64,000 nucleotides of DNA, taken from Roseiconus nitratireducens. GTDB lineage: Bacteria; Planctomycetota; Planctomycetia; Pirellulales; Pirellulaceae. Position numbers and translations under genes: made by a program. The stretch is taken from positions 558,001 through 622,000 of the forward strand of contig NZ_VWOX01000003.1 in NCBI RefSeq assembly GCF_008629675.1. The letters run 5' to 3'. Of the stretch, positions 1-64,000 are shown piece after piece. The notes beneath the pieces are model-generated. The model did not search any database, was not told the DNA's origin, and saw only the letters and a list, made by a program, of their open reading frames with translations. Numbering within the stretch: position 1 is the first letter of the stretch; each line of letters opens with the position of its first letter.

Positions 1-1
1 C

Positions 2-682
2 CAGACCACGGTAGTTCCGTCGATCGGACCGTCCTATGGCCTTGCGGCCGACCAGGTGGAGATGCTCCGCGGGTTTGACTTTCCCACGGCGATGCTGCTG
101 CCCTCTCGAGACGTCGTCGATCCGCAAGGGATCGCCAGCGGGATCCGCCGATTGGCCGAACGCTTGGGCAAGCCCTTGGTGGTGTACCTGAAATTCGATC
201 GCTGGCTGGAACCGTCCCTGATCGAAGCGTTGCACCGTGACGGGGCGATTTCCTGGATCAAGTACGCGGTCGTTTTGGATGACCCCAGCCAGGACGATTA
301 TCTGCGGGAAGTGCTGGACGTGTTTCCCTCCGAGCGGGTGGTCAGCGGGATCGGTGAACAGCCGGCAATTGTCCACTTGCGTGACTTCGGCGTGGAAGGA
401 TTCACCAGCGGGTGTGTCTGCGTGGCGCCCGAACGCAGCATGGCAATGCTGCGTGCCATTCAAGACGGCGACTTCGACACCGCGGAATCCATCCGCCAAT
501 GGTTCCAACCCTTGGAAGATCTGCGAAACCACTACAGCCCGATCCGAGTCTTGCACCACGCGGTCCAGGAGGCCGACATCGCGACGACCGGTCCGATCCT
601 GCCGATGTTGAGTGACTTGGACGAGGAAGTGGTCGGCCAGATTCGGAACGTGGTTCAATCGATGCGGTCACATCAGGCGTGA
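2..682 (+). CDS. Dihydrodipicolinate synthase (DapA) family protein, 5' end missing
   Basis: The reading frame is open from the first bases of the window, so only the C-terminal ~226 residues are present. The segment with YLKFDRW and then SWIKYAVV matches the C-terminal half of the DapA/NAL aldolase TIM barrel; the Lys in IKYA sits where the family has its Schiff-base lysine. A glycine-rich stretch (GFTSGCVCVAP) and the helical tail also fit. The family condenses or cleaves pyruvate or related 2-oxoacids with aldehydes. Substrate cannot be told from this fragment, and the gene need not be the lysine-pathway dapA. It converges on the lipoprotein-like gene downstream. Confidence 0.8.
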   Translation, partial: QTTVVPSIGPSYGLAADQVEMLRGFDFPTAMLLPSRDVVDPQGIASGIRRLAERLGKPLVVYLKFDRWLEPSLIEALHRDGAISWIKYAVVLDDPSQDDYLREVLDVFPSERVVSGIGEQPAIVHLRDFGVEGFTSGCVCVAPERSMAMLRAIQDGDFDTAESIRQWFQPLEDLRNHYSPIRVLHHAVQEADIATTGPILPMLSDLDEEVVGQIRNVVQSMRSHQA

Positions 683-717
683 CGCAACCGGCATCCATGA
701 CCATCAAGCATCGACCA

Positions 718-1116
718 TCAATCATCGATGGTGGCGGTGGCCATGGCGTGGGTGCGACTGATGTGCACGATTGCGGCGATGGCGGTGATCTGGATCACGG
801 CAATCATCAGCGGTGGCGTGGTGCGAAGCTTCAAGAAGCAGCGACGAATCCAACTGGGCTCCAGACGCTGCTGACGCTCCATCCAGGATTCGATCGATTG
901 CGGTCGACTGTTTGGCGGGGCGGTCCACAACGATGCGTCTTCCCAGCCGTACTTCGTGCGACGCAGACCAGATGGAATCGCGGCATCCGAATCGGACGTC
1001 GTGACGAATCGGCCTCGTTCGTTTTCGAAGCGTTCCGGCGGGGAACAACCGGCAGCCGCCAGCAGACATACCAGTCCAACGGCCCACGCAGCGCGGAAGA
1101 TGCAATGTGGATTCAT
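718..1116 (-). CDS. Small putative lipoprotein, function unknown
   Basis: The predicted protein is 132 residues from the ATG at 1116. A longer frame runs to 1197, but the internal Met gives a compact lipoprotein signal: hydrophobic AVGLVCLLAAAGC with a lipobox-type LAAAGC, so Cys would be lipidated. The middle is polar and Trp/Arg-rich, and a second hydrophobic segment (PPLMIAVIQITAIAAIVHI) lies near the C-terminus. I do not recognise a family. It converges on the DapA-family gene. No strong ribosome binding site is visible. A long opposite-strand frame across the same DNA looks like a shadow. Confidence 0.5.
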   Translation of the reverse strand: MNPHCIFRAAWAVGLVCLLAAAGCSPPERFENERGRFVTTSDSDAAIPSGLRRTKYGWEDASLWTAPPNSRPQSIESWMERQQRLEPSWIRRCFLKLRTTPPLMIAVIQITAIAAIVHISRTHAMATATIDD

Positions 1117-1421
1117 GCCGGGGACGAATTGCACATCGCGTACCCGGAGGACCAGCGATACCGCAAACGAAGTTGCAACCTCGCTGGTGCGATGCACCTA
1201 AAACCAGTCCCCGAACCCGGAAAAAGAGCAGTTCGATTGCCCTCATCGGCCTTCGCCAAGGCCGCACCCCCGAACAGGAAAAATCCGAACGACCGGTTTC
1301 ACCACGGGTCAAGTTGCCTTTTTGCAACACGCGACCGCATCCGACGTTGCCGTTTGTCAACGTCGACGGCCACAGCCATCGGGCCCCACCCGGGACACCC
1401 TTCGCCTGTCCGGCTGCCGTC

Positions 1422-2234
1422 TCAGCGTGCTTCGGCCGCAGCCAGTTGAACGCCTTCCGGCTGCGACGACCGTGGCTGACGCGCTTCATCGATCAAAGAC
1501 GTCAGGAAGTCCCGGGATTGCACGTAGTCCTCCGGTTCATACTGGTGCATCCTGGATCTCAGTTCCTGTTTGACCCGCGCGATCCAGTCTCGCATGGGAA
1601 GGAAATGATCCGGATTGATCTGTCCGTGCACCTGGCGTTGGTAGAACACCTCGTCAATCGGCTGTCGAGCCTTGGCGAAGTGGCTCGTCTGCAGCAGCAG
1701 CGGCCAACGCACCTGACCGGTGGCCGGATCGACCGGCCGCTCGATGACCGGCGGATCGAAGCGATGAGCCGCCAATTTGGCTTCGCGAATCAGCCGGCCG
1801 CGTTCATGCAGATGGCCAAATCGGTAGTCGCGATTGATGCGTTTCTTTTCCATCCGGGTCAGTTGATACTGCACACTGTTTTCCATGACCTCGCGGTCGG
1901 CATAGGCATGCTGAATCCGTGCCTGGCCGTACTCCGTCTGGGCTTGCGCGTTCAGCAGGTTCGCCGATGCGAGCGCTCGGACCCACGTGGCGGCCGCGTA
2001 CAGGGGCTGGGTGGCGTAGGCACTTCCGTAGCCTCCATAAGCACCGTAGCCGTAGCCGCCAGCGACCCCGTACAAGGGGATTCCGCGCGAGTGATAGCGG
2101 GCCGCATTGCAAGAGCTGCTCGAAAGGCTCGGATACCGACGGCAGGTTGATTGAGCGGAAGCTGTCTCGGCAGCGAAGACCGAGAATGCCAGGCAACCGG
2201 CGACAAGCCAGCGAAATCGAAATGACGTGTTCAT
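1422..2234 (-). CDS. Exported hypothetical protein, Gly/Tyr-rich N-terminal region
   Basis: About 270 residues from ATG 2234, chosen over an upstream ATG at 2258 because it puts a standard signal peptide (RFRWLVAGCLAFSVFAAETASAQ) at the N-terminus and has a purine-rich site upstream. After the cleavage site comes a Gly/Tyr/Ala-rich stretch (GVAGGYGYGAYGGYGSAYA), then a charged helical region of ~170 residues with many Arg, Glu and Gln. No enzymatic motif is visible. Exported proteins of this style are common in Pirellulaceae. A periplasmic or cell-envelope role is plausible but unproven. Confidence 0.65.
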   Translation of the reverse strand: MNTSFRFRWLVAGCLAFSVFAAETASAQSTCRRYPSLSSSSCNAARYHSRGIPLYGVAGGYGYGAYGGYGSAYATQPLYAAATWVRALASANLLNAQAQTEYGQARIQHAYADREVMENSVQYQLTRMEKKRINRDYRFGHLHERGRLIREAKLAAHRFDPPVIERPVDPATGQVRWPLLLQTSHFAKARQPIDEVFYQRQVHGQINPDHFLPMRDWIARVKQELRSRMHQYEPEDYVQSRDFLTSLIDEARQPRSSQPEGVQLAAAEAR

Positions 2235-2406
2235 TTGTAGAGTCCCCCGAGTCCCCATGGAACGCGTGTCAGCGGTTGAATCTTTTTGCTCCTACTTCAA
2301 GCGGGACTCGCTGCGGGATGTGACGAGAAAATGACGAGGTTTCTGGGCGGACACGTTTGACCCATTGGGAAGCGGCTCGCCGGCGAGTCAGAAAGCGCAG
2401 GAGCGC

Positions 2407-2439
2407 AAAAAAAAGCGGGAGCCGAAGCTCCCGCTTTTT
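2407..2439 (-). terminator. Rho-independent terminator of rpsA
   Basis: An 8-bp GC-rich stem (GCGGGAGC, loop CGAA, GCTCCCGC) lies ~50 bp past the rpsA stop codon. A run of eight A on the + strand gives an eight-U tail for minus-strand transcripts, and five T follow on the other side, so it may work in both directions. Confidence 0.9.
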
Positions 2440-2490
2440 GCGGTTGGTGCATAGGTTCCGGGGCGCCGGGGCGCCGCAGCGGACCGAGGA

Positions 2491-4284
<1,794 letters not shown>

Positions 4285-4701
4285 GAAATTTTCCAAGTGG
4301 AATCGGCCGACAAATCGGCAAAGCAAGCCGGGGCGGTAGAGAACACGCCGTGGCGAAGAATCAATCGCCGTGGAACGCTCCGCACTGTTTGCGGTCTACT
4401 GCTCGTACGCGACAGATTCTGGGGTTGGAGGATTGAAACGCCTTTCCGCTGCGAACCGTGCCGGGTTGAATCGAAGGTCACGGTGACGACGCGTGTCGAA
4501 AGAAAATCACGCATCGGGGCAGGGGTCTGAGCGACGCGCTCAGAAGGTTTAGCCCGGAAAGGTAACAGAGGTCCGGAGTCCCCACAACAGCATTTCCGCC
4601 GGATTTACGCGATCTTGGGCGGCTAACGCAAGATCGGCTGGGCGAGTAAACTGCCTTGCGTTTGCTCCCTCGAAACCACTTCGTCCGCCAGTCCGCTTTT
4701 C
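4285..4701. other. Intergenic region between divergent rpsA and rpiB
   Basis: The 417 bp must hold the promoters for both genes, but I could not assign -35/-10 boxes with confidence. A perfect 7-bp hairpin (CTGAGCG, loop ACG, CGCTCAG) lies at 4527-4543. No convincing gene is present; long frames here are extensions of antisense shadows of rpsA. Confidence 0.5.
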
Positions 4702-5241
4702 ATGTCCGATCCGAACGTCTCCCCCTCTGCAGCCAATCCGTCTGCCGCCGCCAGCCCCGCCCCCCTCCGCGTGGCCATCGGAGGCGATCACGCCGGGTTC
4801 CCGCTCAAGCAGGTCGTTTCCGACTACTTGCAGACGACTCCGGACGCCACGCTGGTGGGAAAGGTCATTGATTGTGGCGCCAACAGTGCCGAGCGGTCCG
4901 ACTACCCGGACTTTGCCATCGCGGTCTCCCGCCAAATCGTCCAGCAGCAGGCCGACCGCGGAATCCTGATTTGCGGCAGCGGCGTCGGCGTCAGCGTGGC
5001 CGCCAACAAGATCCCCGGCATTCGGGCCGCCATCTGCCACGACACCTATTCGGCGCACCAGGGCGTCGAGCACGACGACATGAACGTGTTGTGCATCGGG
5101 GGACGAATCATCGGCAGCGAGCTGGCCCTGGAGATCATTCGCTCTTTTCTGGCCGCACGCTACACTCCGGGAGAACGACACCAGCGTCGGCTGGACAAAG
5201 TGCTTCAAATCGAGCAGCAGGGACGCGCCGCCTTGGATTGA
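4702..5241 (+). CDS. rpiB: Ribose-5-phosphate isomerase B (RpiB/LacAB family)
   Basis: The 179-residue product interconverts ribose 5-phosphate and ribulose 5-phosphate in the non-oxidative pentose phosphate pathway. Family motifs are clear: IGGDHAGFPLK near residue 27 (Asp29-His30), ERSDYPDFA, the catalytic-Cys loop ICGSGVGVSVAANK (Cys91), and ICHDTYSA (His113). About 20 Ala/Ser/Pro-rich residues precede the conserved domain, so the true start could be slightly inside; no strong Shine-Dalgarno supports ATG 4702. aroC follows 67 bp downstream on the same strand and may be co-transcribed. Confidence 0.92.
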   Translation: MSDPNVSPSAANPSAAASPAPLRVAIGGDHAGFPLKQVVSDYLQTTPDATLVGKVIDCGANSAERSDYPDFAIAVSRQIVQQQADRGILICGSGVGVSVAANKIPGIRAAICHDTYSAHQGVEHDDMNVLCIGGRIIGSELALEIIRSFLAARYTPGERHQRRLDKVLQIEQQGRAALD

Positions 5242-5308
5242 CGCCCACACCCGCGGTCCCTGATTCTCTTCCAATCGCCAACGTCCCCGATTCAAACAGC
5301 TATCTCCG

Positions 5309-6559
5309 ATGGAAATCCTGGGCGGACCTTTTTTCGCAGTCGCGGGAGCCGGTGAATCGCACGGACCGGCAATCACGTCGATCGTGTTCGGCTGCCCGGC
5401 GGGTCTGATGCTCCGCCGCGATCAGATCCAGCCGTTTCTCGATCGCCGCCGCCCCGGAGGCAACAAGCACGGCACCCCGCGCAACGAGAAGGACAAGGTC
5501 GTCCTGCTCTCGGGGCTGTATCAGAACGATCACGGCGCGCTGCTGGGCGGCTCGAACGTCACCGTCGAAGTTGACGGCGCTTCGTTCCAGACCGAAGGCT
5601 ATGAAGCCGGCTACACGACCGGTGAACCGATCGCCGCCATGGTGCTCTCAACGAGCAAAAAGTCGGGCGACTACACCCAATTCGTCGGTCCCAAAGGTCA
5701 GGTCCGCCCCGGCCACACCGATTTGGTGAAATTCCACAAGTCCCGCGGCTTCGTCGACGTGCGAGGCGGCGGGCGAAGCAGCTATCGGGCGACCATCACC
5801 GACGTGATCGGCGGCAGCATCGCACGCTTGTTTCTTAACCAGACGTTCGGGACCGTCCTGCTATCGTCGATCGACCGCGTCGGACCGCTACGGGCCAAGG
5901 TGTCCCTGGCAGACCGTTGCCAGGCGTTGATGGAATCCGCCGATTCGCTGCACGTTGATGCGGCCAGCCTGCAGAAACTGGAGACGGAGTTGATGTCGGC
6001 GGAGATCCCGTCGGCCGACCCCGCATTCGCCGACGAAGCCGCCGAGCTGATCAAACAGACTCGCAAGGAGGGTGATTCTCTGGGAGCCCGTGTGGAGGTC
6101 GTGGCCGTCAACGTCCCGCCGCTGCTGGGTGATCCGCTGTACCAAAGTCTGAAAGTCCGCGTGATGGGCGTGCTGGGCGGATTGAACGCGGTCCAGTCCT
6201 GCGAAGTCGGAGCGGGCATCGACGTCATCGGTCGGACCGGCAGTGAAAACAACGACGCCATCCGACGCTCCGGATACGTCAGCAACTCCCACGGCGGACT
6301 GATCGGGGGCGTCACCACCGGAATGCCGCTGGTGTTCCGCGTCGGCTTCAAGCCCACCTCCACGATCAACAAGCCTCAGAAATCGGTCACCAAAGATTTG
6401 ACCGAGATCGATTTCGAGCTGGAGAAGGGACGCCACGACCCCTGCGTCGGAGTCCGCGCCGGCGTGACCCTGGAATCACGCGTCGCCATCGAACTGATGA
6501 ACGCCGCGCTCAGCCAACGTGCCCAGAGCCTGGGCGAGGGGCTGCCCAGCCTGTTCTGA
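5309..6559 (+). CDS. aroC: Chorismate synthase
   Basis: The 416-residue product makes chorismate from 5-enolpyruvylshikimate 3-phosphate, the last step of the shikimate pathway, using reduced FMN. The N-terminal GAGESHGPAI motif, the RPGHTDLVKFHK segment, RGGGRSSYRAT and the late SNSHGGLIGGVTTGMP and KGRHDPCVGVRA motifs are all present. It is somewhat longer than many homologues (~360-390), with extra sequence in the middle (about residues 195-245). rpiB lies just upstream. A REP array and a bidirectional terminator lie downstream. Confidence 0.96.
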   Translation: MEILGGPFFAVAGAGESHGPAITSIVFGCPAGLMLRRDQIQPFLDRRRPGGNKHGTPRNEKDKVVLLSGLYQNDHGALLGGSNVTVEVDGASFQTEGYEAGYTTGEPIAAMVLSTSKKSGDYTQFVGPKGQVRPGHTDLVKFHKSRGFVDVRGGGRSSYRATITDVIGGSIARLFLNQTFGTVLLSSIDRVGPLRAKVSLADRCQALMESADSLHVDAASLQKLETELMSAEIPSADPAFADEAAELIKQTRKEGDSLGARVEVVAVNVPPLLGDPLYQSLKVRVMGVLGGLNAVQSCEVGAGIDVIGRTGSENNDAIRRSGYVSNSHGGLIGGVTTGMPLVFRVGFKPTSTINKPQKSVTKDLTEIDFELEKGRHDPCVGVRAGVTLESRVAIELMNAALSQRAQSLGEGLPSLF

Positions 6560-6587
6560 TCAATCTTTTTGAGCAACTTTGGCTTTC

Positions 6588-6760
6588 CGCCGTCTGGCGA
6601 CGGCAGCTACGGCGACCCTTGAAAGTAGCCACGCTCGCCAGAGTGTGGTCTTCGCTGCGGCGCCGCCGTCTGGCGACGGCAGCTACGGCGACCTCTTGAA
6701 AGTAGCCACGCTCGCCAGCGCGTGGTATTCGCTGCAGCGCAACCGTCTGGCGACGACAGC
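6588..6760. repeat. REP-like palindrome array (five units, alternating orientation)
   Basis: Five units of the window's main palindrome family lie between aroC and the next gene: reverse-oriented units near 6588, 6663 and 6741, and forward units near 6626 and 6702. Each forward unit reads GTAG, then a stem around the loop GCCA (CCACGCTC-type stem). The reverse ones have the CCGTC/GACGG-type stem. The last copy is degraded and has lost GTAG. They alternate, giving inverted pairs (REPIN/BIME-like). Confidence 0.85.
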
Positions 6761-6785
6761 GACGCGGACCTCCTGATTCACGCGC

Positions 6786-6822
6786 AAAAAAACGCAGTGC
6801 GTTTCAACGAACACACTGCGTT
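6786..6822 (-). terminator. Bidirectional rho-independent terminator
   Basis: A perfect 9-bp inverted repeat, AACGCAGTG at 6791-6799 and CACTGCGTT at 6814-6822, is preceded on the + strand by seven A and followed by ACTTTT. It lies ~100 bp past the stop of the minus-strand gene at 6921 and could also end aroC transcripts. Confidence 0.75.
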
Positions 6823-6920
6823 ACTTTTCGCTCGCGAGCATGGATCACCATGCCAAGTGATCACCGGCATGAGATCCCTTCGCCGTGGTCGATGACCGAC
6901 CCGGCTTCAGCGACGCACGC

Positions 6921-8264
6921 TTAGCGGTCGCTGCGATAACTGACTCGCTCCGACGATTCCTCTTGGTCGCCTTGGTTGCCAGCGGATGCCGATTGGTTCT
7001 GCGGCATGCGGAATCGCTTTTGGTCGTCGGGCCGCGGTAGTTCGACGGTCTCGCCGTCGTTGCGGACCTGCTCGGCAATCATCGCGGGTGTCCCGTTGAT
7101 TCGACCAGGACGGACCAGCAATGAAACCCGGTCACCATTTTCAAGATCCAGGGAATTCAGCTTGGAAACCGGACCAAGATTGACCAGTTCGCTCTTTCCG
7201 TTGACCAGCCGGACGCGGGCCACCACGTGACGTTCGTCTTGACCTCGGAACTTGGCTTTTCGCGATTGCAGGACTTCGCCGCGCACGCGTTTCAGAAATC
7301 GGCTGGAAGGCAATTCGACAGACACGTTGTCGCCACCGGAACTCACTTTCTGAGCCATCAGGACGGTCTTTCCGTTGATGCGTCCACGTTCGCCCTGAAC
7401 GGACACTCGATCACCCTGCTGCAGGTCCAACGGCTTCAGCTTGGACGCCGGTCCCAGACAAACTTTTGCGGTCCGCCCGTCGTCGGTTTTGACCCGGGCG
7501 ATGACCTGTTTGCCGTCGATGCCGGCAAAATCTTCCATCCGCTTTTCCACGATCTTTCCCTCGACCGACTCACTGCGCTGCTTGGCATTGGCCGTTGAAT
7601 CCGTCGAACGGTTCATCGCGGTATAGCTTTCTTCGTTGCTTTGGCCATTGCGTCCGTTCCAGCGGGAGTTTTGGTCCTGTTGCCCGCGGTCCTGTTGCTG
7701 TCGTGCCTGCCGGTTGGCCTGACGATTAGCTCGATTCCGACTGTCTTGCCGTGCTCGTTCCAAGTCGTAGACGTAGATCGACTCGATCGACTCGTACTGA
7801 CCGTCGTTGTCGTAATCGGCGGCGATGCGAACCCATCCAGCGGGCTCCAGATTCATCTCCGCGTTGCGGCTCGATCCGTCGCCACGGCGTGAATCGGACA
7901 TGCCGCGCTCTCCCGAGTCCCGACTCATCTTCCGATCGGTCGACCTGCCGTCATCACGATCATTGCGATTCGACTGATCGCCCCGCTCGTTGCGATTTCC
8001 GTCTCGATACGAGCTCATGCGACGATTCCGTTCGCTGCGATCCGTCTCAGACGAGTTTGATTCGGATGTCTGGGAGTGCAGCTCTTCCCAGTAATCATCG
8101 CTGTCGGAACCGTGGTTATGACCAGTGCTTTGGCCGGTGCTCGATTGACCGTTGGAATGCTGATCCGACGAATGCTGATGCTCTTGTGCAAAACCAGCGA
8201 CCGGAAGTGAAACCAAGCCGGCGGTCAAAAGTGCCATCAATGGATGTCTTGTTCGTTGATTCAT
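6921..8264 (-). CDS. Exported hypothetical protein with duplicated C-terminal domain
   Basis: 447 residues with a signal peptide (MALLTAGLVSLPVAGFAQ) and a clear GGAGAG site 8 nt before ATG 8264. Residues ~25-130 are low-complexity, rich in His, Ser, Asn, Arg and Asp. Next comes a short segment, GWVRIAADYDNDGQYESI, that resembles a Ca-binding Asp loop. The C-terminal half contains two related ~75-residue modules sharing the pattern R(V/I)...GxVxNLGPxSKLxxLDLxxGDRVSxxxxxGRINGxxxM. They look like small all-beta domains. I do not know the family. It probably forms an operon with the acidic exported protein 78 bp upstream. Confidence 0.75.
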   Translation of the reverse strand: MNQRTRHPLMALLTAGLVSLPVAGFAQEHQHSSDQHSNGQSSTGQSTGHNHGSDSDDYWEELHSQTSESNSSETDRSERNRRMSSYRDGNRNERGDQSNRNDRDDGRSTDRKMSRDSGERGMSDSRRGDGSSRNAEMNLEPAGWVRIAADYDNDGQYESIESIYVYDLERARQDSRNRANRQANRQARQQQDRGQQDQNSRWNGRNGQSNEESYTAMNRSTDSTANAKQRSESVEGKIVEKRMEDFAGIDGKQVIARVKTDDGRTAKVCLGPASKLKPLDLQQGDRVSVQGERGRINGKTVLMAQKVSSGGDNVSVELPSSRFLKRVRGEVLQSRKAKFRGQDERHVVARVRLVNGKSELVNLGPVSKLNSLDLENGDRVSLLVRPGRINGTPAMIAEQVRNDGETVELPRPDDQKRFRMPQNQSASAGNQGDQEESSERVSYRSDR

Positions 8265-8342
8265 GTTGTCTCTCCTTCATTAGTGATTGATCGTTGTCAA
8301 TTCCTTCACCGCCTCCGGTGGCGGCGAAGGTTCATGTCGCGG

Positions 8343-8777
8343 TTACCGCGCGTCGTACCAAGCATCGAAGCCCGGCGACTGGTCGAACCAGTCGGACGTG
8401 AAGTAGCCGCGGCGATTCTGGTCCCGGTACGAATCGCGATCTCGGCGAGGTTGCTCTTCGTAGTAGTCATCCGCGGAGGCGAACTCGTCGTTGTCGTAGT
8501 ATTCGCCGTAGTAGTCATCGTCGTAGTTGCCGTAGTAACTGTCGTACGCGTCTTCGTACGAGACGTCGTCATCGTTTCCAAACCAGTCACTGGGGTCGTA
8601 CCATTCTTCTTCGTGGTATCCGTAACCCGGTTCCCACTCGTACTGCTGTGCGGTTGCGGTCTGAGCCGACAAAGCCAGCGGAACCATCAACGCGGCGACG
8701 GCCGCGCAACTCTTTACCAGGACTTGGACGTTTGGCGCGTGGGTCAACATGCTTGTCTTGCTGGATCGGTTCTGCAT
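8343..8777 (-). CDS. Small exported acidic Tyr/Asp-rich protein
   Basis: 144 residues from ATG 8777, preceded by an excellent AAAGGAGG site 7 nt upstream, which settles the start. An N-terminal signal peptide (VLVKSCAAVAALMVPLALSAQTATA) is followed by a strongly acidic, Tyr-rich region with repeated Asp/Tyr/Glu clusters and a basic patch (PRRDRDSYRDQNRRG). No family is recognised. The composition suggests a disordered periplasmic or surface protein, possibly one that binds cations. It is upstream of, and likely co-transcribed with, the basic Arg/Asn-rich exported protein at 6921-8264. Confidence 0.7.
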   Translation of the reverse strand: MQNRSSKTSMLTHAPNVQVLVKSCAAVAALMVPLALSAQTATAQQYEWEPGYGYHEEEWYDPSDWFGNDDDVSYEDAYDSYYGNYDDDYYGEYYDNDEFASADDYYEEQPRRDRDSYRDQNRRGYFTSDWFDQSPGFDAWYDAR

Positions 8778-9420
8778 GTGGAACCTCCTTTGTTGTTCGG
8801 TAGTTTTGCGGGGAATTCAGTCGATGCGGGTGGAACCAAAAGGATCCCTTTGCACGTGCATCGGTCCGACACAACGAAAGGGTCGCAAAGGCCATGCCCG
8901 AATGCCGCGACCGATTGAACTGCAAAGCATCCTGGACCGCCAACCGCTCGTCCTGGTGCGCCGAAGATCTCGCAACATTCAGCCGCTGACAGCATGTGCG
9001 GGCGAGGGGCGATCCACCGACAAATCGAAGTCCGCTTGAACAAGACGAGCGGAGATTGAACGGACGTTCGGGTCGATACCGATCAATCCACGCGCCGATT
9101 CAGATAGAACCCGCCGCGCCCCGCCGACGATGATGCGTCAATGATTGATGTGATTGATCGGCGAACAGCGATCGCAAGTGGCAATGCGGCCGGCCCCACG
9201 CCATTGAACTGCAGAAACTTGCGGGATCAAACGCGCGTCAAAATTGAATCGACTTGCGAGCCAACGTTTTTCCGCCAGAAGCGGACGAAAGACAGCTTGG
9301 TGCCTGATTGAACACCTGTGCCGCTGCTGTCCCGACATTCCGATCGATCGGAACGCAGGTCTGTTTGATCGCGACGCGAAGAAGCCGTTCCGGACAGAGC
9401 CACTTTCCAGTGATTCTCGG
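8778..9420. other. Intergenic region, no gene seen
   Basis: About 640 bp upstream of the two exported-protein genes. The Shine-Dalgarno for the gene at 8343-8777 lies at its left edge, and the promoter must be here. Short frames across the region look random and lack signal peptides, binding sites or family motifs. The right end runs into a 93-bp dispersed repeat. Confidence 0.5.
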
Positions 9421-9513
9421 TGCAATGAGCGGAAAGACGCTGGCCGCCGGTCGATGCGAAAGAACCCGCGGCTAGCGTCACGCGGCTCACTCAATGCGAC
9501 GTTGCCCGGCTTA
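9421..9513. repeat. 93-bp dispersed palindromic repeat, copy 1
   Basis: This stretch aligns over its whole length with 16698-16790, same orientation, same length. Inside is an imperfect inverted repeat (GACGCTGGCCGCCGG and CCCGCGGCTAGCGTC) around an A-rich loop. The right edge overlaps the stop codon of pyrK on the opposite strand. Confidence 0.85.
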
Positions 9514-10377
9514 CCAGACGATTTTTTCTGCGTCAAAGATCGGACCTTCAACGCAGGTCCGCTTGTAGTCCCACTGGCCATCGGCTTGACGGACCTTGGC
9601 GACGCAAGAAAAGCAGATCCCGATTCCACAGGCCATTGGCGTTTCCATCGAGACCTGGCAATCGATTTGTCGCAAGCGACAAACCTCGGCAACCTTTTCC
9701 ATCATGATCTCGGGCCCGCAGGTGACGACGCAAACGGATTGCTTGCCCGCCAATTGGTCCAACCGGTCGGCCAACACGTCCGGTACCAGCCCGCGCTGGC
9801 CGGCCGAGCCGTCGTCGGTGCAAAGCCGGACGTCAAAACCGGCAGCCTGAAAATCGGGGACCCCGGCCAGCAACGATTCTCGCCGAGCCCCGTAAATCAG
9901 CTCCACGTCCGACGCCCATCCGTTCGGACGACCAAACGACTGCGTGCCGGCGGCTTCGCGTCCGAGCAACAACATCGGCGTTTGCCCGATGCCGCCGACT
10001 GCCATGATCAGTCGGTCACAGGGGCGCGGCGTGAAGCCGTTGCCCAGCGGGCCCCACAAGCTGACTTTGGTTCCGATGGGGCTGTCGGCGCAGGCCGTCG
10101 TGAAGACACCCTTCTTCAGATAGATCAAGTCGATCCAGCGTGGATTCCCCTGGTCATCGGCAACCACGTCGTAAATCGCCAGGGCCCTGCCGATCAGTGG
10201 TGCGTTGACGCCGGCCAACCGAATCATCACGAACTGCCCGGGGACGGCGGTCGAGGCAATCTGCGGAGCCGCCACGCGGAGCCGAAACGTTGCTTCGGCG
10301 ATCCGTTCGTTCTGTTCCAGCACGGTTTCGACCTGGACCATCCGGTCGGCGTAGTGATCGGCGTGCAGCGATGACAT
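9511..10377 (-). CDS. pyrK: Dihydroorotate dehydrogenase electron-transfer subunit (PyrK-like)
   Basis: The 288-residue protein has the ferredoxin-reductase layout of PyrK: an FAD-binding barrel (RLRVAAPQI...PGQFVMIRL), an NAD-binding fold (MAVGGIGQTPMLLLGRE; VVTCGPEIMMEKVA) and a C-terminal 2Fe-2S motif with Cys250, Cys255, Cys258 and Cys275. In class 1B dihydroorotate dehydrogenases this subunit passes electrons from dihydroorotate to NAD. No class 1B pyrD is in the window; the pyrD at 16883 is class 2, which normally needs no PyrK. It may serve a distant pyrD or another flavoenzyme. The stop codon lies inside a dispersed repeat. Confidence 0.88.
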   Translation of the reverse strand: MSSLHADHYADRMVQVETVLEQNERIAEATFRLRVAAPQIASTAVPGQFVMIRLAGVNAPLIGRALAIYDVVADDQGNPRWIDLIYLKKGVFTTACADSPIGTKVSLWGPLGNGFTPRPCDRLIMAVGGIGQTPMLLLGREAAGTQSFGRPNGWASDVELIYGARRESLLAGVPDFQAAGFDVRLCTDDGSAGQRGLVPDVLADRLDQLAGKQSVCVVTCGPEIMMEKVAEVCRLRQIDCQVSMETPMACGIGICFSCVAKVRQADGQWDYKRTCVEGPIFDAEKIVW

Positions 10378-10558
10378 GGATTTCGGGAGCTAGTGAGGGG
10401 CGGCGGACCGGACCGTCTTAGATTAGGAGATCCGGGCCAATTGGCCAACGCCCTTGCTGCACAGCACCCTGGCTGCGCAGTAACACCCTGGCTGCGCAGC
10501 GAGGGAAGCCCGTGCGTCCTGTCGCTCCTGGCCGCCGACCGGTGCGACTTTCTGGATC

Positions 10559-11221
10559 TCAGGCCGCCCGATAGATGATCCCGGTTCGCTTGCGGGCAAC
10601 CGCTTCGATTGCGGCGGTGTGTTTGAGCACGTAGGCAATTTTCTGCGCGTACCATCGCGGGCGCCCGGTGACCGCTGCGATGTCTTCGGTGGTGAATTCG
10701 CCGCAATGATCCTTCATGCCAACCAGGTCCAGCAAATCACCCGCGGTCCGCAGCTGGACGGTCGATTCGATCGTTTCCAACCGAACGTCTTGGACGCGAT
10801 AGTCCTTTTGCCAACGCCTGCGACGGCGGCGGCACGGCACCCGGACCTGTTCCACTTGGACCAGCACCAATTCCAACGTCAGGTTTTCGTGAGGAAAGAC
10901 GCGGGTGAAATAGATCAGATCGTCGAACAGGTCCAGCAGGTCACCGCGTTTGGGGCTCATCCGCCGGGACGTGATCTTTCCCTTCGCCGTCTTCCGCTTG
11001 GCGATCCGCGTCCGCATCACCAGCGGCTTGATGATGCGAACCGTATGGCGTTTCAACAACGACTGGATCTTGGTGCGAATGGCAGCCAGGGACGCACACT
11101 GGACCTCGATCAATTCATCGTCGCGGATCGCATCGATGCGATAAGGCCCGAGGACCACTTCGGTGCGTGCCACATCACCGGCGTAATGCAACTTCAGTTG
11201 TTGATGCAGCGAAGTTTCCAC
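10559..11221 (-). CDS. Conserved hypothetical protein, PD-(D/E)XK nuclease-like with C-terminal helical domain
   Basis: 220 residues. The N-terminal ~65 residues read like a restriction-nuclease-type fold: LHYAGDVARTEVVLGPYRIDAIRDD, then LIEVQC and later IKPLV, so an Asp (in YRIDAI) and Glu-x-Gln (EVQ) are spaced as in PD-(D/E)XK active sites. A very basic middle (KRKTAKGK; CRRRRRRW) could bind nucleic acid. The C-terminal ~55 residues (TTEDIAAVTGRPRWYAQKIAYVLKH) resemble a winged-helix domain. The nuclease idea is inference. It lies between pyrE and pyrK on the same strand, 81 bp past pyrE. Confidence 0.65.
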   Translation of the reverse strand: METSLHQQLKLHYAGDVARTEVVLGPYRIDAIRDDELIEVQCASLAAIRTKIQSLLKRHTVRIIKPLVMRTRIAKRKTAKGKITSRRMSPKRGDLLDLFDDLIYFTRVFPHENLTLELVLVQVEQVRVPCRRRRRRWQKDYRVQDVRLETIESTVQLRTAGDLLDLVGMKDHCGEFTTEDIAAVTGRPRWYAQKIAYVLKHTAAIEAVARKRTGIIYRAA

Positions 11222-11247
11222 GAGCGTCCTTCCTCGGGTGCGATGCG

Positions 11248-11296
11248 GTTCCGCGGGTGTGTTGGCGTTCCGCGGGTGCGTTGGCGTTCCGCGGGG
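11248..11296. repeat. 19-bp tandem repeat, ~2.6 copies
   Basis: GTTCCGCGGG recurs at 11248, 11267 and 11286 with a fixed 19-bp period and one T/C difference. It lies between pyrE and the nuclease-like gene, just upstream of the latter's start. Confidence 0.8.
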
Positions 11297-11302
11297 GCCG
11301 CA

Positions 11303-11860
11303 TCATTCGGGTTCGATGCCGAAGTCCTTGATCGTGGTCAGCGTCGTCAGTTTCAGACCGCGGGCCGCGAACGCGGCTTCTCCGCCCGCCAGACGATCGA
11401 TGATTCCGATCACCTCGCGGACTTTCAGCCCAAAGGCTTCGGCAGCATCCACCGCTTTCAAGGCACTTCCACCGCTGGTGATCACGTCTTCAACGATCAC
11501 GACTTCCTGCCCCGGTTCAACCGGCCCTTCGACTTGCTTGCCAGTGCCGTGCCCCTTGGGCTCCTTGCGAACCATGAATCCTTTTAACGGCAAGTCCTGC
11601 TGACCGGCCAGGGTCACAATCGACGCCGTGATCGGATCGGCGCCGATGGCCATCCCGCCGACCGCCGCGGGCAACTCGCCGGACGCCTGAATGGCTTCCA
11701 GCATGCCGGCCGCAACCAGGTTGGCCCCTTTGGGGTGCAACGTGATTCGGCGGCAATCCAGGTAGTACGAAGCCTTCTTGCCGCTGGCCAGGGTGAATTC
11801 GCCCCGCTGAAGGGCTTCGGCGCCGAGCAACTGTATCAAATCTGATTTACTGTATTTCAT
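11303..11860 (-). CDS. pyrE: Orotate phosphoribosyltransferase
   Basis: The 185-residue product, from ATG 11860 (MKYSKSDLIQLL), joins orotate to PRPP to give OMP in pyrimidine synthesis. Motifs are ASGKKASYYLDCR at the N-terminus, the conserved Lys-rich MVRKEPKGHGTG loop and the PRPP-binding VVIVEDVITSGGSALKAV. A longer frame to 11932 has a poor N-terminal extension and was not used. It lies on the same strand as the nuclease-like gene and pyrK, so co-transcription is possible, though the gaps are 81 and 181 bp. Confidence 0.95.
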   Translation of the reverse strand: MKYSKSDLIQLLGAEALQRGEFTLASGKKASYYLDCRRITLHPKGANLVAAGMLEAIQASGELPAAVGGMAIGADPITASIVTLAGQQDLPLKGFMVRKEPKGHGTGKQVEGPVEPGQEVVIVEDVITSGGSALKAVDAAEAFGLKVREVIGIIDRLAGGEAAFAARGLKLTTLTTIKDFGIEPE

Positions 11861-12075
11861 CCGTCGTACGGGCCTATGGAGTCGGGGGGCGTGCGAAGAG
11901 TTGGGTGGCCAACACTTCGTGTGCTGAGCCAACGACGCATGCGAACCGGCGTTCCCGGCCGTGGCCGGTCAATGGTCGCCGAATCGCAGCCGGCGGCCGC
12001 TTCCCCGCAACCGGCCGGCCGCGGGGAACGTTCGCCGATTTGCGACGCTGGATGGACGTTCAACCCCGCCAAGTA

Positions 12076-13473
12076 TCACCGACGGATCGTTACAGATGAA
12101 CCCTGGGACAGAATGCCGTACAGATCGTCGGCGTAATCGGCCGCCAGGCTGATGCAGCCGTTGCGTGACGGCTTCACCGTGTTGGGACTGCCGTGGATGC
12201 TGAGCGATCCGCCCAAATCCAGCCACATGTTTCCGTACGGGTTTTCAGGACTGTCGGCCGGGATCGGCGAACCGGAGCGGTTGTAGAAGACGCGTTCGGT
12301 TTGCTTGTCCTGGACCGTGAAGGTTCCCGGCTCAGGTGCCGGATCCTCGCCAACCCCGATCTGGAAACGACCGGCATACAGATCGCCCAGGAACACGGTC
12401 AATTCTTCCCGCTTCAGATCGACTTCGGCGCGGAACGGGCCGCGGACGACCTTCAACTCGGTTCCCGGAAGGATCGTGACCGGGTCTTCGACATTGTTGA
12501 TGTTGGCCAGCAACTGCCAGGGCACCTGGTATCGGTCGGCGACCTGGCTGAGTGTTTCGCTGGCGGCGATTCGGTGCGGCTGTTCCAACAGATGACGCTG
12601 CGAGTAGATCACCTCGCGGGCCAACGGGTCCAGCCGGCTGAGCAACTGACTCCGCTGAGCCTCGGTCATGTTGGGCAAGCTGTAGAACACGCTCAACGTT
12701 GCCAGAGCTTCTTTCAATTCGCCCCGGTTGTACATCTGGTCGGCCGTTGCCAACGCGTTGATCAGCCCGCGATTCTCCGACGGCGTCTCAGCCATGTCGG
12801 GAGTCACCGGGGGAGCATTGTTTGCGGCCGAATCGGCTGACGGAGCGTCTGCCGCTGGCGGCGCGGGGTCGACCTGGTCGCTCAGTTGGTAGCCGGAGTC
12901 CTGGAGGGAGGCACTTTGAAACGGTGTTCCCTTGGAAGCGTCAAACGCGGAACCCGCCGCGGACGGATCGGGCAAGCGGAATTGGCCGTCGGTCGATGGG
13001 TAGGTATTCATCGCCCGCGGCGTCACTTCGGCTGGGGCGGCTGCCCCGGCGGGCAGCTTGGTGGGGGCGGCATTGGCCGCCATCTCGGCCGATCTGGGGG
13101 CGGAGGAAATGTTGGGCGGCAGGTCCGCGAAGGAGCTACCGAAGGTTTTTGACGGGGCGGCCGATCCGGCGCCAGAGAGCTCCGCGGAGGCGGTGCCGCC
13201 GGCGACGTTCGCGTTGGCCGAGGGCGTTTGGACGGCGGGGCTGGACGCGCCCAGAACGTCGGCCGGTGGTTCACCCAATTGCAGGTCGGGCGCAAAGGCG
13301 CCCGGGGTCAACGCATCGGAGGCGAGTCCCATCTCTCCCCCCGACTCTTCGATGACCAGGTACTCCTCGATTTGCTCGGGAAGCGGCTCCGGTGGCGTGG
13401 TCAACGAGACATAGCCGCCGTACAGGACGGTCAGCATCAGGACAACGATGGCGGCGGTTTTGATCGTCTGCAC
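12076..13473 (-). CDS. Membrane-anchored L,D-transpeptidase with LysM domain
   Basis: 465 residues from a GTG at 13473, chosen because GGAGG lies 6 nt upstream and an N-terminal anchor follows at once (TAAIVVLMLTVLYGGYVSL); the frame also extends to 13611. A long Ala/Pro/Ser-rich linker leads to a LysM-like peptidoglycan-binding module (ETLSQVADRYQVPWQLLANIN) at about 300-345 and a C-terminal YkuD domain with the catalytic signature HGSPN...SRNGCISL (His ~427, Cys ~440). Such enzymes cross-link peptidoglycan through 3-3 bonds or attach proteins to it, which fits a planctomycete wall. It is divergent from ilvN. Confidence 0.92.
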   Translation of the reverse strand: MQTIKTAAIVVLMLTVLYGGYVSLTTPPEPLPEQIEEYLVIEESGGEMGLASDALTPGAFAPDLQLGEPPADVLGASSPAVQTPSANANVAGGTASAELSGAGSAAPSKTFGSSFADLPPNISSAPRSAEMAANAAPTKLPAGAAAPAEVTPRAMNTYPSTDGQFRLPDPSAAGSAFDASKGTPFQSASLQDSGYQLSDQVDPAPPAADAPSADSAANNAPPVTPDMAETPSENRGLINALATADQMYNRGELKEALATLSVFYSLPNMTEAQRSQLLSRLDPLAREVIYSQRHLLEQPHRIAASETLSQVADRYQVPWQLLANINNVEDPVTILPGTELKVVRGPFRAEVDLKREELTVFLGDLYAGRFQIGVGEDPAPEPGTFTVQDKQTERVFYNRSGSPIPADSPENPYGNMWLDLGGSLSIHGSPNTVKPSRNGCISLAADYADDLYGILSQGSSVTIRR

Positions 13474-13758
13474 GATGGTCCTCCGTGACGGATTCGTGCG
13501 GAAATGGGAACGAGACTTCGCTGGGACGTTTCTCGTAATGCATGGAGCACCCCGCCTGCCAGACCAGTTTCGTCCGCAAACTGGCTGATTTCTGGGGCGA
13601 TAAGCGAACATCGGCGACCGCCGGCGCGTCCCGAAAACCGCGTTGGCGACAGCGCGGCGGCGGGATTCGTCTGCCCTTGCTGGTCGGGCAAGGCAAAATT
13701 ATCCTACCCGGCTCAATTTTCCGGCCCCTCTTTCTCTTTCCAGGTCAAATTCGGACTG

Positions 13759-14298
13759 ATGCCCAGCCCCACTCAGCGACACGTTCTCTGCGCTCTGGTC
13801 CAGAACGTTCCCGGGGTACTCGCCCATATCTCTGGGATGCTTGCCTCGCGTGGCTTCAACATCGACTCGCTGGCAGTCGGTGAAACGGAAAACACGGCCC
13901 TTTCACGCATGACGTTCGTCGTTGTTGGCGACGACCGCATCCTGGAACAGGTCCGAAAACAGCTGGAAAAGATTGTCACGGTCGTCCGCGTGATCGACGT
14001 CAGCAGCCGTGATTTCGTCGAACGTGACCTGCTGTTGGTCAAAGTCCGATCCCCGTCGGGTCCCCAGCGTGCCGAAGTGCGGGAGCTGGTCGATATCTTC
14101 CGCGGACGGATCGTCGACGTCGGGCCGGATGAATTGATGATCGAAATCAGTGGTCGCGAGAACAAGGTCCAGGCCTTTATCGAGCGGATCCGACCCTACG
14201 GCATCTCCGAACTGGTTCGTACCGGACGCATCGCCATGGTTCGCAGCGACGCCGATTTGGGTTCGGAAGACGAATCCTCCCACGCGGCGTCGGCCTGA
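13759..14298 (+). CDS. ilvN: Acetolactate synthase small (regulatory) subunit
   Basis: 179 residues from ATG 13759; the frame extends upstream to 13504, but family homology begins at RHVLCALVQNVPGVLAHISGM. The N-terminal ACT domain (GVLAHISGMLASRGFNIDSLAVG) binds valine for feedback control, and the C-terminal half (ERDLLLVKV...RGRIVDVGPDELMIEISG) is the typical IlvH/IlvN domain. It pairs with a catalytic subunit (IlvB), which is not in the window. ilvC follows 126 bp downstream in the same direction, as is usual for branched-chain amino acid genes. Confidence 0.94.
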   Translation: MPSPTQRHVLCALVQNVPGVLAHISGMLASRGFNIDSLAVGETENTALSRMTFVVVGDDRILEQVRKQLEKIVTVVRVIDVSSRDFVERDLLLVKVRSPSGPQRAEVRELVDIFRGRIVDVGPDELMIEISGRENKVQAFIERIRPYGISELVRTGRIAMVRSDADLGSEDESSHAASA

Positions 14299-15432
<1,134 letters not shown>

Positions 15433-15461
15433 GGTCCCGCGAACTTTCGCCAACCCAACCC

Positions 15462-15503
15462 AAAATGCCCGGGAACTGCCGCCAGCAGGTCCCGGGCATT
15501 TTT
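15462..15503 (+). terminator. Rho-independent terminator of ilvC
   Basis: A 10-bp stem, ATGCCCGGGA with TCCCGGGCAT, and a ~15-nt loop is followed by TTTT, ~30 bp after the ilvC stop. Four A on the left allow some activity in the other direction. Confidence 0.9.
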
Positions 15504-15509
15504 CATTCC

Positions 15510-15653
15510 TTCACCCTCCCCCCGGGAGGGTCGCGGAGGAGCTTGCGACGACGCGGGGAGGGCTGTCCGGCGTCATTGATTTCAGTTGGTGCTTTAAGAC
15601 ACCCTCCCCAAAGGCTCGTGCCTCGCCTTTGACCCTCCCGGAGAGAGGGTGAA
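15510..15653. repeat. MITE-like repeat with TTCACCCTCC termini, copy 1
   Basis: A ~144-bp unit begins TTCACCCTCC and ends GGAGGGTGAA-like (here GAGAGGGTGAA), so it has terminal inverted repeats. Internal blocks (GGTCGCGGAGGAGCT, GACGACGCGGGGAGGG, CCTCCCCAAAGGCTCGTGCC, TCGCCTTTGACCCTCCCGG) recur at 29428-29571 and, inverted, at 46253-46401. Flanking sequence outside the termini is also partly shared (AAAAGCACG-like with TTTCC). Confidence 0.85.
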
Positions 15654-15799
15654 TTTCAGAAGGGCACGTCTTTTCCTTGTCCTGGCTCGCCTTGTCCGTC
15701 GACTTGCGCCGACGGCAGGGCGTTGTCGGTGCTTCATGACTCCGGGCCCGAAAGCAGTAGGTCAGGCTGTGCCTGACGGCGGATCTGGAAGCACCACCA

Positions 15800-15879
15800 G
15801 GGCCGGAGGCCCGACAGCTCCCTGCCGGGGCCGTGAGGCCCCGGTCCCCATCGTCTCTCCAAACCAGCCCCGAAGGGGC
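15800..15879. repeat. Three small hairpins, two followed by GACAG
   Basis: GGGCC-GGA-GGCCC at 15800-15812, GGGGCC-GTGA-GGCCCC at 15827-15842 and GCCCC-GAA-GGGGC at 15867-15879. The first and third are directly followed by GACAG, as is the GCCGC-GAA-GCGGC hairpin at 25236. Part of a 578-bp gene-free stretch between ilvC and the DUF4254 gene. Confidence 0.7.
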
Positions 15880-16010
15880 GACAGCCTTCGGGCTTCTCAA
15901 TCGCCCCTCCCCCCCAACTTCAGAATGCTATCGCATCGAAACGCCAAAATTCGCACAATGCCAGCTCCCCGAATGTTCGCACGCTTCTCCCACGTTTCCC
16001 CCGTCCTCTC

Positions 16011-16655
16011 ATGACCGAATCGACTTTGACTGAATCTACTGTCAACGCCTCCACCGCCTCCGCCGGCCTGCCGTCGGTCGAAACGATCACGCAATTGCAA
16101 ATCGACACCGTCGCCGCCTGGCACACGGGCCCGATCGAAAACACATACGACGACTTCTTGGAACTGGTGTGCCGGCAACACGAATTCAACTACCGCCTGT
16201 GGCACGAAGAAGACATCGCCCGCAGCCCGACCGCGGATGACGTCCGCATCGCCACCGTCAAGCGTGCCATCGACAAGCTCAACCAGCAACGCAATGACAT
16301 GATCGAAAAGTTGGACGACGCGATCACCGAACGACTGGCCCAAGCGAACGTCCGGCCCGAATCCGGAGCGAGGATCAACACCGAAACGCCCGGCAGTGCG
16401 ATCGATCGGTTGTCGATCATGTCGCTGCGGCTGTATCACTACCGCGAGCAACTGGAACGCGAAGACGCGGACGCCGAACACAAATCCAAGGTCGCCGCAC
16501 GGATCGCTTTGTGCCAGCAACAACACGCGGATCTGTCCAATTCGCTGCAGGAATTGCTGGCTGATATCTTCAGCGGCAAAAAGCAACACCGCACGTACCG
16601 GCAGATGAAAATGTACAATGATCCCTCGCTGAACCCGGAAATCTACCAGGCCTAA
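16011..16655 (+). CDS. DUF4254 domain protein
   Basis: 214 residues, soluble, mostly helical. The segment INTETPGSAIDRLSIMSLRLYHYREQ is the hallmark of DUF4254 proteins, with the preceding WHEEDIARSPTADD and IDKLNQQRNDMIEKLD helices. The family's function is not established to my knowledge; in some bacteria it lies near sugar-transfer or envelope genes. Here its neighbours are ilvC and pyrD, with no obvious operon. ATG 16011 is used; the first ~20 Ser/Thr/Ala-rich residues are probably disordered. Confidence 0.85.
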   Translation: MTESTLTESTVNASTASAGLPSVETITQLQIDTVAAWHTGPIENTYDDFLELVCRQHEFNYRLWHEEDIARSPTADDVRIATVKRAIDKLNQQRNDMIEKLDDAITERLAQANVRPESGARINTETPGSAIDRLSIMSLRLYHYREQLEREDADAEHKSKVAARIALCQQQHADLSNSLQELLADIFSGKKQHRTYRQMKMYNDPSLNPEIYQA

Positions 16656-16697
16656 TTGGACAGCACCACTTTCAACCAAAATCACCTTGATTTGCAG

Positions 16698-16790
16698 TGC
16701 ATTGAGCGGCAAGACGCTAGCCGCCGGTTGAGGCGAGAAGACCCGCGGCTAGCGCCACGCGGCTCACGCAAAGTGACGCTGGCCGGCTAA
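16698..16790. repeat. 93-bp dispersed palindromic repeat, copy 2
   Basis: Full-length match to 9421-9513 in the same orientation. The inverted repeat GACGCTAGCCGCCGG / CCCGCGGCTAGCGCC is better preserved than in copy 1. It lies between the DUF4254 gene and pyrD. Confidence 0.85.
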
Positions 16791-16882
16791 ACAGGCGCCG
16801 ATTCCGACCGTTGTCATCTTTGGACGCAAGAGCAAGGCGGCCAGTGGCCGGTCCCGCATCCGCCTCGCTGACCATTCGCGCC

Positions 16883-18013
16883 GTGAGCCTTGACCTGTAT
16901 CGCACGCTTGTTCGTCCCGCGCTGTTTCGCCTGGATGCCGAGACGGCCCATCACGGGACGGTCCAGGCGTGTCGTCTTGCCGGTCACGTGCCGATCCTTC
17001 CGGCGCTCGCCGATCGCTACTTGCGCTTCACCGATCCCTGCCTGGAAGTCGAAGCCGCCGGAATCAGGTTCAGCAACCCGGTCGGACTGGGTGCCGGCTG
17101 GGACAAAAGTGGTGTCGCGTTGCGAATGCTCGACCACTTGGGGTTCGGCTTCGTGGAGATCGGTTCTGTCTCGGCGCGTCCCTCGATCGGCAATCCGAAA
17201 CCGCGGCTGTTTCGACTTCCGAACGACGAAGCCATCGTGGTCAACTACGGGCTGCCCAATGACGGGGCGGAGGCCGTCCGTGAACGTCTGCGTTGCAATC
17301 CGATGTCGACCCCGATCGGCGTCAATGTCGTCAAGACCAACGACGGTTTCGAAGCCCAAACCTGTCGCGAAGAAGACGTCCTGAACGACTACCGCGAAAG
17401 TGTTTCCCTGCTGCACGATCACGCCAGCTACATCACCTTGAATCTCAGTTGCCCGAATACCGGAGACGGATCGGACTACTTCAGCCCGCCGGATCGTTTG
17501 CGGCGGCTGCTGGAATCGCTTGCGGACCTGGAATTGCAGTGCCCCGTGTTCCTCAAACTGACGCCGACTTCGGACGTGGCTCGATTGGACGGTTGGTTAT
17601 CGGCGATCGATCCGTTCCCCTTTGTGCGTGGTTTGATGCTGAACTTGCCACCCGGAAAACCGCCGGCGGCTGCGTTGCAAACGCCGCATGCGGTGTGGGA
17701 GCGGATGCCCGGCGCGGTGGCCGGCAGGCCGGTGCAGCGGACGCTCGACCGCTGCCTGGGCGAACTGCACCGGCGGATGCCACCGGCACGATTCATTCTG
17801 ATCGGCAGCGGAGGCATCTTTTCGGCATCCGACGCGTACCGCAAGATCCGCCTGGGCGCTTCGCTGGTCCAGATCTACACCGCACTGGTGTACCGAGGCC
17901 CCAGGGTGGTCCGTCAAATCAACCAAGGCTTGGTGGAACTGCTGCAACGCGACGGACTGACTCATTTAAACGAAGCCGTGGGCACACTTCCGCCCTCGGA
18001 ATGGGACGCTTGA
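16883..18013 (+). CDS. pyrD: Dihydroorotate dehydrogenase (quinone), class 2
   Basis: 377 residues if started at GTG 16883. The frame is open further upstream (TTG at 16811, GTG at 16844), so the exact start is uncertain. The N-terminal LYRTLVRPALFRLDAETAHH is the membrane-associating helix specific to class 2 enzymes, which pass electrons to quinone. FMN-barrel motifs follow: VGLGAGWDKSG, IGSVSARP, VNYGLPNDGA, ITLNLSCPNT, FLKLTP and LIGSGGIFSASDAYRKIRLGAS. It makes orotate, the substrate of PyrE (11303-11860). Confidence 0.92.
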   Translation: MSLDLYRTLVRPALFRLDAETAHHGTVQACRLAGHVPILPALADRYLRFTDPCLEVEAAGIRFSNPVGLGAGWDKSGVALRMLDHLGFGFVEIGSVSARPSIGNPKPRLFRLPNDEAIVVNYGLPNDGAEAVRERLRCNPMSTPIGVNVVKTNDGFEAQTCREEDVLNDYRESVSLLHDHASYITLNLSCPNTGDGSDYFSPPDRLRRLLESLADLELQCPVFLKLTPTSDVARLDGWLSAIDPFPFVRGLMLNLPPGKPPAAALQTPHAVWERMPGAVAGRPVQRTLDRCLGELHRRMPPARFILIGSGGIFSASDAYRKIRLGASLVQIYTALVYRGPRVVRQINQGLVELLQRDGLTHLNEAVGTLPPSEWDA

Positions 18014-18171
18014 AAACGGCCGCCACACGCAGGCATTTCCGGTTCCGCTGTCACCAACCGCTTACCCGTGACCGCAAGATCGAGTCACCATTCCATCTCG
18101 CGTGACATGGGCGAATCTGCGCGCCTGATGTGAGTCGTTGCCGCGGTGTTACGCACCGCTGCCTGCCTGAT

Positions 18172-19113
18172 CTAGCCTTTCAGACGCGACAGAGTCTGCG
18201 AAGGGAGTTCACCGAACAATGTCCGATACACTCCGGCGAATCGCCCGAACTGGCGGATATCATGTCGTACAAAGACGTCGGTGACGGTCGTCGTCTCTGG
18301 ATTGGCTGCGAGGAGCGCATCGCGGACGCTGTGGAGTTGCCGCAGCCGCAGGTAGCGAACGGGGCTTATCCCAAACCAGTCTTGAAACGCCCGGTGAAGC
18401 GTTCTCTCTGAGACTTTGGCGGCATCGATAAGATCGCGAACGCGAGCCGTCTTCTCCGGTGCAGCGTCTAAAGCGATAGCGCTGGTGACCATGCGAACGA
18501 CTCCTTGACGATCCAACATGGGACGCCCAAGACCACGATCTTCGTCGAACAACGCGTGCATGACGGCGGATTTCGCCAACTGATGCAACTCTAACTCAGC
18601 AGCTTCAACTGCCGAATGCTGCTCGCCACCCACGCTCGACTTGATCAGCTCGCGGATGCGATGGCGAACCAGGCGTAGTCGATGATTCCCGAGGTGGACG
18701 ACCCGACACGCAGGCGTGATTCCCTCGCCGATGCTGAGGGTGTCCTTACCAAGATTCCCTGTAGGAACGAATAGCGTTAGCCAATCGTTCCAACCATCGG
18801 CGGAGATGCAGAATTCCGCCCCTGCCGACGCCACCATCATGGATCCTTCGTTTAGTCGCGAGCCGTTCACTCCGTTGGTCGACCAGTGATTTAGCGGAAC
18901 GAATAAGGCATAGCCGCCGGGCAGTATTTCACCCTCCGTCACCATGCCGCCACCAGACGTCCCCCACTGCAAATGCATCCGGCCAAGGCTCATTTGACCA
19001 ACTGCCCATCTTGGCCGGTCTCGGCGGTGGAGCGTCATGCGTACAGCGGCGTGTTGAATCGCGTCTTCGTACGCATCGAAGTCGGCAAAAACCTGGTACT
19101 TCATACCCGACAT
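18172..19113 (-). CDS. AraC-family transcriptional regulator
   Basis: 313 residues; Met4 (19104) is an alternative start. The C-terminal ~100 residues form the double helix-turn-helix domain: VRDLIDAAKVSERTLHRAF and DIRQFGRFAGVYRTLFGE, with the linking FGISPVRYLRLRQLH. The N-terminal ~200 residues are a sensing domain of the type seen in AraC-like regulators with no clear ligand motif. It is transcribed divergently from the (broken) sulfatase at 19225, so it probably controls that gene and perhaps the amidohydrolase. Confidence 0.88.
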   Translation of the reverse strand: MSGMKYQVFADFDAYEDAIQHAAVRMTLHRRDRPRWAVGQMSLGRMHLQWGTSGGGMVTEGEILPGGYALFVPLNHWSTNGVNGSRLNEGSMMVASAGAEFCISADGWNDWLTLFVPTGNLGKDTLSIGEGITPACRVVHLGNHRLRLVRHRIRELIKSSVGGEQHSAVEAAELELHQLAKSAVMHALFDEDRGLGRPMLDRQGVVRMVTSAIALDAAPEKTARVRDLIDAAKVSERTLHRAFQDWFGISPVRYLRLRQLHSVRDALLAANPETTTVTDVFVRHDIRQFGRFAGVYRTLFGELPSQTLSRLKG

Positions 19114-19117
19114 CTCG

Positions 19118-19161
19118 CACTTTTGGCAGAAAGTGGATAGCAGTCTACAGAATACTCCACT
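19118..19161. promoter_or_regulatory. Divergent AraC/sulfatase control region with inverted repeats
   Basis: CACTTT at 19118-19123 and AAAGTG at 19130-19135 form a perfect 6-bp inverted repeat immediately upstream of the regulator start. AGTGGA (19132-19137) and TCCACT (19156-19161) form a second one overlapping it. These may be operators in the 111-bp divergent promoter region; the role is inferred. Confidence 0.3.
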
Positions 19162-19224
19162 GTAATTGTGACATCAAATTCCTCCCTCTCAACGCAAGAC
19201 AGCAAGGTGCCGAGGTAAGCCACA

Positions 19225-20814
19225 ATGAAGATCAGCACAATGAAAACCGCCGGTCTTTTGATAGCCGTCGTTTTCTCCACCACAAGCTACGCCCAACAGA
19301 GCGTCTTCGACGATACCGTCGTCGAGAAGGAGAACATGGAACCGGCGATTCCGCGGCCCGAGCAGGAAAAGATCGCAGCCGCCAAGTTGAAGCAATTAGA
19401 AGCGGAACAGGGCAAAAAGCCCAACATCCTCATTTTCTTGGTCGATGACATGGGTTGGGGTGATCCAGGCGTCTACGGAGGCGGCACCGCCATCGGTGCC
19501 CCCACCCCGAACATCAACAAGCTAGCCTACGAAGGGCTGCGGCTAACCTCGATGTACTCACAGCCGACCTGCACTTCCTCACGTGCTGCTCTATGCACCG
19601 GCAGGCTCCCCGTTCGCAGCGGATTGGTGCGTCCCATTCTGACCGGAGACAAGGTGACCCAGAATCCTTGGGAGATTGAGGTGTCCCAAGGCAAGCTGCT
19701 ATCGCAAGCTGGCTACAAGACCGCCCTGATTGGCAAATGGCACGTCGGCGAGGCCGAAGGCATGCTGCCGCATGAGGTCGGCTTCGATTACTTCTACGGC
19801 CTGCCCTCGGTGCAGTCGGACTACACGCAGTTCCTGGTCGAGCGGCAGTAGGCGGACATGCTCACGAATCCCGATCTGCGCAACAAAGCGATGACACTGC
19901 GTCCCGAAGGACTGATCAAGGGGACCAAGGGTGGCAAGCGTGAGGTCGCCTACCCCATCGAATCCATCGAGGAACTGTCCATGATCGACCAGGTCCTGCG
20001 GGACGAGTCGGTGAAGTTCCTCAGCGAGACCATTGATTCGGGAGAACCCTTCTACCTGATCCACTCCTTCTCCAAGATCCACAACGACAATTACCCGGCT
20101 CCCAAATACAAGGGGAAAAGCCCAGCCGCGATGCCGGTCCGCGATGCGATGATCGAGGTCGATGACATCACCGGGGAACTGATGGCACTGCTGAAAGAGA
20201 AAGGTGTGCTGGAAAACACCCTGGTCATCTTCACCTCCGACAACGGCGCCAATGAGGACACTTGGCCGGACAGCGGCTACCACCCCTGGCGCGGTGGCAA
20301 GGGAACGACGTGGGAAGGCGGCGTCCGAGTCCCGGGCGTCGTCTACTGGAAGGGCATGATCGAACCCGGCCAGATCAACAACGGCCTGATGGATCTCACG
20401 GACATTTACATGACCTCGCTGCGACTGGGCGGCGTCATGGACAAGTTGCCGGACAACCTCTACTTCGACGGCATCGACCAAACCGCTTTCTTACTCGCGG
20501 AGAATGGCAAGTCGCGTCGCCAGGTGGTTTACATGTGGAACCGCACCGACTTCTGCGCTCTGCGCTGGCTTGATTACAAGATTCACTTCAAGGTTTTCAA
20601 TACCGTCATTCCTCGCCGCAACATCGACGCCTCGGTGCTTCAGGATATCGGAACTGCCCCCTGGGTTTTCAACCTCAACATGGACCCCAAGGAGATGGCC
20701 AGCACCGGCCATCAGTACTTCGAATGGGGTGTGCCTCAAGCAACCAAGTTCATGAAAGCCCACATCGGCACCATGAAGAAGTATCCTAATACCGACATCG
20801 GTCTGGGAATCTGA
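19225..20814 (+). pseudogene. Sulfatase gene interrupted by an in-frame amber codon
   Basis: One frame of 530 codons reads through as a full arylsulfatase-type protein except for TAG at 19849-19851 (codon 209). Upstream: signal peptide, NILIFLVDDMGWGDPG with metal-binding Asp74-Asp75, and the formylglycine motif CTSSRAALCTGR (Cys116). Downstream: IHSFSKIHND, FTSDNGANED and GGKGTTWEGGVRVPGVVYWKG. Both halves are well conserved in frame, so the stop is recent, a sequencing error, or read through. The change could be TGG to TAG. Neighbours are a divergent AraC gene and an amidohydrolase 148 bp downstream. If expressed as is, only a 208-residue fragment is made. Confidence 0.85.
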
Positions 20815-20962
20815 AATCTCGGGTCTTCACCCTCCCAAGAACAAGAATGAACTCACGCCGGCGTTGCATTCAAGGGCATGCGAGCACGTCGGCTGAGTTT
20901 GAGTTACCACCTGGCCTGCGGTCTTGGCAGACAATTGAAATCTAATTCCGAGAGATAAAAAA

Positions 20963-22918
20963 ATGGCACTCAGCGTGAATCCCAATCCCTTCTCCGGCAG
21001 GTTCGCACTGTCTGTAGTCCTTGCGCTGGTGTCCTGCAGTTCCACTTTGACTTCCGATGCGACGGCTCAGACCGCCGACGCGATCTATCACAACGGTTCC
21101 ATCATCACAATCGACGACTCCGCGCCGGAAGCGGACGCGGTTGCGATCCTGGATGGGAAGATCATCGCCGTGGGCGCGAAGAACGACGTGCTCAAAACGA
21201 AAGGGGATGCGACAAAACTTGTCGACTTGAAAGGCCGCACGATGCTTCCCGGTTTCGTCGATGCCCATGGTCACGTGATGGGCGGCGGGCTGCAGGCGCT
21301 TTCCGCCAACTTACTCGCGCCGCCAGACGGTGAGGTTAAAAACATCGCGTCTTTGCAACAGACGCTCAAGGACTGGATGGCAGAGAACAAGGAAGCCGTT
21401 GAAAAGATTCAGCTCGTGGTTGGGTTTGGGTACGACAATGCTCAACTCGCCGAACTACGCCATCCCGTTCGCGACGATCTGGATGCCGTCTCCACCGAAG
21501 TGCCCATTTGCTTGGTTCATCAATCGGGACACATCATTTCGGTCAACTCCAAAGCCTTGGAAGTCGGCAGCATTTCTGCTGAAACTCCTAATCCCGCTGG
21601 CGGGGTTATCCAACGTGGTGAGGATGGCAAAGAGCCGAACGGAGTGCTTGAAGAAACAGCCGCTTTCCCCTTGCTGGTCAAACTGCTCGGACGCGCTGGA
21701 CGGGAAGGGTCCGCACAATTTGCCAAGGCGGGTGCCGAATTGTGGGCACGTTTTGGCTACACGACGGCTCAAGATGGCCGAACCATGCCGGGAGCTCTAG
21801 CGACGATGAAATCTGTCGCCGAAGCAGGCGAGTTCAAGATTGACGTGGTCAGTTACCCTGACGTCCTGGTCGATCGTGAGTTGATCAAGCGGGAAGTCAG
21901 CCCAGAATACAAGAGCCGCTTTCGGGTCGCCGGTGCCAAATTGACGATCGACGGTTCGCCACAAGGTTTTACCGCTTGGCGTGATCGACCCTACTACAAG
22001 CCGGTTGGCAACTATCCGCCAGGCTACTCGGGCTACGCCGCCGCGACGCCCCAGCAAGTTGGAGACGCCATTGCTTGGGCCTATGCGAACAATATCCAGA
22101 TTCTGACTCATGCCAACGGCGAAGCGGCTTCGGATGAATTGCTCGCATACATCGAAGCGGCGCAGAAGGAGTATGGCGGTGACGACCGACGTTCTGTCCT
22201 CATTCATGGACAGTTCCTTCGTGAGGATCAAGTCGACTCACTGAACCGGCTTGACATCATGCCCTCGCTGTTCCCCATGCACACCTTTTACTGGGGCGAT
22301 TGGCATCGCGAACATACCGTTGGCCCGCAGCTGGCCGACAACATTTCTCCCACCGGCTGGTGCGTCCGCCGGGGGATGAAATTCTCCTCGCATCACGATG
22401 CGCCCGTGGCCTTTCCCGATTCGATGCGAGTGCTCGACGCAACGGTGACGCGGCGGTCACGCTCCGGCGACATCCTCGGGCCGGAACAACGGGTTGACGT
22501 GATGACGGCGCTCAAGGCGATGACCATTTGGCCTGCGTGGCAGCATTTTGAAGAGGAGACCAAAGGCTCGATCGAAGTCGGAAAGCTGGCAGACTTCGTG
22601 ATTCTCGACAAGAACCCACTGGAAGTGGATCCAGAAACGCTGGATCAAATCAAGGTCACTGAGACGATCAAAGAGGGCGTGACTGTCTTCGCGTTGGAAG
22701 CACAGCAATATGCGAAGGCTGCGGGAGCACGCGAAGGAACCAGCGTCGCGCTGACGAACCTGTTGCTGGGTATCAGCAAGTCGAATTCAGAGCCTGCTGG
22801 CAACCGAATCGCCGGCCTGCAGGGCAGTGGAGCGGTCGCCTTCCCTCCGTGCTCGACCTGCGTGTGCGGAGCATTGAGTCAACTCGCCGATTTCGCGGCG
22901 GCGAGCCGTGGACGATGA
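20963..22918 (+). CDS. Exported amidohydrolase (amidohydrolase 3, YtcJ-like)
   Basis: 651 residues. A signal peptide (FALSVVLALVSCSSTLTSDATAQ) precedes AIYHNGSIITIDDSAPEADAVAILDGKIIAVG and the metal-binding GFVDAHGHVMGGG motif of the amidohydrolase superfamily. Later motifs include LVHQSGHIISVNSKAL, THANGEAASD, SSHHDAPVAFPDSM and GSIEVGKLADFVILDKNPLEV, all typical of the YtcJ branch, which hydrolyses amides or related bonds with unknown natural substrates. The last ~55 residues are not conserved-looking and may derive from a changed stop. It follows the broken sulfatase on the same strand; the two may have formed a small catabolic operon. Confidence 0.9.
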   Translation: MALSVNPNPFSGRFALSVVLALVSCSSTLTSDATAQTADAIYHNGSIITIDDSAPEADAVAILDGKIIAVGAKNDVLKTKGDATKLVDLKGRTMLPGFVDAHGHVMGGGLQALSANLLAPPDGEVKNIASLQQTLKDWMAENKEAVEKIQLVVGFGYDNAQLAELRHPVRDDLDAVSTEVPICLVHQSGHIISVNSKALEVGSISAETPNPAGGVIQRGEDGKEPNGVLEETAAFPLLVKLLGRAGREGSAQFAKAGAELWARFGYTTAQDGRTMPGALATMKSVAEAGEFKIDVVSYPDVLVDRELIKREVSPEYKSRFRVAGAKLTIDGSPQGFTAWRDRPYYKPVGNYPPGYSGYAAATPQQVGDAIAWAYANNIQILTHANGEAASDELLAYIEAAQKEYGGDDRRSVLIHGQFLREDQVDSLNRLDIMPSLFPMHTFYWGDWHREHTVGPQLADNISPTGWCVRRGMKFSSHHDAPVAFPDSMRVLDATVTRRSRSGDILGPEQRVDVMTALKAMTIWPAWQHFEEETKGSIEVGKLADFVILDKNPLEVDPETLDQIKVTETIKEGVTVFALEAQQYAKAAGAREGTSVALTNLLLGISKSNSEPAGNRIAGLQGSGAVAFPPCSTCVCGALSQLADFAAASRGR

Positions 22919-23237
22919 TCGAATCAGGAGCTCCCGCGATGTTTGTGCATCGCGGTTGAATGGGTTGCGGCGTTCTGCGGCGACTCCTTCTCCGCTTCTT
23001 GCTTTGCCTTTTCTGGACGTCGATCAGGACTGCGGCTCAAGCGTCGGCAACGCCGTCGGGCAATTCAACGTCATTGTCTTCGTCCAAATCCTGTCGATCC
23101 AAGCCGAGCCTCCTTGCCCTAAAAAGCAACCCTCGAAAACGCGGGTCAAACGTATCCAATCCAGCATTGGAATAAAGGCTATCCCAATGCTCTCCGTCTG
23201 CTCGGCCCGCAACAGGTTTCACTTTCCAGCGGCTTTC

Positions 23238-23360
23238 CGCCGTCTGGCGACGGCGGCTACGAGGTCTGTGAGTGGCTTCCCGCCGTCTGGCGACGGCGGC
23301 TACTTGGGGATGCAGCTACGCTCGCCAGAGCGTGGCTCTCCGCTGTCGGGTGACGGTAAC
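23238..23360. repeat. REP-like palindrome array
   Basis: Two reverse-oriented units (CCGTC-TGGC-GACGG, then GGCTAC) start near 23239 and 23281. A forward unit near 23313 has stem ACGCTC/GAGCGT with GTAG degraded, and a weak copy follows near 23341. They fill most of the 479-bp gap between the amidohydrolase and the convergent gene at 23398; the rest of the gap holds no gene I can support. Confidence 0.8.
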
Positions 23361-23397
23361 GTCACGGTTTGTCATTTCGGTTCTTGGGTGTGACCCG

Positions 23398-24996
23398 TCA
23401 GGGATGCGCGTGGAACAGGTACATTGCCCCGTAAGTCCAGTTGCGGTCGGGCATGTCTGCATAGTTTTGACGATCCATCATCAGGGCGATGTAGGGTGCC
23501 GGATAGCCGCTGGGAAGTGGGATGATGTTGGGCCAGATCCGTGTCCCCGTGTTTTCATTCCACGGCGGCAAACGCATCTTCAATTCGCCAACGGGCTCCA
23601 GGTCAGGATAGGTGCGGATGTAGACCTTGCGATCGGCGCTGCCGAAAAAGACATAACGCGACGCGCCGATCGTTTGAATCAAGGTCCCCGTGCTGTCCAT
23701 CTCCACCGGACCCGCCAACCGTTCGTAGCCATCATCCCAACGGTCCGATTCCCACATGCCGGCTCGATACTTTCCCGCCCGTTCGGACAACAGCAGTCGC
23801 CATTTCTTTGCATCCGCATCGTAGACTCCGTGGGGGTCTTCGTGCTGTCCCGCCAGACCGATCGGTCGAGCCTGCATGACGGAAAACCCGCGGCGTGGAT
23901 CTCGATCACTCCAAACGGCGAGAATCGCTTTTTCCTCTTTCTGCGAAGTCGCCCCAAAGGCACTGAATCCGGTCGTCCAGCCACGCCATTGCCCCGAGGG
24001 CTCGTCGAAAAACAGGTGGGAGGCGAGTTCGTTTCGCCACAAACCGTCGCCCATGTCAAACACGATGATGCCTTCGAATCGCAGATCAAAGACGGAAGGG
24101 TTCATCGAGAACACGCCCTGCAACGGGTGTGGCAAGGCTCGTCCCCTGACAGTCATCGTCAACCAAACCCGCCCCTGATCTAGCAAGGGAGCCCCGTCGC
24201 GCGTCGTGATCGCACGAATGTCGGCCTGCCCGCAGCCCGGCGTTAAGGCCGACGTCACCTCGTCGATCTCGGCAGCGGCGTTCGCCTGCAGATCACTGAA
24301 CAATCCGAACTCAAAGCGACGCACAAGCTCCTTGCGGCGCAATTCGAGGTGCTCGTTGAAATCGGGGTAACCCACCAGATGGGACGTTCCTTGCGATTCG
24401 ATGTAAAGGTTCGCGCCAACGGCCAACATCTGCACGCGCAGCCGTACCGCTCCACTGGTTTCCGCATCGCTGGGCCATGCGAATTCCTGGCGGCTTACTT
24501 CCTTGCCGTCTTTCACGACCACCCAGCGGACCGCCTGGTACTTCCCATGGTCGACAATGATGCAGGCCGAGAGGTGATTGTCCTGCCGCGTGTCATCAAA
24601 TCGCAATCCGATCTGACCGCTCCCTTCGAATCGGCGCAGGCTGACTTCGTAAGTCGCAAAGGGATTGAAACCGCCGACCCAGCGCGTCGAGGTGGCGCCT
24701 TCCGAAGTGGCAAGTTTCAGTCTGCCGTCGCCGAGCACAAACGACGTTTCGCCTTGCTGCTCGGCGATCGCGGGATGCATCAGATCAAAACCGACGATCT
24801 TGTCTGGATCCAATAAAGCGAGCGGAATCTGCTCCGAACGATCAAAGATCATTCGGCGTGTCGCTTGGCGACGGAATTCCAGCGACTGTGGATCGACCTC
24901 AGGCGTCTGAGCCAGTCCGTCTGCAATTAGAAGGCACAGAAGAACGAAGTACACCAACGAAGGCCGGGACGAACCGACCATTTTGAGAACGGACAT
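23398..24996 (-). CDS. Secreted protein with predicted beta-propeller, possible glycoside hydrolase-like
   Basis: 532 residues from ATG 24996, where a signal peptide (SLVYFVLLCLLIADGLAQ) begins; the open frame to 25485 is not protein-like upstream. An N-terminal beta-sandwich-like part (GQIGLRFDDTRQDNHLSACIIVDHGKY) precedes repeated propeller-like blocks such as FEGIIVFDMGDGLWRNEL, DPHGVYDADAKKWRLLLSE and SRYVFFGSADRKVYIRTYPDL. This resembles five-bladed GH32/GH43-type proteins, but I see no sure catalytic triad, so the enzyme class is open. It lies between convergent and same-strand accessory genes. Confidence 0.65.
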   Translation of the reverse strand: MSVLKMVGSSRPSLVYFVLLCLLIADGLAQTPEVDPQSLEFRRQATRRMIFDRSEQIPLALLDPDKIVGFDLMHPAIAEQQGETSFVLGDGRLKLATSEGATSTRWVGGFNPFATYEVSLRRFEGSGQIGLRFDDTRQDNHLSACIIVDHGKYQAVRWVVVKDGKEVSRQEFAWPSDAETSGAVRLRVQMLAVGANLYIESQGTSHLVGYPDFNEHLELRRKELVRRFEFGLFSDLQANAAAEIDEVTSALTPGCGQADIRAITTRDGAPLLDQGRVWLTMTVRGRALPHPLQGVFSMNPSVFDLRFEGIIVFDMGDGLWRNELASHLFFDEPSGQWRGWTTGFSAFGATSQKEEKAILAVWSDRDPRRGFSVMQARPIGLAGQHEDPHGVYDADAKKWRLLLSERAGKYRAGMWESDRWDDGYERLAGPVEMDSTGTLIQTIGASRYVFFGSADRKVYIRTYPDLEPVGELKMRLPPWNENTGTRIWPNIIPLPSGYPAPYIALMMDRQNYADMPDRNWTYGAMYLFHAHP

Positions 24997-25192
24997 TTGA
25001 AGCAACGAACGGAACAAGGGTGGAGGCACAACCGGAACAGCACTCGCGTCGATCCCACAGAACGATTGCAAGTGTGATTCCGGTCGCGAGGTCGTGCAGA
25101 TTCTACTGCACTCTGTTAGCAACGAGGCAATCAGCCCCTCGCTGGCGTGCGACCTTCCTTGACTACAGTCGGGAAGCGACGTCAGCCCCCTG

Positions 25193-25248
25193 CCGTCGGC
25201 GCAAGCCGACGGAAACGGCTGCCCAAAACAACACAAGCCGCGAAGCGG
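25193..25248. repeat. Two small hairpins in the gap before the propeller gene
   Basis: CGTCGGC-GCAA-GCCGACG at 25193-25210 is a perfect 7-bp stem with a GNRA-type loop, and GCCGC-GAA-GCGGC at 25236-25248 is followed by GACAGC. A degraded inverted version of the first is near 15705. The rest of the 358-bp gap (24997-25354) shows no gene. Confidence 0.7.
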
Positions 25249-25354
25249 CGACAGCAACACCGCCTTGGCGAAAAGAGCGGCAATCCTCCCTCGCTGCGTT
25301 TGCCCCGGAAAACCACGCGCCCCCCCACGGTTCACCAGCGCTGCGACCAGAAGA

Positions 25355-26641
25355 TCAATCTTTCTTGACGTCGTAGCAGAACAACGTCTCCTGATCGCGG
25401 ATGTAAAGCTTTCCGTTGGCGATGACCGGGTGCGTCCAGGCGGGTTTCTGACTGCGATCTGGCTGTTCGAAACGGCCGCGTTCAAGGTACCGATCCCCGT
25501 TCGGCTCGATCAGGATCATCGTTCCGTCTTCGACGCGGAGGTAGAGTCGTCCGTCCGCCATCATCAGGGATCCTTTGGGAGCGTCGCGTTCGGCCCACTG
25601 CCTTTCGCCCGATGCGAAATCCAGGCAGACCAAAAAGCCGCCGAAATTGCCGCCGGCGGCCCCGTACAGATAACCGTCCGTCAGGATCATGCCACCATGG
25701 TGGTTCTTCATGATCGGGTTGAAGTAGATCTCTTCGGCGGTCACCCCTCCGGATGCATCGGCGCTCAGCCGAACGGCGCCGCCGCCGGCATCATACGCCG
25801 ACGCGGCGAAGACCACGCCATCGTGATAGATCGGCGTCGAACAGGGAATTCGGTGCGTGTTGGCGGGCTTGTCATACCGCCAAAGCAGTTTCCCATCCTT
25901 GGCAGCCACACCGACAAGCGTTGTCGAGGTGAACTGCACGTACTGACGGATCCCTTCAAATTCGACCACGATGGCCGAGGAGTAGCCGGCTGCCGAATCG
26001 TTGCCGTAGCGTGGATTGAACTCCGCGGCCGGAACGTGGCACTTCCAGATCGGTTTTGCGGTGTCCTTGTTGAGCGCGACGATCGTGTCCTCGGGGCCTC
26101 CCGGAACGCAGAGGATCTGGTCTCCGTCAACAAGCGGCGATTCGCTGTAACCCCACTTCGGCATGATCCCGCCCAGGTCGTCGACATAGTTCGTCCGCCA
26201 CACCTCCTCGCCCGAGGTGGTGAAGCAACAGAAGTCCCCGTATTGACCGAGGATGTAGATTCGATCGCCGTGGACCGCCGGAGTGGCACGGGGACCAGCG
26301 GGTTGGAAGATGAACCCTGGACTCCCGCCTGCACCGATCTTTGCCTTCCAGATTTGCTCGCCGCTTTCTTCGTTCAGCGCAAACAACCACGCGGATCCGT
26401 CAACGTCACCGGTGGTGTAGATCCGACCCTCGCTGACGGCGATACCGCCCATCCCCGCCCCGATTTCATTGACCCGCCAAGCGAGCGACGGTCCTCCCTC
26501 CGGCCACTGCTGAAGCAGACCCGTTTCGTCGGAGATCGCATTTCGATTGGGACCTCCCCAACGTGGCCAATCTTCGGCGCCGGCCGGGGTGGCTGATTGA
26601 ATCACGATGAACGCGCATGCTGCGACGAGAATCGAGCGCAT
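25355..26641 (-). CDS. Exported PQQ-type beta-propeller repeat protein
   Basis: 428 residues from ATG 26641, which has AGGAG 8 nt upstream; the frame extends to 27454 only as antisense noise. Signal peptide (SILVAACAFIVIQSATPAGA) then EDWPRWGGPNRNAIS, the usual opening of planctomycete PQQ-like propellers. Blade motifs recur: LFALNEESGEQIWKAKIG, CFTTSGEEVWRTNYV, IVALNKDTAKPIWKCHV, GVAAKDGKLLWRYDK, LVCLDFASGERQWAERD. Such proteins may be quinoprotein-like or structural; no dehydrogenase catalytic residues are obvious. Confidence 0.88.
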   Translation of the reverse strand: MRSILVAACAFIVIQSATPAGAEDWPRWGGPNRNAISDETGLLQQWPEGGPSLAWRVNEIGAGMGGIAVSEGRIYTTGDVDGSAWLFALNEESGEQIWKAKIGAGGSPGFIFQPAGPRATPAVHGDRIYILGQYGDFCCFTTSGEEVWRTNYVDDLGGIMPKWGYSESPLVDGDQILCVPGGPEDTIVALNKDTAKPIWKCHVPAAEFNPRYGNDSAAGYSSAIVVEFEGIRQYVQFTSTTLVGVAAKDGKLLWRYDKPANTHRIPCSTPIYHDGVVFAASAYDAGGGAVRLSADASGGVTAEEIYFNPIMKNHHGGMILTDGYLYGAAGGNFGGFLVCLDFASGERQWAERDAPKGSLMMADGRLYLRVEDGTMILIEPNGDRYLERGRFEQPDRSQKPAWTHPVIANGKLYIRDQETLFCYDVKKD

Positions 26642-26805
26642 GGGACTCTCCTGAAAGACGAATCGAGAAGCAAGGATTTGAAAGGCGGTGGAAAAGACAG
26701 AACATCGAATCGAGCCCCGCGCGGCGGGCATGTCGCGCACGATCCGGCGGGCACCGAGAATCTTTGCAGACAAGCAGCAAACCAATTTAAGTGAAACCAT
26801 TGAAT

Positions 26806-28317
26806 CTATCGCAAACGCATGCTGGCAAACATTGTCAGCGTGAGCAATCCTCCCGCGATTGCAAAACTTGCCCGGACGCCATCCTGATATCCCATCGCTG
26901 CCACCAGGGCTCCGAACGCTGCCACGGCAATCGCGCCACCGACCTGACGACTCGTGTTCAAAACACCGCTCGCGGTGCCCGAGCGATCGCTTGGGACCGA
27001 GTTCAGGAGCGTGGAGGTGGCCGACGGCATTGCCATACCGGCGCCAAAGCCGACCGGGACCATCATCGCAATCAACATCGCAACGGAAGCTGTATCGGCG
27101 AACATGCCCAGAGCGAACAGACCGCTGGCCATCGCCGCCTGGCCTGCGACGATTGGCACACGATTCCCAAACCGTTCCGCAACCCGGGCGGCCACAATCG
27201 GCATCACAATGGAAAAGGCCGTCACCGGCACAAAAGTGATCCCGGTTTCGAACGGCGTCAGGCCTCGCTGCTGCTGCAAGAACAAGCTGACCAAAAAGAC
27301 CATGCCGTAGAACCCCGCCATGAAAGTGAATCCGATCACAACCGGAATCGCCGCGGCGGATGACCGAAACATGCCCAAGGGAATCATCGGATTGATCGCG
27401 TAGGCCTGGATCAAAAGGAATGCGACCGTCGAAGCGCAAGCGACGGCCAGACACACGATCACTTGAGGACTAGCAACCCCCAGTTCGCCCGCCTCAATCA
27501 ACCCGAACGTCAAGGACGTCAGCGCGAGGAGCGCAGCGATCTGCCCGGACCAGTCGAACGAATTCGCCATGCGTTGCGACTTCGGCACGGCGCTTAGCAG
27601 CCACAGCGCAAACACGCCGACGGGAAGGTTGATCCAGAAGATGAATCGCCAGCTGATCGTCGTGAGCGCTCCGCCGACCAGCGGTCCCGCCGCCGATGCG
27701 ACGGCCCCACCGACCGCCCAAAGCCCGATCGCGCGAGATTTCTTGACCGGGTCGGGATAAGCTTCGCCGATCAGCGCCAGGGACGCCGGGGTCATCAGAG
27801 CGGCACCGGCACCTTGGACGAAACGAGCGGACACCAGCATCCCTAGCGTTCCGGCCCAGCCACAGGCGGCTGAGCTGATCGTGAAAACGACCAGACCAAT
27901 CCCGAACGCGGTCCGAGCACCGATCCGATCCGAAAGTGTTCCCCCCAATAACAACAACGCAGCGAACGGAAGCGTGTAACCGTCCATGATCCACTGCAGT
28001 CCAACCAAGTCTCCGTCCAACGTGTCGCCGATCGCGGGCAACGCGACGCTCACGACAAGTGCGTCAAGCGTGATGATGAAGAACCCGACCAACGCGGCCA
28101 GAAGTGAGCGTGAGGGAGACACCGAAGGGCCGCGAAGAACGTCGTCGTCCTCTGTCGGATTGCGCATGAAGAGGACTGGCGCATCGAACGACTCGTTCGG
28201 TTCCGACTCGCACGCGTCACTTTCCGTGAACTCATTGACGACGGCAGCCGGCCGGACGGTCGATCCCCGTTGTGAGTGTGCCGTTGGCTCGCGTTGGACC
28301 GGAAAGAGATGACTCAT
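26806..28317 (-). CDS. MFS multidrug exporter, DHA2 (EmrB/QacA) family
   Basis: 503 residues with a ~70-residue hydrophilic N-terminus and about 14 transmembrane segments. Family motifs are FFIITLDALVVSVALPAIGDTL (motif D1), GGTLSDRIGARTAFGIGLV (motif A, loop 2-3) and ARFVQGAGAALMTPASLALI (motif B region). The family exports drugs or toxic organics with proton antiport. The frame also has a TTG at 28323; ATG 28317 is preferred. It is on the same strand as the SDR and cupin genes, so it could export a product or toxic substrate of that cluster, but this is inference. Confidence 0.9.
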   Translation of the reverse strand: MSHLFPVQREPTAHSQRGSTVRPAAVVNEFTESDACESEPNESFDAPVLFMRNPTEDDDVLRGPSVSPSRSLLAALVGFFIITLDALVVSVALPAIGDTLDGDLVGLQWIMDGYTLPFAALLLLGGTLSDRIGARTAFGIGLVVFTISSAACGWAGTLGMLVSARFVQGAGAALMTPASLALIGEAYPDPVKKSRAIGLWAVGGAVASAAGPLVGGALTTISWRFIFWINLPVGVFALWLLSAVPKSQRMANSFDWSGQIAALLALTSLTFGLIEAGELGVASPQVIVCLAVACASTVAFLLIQAYAINPMIPLGMFRSSAAAIPVVIGFTFMAGFYGMVFLVSLFLQQQRGLTPFETGITFVPVTAFSIVMPIVAARVAERFGNRVPIVAGQAAMASGLFALGMFADTASVAMLIAMMVPVGFGAGMAMPSATSTLLNSVPSDRSGTASGVLNTSRQVGGAIAVAAFGALVAAMGYQDGVRASFAIAGGLLTLTMFASMRLR

Positions 28318-28455
28318 CGACAAGGAAGTTTGGATGGGTGGAGTAGCAGCCGTGAGGCGACGACGCTGCCGGAATGCGGAAAACTCAGCTCAACCAACGC
28401 TTGACTGGGTGATTGAAAGTTGACGAGATTCTCGCCCAGAAACGTTGTCTCCCAG

Positions 28456-29217
28456 CTAGCCGACGGTCATCCCGCCGTCGATGGTCAGTGCGTGTCCCAC
28501 CACGTAACTCGCTCCCGGGCTGCACAGCCAGAGGACCGCGGAGGCAATTTCCTCGGGCTTCCCGGCGCGTCCGATGGGCACGCTTTCGGCGAAGTTGGCA
28601 TAGGCGTCTTCATCGCCACTGACCACATCCCGTGCGATTTGCGTGTCGATCAAGCCTGGGTTGATCGCGTTCACGCGGATCCCTTTCCGGATGGATTCCA
28701 GCGCGGCCGTGCGAGTTAGACCGACCACACCATGTTTCGATGCGATGTACGGCGCGATGCCGGGGTTCCCTGTCAAAGCACCGACAGACGCATTGTTGAC
28801 AATGGCACCTTCCCCCTGCTTCTCCATCTGCCGGAGTTGGAATTTCATGCAACTCCACACGCCCCGCAAGTTAATTCCAATCACGCGATCCCATTCATCG
28901 CGGGACGACTCCGTGATCGGAACGACCTTTGCCATCACGCCGGCATTGTTGAAGGCCGCATCCAGCCGGCCAAATTCGGAAACCGTGCGATCAACCATGG
29001 CTGCAATCTGATCGTCGTCGCTCACGTCGCACGCCACGGCCAACGCTTGCTTGCCGCTGGATCTCAGCTTTTCAGCCTCGGCGTTGACGGCATCTTCGCG
29101 GAAATCTGCCAAAACGACGGCGGCGCCCGCGTCGGCGAACGCGCGAACGGTTGCCAGCCCCATTCCCGAAGCGGCGCCGGTAACCAGTGCGACCTTGTTC
29201 TCAAATGCGGGGTTCAT
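28456..29217 (-). CDS. Short-chain dehydrogenase/reductase
   Basis: 253 residues, a classical SDR. NAD(P)-binding TGAASGMG at residues 13-20, NNAG at 90-93, and catalytic Ser144, Tyr157 and Lys161 (YIASK) are present, as is INPGLIDTQ. Asp38 in VLADFRED after the second strand suggests NAD rather than NADP. It probably oxidises an alcohol or reduces a ketone of unknown identity. It lies between the MFS gene and the cupin gene, all on the minus strand, near a divergent AraC regulator of the type that often controls such oxidoreductases. Confidence 0.92.
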   Translation of the reverse strand: MNPAFENKVALVTGAASGMGLATVRAFADAGAAVVLADFREDAVNAEAEKLRSSGKQALAVACDVSDDDQIAAMVDRTVSEFGRLDAAFNNAGVMAKVVPITESSRDEWDRVIGINLRGVWSCMKFQLRQMEKQGEGAIVNNASVGALTGNPGIAPYIASKHGVVGLTRTAALESIRKGIRVNAINPGLIDTQIARDVVSGDEDAYANFAESVPIGRAGKPEEIASAVLWLCSPGASYVVGHALTIDGGMTVG

Positions 29218-29427
29218 GCAAATCTCTCACTCTTTCGGGTGTGCCGGAAACTGAAATGGGCTCCTGTCTCTGGACCGTTTCGATCTCAGTGTTCCTGCGA
29301 TAGACGTTTGAAGGTAGGGCATGCTGTGCATGCCGGCGCAGGTTCCCCGTCGGGCAAGGGTAGCAACACCATTGGACTCATAAGAAAACAACCTGCACCC
29401 GACCGCTTGGAGGTCGTGCAGCTTTTA

Positions 29428-29571
29428 ATCACCCTCCCTCCGGGAGGGTCGCGGAGGAGCTCGCGACGACGCGGGGAGGGTTGTCCGGCCCGATTGATTT
29501 CAGTGGGTTCAAGAACACACCCTCCCCAAAGGCTCGTGCCTCGCCTTTGACCCTCCCGGAGGGAGGGTGAA
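29428..29571. repeat. MITE-like repeat with TTCACCCTCC-type termini, copy 2
   Basis: Begins AATCACCCTCC and ends GGAGGGTGAA, ~144 bp, same orientation as copy 1 with few differences (e.g. AGCTCGCGACG for AGCTTGCGACG). The outer flanks contain GACCGCTTGGAGGTCGTGCAG on the left, which has a match beside copy 3 at 46196. It occupies the gap between the SDR and cupin genes. Confidence 0.85.
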
Positions 29572-29664
29572 TTTCAGAAAAGCACGCTTTTCCCTGGCTC
29601 GGAAAGCTGCACGACCTTGCGGTAGGGTGAAGCGAATAACGCATGACGTCGATCGGCAGAACCG

Positions 29665-30060
29665 CTACGCTCCGTACTGCTCGTCGGTGACGTGTTCCAT
29701 CCACTCGACGACCTTTCCGTCTTGAGCTTCCTGGATGGCGATGTGGGTCATTGCGGTCGTCGGCGACGCACCATGCCAATGCTTTTCGCCTGGTGGAAAC
29801 CAGACGACGTCGCCCGGACGGATCTCCTGGATTTCCCCACCCCAAACCTGAACGCGACCGACTCCCGATGTGACGATCAGTGTTTGACCCAGCGGGTGCG
29901 TGTGCCATGCCGTCCGCGCCCCAGGCTCGAACGTCACGCTGGCTCCCGCGGCGCGGGCCGGGTCATGCGGATCGAACAACGGATCGATGCGCGTCTGGCC
30001 GGTGAACCAGTCCGCTGGGCCTGAAACCGAAGCTTGGGATCCGTTCTTTCTGATTTCCAT
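29665..30060 (-). CDS. Cupin protein, manganese hydroxynitrile-lyase-like
   Basis: 131 residues from ATG 30060, with GGAGAG 9 nt upstream. The single-domain bicupin barrel closely resembles, from memory, the bacterial cupin (R)-hydroxynitrile lyase of Granulicella: metal ligands His53, His55, Gln59 and His94 fall at the same positions, in [10 protein letters not shown] and PPGEKHWHG. Those enzymes cleave or form cyanohydrins. Many close relatives are only annotated as cupins, so the substrate is uncertain. The open frame continues upstream and encodes a possible signal-like stretch, but the binding site favours the short form. Divergent from the AraC gene at 30523. Confidence 0.85.
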
Positions 30061-30522
30061 GGTTCTCTCCGTTACTTTCGTGTGGGGTTCGTGAGCGTCC
30101 ACGTGGCAATTCAATGTCAGCGTGAACGCAACAGCAGCGCCCGTCGCCTGCATGAACGGTCTGCGGCCGACGCGAACCTCTTCCAGCCGCGGAAGAATCG
30201 CTCGCGGTGGTCCGGGGAACGGTGCGAGTGGGTGCGGCGTTCTCTCCGGGTTCATCGGTGCTGCCTGTGAAGCGAGTTCTTGTTTTGGATGTCTCCCATC
30301 GTACGAGACAAGGACAACCACCCGGTAGAACGATCCTCCCGGCTCATTGCCTGATCCTCCACCGCCTTGAATTCCGCAACTTCCTGCCGATCCGGAAGAT
30401 TGCCCGATCCTACGCAACGTCACAGGGCCAGGGTCGCCCGACACCTGGCCGCTCGATACACTGAAACGACGCCGACGCGGATCAACCTCCGCGGAACTGG
30501 CGATTTTTTTGGAGGAAGACGC
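30061..30522. other. Divergent intergenic region, cupin / AraC
   Basis: 462 bp between two divergent starts, each with a good ribosome binding site (GGAGAG for the cupin, GGAGG for the regulator). It should contain both promoters and any AraC operator, but I found no clear inverted or direct repeat to assign. Confidence 0.4.
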
Positions 30523-31416
30523 GTGAATAAGCAAGCACTGCAACAACTTGTCAGCGGCATCCGGCGGCACGCCACCCTGGATGCTTCGGTTGGCACTCCG
30601 ATTCACGAACTCCACCTGTCGTGCTTCGCAGCGCCCACGGAACTGACTTCCCTGGTGTACGAACCCTGCCTGTGCATCATCGCCCAAGGTTCCAAGGAAG
30701 TGCTGCTCGCCGAACAGTCGTTTCGACTTGATCCCGCGCAATTCCTGCTCGTCTCCGTTGACCTGCCGGTTGACGCCCGCGTGCAATCCGCGACGCCCAG
30801 CAAACCGTACCTGGGACTAAGAATCTCCCTGGATCCAAAGGTTGTCGGTGAACTGCTAGCCGACGGTGCAAATGTTTCATCAACGGCGGGCTCGGAGCGA
30901 GGACTTGCCGTCACCCCCACCGACCCGCAATTGCTCGATGCGGTGCTGCGGCTTGTTAACCTGTTGGACGCCCCGGCCGACATCAAACCGCTGGCTCCGT
31001 TGGTCCTTCGCGAAATCACGCACCGAGTGCTGACCGGTCCGCAAGGCTTGCGGCTTCGTCAAATCGCATTGGCTGGTGCACCGGCGTATCGCATCGCCAG
31101 TGCGATCCGCTGGTTGAAGGACCACTTCGCCGATCCTTTGAAGATCGAATCCCTCGCGGCGCAAGTGGGGCTGAGCACGTCTTCGTTCCACCAGCACTTC
31201 AAGAACGTGACCGCCATGACGCCGCTGCAGTACCAGAAGCGGATGCGGCTGCAGGAGGCCCGCAGTTTGATGATCGGAGAGAAACTGGACGCGGCCGAAG
31301 CGGGGTTTCGGGTCGGCTACGAAAGCCCCTCGCAATTCAGCCGAGAATACCGCCGCATGTTCGGCGCGCCGCCTCGGCAGGACGTCGAAGCGGTGTTGTC
31401 GTCAGCGACGTCCTAA
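30523..31416 (+). CDS. AraC-family regulator with AraC_N-type domain
   Basis: 297 residues from GTG 30523, with a perfect GGAGG 7 nt upstream; the frame is open to 30367. The N-terminal domain ([39 protein letters not shown]) matches the AraC_N type, as in YqhC-like regulators that often control aldehyde reductases. The C-terminal HTH_18 domain ([37 protein letters not shown]) is intact. It faces the cupin, SDR and MFS genes and is likely their regulator, responding to an aldehyde or related compound; that is inference from family habit. Confidence 0.9.
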
Positions 31417-31440
31417 AGCATCGGATCCGGCCCCCGAGTC

Positions 31441-31588
31441 CAGCGTCTGGCAGCGGTGGCTACGACGTGTTTTCGCTCTCCGTCGCCACGCTCGCCAGAG
31501 CGTGGAGAATGACGAATGCTCGCCACGACCCAATCGAAGCTAACGTGCTCCCCAGATTCACAGTCCACCGTCTGGCGACGGCGGCTAC
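31441..31588. repeat. REP-like palindromes, three units
   Basis: A degraded reverse unit (31441), a forward unit with intact stem CCACGCTC-GCCA-GAGCGTGG (31484-31505, GTAG changed to GTCG) and a reverse unit (31566-31588) lie between the AraC gene and a membrane protein. Confidence 0.8.
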
Positions 31589-31644
31589 CTTGACCAAGAT
31601 CGTGCGACCGCCCCGATTCGTTTCCGAGACGCGCGGCCCAGAGA

Positions 31645-32394
31645 ATGTCCCCAACGCCGAAGACTGACGAACGATTGGGCATCGCCCATTTGATGCTACT
31701 GACCGCAGGCATTGGTGTCTCATTCGTTGTTGCTAGGGCCATCGAGCACCTGAGATTCAAGGCCGATGCCTACTATTACGACCTTGATGCGGTGCCCGCC
31801 GCGGATGGTTTTGGAATGCTGGTCGCGGCGATCTACGGACTTTGCCTCACGCTGCTGGTACTGGCCATCCACTCCGGAGATCTGTGGTCCAGCCCGGGAA
31901 AAACTCTGGCGTTGCTGTTTGCCACGATGTGCCTATTCAACTGGGGTCTGGAATTGATCGCGGCATTGGTGGTGAACGGTCGACTGCAGACGCCCATTGA
32001 TCCGGGAGCCGTTGACCGACGCGGTTACATCCTGGGCATCTGGTATCGCAATTTCGCGGCGGAGGTCGGATACGTCGCCAGCATCCCGGTCCTGCTGTGG
32101 GTGATTCGCAAGTCGAAAAGACAAGGATTCACATGGCGTTTGGCCTGGTTGGGCTTCCTGTTGTTTGCTTTTCTGATCGTCGGTTACGTCCACTTCGGAG
32201 TTCGCGACTACGTCCATCCGCCGCTAAGCCATTGGTACTTCGAGCTCGCCATCGGAATCCCGATTGTGCTGCTGATCGTTGCCACGGCCAATGCGTTCAT
32301 TCGACGACGTCCGGTTGATTGGTGGACGGCCCTGACCGTGACGCCGATCGCTTTTGTCTGGTGCCTGGGAATGGCAATGAAGCTTCTGGCATGA
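31645..32394 (+). CDS. Integral membrane protein, function unknown
   Basis: 249 residues with about six or seven hydrophobic segments (for example LMLLTAGIGVSFVVARAI, LVAAIYGLCLTLLVLAI, LALLFATMCLFNWGLELIAALVV, WLGFLLFAFLIVGYVHFGV and LAIGIPIVLLIVATANAFI). Short loops are charged. No transporter or enzyme motif is recognised. It is preceded by REP palindromes and followed by the convergent giant beta-helix gene. Confidence 0.75.
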   Translation: MSPTPKTDERLGIAHLMLLTAGIGVSFVVARAIEHLRFKADAYYYDLDAVPAADGFGMLVAAIYGLCLTLLVLAIHSGDLWSSPGKTLALLFATMCLFNWGLELIAALVVNGRLQTPIDPGAVDRRGYILGIWYRNFAAEVGYVASIPVLLWVIRKSKRQGFTWRLAWLGFLLFAFLIVGYVHFGVRDYVHPPLSHWYFELAIGIPIVLLIVATANAFIRRRPVDWWTALTVTPIAFVWCLGMAMKLLA

Positions 32395-32588
32395 CCACGC
32401 TTTGATGAATGGTCTTTTGTTCACGCCATGACATCTTGTGCACGCCGATCGACTGGTTCGAAGAACGGCATGATCGTCAATGTGTCTCTGTTGCAGGGAT
32501 CGGGGCACTGATGGAAACACACACGGCCCGCCGTTGGCTTCGACAGGCACGCGTGCTCTTCACAGTGCGGAAGACGATCGAACGCGGA

Positions 32589-35500
32589 TTATTCAAACAT
32601 CGAAAGCAGCTCGTCGGCATCCGCATCGTTGGCTATCAGCGATCCTTCCAATGCCACATCGACGGCGCGCTCTCGACGATCACGGTCGACATCCGATGCG
32701 GAGCCGACAAGTTCCGCAATCGAGTCCTCCGCTCTCGAATCTCCGAATGATTCCAGAGCCATTGCGCGATCGAACGCTTCCAAATGCCCCGGTTCAGATT
32801 GCCCGGTCGGTCGGGTTGCCGCTGCGGGTCCCTCCGCTCGTGGAAGAATCGTCGTTGCGTTGCGATCCTGTTCTCCTTCGGCCGCCATTTCGACGGACTG
32901 CCTGCCGAGTTGATTGACGACAAACAGCGCGTCGGACGCCGAAATGATCCCGTCGCGATTTACATCTAAGAAGCTCTCCCGACTGGCGGATTCACCTTCA
33001 CCTCTTCGTGACAGGGCGTTGATGACTTTCAATGCATCGGACGGCGTGGTGACTCCGTTGCCGTCCGTGTCTGTTGCCGACAGAATGTTGGTCGGCGTCG
33101 CGGAGGTGATCGATTTCGAACCGCGGTTGGATCGGATCACGAACAACCGATCCATGGTTTGGGGTTCGAAAATAATCGCGTACATCCCACCGGCTTCCAC
33201 GTCCGCCGAGGTTGTACCGACATCCATGTTGTTGATCTGCTGAAGATCCCCGTTCAAAATGCGAATGGTTTCGCGAAGATCAACGGAGCCGACCGTCTGG
33301 ACGGTGATCGTCGCATCAACTGCCGCTTGGAAAAGAATCGCGGTCGGTAAGTTGTTACCGGGAATCAGTTGGGGACCAATCAGACGGCTGGGAATCAGAA
33401 TCTGTGTGTCATCGTCATTTGTCAAATCGTCATCGTTGATCATGCCGGTCAACATGCCGCTGACGATGGTCGCATTGCCCGACGGATTGGACAACGTGAT
33501 TTCGAATGACTCATCCGCTTCGGTGGAGGTATCGCCACTCACCTGGATCGTCACCTCTTTTGACGATTCCTGATCTGCGAAAGTGATTGTTCCGCTCGGC
33601 AAGACGCCGCCGAAATCTTGCGTATCAACTGGGTCGTCGCCGATCCCCTGCACGGTGTAGTCCACCGTTAGCACACCGTCGACATTGCCGGTTCGTGTGA
33701 CCAGGAAGGTGAACGGCGTGGTCCCGGAATCGCCTTCGCTGACCGAAGTCATCTCCGCCGATATCGACAGCATCGCGGCAGCCTGATTGTCCCCCAACAG
33801 GTCGGATTCGAAGGCTCCGATATCCGGGCCGTTACCTTGCGGTCGGACGACGCCGCGCTGGTCGGTTGTCAAGCCGGCCAACACGCCGCTGGACAGGGCA
33901 GGACTCCCGTCCAGCAGGGCGATCGTCGGCGTCGGACCTCCATTGTCACTCAGCTCGGCAATTTGAGCTTGCACGTCGACAAGGTCAGAACCCAGGGCTG
34001 TGAAACTGGAACCAGCGGAGTCACCGACCAGGTTGGCGCCCTGGCTGATGATGCTGCCCGCAAGGTCCGGCGAATCATCCGCTGTATTCTCCGCGACCAA
34101 TGTGTTGATGGCGGTCACACTAGCGTCCAATGCGACGGAGATTCCGCCACCGGACGCCGCTTCATTTCTCGCGATCGTCACGCTTTTCAGCGACAGCACC
34201 CCGCCTTCAGCACCAATCCCACCGCCATTGCCGGAAGCGGAATTGTCGGCAAGCGTCGAATTTGTCACCAGCGTCGTGCCAGCCCCTTCGTCATTGAACA
34301 AGCCCGCTCCGGAGGGAGCTTGATTGGCGCTGATCGTCGAAGAACGAACCTCCAAGAGCCCCGAACCACTGTTCCATAGTCCGCCGCCTTCATTGGCAGC
34401 GACGTTGGAGTCCACGACGGTTCGGTCCAGCGTCACGGATCCGTTTCCGGAAATATGAAACGCCCCGCCGTTGCCTGGTGCCGCGGTTTGGGATGGCCCG
34501 GCGATGTTGGAGGACAGGTTCGAAAGCAGCACCGTGGTCGTCGACTCTGCGGTCGCCTCGATTCCCCCACCAGCACGATTGGCGACGTTTGCTTCCAATG
34601 TCGTCCCGACGATCGAGACGGTGCCGCCAAGGTTCAGAAGTCCGCCCCCAGATCCGCTGGATCCGGTCGCCCTGTTCTCGCGAATCGTCGCGTTGACGAC
34701 AGAAAGCGTTCCTCCGTTATTGAACAGCGCTCCTCCACCGTCATCGGCCTGCGGACCCGCAGCCGTGTTTCCAGTCAATCTGGTTCCGTTGATCGACATC
34801 ACTCCGGCGCCATTCCACAGTCCGCCTCCTTCACGTGCGGCTTGATTGTCGACGACGCTTCCATTGATCAGTGAAACATTGCCGGCGCCGCTGACATGAA
34901 GTGCGCCTCCGTTTCCGGGAGCCGCGGTTCCCTCAGGACCGGCGACGTTTGCCACCAGATCGACGTTGTTCAGGGAGCTCGTTGATCCGTCCAACGCCTC
35001 GATACCTCCTCCGGCACGGTTTGCGACGTTTCCAGACAACGTTGATGACGTCAGAGACAAATCACCCGCATTGGCGATGCCACCGCCACTTCCGGAGGCC
35101 CCGGTTGCCAAATTATTGGTGATGCTGGTGGCCACAACGGACATCACACCCAGATTGTGAATGCCGCCCCCGCCATCGGTTGCCTCGTTCCCGGTCGCTT
35201 CGTTTCCATCGATCAGTGCGTCGGTGATGGTGACCACACCGGTCGTCGAAGCCTCATTGAAAACACCGGCACCGCGGACAGCGGAATTGTCGGTAATTTC
35301 GGTGGCCAGCACCGTCAGTGTACCGGCCGGCGAATTCCAAAGCCCACCGCCCTCGATTGCCGCATTGCCGGAAATGCTCCCTCGAATCACGGACACCAAT
35401 CCATTTCCACTGATATGCAATCCTCCGCCATTTCCTGGGTTCGCGTTCGTTTCCACCGAATTCCCACCGCTGCCGTTTCCGTCAACTCCCAACGTCACGT

Positions 35501-38500
35501 CCGTCAGAACTGTTGAACTCTCCGCGGTGACTTCGATTCCGCCGCCCGCCCGGTTCGCTGTGTTGCCGCCAATGACCGTCGAGGTCACGGTCATGTTGCC
35601 GCCAAAGTTGAACAGACCGCCACCGGAACCGCTCGTTCCATTGGCAACATTTCCAACGACGGCGGAATCGTGAATCGTGAGCACGCCTTCATTGTTGAAC
35701 ACGCCGCCTCCACCGCTGTCAGCCGCATCTCCCGTGGCGACGTTGTCGGAAATCGTTGTGCCGATCACCGACATGGTTCCGGTTGCAGAATTCCACAGTC
35801 CGCCGCCTTCGACCGCAGAGTTGTTTTGCACCACTCCTCCCGAGATGGCCACATCGGAGTCAAAAGTGACGTGCAAGCCGCCTCCGTTGCCCGGGTTGGC
35901 ACCACTGCCGGCGACGGAATTCCCATCCGCTACCGTCTCTCCGCCAAGAGTCACGTTGTCAAGCGTGAGACTCACCGCCCCGACTTCGATCCCGCCACCG
36001 GCTCGATTGGCTTGGTTGCCGCTGATCACGGAATCCTCAATCGTCACGTTGCCTGTGCGGGCCAGGATTGCGCCGCCGCTTCCGGAGAGCCCTAAGGCGG
36101 AGTTTCCGATAAAGTTGCTTGCGCTGATGTGAAGGTCTCCATCGGTGCTAAGAATGGCGGCACCACCGTCGCCCATCATTGCGCCCGATGCCTGATTGCC
36201 GACGAAGGAACTGCCGGCGATCGTCACCGTCCCCGCTGCCACATTCATCACACCTGCACCGCCACCACGGGGACCATCAGCGACGTTGTTTTCGAACGTC
36301 GCGTCCTGAACGATCAACACGCCACCGTTGTTAAACAGTGCTCCGCCGCCGTTATCTTCAGCGGTTCCACTGGCGGTGTTCGTTGAAAAAGAAACGCCGG
36401 TCACTTCCATGGTGCCGCCGCCGTTCCACAAGCCGCCGCCCTCTGAAGCAGCCAAGTTCCCGCTGACCGAACCACCGGTCACCGTCGCGTTCCCGGCACC
36501 ACTGATATGCAGACCGCCTCCATTTCCCGGCGCGGCGGATCCGGATGGCCCGGCGACGTTGTCCTGAACCATGACCTCGTTGAGGATTGTTTCGCTGCCG
36601 TCGGTGGCTTCGACACCGCCACCAGCTCGATTGGCAACGTTCCCCCGGACCGTCGTCGATGTGATCGCGAGCGATCCGCCCAAGTTCAGGACTCCGCCAC
36701 CAGACCCGCTGGCTCCGTCGGCGACATTCTCTAGAATCGAACTGTTGCCGACGACGAGTTCACCACCGTCATTGAAGATTCCGCCGCCACCCTGATCGGC
36801 ATCGCTGCCAGAGGCAACGTTACCCGAGATGACCGAATCCACGACGACCATCTTTCCGGCACCACTGTTCCACAGGCCACCGCCTTCGGCGTTTGCCGCA
36901 TTGGATGCGACGGTGGCATCAATGAAGGTCGCACTCCACGGCCCGGAAGTATGAAAAGCACCTCCGTTGATTCCGGTGCTGTTGTCCTCCAGTGCCGTCG
37001 ATAGGAAAGTTGCCGTCCCCGCGTTCTCCACGCCACCGCCGGCTCGAGCAGCCGAGTTCGCGGAGATCGATCCGCCACTGACGGCCAGAACGCCGCCGTC
37101 GTTATTCAAAATCCCTCCGCCGTTGCCCAGTCCAACCGTGGCGGTATTTTCAGTGATTTCGGTGTTCGAGAGGGTCAGCGTCCCGCCAAAGTTTGCGATG
37201 CCGCCGCCCCCTTCCCCCGGCTCATCTCCACCGCTGGCATTCGCGGTGATCGTGCTGTCGGCGATTGAAAGTGTTCCGGTTTCGTTGACGACGCCGCCGC
37301 CATTTCCTTCGGCGCTGTTGTTTGAAATGGTGGCCCCCGTAACGGTGACACGTCCCCCGGCTGGCGACAGCAAACCCGCCGCCGCCGGTCCCGTGACTCG
37401 GTAGCCATCGGGCGTCCCGTCAGCGTCGACATCGATATCAGTGTTGACCCCGTGCAAGACGACTTCGCGCAGGGCGAGTGGAAGCAGGTTGTTGTATTGA
37501 CGCGCCTGGTCGGGATCGCTCAGGTCGAATGAATACGTCATGTCAAAATCGATCACGCCGCCCGGTGCCGTGGGGAAGCTGTCGATATCGAACTCCGCGA
37601 GCGGAGACTGACCTTCCGGTGGAGCGGAAGTCTGCGGATCCGAGAGGTTCAGCAGCACGTTGCCGTACGCAGCCAAGCCTTCGCCCACCGTGATAAAGCC
37701 ATCCCCATTGACGTCCTCGCTGGCCGTCGGGACTTTCGATGCAACCGCTTCACCGCCCGAGCCGAAGAACGGTCCGGCAATCTTGCCGCTGTCATCAAAA
37801 TCCGATGCAAAACGCCCATGGATGTGTTGGATGTGTGGTTGGTCCGGGACCAAGCCGGTCGCATCAATGCTGACGGAGATCGTCGGATTCATCGGCGAGG
37901 ACTGATCCAAGATCACCGAGGCGGTCCCCGACACGCCAGAACCGTTCAGCGGCACCAACGTTGTCGTGAAGACCCTGGACGTCACGTCAGTTCCGCCGTT
38001 ATTGAAAATGCCTCCGCCGGTTGGCGCTGAATTGCTGTCGATCAAGGTGCCATCAATCTCAAGCGTCCCGGTACTGGAATTCCAAAGTCCGCCGCCTTCG
38101 GATCCGGCGCGGTTGCCGGCGACCGAGCCACCGTTGAACGCGACGACGCCGTCGCCACCGATGTGCAGACCGCCGCCGTTTCCGGGGTTGGGATTCTCGG
38201 CAACCGAGTTGCCCTCTGTGTCGTCGTTTTCCCCATCGCGGTCGCTACCTAACGTGACGTTTGTCAGCGTCGTGTTGCTTCCGGCGGTGACCTCAATACC
38301 ACCGCCGGCTCGATTGGCGGTATTGCCGCTTATGGTCGTCGAGCTGATCGCAAGCGAGCCACCCAGATTCAGGATACCTCCGCCCGATCCGCTCAATCCG
38401 TCAGCGACATTCCCGATCACCAAACTGTTCTCGATCTCGATCGTGCCGCCATTGTTAAACACACCACCGCCACCATCGTCGGCGGCAGCGCCGCTGGCGG

Positions 38501-39401
38501 TGTTGTGACTGATCGTCGTTCCGTCGATGACCATCGTCCCGCCACCGTTCCACAGCCCACCACCTTCGCGCGCCGCCGAGTTGCCGCTGACGGTACCGCC
38601 GAAAATATTGACCGTGGCATTTCCGGTCACGTGCAAGCCGCCGCCATTACCCGGCGAAGCGGTTGCGGCCGGCGCGACACCCGCGTTGTTGCCATCCAAC
38701 GCGACGTTTGTCAAAGTGACCAGCTGGTCCGATGCATCCTCAATTCCACCGCCGGCACGGTTCGCGCGATTATTCGTAATCGATGAATCTGACGCCGCGA
38801 AGACACCAGCATTCAGCACTGCCCCGCCGCTTCCAGCCACCCCGGCGGCCGCGTTTCCGTCCAGCGTGACCCGATCCAGCGTCAAATCTCCGGAATTGTA
38901 GACCGCACCACCATCGCCGACGGAGCTCGGCGATGCACCGCCGGTGTCCGATGCGATGCCACCGGTAATTGTGATCCCGGACAGTTCGACGTCCGCACCC
39001 GACATGATGTCGAAAGCTCGGTCACCCAGAGCCGAGGCGTCAATGACCGACGTGCCGTCGCCCGCGATCGAGACGATGTTGCCTTCGGCAATGTCAAGGT
39101 CGCCGGTGGCCGCTGCGTTTTCGTCCGAGCCGGACAGCGTCAGCGTGAGCGTCCCCGCAGGCAGTGTGATCGAATCGGCTTCTCCATTAGCATTGGATTC
39201 AATGATTGCTTCACGCAGACTGGTGACGCCATCGGAAGCATCGATCGTATCGAGCAGTGTATTGACGGTAATTGCTGCTAACAGGTTCCGCCTCTCAAGC
39301 CCCTCCACCGATGGTCGACGCAGCGCAGAACGTCGCGTTCGACTTCTCTTAATTTCTCGCCTCTTGGCACGGGTAGTCGCCGGAATCATCTTAAAGGGCA
39401 T
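32589..39401 (-). CDS. Giant secreted beta-helix surface protein with CHRD, Calx-beta and dockerin-like domains
   Basis: About 2270 residues from ATG 39401; an upstream start at 39602 is open but poor. The N-terminus is very basic and leads to VEGLERRNLLAA (32-43), a LEPR-XLL-like motif of planctomycete exported proteins. Most of the chain is polymorphic right-handed beta-helix repeats with runs such as NRAGGGIE, PGNGGGLH and EGGGLWN; each recurs about eight times, giving ~185-residue super-repeats. A CHRD-like domain (HIQHIHGRF) is inserted at ~474-677. Near the C-terminus are a Calx-beta domain (~1875-1996) and two dockerin-like loops (DTDGNGVTTPSDALKVINAL; DVNRDGIISASDALFVVNQL). The tail is acidic, ending DADADELLSMFE. 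Likely an adhesin or matrix protein. Confidence 0.9.
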   Translation of the reverse strand: MPFKMIPATTRAKRREIKRSRTRRSALRRPSVEGLERRNLLAAITVNTLLDTIDASDGVTSLREAIIESNANGEADSITLPAGTLTLTLSGSDENAAATGDLDIAEGNIVSIAGDGTSVIDASALGDRAFDIMSGADVELSGITITGGIASDTGGASPSSVGDGGAVYNSGDLTLDRVTLDGNAAAGVAGSGGAVLNAGVFAASDSSITNNRANRAGGGIEDASDQLVTLTNVALDGNNAGVAPAATASPGNGGGLHVTGNATVNIFGGTVSGNSAAREGGGLWNGGGTMVIDGTTISHNTASGAAADDGGGGVFNNGGTIEIENSLVIGNVADGLSGSGGGILNLGGSLAISSTTISGNTANRAGGGIEVTAGSNTTLTNVTLGSDRDGENDDTEGNSVAENPNPGNGGGLHIGGDGVVAFNGGSVAGNRAGSEGGGLWNSSTGTLEIDGTLIDSNSAPTGGGIFNNGGTDVTSRVFTTTLVPLNGSGVSGTASVILDQSSPMNPTISVSIDATGLVPDQPHIQHIHGRFASDFDDSGKIAGPFFGSGGEAVASKVPTASEDVNGDGFITVGEGLAAYGNVLLNLSDPQTSAPPEGQSPLAEFDIDSFPTAPGGVIDFDMTYSFDLSDPDQARQYNNLLPLALREVVLHGVNTDIDVDADGTPDGYRVTGPAAAGLLSPAGGRVTVTGATISNNSAEGNGGGVVNETGTLSIADSTITANASGGDEPGEGGGGIANFGGTLTLSNTEITENTATVGLGNGGGILNNDGGVLAVSGGSISANSAARAGGGVENAGTATFLSTALEDNSTGINGGAFHTSGPWSATFIDATVASNAANAEGGGLWNSGAGKMVVVDSVISGNVASGSDADQGGGGIFNDGGELVVGNSSILENVADGASGSGGGVLNLGGSLAITSTTVRGNVANRAGGGVEATDGSETILNEVMVQDNVAGPSGSAAPGNGGGLHISGAGNATVTGGSVSGNLAASEGGGLWNGGGTMEVTGVSFSTNTASGTAEDNGGGALFNNGGVLIVQDATFENNVADGPRGGGAGVMNVAAGTVTIAGSSFVGNQASGAMMGDGGAAILSTDGDLHISASNFIGNSALGLSGSGGAILARTGNVTIEDSVISGNQANRAGGGIEVGAVSLTLDNVTLGGETVADGNSVAGSGANPGNGGGLHVTFDSDVAISGGVVQNNSAVEGGGLWNSATGTMSVIGTTISDNVATGDAADSGGGGVFNNEGVLTIHDSAVVGNVANGTSGSGGGLFNFGGNMTVTSTVIGGNTANRAGGGIEVTAESSTVLTDVTLGVDGNGSGGNSVETNANPGNGGGLHISGNGLVSVIRGSISGNAAIEGGGLWNSPAGTLTVLATEITDNSAVRGAGVFNEASTTGVVTITDALIDGNEATGNEATDGGGGIHNLGVMSVVATSITNNLATGASGSGGGIANAGDLSLTSSTLSGNVANRAGGGIEALDGSTSSLNNVDLVANVAGPEGTAAPGNGGALHVSGAGNVSLINGSVVDNQAAREGGGLWNGAGVMSINGTRLTGNTAAGPQADDGGGALFNNGGTLSVVNATIRENRATGSSGSGGGLLNLGGTVSIVGTTLEANVANRAGGGIEATAESTTTVLLSNLSSNIAGPSQTAAPGNGGAFHISGNGSVTLDRTVVDSNVAANEGGGLWNSGSGLLEVRSSTISANQAPSGAGLFNDEGAGTTLVTNSTLADNSASGNGGGIGAEGGVLSLKSVTIARNEAASGGGISVALDASVTAINTLVAENTADDSPDLAGSIISQGANLVGDSAGSSFTALGSDLVDVQAQIAELSDNGGPTPTIALLDGSPALSSGVLAGLTTDQRGVVRPQGNGPDIGAFESDLLGDNQAAAMLSISAEMTSVSEGDSGTTPFTFLVTRTGNVDGVLTVDYTVQGIGDDPVDTQDFGGVLPSGTITFADQESSKEVTIQVSGDTSTEADESFEITLSNPSGNATIVSGMLTGMINDDDLTNDDDTQILIPSRLIGPQLIPGNNLPTAILFQAAVDATITVQTVGSVDLRETIRILNGDLQQINNMDVGTTSADVEAGGMYAIIFEPQTMDRLFVIRSNRGSKSITSATPTNILSATDTDGNGVTTPSDALKVINALSRRGEGESASRESFLDVNRDGIISASDALFVVNQLGRQSVEMAAEGEQDRNATTILPRAEGPAAATRPTGQSEPGHLEAFDRAMALESFGDSRAEDSIAELVGSASDVDRDRRERAVDVALEGSLIANDADADELLSMFE

Positions 39402-39971
39402 GTCACATTCTGGTTTGTGGGAAGGACAACCGATGCCACCGCCGTTTCGACCCGATGGATCGAATGGAGACTGAGCGAAAATGAACGCATCGGCGGTGTT
39501 GCGATTGGGGATCCTTTCACCTACGGGTGACAAGAATCGCTGTGACAGGGTTGTTTCCAAAATCCCGCAAAAAGGCTCCAGCACGCAGCTCAGGCTTCGC
39601 AACGCCCGACCGCGGGGCCGTCTGCGTGTTCATTAGCTGGCTCAATCCCACCGACGACGCTGGCCCCAATTCACGCCATCAAAAGCGTCGCAATCGCCCT
39701 GAAGGAACGGCGCAAGATTTGCCCCACCACCCCTGCTTTTGAAATCGCGTTTGAAATCAGCTTGGTCGTCTGGATCCGGTCAAAGTGACTCGCCGTGACG
39801 GTTTTGCGCAGCTGACCTAGGGTTCAACTAGAATCGGGACGCCTCGCTGAATCCAACACGCGAGCTCTTACGATTGCCGATCGCTTACGATTGCAGAGTG
39901 CGGTTTTCAATCGCTGTTGCAGCACGTCTACCGCCCCTGTCGTTGGCCAGCGCGTTGGAGAGCCGTCGAAA
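39402..39971. other. Divergent intergenic region, surface protein / kinase
   Basis: 570 bp that should hold promoters for the giant surface protein and the kinase. I see no convincing gene, repeat or hairpin. A TTG-started extension of the kinase frame to 39891 is possible but lacks a binding site. Confidence 0.45.
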
Positions 39972-42881
39972 TTGAATTCAGAACACTCGGTTGACGACCG
40001 CGACGCGGACGGCCAGCCGCCCGATGATTCCTGCGACTTGATCGCAGCTCCAAGTTGGTACGGCGAAGAGATACACCCATCATCGATTGGTCGATTTCGA
40101 GACTGCCTGGATGATGGCTGGTCAGAACATCTGATTGGCAACCGGCTGGGTCAATTTGAATTGGCTGAAAAGATCGGCGAAGGGGCAATGGGCGTCGTCT
40201 TTCGAGGAACGGGTCCGTCGCGTACCGAAGTCGCGGTCAAGGTGCTCCGCCCTGAATTGGCGAGTCGACCGAATGTTGTTGAACGATTCCGAAAGGAAGC
40301 AAAGCTACTCGCGAAACTCGATAGCCCGGCGATCACGCGAATCGTGGAAATCGGCGAGGATCGGGGGCTTCGGTACATCGTGATGGAGCTCGTCCGGGGA
40401 ATTTCCCTGCGAGAGCACATTCGGCGACACGGACCATTGGACGAGCGGATTGCCCTACAAATCGTTCGGGAAATCGCAGCCAACCTTGATGTGTTGCATC
40501 AAAGCGAGATCATCCATCGTGATATCAAGCCATCAAACATTCTGATTGATGCGGATTCGATTCAAAACCTCGATGCGACGGCTGATGCAAGATGGACCGG
40601 GCAGTTTCCTGAGGGTGCGATCAAGATCTCCGATTTCGGATTGGCTCGGTTTGTGACTCAGTCCGAATCGATGGACGTGACCCGAGCGGACGCAGTGATC
40701 GGAACCCTGCAGTACATGGCCCCCGAGCAACTGTTGCGAGATTCTGAGATTTCAACCGCCGCAGACGTCTACTCGGTCGGAGCGACGCTTTTCGAAATGC
40801 TTTCCGGCCGGCCCCCGATGGAAAACGGCAGCCTGTTCAACCTCGCCGACCAGCATCTGAATTCAAGGCCGCCGCGGTTGACAGCGATGTCGGTTCCCGT
40901 CAGTGAACCTGTGTCCGATCTTGTTGCCAGAGCCTTGGAGAAAAGCCCGGCACATCGATTCCCCGATGCCGCAGCTTTTCTGGCTGAAGTCGATGCCATC
41001 ATCAATGGCCAACCCACGCGGCTCGATTCGTACCAGGGACCTCAGAAGACACAGCGCGGCAAGACCATTGTTTATGAAATAGCATGCGAACTGGAAGCAT
41101 CGCCACAGGCGCTTTGGCCGCATGTCTCCAATACGGAGCGGATCAATCGCGCCATCGACCTTCCGCCGGTCGAATACACCATCGAAGATCAGCGAAACTC
41201 GGCGATCCGTAAGATTGGAACGGTTCGGATCTTGAACGTTGGTTTCCAATGGTTGGAGTACCCTTTCGAATGGGTCGAAACGAAGCGATTTTCGATCCTT
41301 CGGCAGTTCATCCGGGGACCGCTCAAGTGGATGACCAGCACCGTTGAACTTCATCCGAACGGCGGTGGAACGAGGCTTGTCCACCGAATCGAAGTGCTGC
41401 CCTCAGGCGTGTTCGGTCGTTTGCTGGCGAACTATCAAATTGGCCTGCAGTCAGCGAGAAAGTTCAAAAAAGTTTACCATCGCATCGATGCTATCCTGAG
41501 CAAAGGTCGCGCGTCGACTTCGCCGAACCGGACGGAAGGGCAAGGTGCCGGCCAGGACCCGTTTGAGTCGAGTCGCACGCTCTCGAGCAAGAAGACAGGG
41601 CAAGTCGATTCGATCATCGGTCGCCTCGCCGATCGCAATCTGGATCGGTCGGTGTTGATGGAACTGTCCAGACTGATTCGACATGCACCGCCGCAGGTAG
41701 TCGGACGAATCCGGCCGATCGAACTTGCTCGCCGGCTGGGGTTTCCGCGACATGCGGTGATCGAAGCCTGTTTGCACGCAACGGATGCGGGCTTGCTGCA
41801 GCACCAATGGGACATCTATTGCCCCTCCTGCAAAGTCCCAACGACGCACGTGCGCGAATTGAGCGAAGTTGCAGATCACGGGCGATGTCAAGTCTGTGAC
41901 CTTGAATTTCGAAACGATCTCGCTCACCAAGTCGAGATCGTCTTTACCGCTCACCCTAAGATCCGGTCCTCAGACACTCGCGTGTACTGCATCGGCGGAC
42001 CTTGGCATTTGCCCAATGTGGTCGCGCAGTGTTTGCTCGATCCGAAGTCGACGCGACAGTTGTTGCTGCCACTCGCAGAAGGCAAATACCGGATCCGCAG
42101 CCCCCAGCTATCCATTTCTGTTTCCTTGGTCGTCGACCGGCAAGCACGTCAAGAGATGACGGAAATCGAATTCAGTGAATCATCCCAGATCGCCGAACTC
42201 CCGCCGTTGCGTGATCAATTCCAGTCAATGACGATCAAGAATGACTTTCACCGAGATGTCCTCGTCCGAATTGAACGCGCCGATTACCAAACCGACATTC
42301 TTTCGGCAACCGATGTCGCATCGTTTTCAACCTTCCGGCGGCTGTTCCCCAATGAATTGCCGCCGGTGGACCATCCGATATCGATTCCCGAGGTGACATT
42401 CCTGGTCAGTTCCCACACCGATCATGAGCAGGGCGACACCACGCAGGAGCAGCAGTACACGAAGTTGCGAGAACGATTGCAAGTTGTCCAAAGTTTGGTG
42501 GCGTCATTCAACGGATGTTGTGTCAAGTCCGTCGCGGAAACGACGATTTCGGCATTCCATGATCCTGGCGATGCATTGAATGCTGCGAAGCAATTAGCAC
42601 GCAGATCCGAAACGTGCTTTCGGTCCCGGTGCGCACTGCATTCCGGCCCAGCCGTGATGATGACCGTGACCGATCGCATTGAGTATTTCGGCAAGACATT
42701 TGTCGATTCGATCGAGCTTGCTCAGCTTGCCAACGAAGGTGAAATCTTGATGTCGCAAGAGACTTATGATCGTTGGATCGCAAAGCAGCACCCCGACGTC
42801 CCTCTGCCGGCCACAGACCGACGTGTGGTTCCGCTAAATCGCAGCGGTCGGCAACAGAAGATCGTTGTGTTGCGCGGTTGA
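39972..42881 (+). CDS. Ser/Thr protein kinase fused to SRPBCC, DUF5939-like and degenerate nucleotidyl-cyclase domains
   Basis: 969 residues from TTG 39972, chosen for the GGAGAG 9 nt upstream; TTG 39891 is an alternative. The kinase domain (about 61-345) is complete: IGEGAMG at 68-74, Lys90 in VAVKVL, HRDIKPSN with Asp184, DFG at 221-223 and APEQ. Next comes an SRPBCC/polyketide-cyclase-like module (~365-510, ACELEASPQALWPHVSNTERINR), a helical and zinc-ribbon region (CPSC...CQVC, ~617-642) like DUF5939 proteins, and a class III cyclase-like domain (~806-938). That last part keeps ALHSGPAV and RIEYFGKT but lacks the metal-binding aspartates (FLVSSHTD, KSVAETTISAF), so it is probably inactive. 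No transmembrane segment is seen. It converges on an ECF sigma gene. Confidence 0.85.
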   Translation: MNSEHSVDDRDADGQPPDDSCDLIAAPSWYGEEIHPSSIGRFRDCLDDGWSEHLIGNRLGQFELAEKIGEGAMGVVFRGTGPSRTEVAVKVLRPELASRPNVVERFRKEAKLLAKLDSPAITRIVEIGEDRGLRYIVMELVRGISLREHIRRHGPLDERIALQIVREIAANLDVLHQSEIIHRDIKPSNILIDADSIQNLDATADARWTGQFPEGAIKISDFGLARFVTQSESMDVTRADAVIGTLQYMAPEQLLRDSEISTAADVYSVGATLFEMLSGRPPMENGSLFNLADQHLNSRPPRLTAMSVPVSEPVSDLVARALEKSPAHRFPDAAAFLAEVDAIINGQPTRLDSYQGPQKTQRGKTIVYEIACELEASPQALWPHVSNTERINRAIDLPPVEYTIEDQRNSAIRKIGTVRILNVGFQWLEYPFEWVETKRFSILRQFIRGPLKWMTSTVELHPNGGGTRLVHRIEVLPSGVFGRLLANYQIGLQSARKFKKVYHRIDAILSKGRASTSPNRTEGQGAGQDPFESSRTLSSKKTGQVDSIIGRLADRNLDRSVLMELSRLIRHAPPQVVGRIRPIELARRLGFPRHAVIEACLHATDAGLLQHQWDIYCPSCKVPTTHVRELSEVADHGRCQVCDLEFRNDLAHQVEIVFTAHPKIRSSDTRVYCIGGPWHLPNVVAQCLLDPKSTRQLLLPLAEGKYRIRSPQLSISVSLVVDRQARQEMTEIEFSESSQIAELPPLRDQFQSMTIKNDFHRDVLVRIERADYQTDILSATDVASFSTFRRLFPNELPPVDHPISIPEVTFLVSSHTDHEQGDTTQEQQYTKLRERLQVVQSLVASFNGCCVKSVAETTISAFHDPGDALNAAKQLARRSETCFRSRCALHSGPAVMMTVTDRIEYFGKTFVDSIELAQLANEGEILMSQETYDRWIAKQHPDVPLPATDRRVVPLNRSGRQQKIVVLRG

Positions 42882-42911
42882 GCTTGCAGATCTTTCGGCC
42901 GACGCCCCTCG

Positions 42912-43643
42912 TCAAGAGCTTAGGTATTTTTTTAAGCCGAGCTCACGGAGTTCCCGATCAACCTCCTCGGCGGAATCCGACAGCAGCGACTTTTCGACCT
43001 CCGTTCGCATCAACTCGCCGAAACGATCTCTCGCCCGTTTCAGCGTTTGCCGCAGCCAGGCCGCGGTAACTTCTCGATTCAGTCGTTCTCCCGTCAATGT
43101 TGCGAGTTGACTGGAATCGAGACGGGGGTGCTGCGCGCGAAGCTTGAGAACGAGTGAATAACAGCTTCCGTTGTTTGCATCCGCCGCATCCATCGCCAAC
43201 CAGGTGCGGCTCAACACCTCACGGCGCCACTCTTGATCGAACGTGTCATCGATTGGGGGTGAATACGATGGCTCCCGCCCCTGAAGCAACTCGACCGCAC
43301 ACGTTCGGGGCCGCGTTTGTTGCCGACGAAAGTGGTCGTTGACAAGATTCGTTAGCGACCGTTTGAGGTAGTCACGGAATCGCCCGCGGTCGGGGCTGGC
43401 CCTTCGAAAATCCCCTCGAACGAATTTGAAAGCGAACTCTTGGGCAAGGTCGTCGGCGATATCAGGGTCGCGACAGACCGCCAACAGATAGCGATAGGCA
43501 GGCCCCGCGTAGCGCAGCAGCAAATCTCGATGACCCTTGGATGGTCCCCCGACATCGTCGGAGACGGATTCAAAGATCGCTGACCAATGCGTTTGAATCT
43601 GGCTCAGCCGGCTCGCTTCGACTTCGGGAGGATCGGGCTTCAT
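42912..43643 (-). CDS. RNA polymerase ECF-type sigma factor
   Basis: 243 residues. Sigma region 2 is visible as RYAGPAYRYLLAVCRDPDIADDLAQEFAFKFV with the following RGRFRDYLKRSLTNLVNDHFRR, and region 4 as LDSSQLATLTGERLNREVTAAWLRQTLKRARDRFGELM. A Cys- and Pro-containing linker joins them. Planctomycete ECF groups are often paired with Ser/Thr kinases, and the gene ends 30 bp from the convergent kinase gene. There is no anti-sigma factor next to it, so kinase-based control is plausible but unshown. Confidence 0.88.
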   Translation of the reverse strand: MKPDPPEVEASRLSQIQTHWSAIFESVSDDVGGPSKGHRDLLLRYAGPAYRYLLAVCRDPDIADDLAQEFAFKFVRGDFRRASPDRGRFRDYLKRSLTNLVNDHFRRQQTRPRTCAVELLQGREPSYSPPIDDTFDQEWRREVLSRTWLAMDAADANNGSCYSLVLKLRAQHPRLDSSQLATLTGERLNREVTAAWLRQTLKRARDRFGELMRTEVEKSLLSDSAEEVDRELRELGLKKYLSS

Positions 43644-43738
43644 CGTTCCGGAATGACACGTTGTGAATGCGGACTTGCCGAGAGGTCACCGCCCAGGCTA
43701 TCTGAGCGACATCGTAATTCGTCACCAGCGCCGCTACT

Positions 43739-43990
43739 TCATTTCGACGGTCGACCATCCATTTGAATCGAAAGGTCGTCGGCCTGCGGGTCCTGTTCTG
43801 ATTCCCGCCCACCGTCGTCTCTCCGGTTCTCCCCGACGCCGTACAGCAGGTAGCCTCCGTTGTGGGGACGATAGATCGGCGGTTGCCCGGAGTAGACACC
43901 TTGCGGAAGCTGCGCGGAGTACTTGGGGACGAGTTCGCCGAGTCGTTTCGGGTAAACACCATGTTCCGCATGGAAGGCGGCGAGCGTTCA
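43739..43990 (-). pseudogene. C-terminal remnant of a conserved planctomycete protein
   Basis: On the minus strand, a frame ending at TGA 43739-43741 encodes TLAAFHAEHGVYPKRLGELV, then PKY...LPQGVYSGQPPIYR, then GGYLLYGVGENRRDDGG and QADDLSIQ. This is the typical end of a widespread family in Pirellulaceae (pattern AYxxEHGxYPxxLxELVP ... GYLLYSVGxNxxDDGG). Just upstream the frame meets TGA at 43988-43990, although a related segment (ARQRFLNVEAA) continues beyond it, so the gene is broken by a nonsense change and its N-terminal part is missing. No start codon or binding site fits. It lies upstream of a divergent membrane protein gene, between it and the ECF sigma gene. Confidence 0.55.
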
Positions 43991-44093
43991 CGCGGCCTCC
44001 ACGTTCAAGAATCGCTGCCTGGCACGAGGGGGCCTCTCGGATGTTGGGCGGGGCGTGTTGTCCGGAGCCCGTCGAATCCGCCGGCAAAAAACC

Positions 44094-44134
44094 TTGACAT
44101 TCGAACGGCACCTTCGTACTTTGTATCGCAAAGT
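44094..44134 (+). promoter_or_regulatory. Sigma-70-type promoter overlapped by CTTTG-N5-CAAAG operator
   Basis: TTGACA at 44094-44099, a 17-bp spacer, and TACTTT at 44117-44122 make a good promoter for the membrane protein/regulator pair. A perfect palindrome ACTTTG-TATCG-CAAAGT (44118-44134) covers the -10 box, as expected for a repressor site. The same palindrome occurs upstream of ispH. Confidence 0.7.
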
Positions 44135-44168
44135 CAGTCGCCCGAGTTTTCACTCATCCGGGACACCC

Positions 44169-44780
44169 GTGGAACTTCGCGAAGCACTTCAGCAGATCTC
44201 CGACATTCGGCAGCAGATGGCACGCAGCGAAGTGTTCCGCGGCTATCGCTCGCTGACGGTCGGATTCTCCGGAGTGCTGGGGTTGCTGGCTGCCGGTCTG
44301 CAGCCCCTGTGGGTGCCGTCGCCGGCGAGCGACTTGGAGCGTTATCTGGCTCTTTGGTCAATCGTTGCTTGCCTCAGCGTTTTGATTGCGGGGACGGAGT
44401 TGTATCTGAGAGCAAAAGACAACGAATCGGCGCTTGCACGCGGGATGACACGGCTGGCGGTGGAGCAGTTCTTGCCCTGCCTGGTCGTTGGAGCCTTGCT
44501 GACGGTTTGCATCTATCGCAATGCACCCAGCGTCGCGTGGATGTTACCCGGGCTCTGGTCTCTGGTTTTCGGATTGGGAATCTTCGCCTCTTGGCGATTG
44601 TTACCACCGCCGGTCGTTTGGGCGGGTCTGTACTACGTCGCCTGCGGCTGCGGTTGCTTGAGATGGGGGCAGGGGGAGTACGCCTTTTCACCTTGGCAGA
44701 TGGCCTTGGCTTTCGGCGGAGGACAATTGCTGTGCGCGGCAATCCTGTACTGGACGTTGGAGCGAAAACATGCCTCGTAG
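44169..44780 (+). CDS. Small membrane protein coupled to winged-helix regulator
   Basis: 203 residues from GTG 44169, which lies just after the promoter; the frame is open to 44055, but that would include the promoter. An N-terminal soluble helix (LREALQQISDIRQQMARSEVFRGYRS) is followed by five or so hydrophobic segments. No enzymatic motif is seen. It overlaps the regulator gene by 11 bp (ATG of the next gene inside its end), so the two are translationally coupled. Pairs of a small membrane protein and a winged-helix repressor of this kind are known in many bacteria without an agreed function. Confidence 0.8.
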   Translation: MELREALQQISDIRQQMARSEVFRGYRSLTVGFSGVLGLLAAGLQPLWVPSPASDLERYLALWSIVACLSVLIAGTELYLRAKDNESALARGMTRLAVEQFLPCLVVGALLTVCIYRNAPSVAWMLPGLWSLVFGLGIFASWRLLPPPVVWAGLYYVACGCGCLRWGQGEYAFSPWQMALAFGGGQLLCAAILYWTLERKHAS

Positions 44781-45195
44781 AACGAAGCGAAACGAACCCT
44801 CCGGCGATTCACCGTCATCGGGGCGTGCTGGTCGATTTTCCTATCAGGGGCTGGAGCGGGTGATGCATGAAAAAGCACGCCTGGGGATCCTGGCTTCTTT
44901 GGCGGCCAATGTCGACGGCGTGTTGTTCAACGACTTGAAGCAACTGTGCTCGCTGACCGATGGCAACCTCAGCAGGCACCTGGGCGTGCTGAGCGAAGCG
45001 GGCCTGGTTGAGATCTGGAAGGGCAGTAGCGGGTCGCGGCCGCAGACGATGTATCGCTTGACCGATACCGGCCGCGAACGATTTGCCGAATACATCGACG
45101 TCTTGGAAAAGGTCGTCGCTGATGCGCGGCTGCAATCGCAAACCGACGCCGAATTGGATCGTTCGGGGCTGCCGGGCCGATGGTCACCTGGCTGA
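44770..45195 (+). CDS. Winged-helix transcriptional regulator (HTH_34/PadR-MarR-like)
   Basis: 141 residues. After a basic N-terminus the domain runs YQGLERVMHEKARLGILASL, then FNDLKQLCSLTDGNLSRHLGVLSEAGLVEIWKG and PQTMYRLTDTGRERFAEYIDVLEKVV, a clear winged helix with recognition helix TDGNLSRHL. It probably binds the CTTTG-N5-CAAAG palindromes at 44118-44134 (own promoter) and 45220-45236 (upstream of ispH), giving autoregulation and possible control of ispH. The target is inferred from position and symmetry. Confidence 0.85.
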   Translation: MPRRTKRNEPSGDSPSSGRAGRFSYQGLERVMHEKARLGILASLAANVDGVLFNDLKQLCSLTDGNLSRHLGVLSEAGLVEIWKGSSGSRPQTMYRLTDTGRERFAEYIDVLEKVVADARLQSQTDAELDRSGLPGRWSPG

Positions 45196-45219
45196 CCCCT
45201 TCCCTTTTTTTGCACCTTC

Positions 45220-45236
45220 ACTTTGCGTTACAAAGC
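45220..45236. promoter_or_regulatory. Second CTTTG-N5-CAAAG palindrome, upstream of ispH
   Basis: ACTTTG-CGTTA-CAAAGC repeats the operator at 44118-44134 with identical 5-bp half-sites and spacing. It lies 24 bp past the regulator stop and 31 bp before the ispH start, and could overlap a promoter such as TTGCGT (45223) with TAATAA 17 bp on. Confidence 0.6.
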
Positions 45237-45266
45237 TTATCGGCCTAATAAGACAGGATCCTCTGC

Positions 45267-46133
45267 ATGAAAATTATTCGAGCCTCCGACCTGGGGATGT
45301 GCTTCGGTGTTCGCGACGCGTTGCAGATGACCCGGCAGATCCCCGATCCGACGCAGGTGACGATTCATGGCGAACTGGTCCACAACCCACGCGTGATCCA
45401 TCAACTGAGCCGGGCCGGTTTCCAACAAGCAGCCGAGAATGATCGAAGCGCGATGGCTTCGACGCCCCAGGTGCTGATCACGGCGCATGGCATCAGTGAT
45501 GCGGAAAGGAAGCGGCTGCGAGCCGCCGGAAAGCAATTGATCGACACGACGTGTCCGCTGGTTCGGCGAGTCCACGAGGCGGCGGTGCAACTGGCCGCTG
45601 AAGGACGGCATGTGTTGCTGATTGGAAAACCCGGGCACATCGAAGTGCTGGGCATCATCGAAGATTTAGAATCCTACGACGTCATTGCCAGTCCGCAGGA
45701 TGTCCGAGCCTACGAAAGTGAAACGCTGGGGGTGATCTGTCAAACGACCATGCCGATGCAAGCCGTCGATGAAATCAGGGCGTGCATTTCGCGGCGAAAC
45801 CCCCACGCGGACATTCGTTTCATCGACACGGTCTGCCATCCCACCAAGCGTCGACAGCAAGCGATGTCGGAACTGATCCGTCAAGTCGATGCGGTAGTGG
45901 TCGTGGGTGGCCGCAATTCCAACAACACTCGACGTCTGGCAGAACTCTGCCAACAACACGGCGTCCCCGCCGTGCACGTCACGTGCGCCGATGAAATCGA
46001 CCCAACTTGGTTCGGCGACGCTGAAACGGTTGGCCTGACCGCCGGCACGTCGACGTTGGACGAGACGATCAACGAGGTCCACGAGCGACTGGAAGCGATC
46101 GCAGCCAGCAAAGTACCGACAGATGCTGGCTGA
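45267..46133 (+). CDS. ispH: 4-Hydroxy-3-methylbut-2-enyl diphosphate reductase
   Basis: 288 residues. IspH makes IPP and DMAPP in the last step of the MEP isoprenoid pathway, using a 4Fe-4S cluster. The three cluster cysteines are Cys12 (LGMCFGVRDA), Cys96 (DTTCPLV) and Cys190 (DTVCHPTKRR). Substrate-binding His39 (LVHNPRV), His74 (AHGIS), His124 and Glu126 (KPGHIEVLG), and the GGRNSNNTRRLAEL segment are present. The start at ATG 45267 gives the standard N-terminus. It is downstream of the winged-helix regulator and a copy of its putative operator. Confidence 0.96.
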   Translation: MKIIRASDLGMCFGVRDALQMTRQIPDPTQVTIHGELVHNPRVIHQLSRAGFQQAAENDRSAMASTPQVLITAHGISDAERKRLRAAGKQLIDTTCPLVRRVHEAAVQLAAEGRHVLLIGKPGHIEVLGIIEDLESYDVIASPQDVRAYESETLGVICQTTMPMQAVDEIRACISRRNPHADIRFIDTVCHPTKRRQQAMSELIRQVDAVVVVGGRNSNNTRRLAELCQQHGVPAVHVTCADEIDPTWFGDAETVGLTAGTSTLDETINEVHERLEAIAASKVPTDAG

Positions 46134-46252
46134 GCACGCTCATCAGCCTGTAGCTGCAGTATCAATCGATCCATGTCTTGCGTCACAGATTCACCCTCCC
46201 GCTTGGAGATCGTACAGCTTTCCGAGTGCGGAAAAGACGTGCTTATCTTAAA

Positions 46253-46401
46253 TTCACCCTCCCTCCGGGAGGGTCAAAGGTGAGGCACGAGCCTTTGGGG
46301 AGGGTGTCCTAGAGAACGAGTTGAAAATCAAGGACGCCGGACGTGCCCTCCCCGCGTCGTCGCAGGCTCCTCCGCGACCCTCCCGCAAGCGGGAGGGTGA
46401 A
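46253..46401. repeat. MITE-like repeat, copy 3 (inverted orientation)
   Basis: Begins TTCACCCTCC, ends GGGAGGGTGAA, ~149 bp, and aligns with copies 1 and 2 as the reverse complement (TCAAAGGTGAGGCACGAGCC; GGGGAGGGTGTC; CCGCGTCGTCGCAGGCTCC). An extra half-terminus TTCACCCTCCCGCTTGGAG lies 60 bp upstream at 46193, also shared with the flank of copy 2. Confidence 0.85.
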
Positions 46402-46416
46402 GTGACTTGTGCTGCC

Positions 46417-46470
46417 GTCGCCCAACGACGGCAAGGTGTCACCTCCCACGCTCTGGCGAGCGTGGTTACC
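46417..46470. repeat. REP-like palindromes, inverted pair
   Basis: A degraded unit (GCCGTCGCCCAACGACGG) near 46414 and a reverse-oriented GCT-stem unit (CCACGCTC-TGGC-GAGCGTGG) at 46446-46465 followed by TTACC. Compared with other arrays the pair is flipped as a whole. It lies in the 414-bp gap between ispH and the radical SAM gene, which otherwise holds only the MITE-like repeat. Confidence 0.7.
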
Positions 46471-46547
46471 TCAAAATGTCGCTGTCCAGCGAGTCAACCG
46501 TCATCACGGATACGAACAACCCTCCAAATCAGATCAGCAGGTGAAGC

Positions 46548-48059
46548 ATGGGCAAGTACTGGATCCCGCGGGAGATGCGAATCGCGCCCGACCTGGACTC
46601 GGCGAGAACCGTCGGTCCGGTCCGAAAACAACACGCTCTGCTGATCAATCCGTTCTATCCCAAAGATCCGCATGCGAGTTTCGGCAAGCATGTGTTGACG
46701 CCGTCCCTGGCCCTGACCAGCATCGCGGGCAGCACGCCGGACCACTGGGACGTGGAGTACTGGGACGAGAACCTGCTGCAGGGCCCGCCGCCGTGTGATC
46801 CGGTTCCCGCCGTGGTTGGGATCTCCGTCCACCTGACGTTTGCGAATCGAGCTTACGAGCTTGCACGTTGGTACCGTGATCGCGGATCGATCGTCGTCTT
46901 GGGCGGCTTGCATGCGATTTCGTGCCCCGACGAGGTCGCGGCGCATGCCGACGTGCTGGCAATCGGAGACGGAGTTCAGTTGTGGGGACAGATTCTGCGT
47001 GACATCGATGCGGACAATCTAAAGGACGTGTACCGGGCCGGCTTCAAGCGACCCTACCGCGAAGACCCTCCGCCGCGACGTGACCTCCTGAAACGGAACG
47101 GATTCCTAACCACGACCAGCTTGATCGCCACCCGCGGTTGCCACAATCGATGTGGATTCTGCTATCTGTCCACGAAAGGGCTGCACATGCCGTACTCAAT
47201 GCGGGACGTCCAGCAGATCGCCGACGAGTTCCGACGCGACGGCCAACCGTATGCGGTGTTCACCGACAATAATCTGGGGTCCAACCCCGAGTACCTGCGT
47301 CGACTGTGTCGCGCCCTCCGACCGCTCGAGAAAATCTGGAGCGCCGCGGTCAGCATCGACGTGACCGATGATCCGTCGCTGGTTCGCGAGATGGCTTTGG
47401 CCGGGTGCACCGGAGTGTTCATCGGTTTCGAGTCGTTACAGAATGAAAACATCACGGATGCGAAGAAAAAGAGTCCTCGAACCGAGGACTACGCACGCCG
47501 CGTCGAACTGCTTCATCGCAACGGGATCCAAGTCAACGGAAGTTTCGTGTTGGGATTCGACCACGACCGGGAAGACGTGTTCGAAACCACCGTTCGATGG
47601 GTGGAGGAGAACCGCCTGGAGTGCGCGACGTTTCACATCATGACGCCGTATCCTGGGACTCCGCTGTTTCGGCAGATGGATTCCGAAGCGCGGTTGTTGC
47701 ACACCGATTGGAGCAAATACGACACCGCGAACGTCGTTTTTCGCCCCAAACACTTGACACCGGAACAGCTGTCCGAAGGTTACGAGTGGTGTTACCGGCG
47801 TCTCTTCTCCGCGGCGTCGATCTGGCGTCGACGGCCGCGAGACTGGCGGGCTGTTCCGGCCTACCTGGCGATGTCGTACTTGTACAAGCGTTCCAATCGT
47901 TTCTGGCATCTGCTGATCAAGTACCAGCTGACCGCCCGAGCCTGGCGACCGCTAGTCGAATTGACAAGAAGAAGACACCTTCGATTCCGCCGCCGCCTGG
48001 CCAAGCAGAATGTGGAGGATGTGGGACGCAGCAGCAGCGTCGTCTCCGCCGGCGTGTAG
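46548..48059 (+). CDS. B12-binding-type radical SAM protein
   Basis: 503 residues. The N-terminal ~150 residues form a B12-binding-like Rossmann domain (VVGISVHLTFANRAYELA; IVVLGGLHAISCPDEVAAHAD), though the classical DxHxxG motif is absent, as in many members. The radical SAM core has Cys198, Cys202 and Cys205 (GCHNRCGFCYLS) binding the 4Fe-4S cluster, then FTDNNLGSNPEYL, GVFIGFESL and GSFVLGFDHD. The C-terminal helical part (PYPGTPLFRQM) fits the same class. Relatives modify lipids, hopanoids or tetrapyrroles by methylation or rearrangement. The substrate here is unknown, and neighbours give no clear hint. Confidence 0.9.
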   Translation: MGKYWIPREMRIAPDLDSARTVGPVRKQHALLINPFYPKDPHASFGKHVLTPSLALTSIAGSTPDHWDVEYWDENLLQGPPPCDPVPAVVGISVHLTFANRAYELARWYRDRGSIVVLGGLHAISCPDEVAAHADVLAIGDGVQLWGQILRDIDADNLKDVYRAGFKRPYREDPPPRRDLLKRNGFLTTTSLIATRGCHNRCGFCYLSTKGLHMPYSMRDVQQIADEFRRDGQPYAVFTDNNLGSNPEYLRRLCRALRPLEKIWSAAVSIDVTDDPSLVREMALAGCTGVFIGFESLQNENITDAKKKSPRTEDYARRVELLHRNGIQVNGSFVLGFDHDREDVFETTVRWVEENRLECATFHIMTPYPGTPLFRQMDSEARLLHTDWSKYDTANVVFRPKHLTPEQLSEGYEWCYRRLFSAASIWRRRPRDWRAVPAYLAMSYLYKRSNRFWHLLIKYQLTARAWRPLVELTRRRHLRFRRRLAKQNVEDVGRSSSVVSAGV

Positions 48060-48292
48060 ATTCCCTCGATCCATTGACCCGCCAAGAAAATGAAGCGACG
48101 GTGCGGCTGCCGGTCGGCACCGGACCGGGACGGTTGCCGATGGAGGAGATGGAAATTTCATGGAATTTCAACCGTCGGAATGCGACCTGGCCGTCAACGC
48201 AACTTTATATTGCAGGCTGCCGCGCGACCGGGTGAAGTCGCCAACTGTTTCTGAGAGACGATCAGCTTCTCAACAATCCTCGGAGTCGATTC

Positions 48293-49825
48293 ATGTTTAG
48301 CATCCACCGATTTGTCATCGTCACCCTGGCCCTCTTGGGGTCCGCGAGCGTTTACGCTCAGGAAAAACCGAACATCCTCTTCATCATGGGAGACGACGTC
48401 GGGTACTGGAACATCAGCGCGTACAACCAAGGCTTGATGGGTTACAGCACCCCAAACATCGACCGTCTCGCCAAAGAGGGCGGCCAATTCACGTCCTACT
48501 ATGCGCAACAGAGTTGCACCGCCGGTCGCTCGGCGTTCATCACCGGGCAGATGCCATTTCGAACGGGCCTGTCCAAAGTCGGGCTGCCCGGCGCGGACTT
48601 GGGATTGCAGGAGGAAGATCCCACCATCGCCGAGCTGCTCAAGCCGCACGGTTACATGACCGGCCAGTTCGGCAAAAACCACCTTGGTGACAAGGACGAA
48701 TTCCTGCCGACCAATCACGGCTTCGACGAGTTCTACGGCAACCTGTACCACCTCAATGCAGAGGAGGAACCCGAGAACCCCGACTATCCGAAAGACCCTG
48801 AATTCAGAAAAAAGTACGGCCCCCGCGGCGTGATCCACAGCTTCGCCGACGGCAAGATCGAAGACACCGGACCGTTGACCAAGAAGCGGATGGAAACCAT
48901 CGATGAAGAAGTCCTGGGTGTCGCGAAAGACTTCCTGGATCGGGCGACCAAGGCGGACAAGCCGTTCTTCTGCTGGTTCAATACCACGCGAATGCACAAC
49001 TTCACTCACGTGAAAGAAGAGAACTCGGGAAAGACCGGGTTGGGATTCTACGCCGACGGAATGGTCGAGCACGACGCGGTGATCGGCAAGCTGCTGGACC
49101 ACGTCGATGAACTCGGCATCGCCGAGAACACCATCGTGGTTTACACGACCGACAACGGACCGATGGTTTGTCTGTTCCCCGATGCGGGCTCCACTCCGTT
49201 TCGTGGCGAGAAGAACACCAACTGGGACGGCGGCTGGCGCGTTCCCGCTCTGATCCGCTGGCCCGGCACCGTCAAACCCGGCAGCAAGTTCGACGATCTG
49301 GTCTCCGGCGAGGACTGGATGCCGACGCTGCTTGCCGCCGCCGGCGAGTCGGACATCAAGGAAAAACTTCTCGACGGGCACAAAGCCGGTGACAAGACCT
49401 ACAAGGTTCACCTGGACGGCTTCGACCAGACCGACTATCTGTCCGGCAAGAGCGAGAAGAGCAACCGCCCGGGATTCTTTTACTTCAGCGATGACGGCGA
49501 TCTGCTGGCTGTCCGGGGCAAGCGGATCAAGGCGCACTTCATGATCCAGGAAGCGACCGGCATCGACGTTTGGCGTCATCCCTTCACGACGCTCCGGGCG
49601 CCGATCTTCTTCGATCTCAAAATCGATCCAGGTGAACGGGGCGACGAAGGCATGAATTACAACGACTGGTGGTACCGCCGCGCTTACGTGTTGGTTCCGA
49701 TCCAGGAACAAGTGGCAAAAGTGATCGAAACCTTCAAGGAATTTCCGCCGCGTCAAAAGCCGGCCAGCTTTACCGTCGGTGAGGCGCTCGAAGCCCTGAG
49801 CTCGCCGATGGCTCCCGGGAAGTAA
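48293..49825 (+). CDS. Arylsulfatase, exported
   Basis: 510 residues. Signal peptide (FVIVTLALLGSASVYAQ), then KPNILFIMGDDVGYWNIS with metal ligands Asp34-Asp35, and the formylglycine motif SCTAGRSAFITGQ (Cys75, C-x-A-x-R), so it needs a formylglycine-generating enzyme. Further motifs: GYMTGQFGKNHLGD, FNTTRMHNFTH, TTDNGPMVCLFPDAG and FRGEKNTNWDGGWRVPALIRWPG. It likely removes sulfate from exogenous, perhaps algal, substrates in the periplasm. GGAG lies 8-11 nt before ATG 48293. It stands alone, with REP arrays and the RAYT gene downstream. Confidence 0.94.
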   Translation: MFSIHRFVIVTLALLGSASVYAQEKPNILFIMGDDVGYWNISAYNQGLMGYSTPNIDRLAKEGGQFTSYYAQQSCTAGRSAFITGQMPFRTGLSKVGLPGADLGLQEEDPTIAELLKPHGYMTGQFGKNHLGDKDEFLPTNHGFDEFYGNLYHLNAEEEPENPDYPKDPEFRKKYGPRGVIHSFADGKIEDTGPLTKKRMETIDEEVLGVAKDFLDRATKADKPFFCWFNTTRMHNFTHVKEENSGKTGLGFYADGMVEHDAVIGKLLDHVDELGIAENTIVVYTTDNGPMVCLFPDAGSTPFRGEKNTNWDGGWRVPALIRWPGTVKPGSKFDDLVSGEDWMPTLLAAAGESDIKEKLLDGHKAGDKTYKVHLDGFDQTDYLSGKSEKSNRPGFFYFSDDGDLLAVRGKRIKAHFMIQEATGIDVWRHPFTTLRAPIFFDLKIDPGERGDEGMNYNDWWYRRAYVLVPIQEQVAKVIETFKEFPPRQKPASFTVGEALEALSSPMAPGK

Positions 49826-49889
49826 TTCCGCGCAGCGGAGTTGGCGGGTTGGACTTTGCTCCGGCCCGCCGTGGCACTCCGTTTCACCA

Positions 49890-50037
49890 CCACCGTCTGG
49901 CGACGGTGGCTACAAGCTAATCCAGCCCTACGTGGCCACGCTCGCCAGAGCGTGGTCGATCTGAGCGCTCCACCGTCGGGCGACGGTGGCTACAACCTAA
50001 TCCAGCCCTCCGTAGCCCACGCTCGCCAGAGCGTGGG
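49890..50037. repeat. REP array upstream of RAYT
   Basis: Four units alternate in orientation: reverse CCGTC-type at 49890, forward GCTC-type at 49932 (GTAG changed to GTGG), reverse at 49969 and forward with intact GTAG at 50013. The stems are near perfect (CCACCGTC/GACGGTGG and CCACGCTC/GAGCGTGG) around loop GCCA or its complement. The array ends 33 bp before the transposase start. Confidence 0.9.
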
Positions 50038-50070
50038 AAGCGCGGGACAACCCGTTCATGGCGTTCACCG

Positions 50071-50643
50071 ATGAAACGGACGCATCTTCCGCGGCTGTGC
50101 CCTGAATCGTATCGCGGTCAGGTGTACATTCACTGGACGATGTCCATCGACGATCGACGCACCGGATGGCTTGTTCCGGCGTTCAAGGACAGATTCCGCG
50201 AACTGTTGACGCACGCCGCATTTCGGTACGCTTTCGTGTGTCCGGTTTACTGCCTGATGCCGGACCACATGCACCTGGTCTGGGCGGGAGTGAGTGCTCG
50301 AAGCGACCAATTGAAAGCATGCCGATACTTCCGCAAGCACGTCAATACGGTGCTCCGACGCCATGGCTACCGTTTCCAGCATCAAGCGCACGATCGGGTT
50401 CTCCGAGAGGACGAACGCGAAGAATCGGCATTCATCACCCTTGTCGAATACGTCGCCCGCAATCCCGAAAGGAAGGGCTTGGTGCCGCCTGATTGTTTTT
50501 CCGAGTACCGATACACCGGCTGCCTCATCCCCGGCCATCCCGAACTGGAGTTTGGTCAACCCGACTATTGGCTTCGATTTTGGCGTGCCTATTCGTTTCT
50601 GCAAAACAACGGACTGTTCGATCCGTTTGAGGAGTCGGTGTAA
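50071..50643 (+). CDS. REP-associated tyrosine transposase (RAYT, Y1/HUH family)
   Basis: 190 residues, the usual size. The HUH motif is in CLMPDHMHLVW (His66, His68), and the single catalytic tyrosine is in VEYVARNPERKGLV (Tyr127), both hallmarks of TnpA_REP/IS200-like Y1 nucleases. The N-terminal HWTMSIDDRRTGWLV and the C-terminal region FWRAYSFLQNN also fit. RAYTs are single-copy domesticated relatives of IS200/IS605 transposases that cut and join single-stranded REP hairpins next to a GTAG-type tetranucleotide. This gene is flanked on both sides by palindromes with GTAG at their foot, so those are its likely substrate. Confidence 0.9.
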   Translation: MKRTHLPRLCPESYRGQVYIHWTMSIDDRRTGWLVPAFKDRFRELLTHAAFRYAFVCPVYCLMPDHMHLVWAGVSARSDQLKACRYFRKHVNTVLRRHGYRFQHQAHDRVLREDEREESAFITLVEYVARNPERKGLVPPDCFSEYRYTGCLIPGHPELEFGQPDYWLRFWRAYSFLQNNGLFDPFEESV

Positions 50644-50650
50644 CAACCCG

Positions 50651-50932
50651 CCACCGTCTGGCGACGGTGGCGACGACTGTGCATTGGCGATCATAGCCAC
50701 TTTCGTCAGAGCGTGATCAATCGGACCGCTCCACCGTCTGGCGACGGTGGCTACAACCTAACGCTGCCCTCCGCCACTCCAGCGTCTGGCGACGTTGGCT
50801 ATAACCAAACACGGCACTCCGTCGCCACGCTCGCCAGAGCGTGGTCGATCTGAGCGCTCCACCGTCTGGCGACGGTGGCTACAACCTAATGCTGCCCTCC
50901 GCCGCTCCACCGTCTGGCGACGGTGGCTACAA
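50651..50932. repeat. REP array downstream of RAYT
   Basis: Six or seven units in 280 bp: reverse units at 50651, 50731, 50779 (partly degraded), 50869 and 50908, a forward unit at 50822-50844, and a decayed forward unit near 50695. Spacers such as TACAACCTAA-GCTGCCCTCCGCC repeat too, so parts of the array arose by local duplication. The array runs up to the leader of the ECF sigma gene that starts at 51000. Confidence 0.9.
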
Positions 50933-50999
50933 TGTGGCGTCCTACGCATTCCGCTCGCACATTGGGCTGCGCCAGAAAGTCGAGACCAAACTTCCCCCG

Positions 51000-51641
51000 A
51001 TGTCGGAAACCAACAACGTCAGCCACTGGCTTGATCGGGTCAAGCAAGGCGATTCGGTCGCTGCAAATCACATCTGGCAGCACTATTTCGACCGCTTGGT
51101 GCGGTCGGTTCGGCGGCGGCTGCAGGGTCAAAACCACGCGGTGTCGGACGAAGAAGACATCGTCCTGAGCGTTTTCGACAGTTTCTACGCTGCGGCGGAA
51201 AAAGGCCGATTCCCGGATCTATCGGATCGGGATGACCTGTGGCGACTGTTGCTGCGGATGTCCGCCAGAAAGGTGATCGACAAACACCGGCGTGATCGGC
51301 GGCAGCGCCGCGGTGGTGAGGTAAAAATCCATTCGCTCGGCGGTGACCACGAAACGATTATCGAAGCCATCGGGGACGAACCGTCGCCTGAGATGGTGCT
51401 GATGATGCAGGAATCGGTCGAAAATATTTTTTCTCATTTGGGTGTCGGGCAGCTACAGGATTTGGCGGTTGCCAAGTTGGAGGGGCACACCAACGCGGAA
51501 CTTGCCCTGCGTTTTAGTTGCTCGGAGCGGACGATCGAGCGTCGTCTGCACCTGATTCGAGAAAAATGTCAGCAAGAATTATTCGCAGATAATGAATGTT
51601 CGCCAGAAAAGACTTCCGATCGCGGCTCTGGAACGGATTGA
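51000..51641 (+). CDS. RNA polymerase ECF-type sigma factor (kinase-linked)
   Basis: 213 residues from ATG 51000; the upstream open frame to 50841 is translated REP sequence. Region 2: VKQGDSVAANHIWQHYFDRLVRSVRRRL, EEDIVLSVFDSFYAAAEKGRF and LWRLLLRMSARKVIDKHRRD. Region 4: LQDLAVAKLEGHTNAELALRFSCSERTIERRLHLIREKC. This is the type of planctomycete sigma factor encoded next to a Ser/Thr kinase. It overlaps the kinase start by 50 bp, so the two are co-translated and probably work together. The leader sits in REP hairpins. Confidence 0.92.
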   Translation: MSETNNVSHWLDRVKQGDSVAANHIWQHYFDRLVRSVRRRLQGQNHAVSDEEDIVLSVFDSFYAAAEKGRFPDLSDRDDLWRLLLRMSARKVIDKHRRDRRQRRGGEVKIHSLGGDHETIIEAIGDEPSPEMVLMMQESVENIFSHLGVGQLQDLAVAKLEGHTNAELALRFSCSERTIERRLHLIREKCQQELFADNECSPEKTSDRGSGTD

Positions 51642-53397
51642 TGATCGGTGCGCCGAATTCGAACGACAATGGCAGACCGGCACGCCGCCGAGCATCGAAT
51701 CCGTCGTGTCGGCGGAAAAGCTCTCCGGGGACACCGCCGAGGTTGAACGCGAAGTCCTGCTGGCCGAACTCGTGGTGCTGGAGATCGACTATCGACGACG
51801 GCGCGGCGAGCTCCCAACGAAACAGGAATACCTCGATCGATTCCCCGGCCATGCCGAGGCGCTCAACGATGCGCTCAACGAAGGCGAGAAGCCGGCAGGA
51901 GCGTTTGTGCCGCCGACCGTCGGTCGATTGTCCGAATTGTTTCCGTCTCTGGAGATCATCGGACTATTGGGTGCCGGCGGGATGGGGGCTGTCTACAAGG
52001 CGCGGCAGAAAGGCCTGGACCGCTTTGTCGCCCTGAAGGTTCTGCCGGAAGAATTCGATCACGATGTGAAGTTTGCCCTGAGGTTCACTCGCGAAGCTCG
52101 CACGTTGGCGAAGCTCAGTCACCCCAACATCGTTTCGGTTTTCGAATTTGGGAAGGTCCAGGACACGTTTTACTTCCTGATGGAGTTCGTCGACGGCCCC
52201 ACGCTTCGCGACGTTGTCCACGGCGGGGAACTGTCACCCGAACAAGCCCTTGCAATCGTTCCGCATCTCTGCGACGCGTTGCAATTCGCCCACGACAAGG
52301 GCGTCATCCACCGCGACATCAAGCCGGAGAACATTCTGATCTCCAAAGACGGCACCGTGAAGATTGCCGACTTCGGCCTGGCGCGGATTCTTGGGAACGA
52401 ATTGCAGCAAACCGCGCTCACCGGAACGCACCAGGTCATGGGGACGCCTCGCTACATGGCGCCCGAACAGTTCGAGGGAACTCGCAGCGTTGACCATCGC
52501 GCCGACATCTACTCCCTGGGCGTCGTGTTCTATGAAATGTTGACCGGCGAGCTTCCGATCGGACGATTCGCCGCACCGTCACGAAAGGTCGCAATCGATG
52601 TGCGCCTTGACGAGGTGGTCCTCCGCACGCTCGAGAAAGAACCCGAGCGTCGCTACCAGCAGGCAAGCCAAGTCAAATCGGACGTGCAGTCCATCGCATC
52701 GACGGAGCCCCCGGCGCTCGCCCCCACCCTGGCTCTCGGCGAGGTCGACCGGAATGCCGCCGACACCGCGGCGGAGTCATCGTCGCCATCCTCCGACGCC
52801 AGTCTGCAGCACCAGGAGTTGGCCGCAAGGTTGTTGCTGACGCGGCGCGAATTGATGGAACGCGTCCGGAGGTCCCTGCGGCCATTGCTGCGGGGACAAC
52901 TGGTTCAGATCCTCATTGGTTGCCTGATCGTCATCCTGGGGGCTCAATGTTGGGCCCGAAACACCCAAGTCCCGCACCGGCTGGTCTGCGGAATCATCCT
53001 GCACGTGTACGGCATCCTGGTGATCGCGGCTGGCGCAGCCGTTTGCACGCGGATCAATCGAATCGATTACACCGCACCGGTCGATCAGATCCGCAGCCGG
53101 CTGGACGCCGTTCGTAACGTCTACCTTCAAGTTGGCGCGGCGATCGGATTCCCGTGGTGGCTGATGTGGATCCCGGTTGCCGTGGCGATCGGCTTTGACG
53201 TCGTCCTGCTGCCGAATTCCCTGATTCCTTCGGTCGTTGTCGGGGTGATCGGAATGACGGCGTCGTACTGGCTGTACCGTCGCGTCCAGCAACCCGGAAC
53301 ACCGTCGGCGGAAAGCTGGCGAAAGCGGTTTGCCGGAGAGAGCCTCGCAAACGCGTACCAGATCCTGGCGGAGATCGAGCGAGCTCAAATTCGGTGA
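51592..53397 (+). CDS. Membrane Ser/Thr protein kinase
   Basis: 601 residues. A ~115-residue helical N-terminus (TPPSIESVVSAEKL; LPTKQEYLDRFPGHAEAL), typical of planctomycete sigma-linked kinases, precedes a full kinase domain: GAGGMG at 127-132, Lys149, HRDIKPEN with Asp242, DFG 260-262, MAPEQ. After a Ser/Ala-rich linker the C-terminus has about four transmembrane segments (from ~445), instead of a large extracytoplasmic sensor. The gene starts inside the sigma gene and its TGA overlaps the GTG of the acyltransferase gene (GTGA), so three genes are coupled. It likely regulates the sigma factor or the acyltransferase by phosphorylation; this is inference. Confidence 0.92.
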   Translation: MNVRQKRLPIAALERIDDRCAEFERQWQTGTPPSIESVVSAEKLSGDTAEVEREVLLAELVVLEIDYRRRRGELPTKQEYLDRFPGHAEALNDALNEGEKPAGAFVPPTVGRLSELFPSLEIIGLLGAGGMGAVYKARQKGLDRFVALKVLPEEFDHDVKFALRFTREARTLAKLSHPNIVSVFEFGKVQDTFYFLMEFVDGPTLRDVVHGGELSPEQALAIVPHLCDALQFAHDKGVIHRDIKPENILISKDGTVKIADFGLARILGNELQQTALTGTHQVMGTPRYMAPEQFEGTRSVDHRADIYSLGVVFYEMLTGELPIGRFAAPSRKVAIDVRLDEVVLRTLEKEPERRYQQASQVKSDVQSIASTEPPALAPTLALGEVDRNAADTAAESSSPSSDASLQHQELAARLLLTRRELMERVRRSLRPLLRGQLVQILIGCLIVILGAQCWARNTQVPHRLVCGIILHVYGILVIAAGAAVCTRINRIDYTAPVDQIRSRLDAVRNVYLQVGAAIGFPWWLMWIPVAVAIGFDVVLLPNSLIPSVVVGVIGMTASYWLYRRVQQPGTPSAESWRKRFAGESLANAYQILAEIERAQIR

Positions 53398-55151
53398 GGG
53401 ATAAGCCGCCCGGCTCTTTGGACACAAGTGGGAGTTCAACCATTAGCACTTCAATCGAAACGCTCATCGACGCGGAACCGTTGGGCGACGCACGAGAGCC
53501 TGCCCTCGCGGGCAACGGCGACGCGACCTTGCCGGCCATCGACCGGCGACATGACCTGGACGCTTTGCGTGCGATCGCGATGTTGCTGGGGATCGTGCTT
53601 CACGCCGCATTATCCTTTGCACCGATACCGTGGACCGTGAAGGACAACCAACAGAGTGGCTTTTACTACGTGCTCTTCGCGAGCATCCACGGGTTTCGCA
53701 TGCCGCTGTTCTTCATGCTGAGCGGTTTTTTTACGGCGATGTTGTGGCGAAAACGCGGGCTCGGCGGCCTCGTCAAGCAGCGACTCAAGAGGATCGCCCT
53801 GCCGCTGTTTCTTGGTTGCTTGACCATCGTACCGGCGATGTGGGCGGTGATTTTTTTTTTCAGCCGACCTTCTCCCGCGCAATCAGCGAACCCGAACGTC
53901 TGGGCGGCGGTCGTTGACGGCCAAACGGATCAAGTTCGCGCCGCGATCGAATCGTCGGAAATTGGCGTCAACGCCGTCAACCAGGACGGGGCGTCGCTGT
54001 TGACGGTGGCGGTCTTTCTGGGGCAGACAGACATGGTCGAAATGCTGTTGGACATGGGAGCCGATGTTCATCAGCGAAACCGAGATGGGGGAACTGCCTT
54101 GCACAGCGCCGCGTTTGTCGGACGCGGCGAAGAGGCCGCCATGCTGTTGCGTGCCGGAGCGGTGACCGATGCGGTGGATGCCAACGGCCAAACCGCCAGG
54201 GATCTGTTGAACATCGATTTTGGTACCACAAACGCCATCGCGACATCGTTTGGGCTTTCGCTTGACGAACGGGCTGTGAAAGTCGGACGAGCCGACATCG
54301 CGAAGCAAATGGGCGTGACGGCCCCATCAGCACAGGATCACAACGCTTCAAAGAATCCAACCTGGGAAGCGATCAAGCCGCTGTTGTTCCAGTTCCCCGT
54401 CTTCATGCATCTGTGGTTTCTGTGTTGGCTGATCGCGGCGTTTGCGATCTACGCGGTCTTTGCCAAATGGCTGAGGATCGACAAGCTACCGAAGTGGCTC
54501 GTCTGCTCGCCGGCCAACCTGCTGTGGCTGATTCCACTGACGATGCTACCCCAATCGTTGATGACCCCAAGCACCTTCGGCCCGGATTCGTCCATCGGAC
54601 TGCTGCCCATCCCGAACGTGCTTGCGTACTACGCCGTGTTCTTTTTCTTCGGCGTGTTGTACTGGGACATGGACGACACCCATGGCCGACTCGGACGCGG
54701 GTGGATGATCCATTTGTCAATCGCGATCATCGTCGTCTTCCCGATCGGTTTGGACCTGGTGTCCGGGGCGTTGGGAGTCGTGCCGAAGCTGCGTGACCCC
54801 ACGCTGAACCGCCTGGCGGCAGGCTTCCTCCAAGCCCTGTACGCATGGCTGATGACCTTCGGATTGATCGGCGCGTGTCGCCGATTGATGCCTGAGGAGA
54901 ACCGCACCCTGCGCTATATCTCCGACTCGTCGTATTGGCTGTATTTGGCTCACCTCCCGCTGGTCCTGCTGGCTCAATGGTTCGTGCGTGATTCCACGGC
55001 CCCGGCCTTTGTGAAGTTCGTGGGAATCACGGTGGTGGTTTCTGCGCTCCTCCTGCTGACTTACGAATATGGCGTTCGCTACACCATCATCGGCCGCATC
55101 CTCAATGGTTCTCGACAGAGGAGTCCGTCACGAATCGCAACGAACGCTTGA
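53394..55151 (+). CDS. Membrane acyltransferase (acyltransferase 3/OpgC-like) with inserted ankyrin repeats
   Basis: 585 residues from GTG 53394, which shares four bases with the kinase stop. The N-terminal membrane part begins RHDLDALRAIAMLLGIVLHAALSF, with the Arg-His pattern of acyltransferase 3 proteins, and FMLSGFFTAMLWRKRG. At about 160-280 an ankyrin region is inserted (VWAAVVDGQTDQVRAAI; LLTVAVFLGQTDMVEMLLDMGADV; GGTALHSAAFVGRGEEAAMLLRAGA). Some seven more membrane segments follow, ending DSSYWLYLAHLPLVLLAQ. Relatives add acyl or succinyl groups to sugars or glucans across the membrane. The ankyrin insert probably binds a protein partner. Confidence 0.88.
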   Translation: MRDKPPGSLDTSGSSTISTSIETLIDAEPLGDAREPALAGNGDATLPAIDRRHDLDALRAIAMLLGIVLHAALSFAPIPWTVKDNQQSGFYYVLFASIHGFRMPLFFMLSGFFTAMLWRKRGLGGLVKQRLKRIALPLFLGCLTIVPAMWAVIFFFSRPSPAQSANPNVWAAVVDGQTDQVRAAIESSEIGVNAVNQDGASLLTVAVFLGQTDMVEMLLDMGADVHQRNRDGGTALHSAAFVGRGEEAAMLLRAGAVTDAVDANGQTARDLLNIDFGTTNAIATSFGLSLDERAVKVGRADIAKQMGVTAPSAQDHNASKNPTWEAIKPLLFQFPVFMHLWFLCWLIAAFAIYAVFAKWLRIDKLPKWLVCSPANLLWLIPLTMLPQSLMTPSTFGPDSSIGLLPIPNVLAYYAVFFFFGVLYWDMDDTHGRLGRGWMIHLSIAIIVVFPIGLDLVSGALGVVPKLRDPTLNRLAAGFLQALYAWLMTFGLIGACRRLMPEENRTLRYISDSSYWLYLAHLPLVLLAQWFVRDSTAPAFVKFVGITVVVSALLLLTYEYGVRYTIIGRILNGSRQRSPSRIATNA

Positions 55152-55264
55152 AATGAGACACGCGAGTTGTCGATGGTTACCTCCCGCATGTTGTGGTCCG
55201 TTCGCAGGTCCGAAACGGCACGTCCGACCAACGGTCACGGTAGGCTCGAGGCAGATCGCTGATC

Positions 55265-56695
55265 TCAATCCCTTGCCGGCGACGACAGTGCGTAGCCGTT
55301 CTTGCGGGCCCAGGGACGTTTGGCGGGCTGTCTAGTCTCGGCCGACATTTCGGTGGCCCGCCCCCGATCGCCTTGTTGCTTCATCCAAGCCTCCAGGGCG
55401 ACGGTCAATCGCTGTTGCGTGTCCGCCGTCCGAGTCTGATCCGCCAGGTTGTTCAAGCACCACGGATCCTCCGACACCTGAAACAACTCCGTGGCCGGTC
55501 GCTGTTGGTATCCAGAAACTCGCTGCCTGGCAAAAGGCGTCTCCGTCCGTTTCCACGATGCGAAAACGTCGCTGCGGAATGTCACCATGTTTTCAAACCG
55601 ATTCTCTGGATGAAGGTTGCGAATCAGCAACCAATCCCCATCGGTCACGCTGCGAATACCGTACGCTTCGCTGCCATGGTAGATACCACGCGTCGTGTTG
55701 ACGCTGAACACATACTCGTGGAGCGAGTCCGCCTCTCCGCGGAGGACCGGAGCGAACGATGTTCCGTCCAGGTCAAGCGAACTGGGGTCGCCGCCAGCGA
55801 GCTGCACGAAGGTCGGGACCACATCGACGTAACTGATCAATGCATCGGAGACGCGCCCCGGGGCAATGGTGCCGGGCCAGCGGGCGATCGCGGCGGCATG
55901 AATTCCCATTTCGTAACAGGTCCATTTGCCATAGGGCAGTTGAGAACCCTGTTCACTGAGCCAGAGAGTCAACGTGTTGTCCGCTTGGCCCAGATCATTG
56001 AGTATCTTCACCACCTCGCCGACCTGCCGGTCCATGTACGTGATTTCGGCGTAGTACTTTGAAAGTGCCTGACGTGATTCTGGCGTGTCGACCAGGTACG
56101 GCGGGACGGTCAGCTGATCGGGAGGATAGGCCGAGGCGTCCCCGCGGTTCCAGGGTGCATGCGGCTGATTGGATGCCACGACCAGGCACCACGGATGATC
56201 GCCCCGATCACCGAGGAACTGCCGGGCAAGATCCAACGGCAAGTCCGCCCCGTCGGGCGACCGGCCGCCATCGTGATGCTGGCCGCCCAGCATTTCAAAT
56301 GGAAACGCCGACGCGGGTGCTTCGTGACGCTTCCCCACGATCGCGGTCTGATATCCAAGCGATCGCAAGTAGTGCGGCAACGATCGGACGTGGTCATACA
56401 CCCGACTGTGATTGGGGTGCGCCCCATTTCGAACCGGGTACAACCCCGTGTACAGGCTTTGACGCAGCGGGCTGCAGGTAGGTGCAGAGTTGTAGCACCG
56501 CGTGAATCGACAGCCGTCGGCGGCCAACGCATCCAGGTGGGGCGTCTTCACGTCCGGATGACCGAAGCAACCCAGATCGGTGTACGTCATGTCGTCGGCC
56601 ACGAACAGCAGCAGGTTCGGCGGTGCTGCACCGCCGGTGACACTCAGGACCAGGGCCGCGAACAAGCCACAACTGGCTGCAATTGTTTTCTTCAT
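55265..56695 (-). CDS. Exported sulfatase
   Basis: 476 residues from ATG 56695; the open frame to 56992 is not protein-like. Signal peptide (IAASCGLFAALVLSVTGGAA), PPNLLLFVADDMTYTDLGCFG with Asp34-Asp35, and formylglycine motif APTCSPLRQSLYTG (Cys74, C-x-P-x-R). The later active-site strand reads WLSEQGSQLPYGKWTCYEMGI where many sulfatases have DNG, the pattern of N-sulfatase-like members. It would desulfate glycans outside the cytoplasm. It converges on the acyltransferase gene and is divergent from the cadherin/dockerin surface protein. Confidence 0.92.
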   Translation of the reverse strand: MKKTIAASCGLFAALVLSVTGGAAPPNLLLFVADDMTYTDLGCFGHPDVKTPHLDALAADGCRFTRCYNSAPTCSPLRQSLYTGLYPVRNGAHPNHSRVYDHVRSLPHYLRSLGYQTAIVGKRHEAPASAFPFEMLGGQHHDGGRSPDGADLPLDLARQFLGDRGDHPWCLVVASNQPHAPWNRGDASAYPPDQLTVPPYLVDTPESRQALSKYYAEITYMDRQVGEVVKILNDLGQADNTLTLWLSEQGSQLPYGKWTCYEMGIHAAAIARWPGTIAPGRVSDALISYVDVVPTFVQLAGGDPSSLDLDGTSFAPVLRGEADSLHEYVFSVNTTRGIYHGSEAYGIRSVTDGDWLLIRNLHPENRFENMVTFRSDVFASWKRTETPFARQRVSGYQQRPATELFQVSEDPWCLNNLADQTRTADTQQRLTVALEAWMKQQGDRGRATEMSAETRQPAKRPWARKNGYALSSPARD

Positions 56696-57083
56696 GGAAT
56701 CACGACCGCCGGTCGGGTTGGCGGACAGGAGGATCGAAACCGGGCAATTCACCCTCCGGCAAGGAGGCCATGCCGCGAACGTACCGGAGCGTGCCCCACT
56801 CGGCGACCCACGATGCGACCCGATCAGCGACCCAAATTTCTGCTTCGGAGTCGTTTTTACAAGGGAAACGGGGTCCATGGCACTTCTGTTTCCTGGGCAC
56901 GCTACTCCGTTTTCTGGGCACGCCGACCCCCGTTTTTGGGCGAGAGGGTCCGTTTCCTGGGCACGCCCCGAGAGCCCAAAGCGTGTGTACACTAGTAAAA
57001 CTTATTCGGCCGCGACTCCTCCCTTCGCGCGCCTGGGCACTTCTCTGAATTCTATTTGGCGAACGATCGCCTGAGGTCCGAGA
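56696..57083. other. Divergent intergenic region with degenerate TTTCCTGGGCACGC repeats
   Basis: 388 bp between the sulfatase and the large surface protein. Inside, GTTT(T/C)CTGGGCACGC occurs three times (about 56888, 56909 and 56952), with a fourth decayed copy (CGTTTTTGGGCGAG) near 56931. No gene is seen. It may hold operator sites for one or both genes or be a decayed repeat. Confidence 0.6.
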
Positions 57084-60000
57084 ATGAAACGATCTCATTC
57101 CCCACTGCGACGTCTGACTTTTGATGCCTTGGAGAGCCGCCGGTTGTTGGCCGCTCAGATCAGTGAATTACTGGTCGACCCGCTGTTTGGCGACAAAGAC
57201 GAAGTTCAAATGGTCGAGCTTCGCGGGGCTCCCCAGCAAACCCTCTCTCAAGGTACCTACCTGGTCATCGCCAGCGAGCGGACCACGGACTTTGGCAAAA
57301 TCCACGGAATCTTTGATCTGAGCGGGTTGTCGTTCGGATCCAACGGATACCTGGTTCTTTTGGAGCAGAACAGCCCGCACCAGGTAGACGGTGCTGCCAA
57401 CGTCTTGGTTTCCACCGAACCGGGATTCGGCGGTTTGCCCGGAGACATCTATTCCGATTCGCACAGTTTAAGTGACCGCATCGACTTCATCATCGGAGCC
57501 AACGGCTACTTCCTGGTCGAGTCGTCGACGCCGCCGGTGTTGGGGGAAAGCATTGATGCAACCGCCGATGGGGTGATCGATCCGGTTCAATCGGGCGTCT
57601 GGAACGTGCTGGATTCGATTTCCCTGCACCCCTTCGTCGGACGTGGCGAGCGGGCGCTAGGCGATGTGGTGTTTGCCGAAATCGGTTCCACCGATCCGAA
57701 CATCCAGACGCGGGACGGCGTCTCCCTGGTAGCGACCGAAGGCTTTGGTTACGCCGCGCGGGTCGGCGAGTCCACTGGCAGCACGCCGGCCGACTGGATT
57801 GCCAGCACGGTGGTCGACGAAAGTGAACCCACCGACACCGAACCCCGTTGGGCGGTCGCCGACAACTTGTTTGGCGTTCCCAGTCAATACGCGTTCTCCG
57901 GACGTGACCTGGATCACGTCGGAGGCCCCAACTTCGTTGGCGGTGTCCGCGGAATTGTCACCAACCGCGACAGTGGACAACCGATCGAAGGGGCAACGCT
58001 GTTCGCCGATACCAACCAGAACGGGTTGCGTGACAACCTGACCTTTGTCGTTGAACCCGATGCGGCCGTCCCGGAAGTGATTCCGGTCGACAACTTCGGA
58101 AACGAGACCGAAGACTACCCGCTGATCAACGCCTACCCCGGTGTGACGATCACCAACTACTCGCTGGACTCCTTTCCCTCGTCGGCGGTCACTTCCGAAC
58201 GGGAAGCAGATTTCCCCAACAAGCTGGTGAACCGGATCTTTGCGACCGGGGGCATCGCCTGGTTCAGCAATAGTGGCGTGCTGCGATTCGATTTCTACGA
58301 TCCCGTCAACGCGGTCACCATCGAAGCGATCGGAAGTGACAACAGCCTCTCGCCGGTGTACGGCCGCATCGAAGCCTACAACGCGGCCGGCGAACTGTTG
58401 GCCACGGACCTGAGTTCGCGATTGATCGACAGCCAGCGAGAAATGATCGGCGTGTCGACCGGACAAGACAACATCGCGTACGTGTATGCCTATTCCGACG
58501 AGGACGAAGGCGATGGAGGACCCTTTGGGCGGTTCGATCACCTAACGTATTCACAATACGAACTGGCGGCTCAAACCGACTCCGACGGCTATTACGAACT
58601 GACCAACCTGTTCCCGGGCACGTACGAAATCCAACCGCTGGGAACGTCGCTGCGTGGTCCAGCATTCACCCACCAGGTGACCCGCTACGAGCACGCGGTG
58701 GCCGATTTTGAACTCGGCCCCAACCGGGCTCCCGAGATCCAGGCGGCCACCTTCGCGTTGCCGGAAAACTCCACCGCCCAAACCGTGGTCGGCCAAATCA
58801 CCGCCACCGACCCGGACGGTGATCCGATCTCATTCTCGTTCCAGGAACCCAATTCGGACTTCTTGATCGACGCCTCGACCGGTGAGATCACGGTCGCGGA
58901 GAACGCGTCACTGAACTTCGAATCCTCGGCAACGCGAACACCGACCGTGGTGGTTGCCGACGGCGACGGATTGAGCGTTTCTCGGCAAATCACGATCACG
59001 CTGTCCGACGTCAATGACGCCCCCGTTTTGGACTCGGCGACGATCAACGTGGCGGAGAACTCAAACGGACAACTGCACCAGTTGCAGGTTTCCGATGACG
59101 ACGCTTCCCAGGGTCACACGTTTCTGCTGGTCGGTGGAACCGCCGAAAGCCTGGTGGAGATTACCGACAGTGGACAGGTCATGCTGCGTGACGGCGCCGA
59201 ACTGGATTTTGAATCCGGATCGGAGTACACCCTGGTCGTCCGCGTGACCGACGACGGACAGCCCGCGTTGTTCGACGAACAAACGATCACATTGGCGATC
59301 AGCGACGTCAACGAACCTCCCGTTCTGGTGTCCAACGCCTTCACGATTGATGAGAACGCGGTCGGATCGTTGGGACAGATTGCGGTCGAAGATCCGGATG
59401 CGAACCAATTCCTTTCGTTCACACCGATCGGTGGAACCGGCGTGGACCTGATCGACGTGACCGCCACGGGCGAGCTGATGCTGAAGGACGGCCAGATTCT
59501 GGACTTCGAATCGACGCCCGAACTAACGCTGCTGGTGCGGATCGCCGACAACGGCCTGCCCAGCGAAAGCGTCGAAGAAACCATCACGGTGACGCTTGTC
59601 GACGTCAACGAACCCCCGGCCGTGCTGGCGGAGATCGATCCGCAATCGGCGACGACCGGGTCGATGTTCCAGTTTGGCCTGCCGCCTTCCTTTGCGGAGG
59701 ATCCCGAAGGATCGGCTTGGACGGTGCAAGCCACCATTGCCGGTGAAACGCTTCCCAATTGGCTGCAGTTCGACCCGTCGTCAATGACCATGGAAGGCAT
59801 CCCGACCTCCTTTGACTTCGGAACCATCGAAGTCACGCTGCGGGTCTATGAGACCGGCGCTCCGGAAATCGCCTCGGAAGTGACGTTCCCGCTGACGGTC
59901 GACTTGAGCAACACGCCGCTCTACAACGCGACCACGCCGCAAGATGTCAACGGCGACCGGCTGATTTCACCGATCGACGCCTTGCGAGTGATCAACTACA

Positions 60001-60263
60001 TCGCCCGCACCGCCAACGCCTCGGTGGACAGTTCGGTCCGTCTGGAAGCGTTCTATGACGTGACGGGCGATAATCTGGTCAGCCCGATCGATGCGTTGCG
60101 CGTGATCAACGAATTGGCGCGGCGTGCGGCCGAACAGGGCGGGTCGGAAGGTGAGTCGACGGCCGCGAACGTGACGTCCGATTTCCTGAGCGGGCCAGGA
60201 TCCGCTTTCGAATCCGACGATCACGATGACGCGTTGTTGCGATTCCTGGACGAAGCGGTCTGA
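57084..60263 (+). CDS. Large secreted surface protein with cadherin-like and dockerin-like repeats
   Basis: 1059 residues. The N-terminus is basic and contains LTFDALESRRLLAAQ, a LEPR-XLL-type motif. Residues ~25-280 contain a lamin-tail-like region (SELLVDPLFGDKDEVQMVEL), then a CnaB/SdrD-like segment (GIVTNRDSGQPIEGATLFADTNQNG). Three cadherin-like domains (from ~545; APEIQAATFALPENS, DVNDAPVL, DVNEPPVL) and a He_PIG-like Ig domain follow. Two dockerin-like loops lie at ~955-1025 (DVNGDRLISPIDALRVINYI; DVTGDNLVSPIDALRVINEL), and the acidic tail ends DDALLRFLDEAV. It is probably displayed on or released from the cell surface for Ca-dependent adhesion. Confidence 0.9.
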   Translation: MKRSHSPLRRLTFDALESRRLLAAQISELLVDPLFGDKDEVQMVELRGAPQQTLSQGTYLVIASERTTDFGKIHGIFDLSGLSFGSNGYLVLLEQNSPHQVDGAANVLVSTEPGFGGLPGDIYSDSHSLSDRIDFIIGANGYFLVESSTPPVLGESIDATADGVIDPVQSGVWNVLDSISLHPFVGRGERALGDVVFAEIGSTDPNIQTRDGVSLVATEGFGYAARVGESTGSTPADWIASTVVDESEPTDTEPRWAVADNLFGVPSQYAFSGRDLDHVGGPNFVGGVRGIVTNRDSGQPIEGATLFADTNQNGLRDNLTFVVEPDAAVPEVIPVDNFGNETEDYPLINAYPGVTITNYSLDSFPSSAVTSEREADFPNKLVNRIFATGGIAWFSNSGVLRFDFYDPVNAVTIEAIGSDNSLSPVYGRIEAYNAAGELLATDLSSRLIDSQREMIGVSTGQDNIAYVYAYSDEDEGDGGPFGRFDHLTYSQYELAAQTDSDGYYELTNLFPGTYEIQPLGTSLRGPAFTHQVTRYEHAVADFELGPNRAPEIQAATFALPENSTAQTVVGQITATDPDGDPISFSFQEPNSDFLIDASTGEITVAENASLNFESSATRTPTVVVADGDGLSVSRQITITLSDVNDAPVLDSATINVAENSNGQLHQLQVSDDDASQGHTFLLVGGTAESLVEITDSGQVMLRDGAELDFESGSEYTLVVRVTDDGQPALFDEQTITLAISDVNEPPVLVSNAFTIDENAVGSLGQIAVEDPDANQFLSFTPIGGTGVDLIDVTATGELMLKDGQILDFESTPELTLLVRIADNGLPSESVEETITVTLVDVNEPPAVLAEIDPQSATTGSMFQFGLPPSFAEDPEGSAWTVQATIAGETLPNWLQFDPSSMTMEGIPTSFDFGTIEVTLRVYETGAPEIASEVTFPLTVDLSNTPLYNATTPQDVNGDRLISPIDALRVINYIARTANASVDSSVRLEAFYDVTGDNLVSPIDALRVINELARRAAEQGGSEGESTAANVTSDFLSGPGSAFESDDHDDALLRFLDEAV

Positions 60264-60265
60264 TT

Positions 60266-60366
60266 CAGGGCTCCGTCACGCACAGCGTGACCTACAGGTG
60301 CTGATCCAGGGCTCCGTCACGCACAGCGTGACCTACAGGTGCTACGTCACGCACCGCGTGACGGGC
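60266..60366. repeat. Tandem hairpin repeat (GTCACGC/GCGTGAC), three units
   Basis: Two identical 37-bp copies (60266-60302 and 60307-60343) start CAGGGCTCCGTCACGC and end CTACAGGTGCT. A third partial one (GTCACGCACCGCGTGAC) follows at 60346. Each forms a hairpin with stem GTCACGC/GCGTGAC. They lie between the convergent surface-protein and thiG genes and could slow or end transcription. Confidence 0.85.
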
Positions 60367-60407
60367 CGAGCTTGCGTTGCGGCTTTGAGGAGTCTGCAGC
60401 GGGACGG

Positions 60408-61286
60408 TCAAGATGAGGCTTGACTGCCGTAGGGACGCGTGCTGATGACCCCTTCGCTGGGGCTGGAGGCGGTTCCGTACAGACGCTTGGGGATCCGTCC
60501 GGCCAGGAACGCGTTCCGGCCCGCGATGGCCGCGTGCCGCATCGCCGTCGCCATTCGTACCGGATCACGGGCGTGGGCGATGGCCGTGTTGAGCAAGACG
60601 GCGTCGCCACCGAGCTCGAACGCCTGACTGACGTCGCTCGCTGTCCCCACGCCGGCGTCAATGATCACGGGGTAGTCCGGATCGTCTTCCTTCAAATACT
60701 CCAAAATGATCCGCAGATTGTTCGGGTTCAGCAGCCCTTGGCCGCTGCCGATCGGGCTTCCGGCCGGCATCACGCTGGCGGCCCCCGCCTGTTTCAAACG
60801 CTGGGCGGTCACCGGACAGTCGCTGGTGTAGCAGAGCACCTGAAAGCCTTCGGCGGTCAACTCGCGACAAGCGGTCACGGTTTCGGCGGGGTCGGGTAAC
60901 AGGGTCTTGCTGTCGCCAAGCACCTCCAACTTGACCCAGTCGGATCCCGGATTGCCCAGGGTGCGAAGGATTTCGCGGCCCAGCTTGGCCGCCCGGATCG
61001 CGTCGGCGGCGGTGTAGCAACCGGCTGTATTGGGCAGCAACGTGTAACGGTCCAGGTCGATGAAGTCCAAAATGTTCTGGCCGCCGCGCTCATACAACTT
61101 TTCCCGGCGGACGGCAACGGTCACGCAGTCCGCACCGGAGGCTTGCAGCGAATCCCGCATCTGCTCCATCGTGTCGTAACGCCCGGTGCCGACGATCAGT
61201 CGGCTGCCCAGGGTGTGGTGTCCGACACGCAGAGCCGGTTGGTCGACGTCGGTGGCGGTGGGATCTTGATCCGATGCGATGGACAC
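60408..61286 (-). CDS. thiG: Thiazole synthase
   Basis: 292 residues if started at GTG 61286; the frame is open to 61499 without a better start, so the N-terminus is uncertain. ThiG builds the thiazole ring of thiamine from DXP, dehydroglycine and ThiS thiocarboxylate. Motifs: [42 protein letters not shown], the Schiff-base Lys in [34 protein letters not shown] and [18 protein letters not shown]. It lies downstream of thiS on the same strand, with ~270 bp of unexplained DNA between. Confidence 0.94.
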
Positions 61287-61556
61287 GATGATTCCGGGGT
61301 TGATGAAAAAGGACGTCGAGACGGAAGACGTGGCAACGGCGTCGCGGAGTGCGCGACAAGTGGTTCTCGCCGTACCTTGAGTTCTCGCCGCAACTTCAAA
61401 CGGCGGACGACCGACCAGCGGACAACCAACCGCCTGGCGTCGAACACGGCGGACAGTGTTCGTCGGAAAGTGCGCGTCGGACGCAGCCGAAGGGGCCATC
61501 GCCGATCACCGGCTGACCGGTATGGACCGCAAGCCCCGCTTGCCGACGACGGACGC

Positions 61557-61760
61557 TCAACCGCCCCCGACCAGCGTCACGACTTCCACTTCATCACCGG
61601 CGTGGACCGTCACGGCGGAATAGTCTTCGCGGGGCACCACATCCGAATTCAGCTCCACGGCCAAATAATTCGGCGGCACCTCCACGGTGTCAAGCAACCG
61701 CTCGACGGACATTTCGCCTTCGATCTCGACGGCCTTGCCGTTGACGGTGATGGTAATCAT
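61557..61760 (-). CDS. thiS: Sulfur carrier protein ThiS
   Basis: 67 residues with the beta-grasp fold pattern (ITITVNGKAVEIEGEMSVERLL; YLAVELNSDVVPREDY; GDEVEVVTLVGGG). The C-terminal Gly-Gly, made into a thiocarboxylate after adenylation, donates sulfur to the thiazole ring through ThiG. An isomerase-like gene precedes it by 47 bp on the same strand and may be co-transcribed. No TPP riboswitch could be recognised upstream. Confidence 0.92.
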   Translation of the reverse strand: MITITVNGKAVEIEGEMSVERLLDTVEVPPNYLAVELNSDVVPREDYSAVTVHAGDEVEVVTLVGGG

Positions 61761-61807
61761 CGATTCTGCAGTGCCTTTCAGTCCAGTGCCTCTCAGTCCA
61801 GTGCCAC

Positions 61808-62812
61808 TCAGTCGTTGGCGTCATCGAACGCGGCGTCGAAGGCACGGGTGCTGGGGGAGAAATCCAGCTTCTTGGTGAACGCACACGCTTCGGCGGCACC
61901 GAATTCCCGATCCATCCCGCTGTCTTCCCATTCGATCGACAGCGGCCCGTTGTAACCGAGATCGTTCAGGGCGCGAATGATTTCTTCAAAATTCACACCC
62001 CCGCGACCCGGACTGCGGAAATCCCAGCCTCGACGCGGGTCCCCGAAATTCAGGTGGCTGCAATTGATCCCACTCATTCCGTCCAAAGTGACCAAGGCGT
62101 CTTTGATGTGGACGTGATAAATGCGGTCATGGAATCGTCGCAGAAATTTGACCGGATCGACGCCCTGCCAGATCAGGTGACTGGGATCAAAGTTGAAACC
62201 GAACTCGGGGCGATGGTCCAAGGCTTCCAGCGCCCGTTCGGCGGTGTAGATGTCGAAGGCGATTTCGGTCGGGTGCACTTCCAGGGCGAATCGAACGCCG
62301 CACTCTCCAAACACATCCAGGATCGGGTTGAACCGCTCGGCCAACAGGTCGAACCCGGCATCGATCATGCTGGGCGGCACGGGGGGGAAAGAGTACAGCA
62401 GGTGCCAAATGCTGCTGCCGGTGAAGCCGTTGACGACTTCGACGCCGAATTTCTGGGCCGCTTTGGCCGTGTTCTTCAGCTCCTCGGCGGCCCGCTGGTT
62501 GACGCCGTCCGGGTCGCCATCGCCCCAGACGTAGTCAGGCAGAATCGCCTGGTGACGCTCGTCGATGTGATCCAGCACGGCCTGACCGGCCAGGTGAGCG
62601 CTGATGGCATGGCACTGCAGCCCGGCCTGATCGAGGGCTTCCCGCTTGTTGTCGCAGTAGTCGTCCTCGGCCAACGCCTTGTCGACCTCAAAGTGGTCCC
62701 CCCAGCATGCCAGTTCGATGCCGTCGTATCCAAAACCCTTCGTTTTTTGCACCATTTCGGTAAACGGCAGGTCGGCCCACTGGCCGGTGAACAAGGTGAC
62801 GGGGCGCGCCAT
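61808..62812 (-). CDS. Sugar phosphate isomerase/epimerase-like TIM-barrel protein
   Basis: 334 residues. The xylose isomerase-like fold is shown by [70 protein letters not shown] and [13 protein letters not shown], which together supply the Glu, Asp and His metal ligands typical of the superfamily. The family acts on sugars, inositols or related compounds; the substrate is unknown. No signal peptide. GGAG lies 7 nt before ATG 62812. thiS follows 47 bp downstream. Confidence 0.9.
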
Positions 62813-63219
62813 GGAGAGCTCCAGGAAAAAAGAGTTCGGGGGGAAGGGGAATCAGTCGGGGATCCCGGCGGCACCTATTTTGCGCAGCGGCCGGTCAACG
62901 CTGCAACAACCCCCAATCGACCGGAAATCCAAAGAGCGGCGTGATCATCGCGATTCAGCGCGTGCGCCGGCGATCGCGTGGACACCGCGTGGCGACACCG
63001 CCGGCACCGCCGCTCATTCGGCCCCGGCATCGATCCGTGTCCGGCCGCCGGTGAGGACCGCGGGGGACAATTCAATGCAAATGCCGGAAAAACTCTGTTC
63101 GGCACGGGCGTTTGCGACGACCGAGTCCATTGAGAGATGCCGCCTTTGACATAGAATGAACGGACGCCACGCGGTATTCTGCAGTCGCTTCCTCTTCCCC
63201 TTTTTGCTCTGGCTTTCCC
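62813..63219. other. Divergent intergenic region, isomerase / pilT
   Basis: 407 bp upstream of both genes. Short frames overlap here but have no binding sites or recognisable motifs. Promoters for both neighbours should lie within; I could not assign them. Confidence 0.4.
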
Positions 63220-64000
63220 ATGGCCCACAACAACGGCAAATCGGCTCCGGCCGCCCCTCGCGTCCCCGCTTCCACCACCGCGGACGCGGTCAAGACGCGG
63301 CTGCGTGAAAGTTTGCTGAAACAGAAGGAGGAGCTGGAGGTCGACAAGATCTTTCGCGCCCTGGTCAAACTGGAGGGCAGCGACTTGCACTTGAAGGTCG
63401 GTCAGCCGCCGATGGTCCGGATCGGTGGAGAACTGAAACCGCTCAATCGCGGCCCCATCGACTCCGAAGAAATGGTCGACCTGCTGCTGCCGATGATGGA
63501 CGAGCGGAACCTGCTGATCTTCGAAGAGGAGGGCGGTGCCGACTTCGCCTACCTGTGCGAGGTCGACGGGGTGCGTTGGCGATTCCGAGTCAACATGCTC
63601 AAGTCGCTCGGCAACATCGGTCTGGTTGCCCGGCGGATCAACAACTTCATCCCTGATTTCCGAGGGTTGTTCCTGCCGGATTCGATCGAGCAGTTGTGCC
63701 ACTTCGACCAGGGCATGATCCTGCTGGCGGGGGTGACCGGTAGTGGGAAGAGTACGACGATCGGATCGATGCTGAACTACGTCAACACGATCTACCGCAA
63801 GCACATTCTGACCCTGGAGGATCCGATCGAGTTCATCTTCACGGAGGACAAGTGTCTGATCAACCAGCGTGAAGTCGGCCAGGACGTCAAGAATTTCGGC
63901 ATCGGCATGAAGCACGCCGTGCGGGAAGACCCGGACATCATCCTGGTGGGCGAGCTCCGGGACGAAGAGACCTTCATGACCGCGATCCACGCGGCGGAAA
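63220..64000 (+). CDS. pilT: Type IV pilus twitching ATPase PilT-like, 3' end missing
   Basis: 260 codons are present, running off the window. After a ~45-residue Ala/Pro/Lys-rich N-terminus comes IFRALVKLEGSDLHLKVGQPPMVRIGGEL, the PilT/PilU N-terminal domain. The ATPase core follows with Walker A GVTGSGKS (171-178), LEDPIEFIF (Asp box), and HAVREDPDIILVGELRD (Walker B). PilT powers pilus retraction. The ATG at 63220 is the only good start. PilU-like or GspE-like alternatives are possible until the C-terminus is seen. Confidence 0.9.
   Translation, partial: MAHNNGKSAPAAPRVPASTTADAVKTRLRESLLKQKEELEVDKIFRALVKLEGSDLHLKVGQPPMVRIGGELKPLNRGPIDSEEMVDLLLPMMDERNLLIFEEEGGADFAYLCEVDGVRWRFRVNMLKSLGNIGLVARRINNFIPDFRGLFLPDSIEQLCHFDQGMILLAGVTGSGKSTTIGSMLNYVNTIYRKHILTLEDPIEFIFTEDKCLINQREVGQDVKNFGIGMKHAVREDPDIILVGELRDEETFMTAIHAAE

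Follow-up and report, generated by a model that had tools for sequence, protein, structure and literature searches.

The window, a stretch of 64,000 nucleotides from a genome of 8.2 Mb in 108 contigs, holds a gene for a small Y1/HUH protein that is closely surrounded by short palindromes. The locus raises the question of whether protein and palindromes belong together as a RAYT and its REP substrate, and of how the gene is related to the many other copies of the same palindromes in the chromosome. Comparison indicates that the locus and the dispersed hairpins very probably constitute a REP/RAYT system (REPtron), in which the 190-aa protein would act on single-stranded DNA as a domesticated nuclease/transposase like TnpAREP; some 500 hairpins have probably been copied around the chromosome by this single RAYT gene.

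The RAYT gene and its hairpin array

The open reading frame called for the Y1/HUH protein is present on the plus strand and lies between a sulfatase gene upstream and genes for an ECF sigma factor and a protein kinase downstream. The initial annotation counted about ten palindromes within 40 bp upstream and 10 bp downstream of it, and this is close: the array has 11 hairpin units of about 24 nt, four upstream (49890–50037, the last ending 33 bp before the start codon) and seven downstream (50651–50930, the first beginning 7 bp past the stop). These were described as a single unit read in one direction. There are instead two types, unit A (CCACCGTC-GCCA-GACGGTGG), on the minus strand in 7/7 cases around the gene, and unit B (CCACGCTC-GCCA-GAGCGTGG), on the plus strand in 4/4. 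The proposal that every intact unit carries the foot GTAG is only partly correct, since GTAG is found in 6 of the 11 units (directly at the stem in five and with one extra base pair in the sixth) and three units with perfect stems have another foot; the remaining feet are GTGG (one unit), GTCG (two) and ATAG (two).

50071–50643, plus: RAYT (TnpAREP-like HUH/Y1 single-strand transposase), 190 aa, HUH motif H66-M67-H68, catalytic tyrosine Y127 in Y[IV]ARNPER
49890–49913, minus: REP unit A, foot GTAG, perfect stem
49932–49955, plus: REP unit B, foot GTGG, perfect stem
49970–49993, minus: REP unit A, foot GTAG, loop GCCC
50012–50037, plus: REP unit B, foot GTAG, stem lengthened by one pair to 9 bp
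50651–50674, minus: REP unit A, foot GTCG, perfect stem
50693–50716, plus: degenerate REP unit B, foot ATAG, 4 mismatches
50731–50754, minus: REP unit A, foot GTAG, perfect stem
50779–50802, minus: REP unit A, foot ATAG, 2 mismatches
50821–50844, plus: REP unit B, foot GTCG, perfect stem
50859–50882, minus: REP unit A, foot GTAG, perfect stem
50907–50930, minus: REP unit A, foot GTAG, perfect stem

As listed, the sigma-factor ORF (50841–51641) begins within the array, and its first residues (PPSGDGGY repeats) would be REP-encoded; its true start is probably further in. A precise empty site, with a sulfatase gene adjoining the sigma-kinase pair, was not found at nine relatives' loci read to about 1.5 kb past the match, and the full sigma gene is missing at several of these.

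Over the whole window there are 17 GTAG-plus-hairpin sites, and none of 10 first-order Markov controls has more than one; matches to the REP core with up to three mismatches number 22, and five such controls have none. Thirteen of the 17 sites belong to the family of the RAYT array and four (15757, 29314, 60275 and 60316) to another REP family, which consists of GTAG, a 7-bp stem and a TGT loop and has 60 copies with up to three mismatches in this genome. The TGT-loop REP flanks a different RAYT, L007 (G000:C53:630524-630973), which is close to E. coli TnpAREP (180.6 bits), and a tandem array at G000:C53:501762-502337 is built from the two REP families in alternation, repeating about every 120 bp. 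The only Rfam match of the array in the window is Acido-Lenti-1, at 21.1 bits (50907–50943) and 16 bits; both scores are below the gathering threshold of 37, and a search of 20 RAYT loci gave no Acido-Lenti-1 match at E <= 1, so we reject the identification of the array as that RNA. Some published "RNA" motifs of the Acido-Lenti-1 sort might be REPs.

The initial annotation's assignment of the protein to the RAYTs is upheld by a family match, a structural match and a tree. An NCBIfam search (E <= 1) returned REP_Tyr_transpos (NF047646) as the sole match, at 41.9 bits with a cut-off of 80, and the Pfam match, Y1_Tnp at 18.6 bits, is also below its cut-off of 23; these scores lower the case for membership in the core RAYT family as modelled. 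All 27 aligned relatives match both models, with best E values of 0.00038 (Y1_Tnp) and 3.9e-12 (REP_Tyr_transpos). Searched singly against the PDB the protein gave a best E of 0.6, which we read as chance, and nothing below E 0.066 was found in PHROGs. A profile of 67 sequences has E. coli TnpAREP (4er8) as its best PDB match (5.8e-6, 132 positions, about 29 bits), followed at about 0.3 by the transposases 2xm3, 2xo6 and 2xma, which we take to be ISDra2 TnpA. In a tree of 35 proteins, with some long branches among the rows outside the clade, the 18 clade members form one side of a 100/99 branch, and E. coli TnpAREP groups with L007 and one RAYT of genome G028 (95/94). Judged by these comparisons the 190-aa protein is a RAYT of a separate clade.

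Residues H66, H68 and Y127 are invariant in 27/27 and 67/67 aligned sequences, relatives with stop codons having been left out of both alignments. (In the clade RAYTs L027 and L031 a stop codon falls at a C-terminal tryptophan position.) In the alignment to 4er8, residues Q103, D108 and R112 correspond to positions 95, 100 and 104 of E. coli TnpAREP, which are named among its GTAG contacts (PMC8266576). Q occupies position 95 in all 67 sequences; position 100 has D in 65 of them and E in the other 2, while at position 104 R (44 sequences) and K (13) predominate. The position of W94, a residue described as conserved in REP-associated subclasses (PMC6006769), is W in only 4 of the 67, L in 33 and F in 28.

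Among the best 80 of 143 relatives, with hosts named from record titles that in many cases are those of metagenome bins, the clade is found mostly in Planctomycetota, then in Verrucomicrobiota and Kiritimatiellota, and in one host labelled Armatimonadetes. A match at E <= 0.001 is present in 58 of the 149 genomes of the family sample, with 1 to 7 matches per matching relative; both figures include weak matches to other RAYTs.

The host genome has one clade match, so the clade RAYT is single-copy there. The inverted hairpins on both sides of a Y1 gene do resemble the IS200/IS605 layout, and one could suppose that gene and array move together as an ordinary insertion sequence. We find this hardly credible, given one gene copy against about 500 dispersed hairpins, several arrayed units on each side, and the tyrosine signature of the clade, Y[IV]ARNPER. 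This is of the form Y-x-x-NP, which places the protein on the RAYT side rather than with the IS200 transposases, whose signature is Y..NQ (Table 1 of PMC6006769). Membership in IS200/IS605 was rejected also because a self-mobile, multi-copy transposase gene is expected of it and this one is single-copy.

Correspondence between hairpin and RAYT

To examine the foot, 81 loci (the window and the best 80 of 143 clade relatives) were searched for 8-bp hairpins in up to 400 bp of flank, with each of the 256 tetranucleotides tried as the foot. GTAG, the tetranucleotide named by the initial annotation, emerges from this unbiased scan with 297 hairpins at 64 of the 81 loci, and the next best foot reaches 6 loci. 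No GTAG hairpin lies within 400 bp at the other 17 clade loci, of which 5 are planctomycete (2 of them clipped by a contig end) and 12 mostly verrucomicrobial.

Hairpin and RAYT sequences vary together, with a Mantel r of 0.27 that is uncorrected for host descent and was equalled in 0 of 2000 permutations. The mean stem distance is 0.6 of 8 in the closest RAYT pairs and 4.4 in the most distant, the rise between them not being strict, and the nearest RAYT has a closer-than-median REP at 56 of the 64 loci. Because the Mantel test carries no correction for host descent, genomes with two RAYTs serve as a control. The 80 loci include eight such pairs by record name, of which six were run and five have hairpins at both genes; at the sixth and at the two omitted pairs hairpins are missing at one gene. 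In 5/5 of these genomes the outcome was the same, all 10 genes having REPs nearer to the REP of the closest foreign RAYT than to that of the housemate.

Close homologues of the protein (59–65% identity) in six other genomes are likewise flanked by such hairpins, whose stems include CCACCGTC, CTACCGTC and CTACCTTC, and clade RAYTs with a different REP also exist, for example the CGGAAGTC type. Copy number follows the same line: 7/7 genomes with a RAYT of at least 59% identity have 38–225 copies (the host genome 216, G061 38, G077 90, G078 212, G148 145, G082 225, G108 42), and at least 20 copies are present in 7/142 others (G028 330, G023 114, G083 71, G013 67, G038 37, G044 31, G047 20; Fisher 1e-8, with the cut-offs of 59% identity and 20 copies set after the data were seen). 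G083 and G013 have clade RAYTs at 50–54% identity, with other stems in the flank of one gene of each, and G073 and G097, whose RAYTs (58% and 57%) have other stems in their flanks, contain 0 copies of the A/B REP. Within the genus, where 7 of 14 genomes were sampled, the host genome and G148 (63% RAYT) carry the REP and five others have 0, 0, 0, 0 and 1 copies.

The initial annotation expected the palindromes to be scarcer in close relatives without a RAYT of the clade; the association across genomes agrees with this. It named equal abundance there as a refutation, and one genome, G028 with 330 copies, shows just that. Its larger claim, that of a complete REP/RAYT system with its own REP, is supported as regards the system by the RAYT, the GTAG foot, the covariation and the copy-number association, and is not supported as regards a private REP, the same hairpin being found in several genera.

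The REPs might have been spread by another HUH protein of the genome, the RAYT at 50071 being a passenger in the array. There are candidates, in that NF047646 has 12 matches in the genome at E <= 10, namely this RAYT and 11 others; moreover G028 has the REP and no clade RAYT, and in G044 an A-type unit with 2 mismatches lies near 2230 of L178 (G044:C4:38229-41537), at most 0.5 kb from a RAYT-like gene that belongs to a different clade. This explanation is nonetheless very improbable in our view, because no A/B unit (up to 4 mismatches) occurs within about 1.5 kb of the 11 other RAYT-like matches of the host genome, 13 of the 19 RAYT-like matches in G028 were read with their surroundings and have no such REP within about 1.5 kb, and the close homologues in six genomes have the same kind of hairpin at their flanks. 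Two of the RAYT-like genes of G028 have hairpins of their own, L181 with foot GTGG and GCGGGTC/GGCGGTC stems and L194 with foot GTAG and a CCTGACTC stem.

Dispersed units, the folding strand and REPs without a cognate RAYT

The dispersal of the motif beyond the array is confirmed genome-wide, with 216 A-type and 296 B-type units at up to three mismatches (38 and 70 of them exact) and 0 and 1 in reversed-pattern controls. In the window, the further units placed by the initial annotation at 6588, 23238 and 31441 prove to be small groups; near the one given at 46417 only a single B unit, whose foot is GTAA, was found.

6587–6763, units on both strands: dispersed REP group A- B+ A- B+ A-, directly 3' of a presumed chorismate synthase gene (aroC, named by eye)
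23237–23335, units on both strands: dispersed REP group A- A- B+
31440–31588, units on both strands: dispersed REP group A- B+ A-
46446–46469, minus: single REP unit B, foot GTAA, perfect stem

No GTAG hairpin was found within 450 bp downstream of aroC in 12/12 same-genus genomes where aroC was found. The gene next after aroC was also not found in these 12 relatives, so that this is a case of lineage-specific REP occupancy and not of precise insertion. A different palindromic repeat (around GTAAGCTTCCAGCTTGCG) lies downstream of aroC at L259, L261 and L262, in three same-genus genomes, and its core is absent from the window.

A sample of 462 kb of the host genome (20 fetched stretches, several of them picked at listed units, and the window) contains 100 units, of which 75 have the foot GTAG and 90 the loop GCCA; the commonest sequence accounts for 21/61 A units and 18/39 B units. 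One of the 100 lies inside a predicted gene, at a coding fraction of 0.79 (simple gene caller), as do 4 of 98 units in G028, and in the 10 bases on each side beyond the 24 nt no base is conserved above 0.62 (A) or 0.65 (B). The A/B units thus have the properties by which REPs are recognized, being short, palindromic, extragenic, high in copy number and GTAG-tagged. In the samples read, neighbors on opposite strands are always A with B (43/43 in the host genome and 34/34 in G028) and neighbors on the same strand are always alike (21/21 and 24/24), so the A/B code is clean and uniform also in a genome without a cognate RAYT.

Folding as two hairpins was considered as the cause of this A/B rule and rejected, as it fits the host genome (two hairpins in 29/32 real doublets vs. 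0/32 homotypic controls) and fails in G028 (separate hairpins in 3/23 real doublets vs. 0/23 controls), where GTAGCTAC is itself palindromic. Heterotypy does weaken the long palindrome, the real A/B doublet being about 15–17 kcal/mol weaker than the homotypic control in both genomes; the idea is already present in PMC3733652.

Several asymmetries identify the strand that folds. The 108 distinct stems at RAYT loci have 42 G.T and 2 A.C pairs on the GTAG strand, and bulk copies have 93 and 4 in the G028 sample and 37 and 11 in the 100 units of the host sample, where the bias is weaker and many copies are degenerate. Loops are of the form G..A in 149 of 168 units, and at 60 of 64 loci most units have such a loop. 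When 143 distinct units were folded with DNA parameters, the GTAG strand was the more stable in 131, equal in 9 and less stable in 3. In tandem gaps the strand with G.T pairs is RNA-like in 10 cases and template in 7 in the host genome, and 30 and 20 in G028; the wobbles are thus independent of the sense of transcription, which fits single-stranded DNA better than RNA. G.T pairing had been noted earlier and taken as a hint of RNA function (PMC3733652). In our data the G.T wobbles and G..A loops are pointing to recognition of single-stranded DNA, and in the REPs of S. maltophilia the first loop base, G, is essential, its change having abolished cutting (PMC8266576). Strand-specific C-to-T damage of the exposed GTAG strand could add to the wobble bias, and whether or not it contributes, the GTAG strand is the folding strand. 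From sequence alone, the asymmetry of G.T pairs and G..A loops speaks for selection on the folded GTAG strand of DNA and not on an RNA.

The placement of the units lends itself to another reading, in which the palindromes are host elements (terminators, mRNA stabilizers, or nucleoid or gyrase sites) under selection and the HUH gene is incidental. The units are extragenic and favor the 3' ends of genes: the 36 unit groups of the host sample lie in 22 tandem, 13 convergent and 1 divergent gaps (by unit 52, 42 and 6 of 100), divergent gaps being 27% of intergenic bases, and a uniform population exists in G028 without the RAYT. We nevertheless hold this reading to be improbable, because the G.T pairs keep to the GTAG strand both where it is the template and where it is RNA-like, the hairpins differ in sequence according to the RAYT and not the host, and no such REP lies within about 1.5 kb of the 11 other RAYT-like matches of the host genome.

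Under the REP/RAYT reading, and by analogy with the TnpAREP proteins of E. coli and S. maltophilia, the substrate would be a GTAG-tagged hairpin that only the GTAG strand forms, with the foot followed by the first arm of an 8-bp stem, a tetraloop of the form G..A and the returning arm. Single-stranded DNA beside the folded REP would be cut by the HUH site together with Y127, and through cut-and-join reactions single REP units, or inverted A/B doublets, would be copied into further extragenic sites.

REP populations without a cognate RAYT bear on how far the two depend on each other. G028, of the same family and another genus, is one contig of 8,212,515 bases rated 100% complete. In a 400-kb sample of it (stretches partly picked at listed units) the master sequence accounts for 45/50 A and 40/48 B units, so that its REPs are more uniform than those of the RAYT-bearing host genome (21/61 and 18/39). 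No clade RAYT was found in it by protein or profile search, which gave one weak profile match at 23.7 bits. That a RAYT is hidden between its REPs was rejected, since ORFs in nine inter-REP gaps (350–1500 bp, in the fetched stretches) gave no match to the clade profile. G023, G038, G044 and G047 likewise lack a clade RAYT and have 20 to 114 REP copies. The six units in 180 kb of G023 are all different and one has a GTAG foot, and 23 of its 114 copies are within one mismatch of the query, against 97/216 in the host genome; its population looks more decayed, not dead. In G148 the RAYT L022 (G148:C1:5558022-5558576, minus strand) has TAG exactly at the catalytic tyrosine codon and 145 REP copies remain; four sampled A units have a common changed, still paired stem, and 9/9 units in 160 kb are GTAG-footed.

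The cases of G028, G023, G148 and G044 indicate that a REP population can remain once its RAYT has been lost or broken; REPs left behind by a lost RAYT are known from E. coli strains (PMC3733652). REPs can thus outlive the RAYT in some genomes, which speaks against strict dependence. It is a rather unlikely but conceivable extension that after RAYT-driven spread the REP population becomes a host-maintained chromosomal element, kept uniform by other means than its own RAYT; candidates would be gene conversion, selection acting on how doublets fold, or another HUH protein. If this were true, RAYT and REP would be separable parts of a domesticated system. G148 (stop at the tyrosine), G028 (uniform) and G023 (more decayed) are the test cases for REP persistence without a RAYT.

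Comparison with known systems

A REP/RAYT system in a planctomycete, as the initial annotation proposed, is not a first. PMC3733652 reported GTAG repeats in Planctomycetes in 2013, and in Rhodopirellula baltica "a plethora" of genes for tyrosine transposases that have repeats at their flanks, so the kind as described there was already known in the group. What appears to be new is this RAYT clade, the rules of its REP and the population without a RAYT, the families of PMC3733652 being compared by text only. The signature Y[IV]ARNPER is not among the key motifs in Table 1 of PMC6006769, and our literature search, made on text, listed no paper that we recognized as describing the clade. For work on REPs and RAYTs it provides a large natural data set from outside Proteobacteria, in which a single clade found across PVC bacteria is paired with dozens of distinct cognate hairpins, so that specificity residues could be read from covariation.

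The R. baltica and Opitutus terrae families described in the text of PMC3733652 resemble the present one in having short GTAG palindromes in the PVC superphylum, tyrosine transposases flanked by repeats, several REP families per genome, heterodimers, and a location mostly in tandem and convergent gene gaps. The A/B orientation lock, the G..A loop and the tracking of the RAYT across genera were not met in the text compared. The Class 3 TnpAY1 proteins of Planctomycetes (PMC6006769) are also planctomycete HUH proteins flanked by hairpins; the Y motif given for them ends in EQ and their foot is CnGA, in contrast to NP and GTAG here, and on both grounds we reject identity with that class.

E. coli TnpAREP (Group 2, 2.2; 4er8) is the nearest solved relative, and in the alignment Q103, D108 and R112 fall on its Q95, residue 100 and R104. 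The similarity amounts to only about 29 bits, W94 is mostly missing in the clade, and the E. coli REPs are described as long and bulged (PMC8266576), although the dimorphic Y and Z units of E. coli BIMEs (PMC2817692) are a parallel to units A and B. The S. maltophilia Group 3 (2.5) REPtron (REPSm and TnpASm; PMC8266576) has the more similar hairpin, a short perfect palindrome with GTAG, an 8-bp stem and a tiny loop that begins with G. That loop is 3 nt long, whereas it is mostly a 4-nt G..A loop here; the TnpASm signature is YI[VI]ANP (Table 1 of PMC6006769) rather than Y[IV]ARNPER, and the W that precedes Q in TnpASm is mostly L or F in the planctomycete clade.
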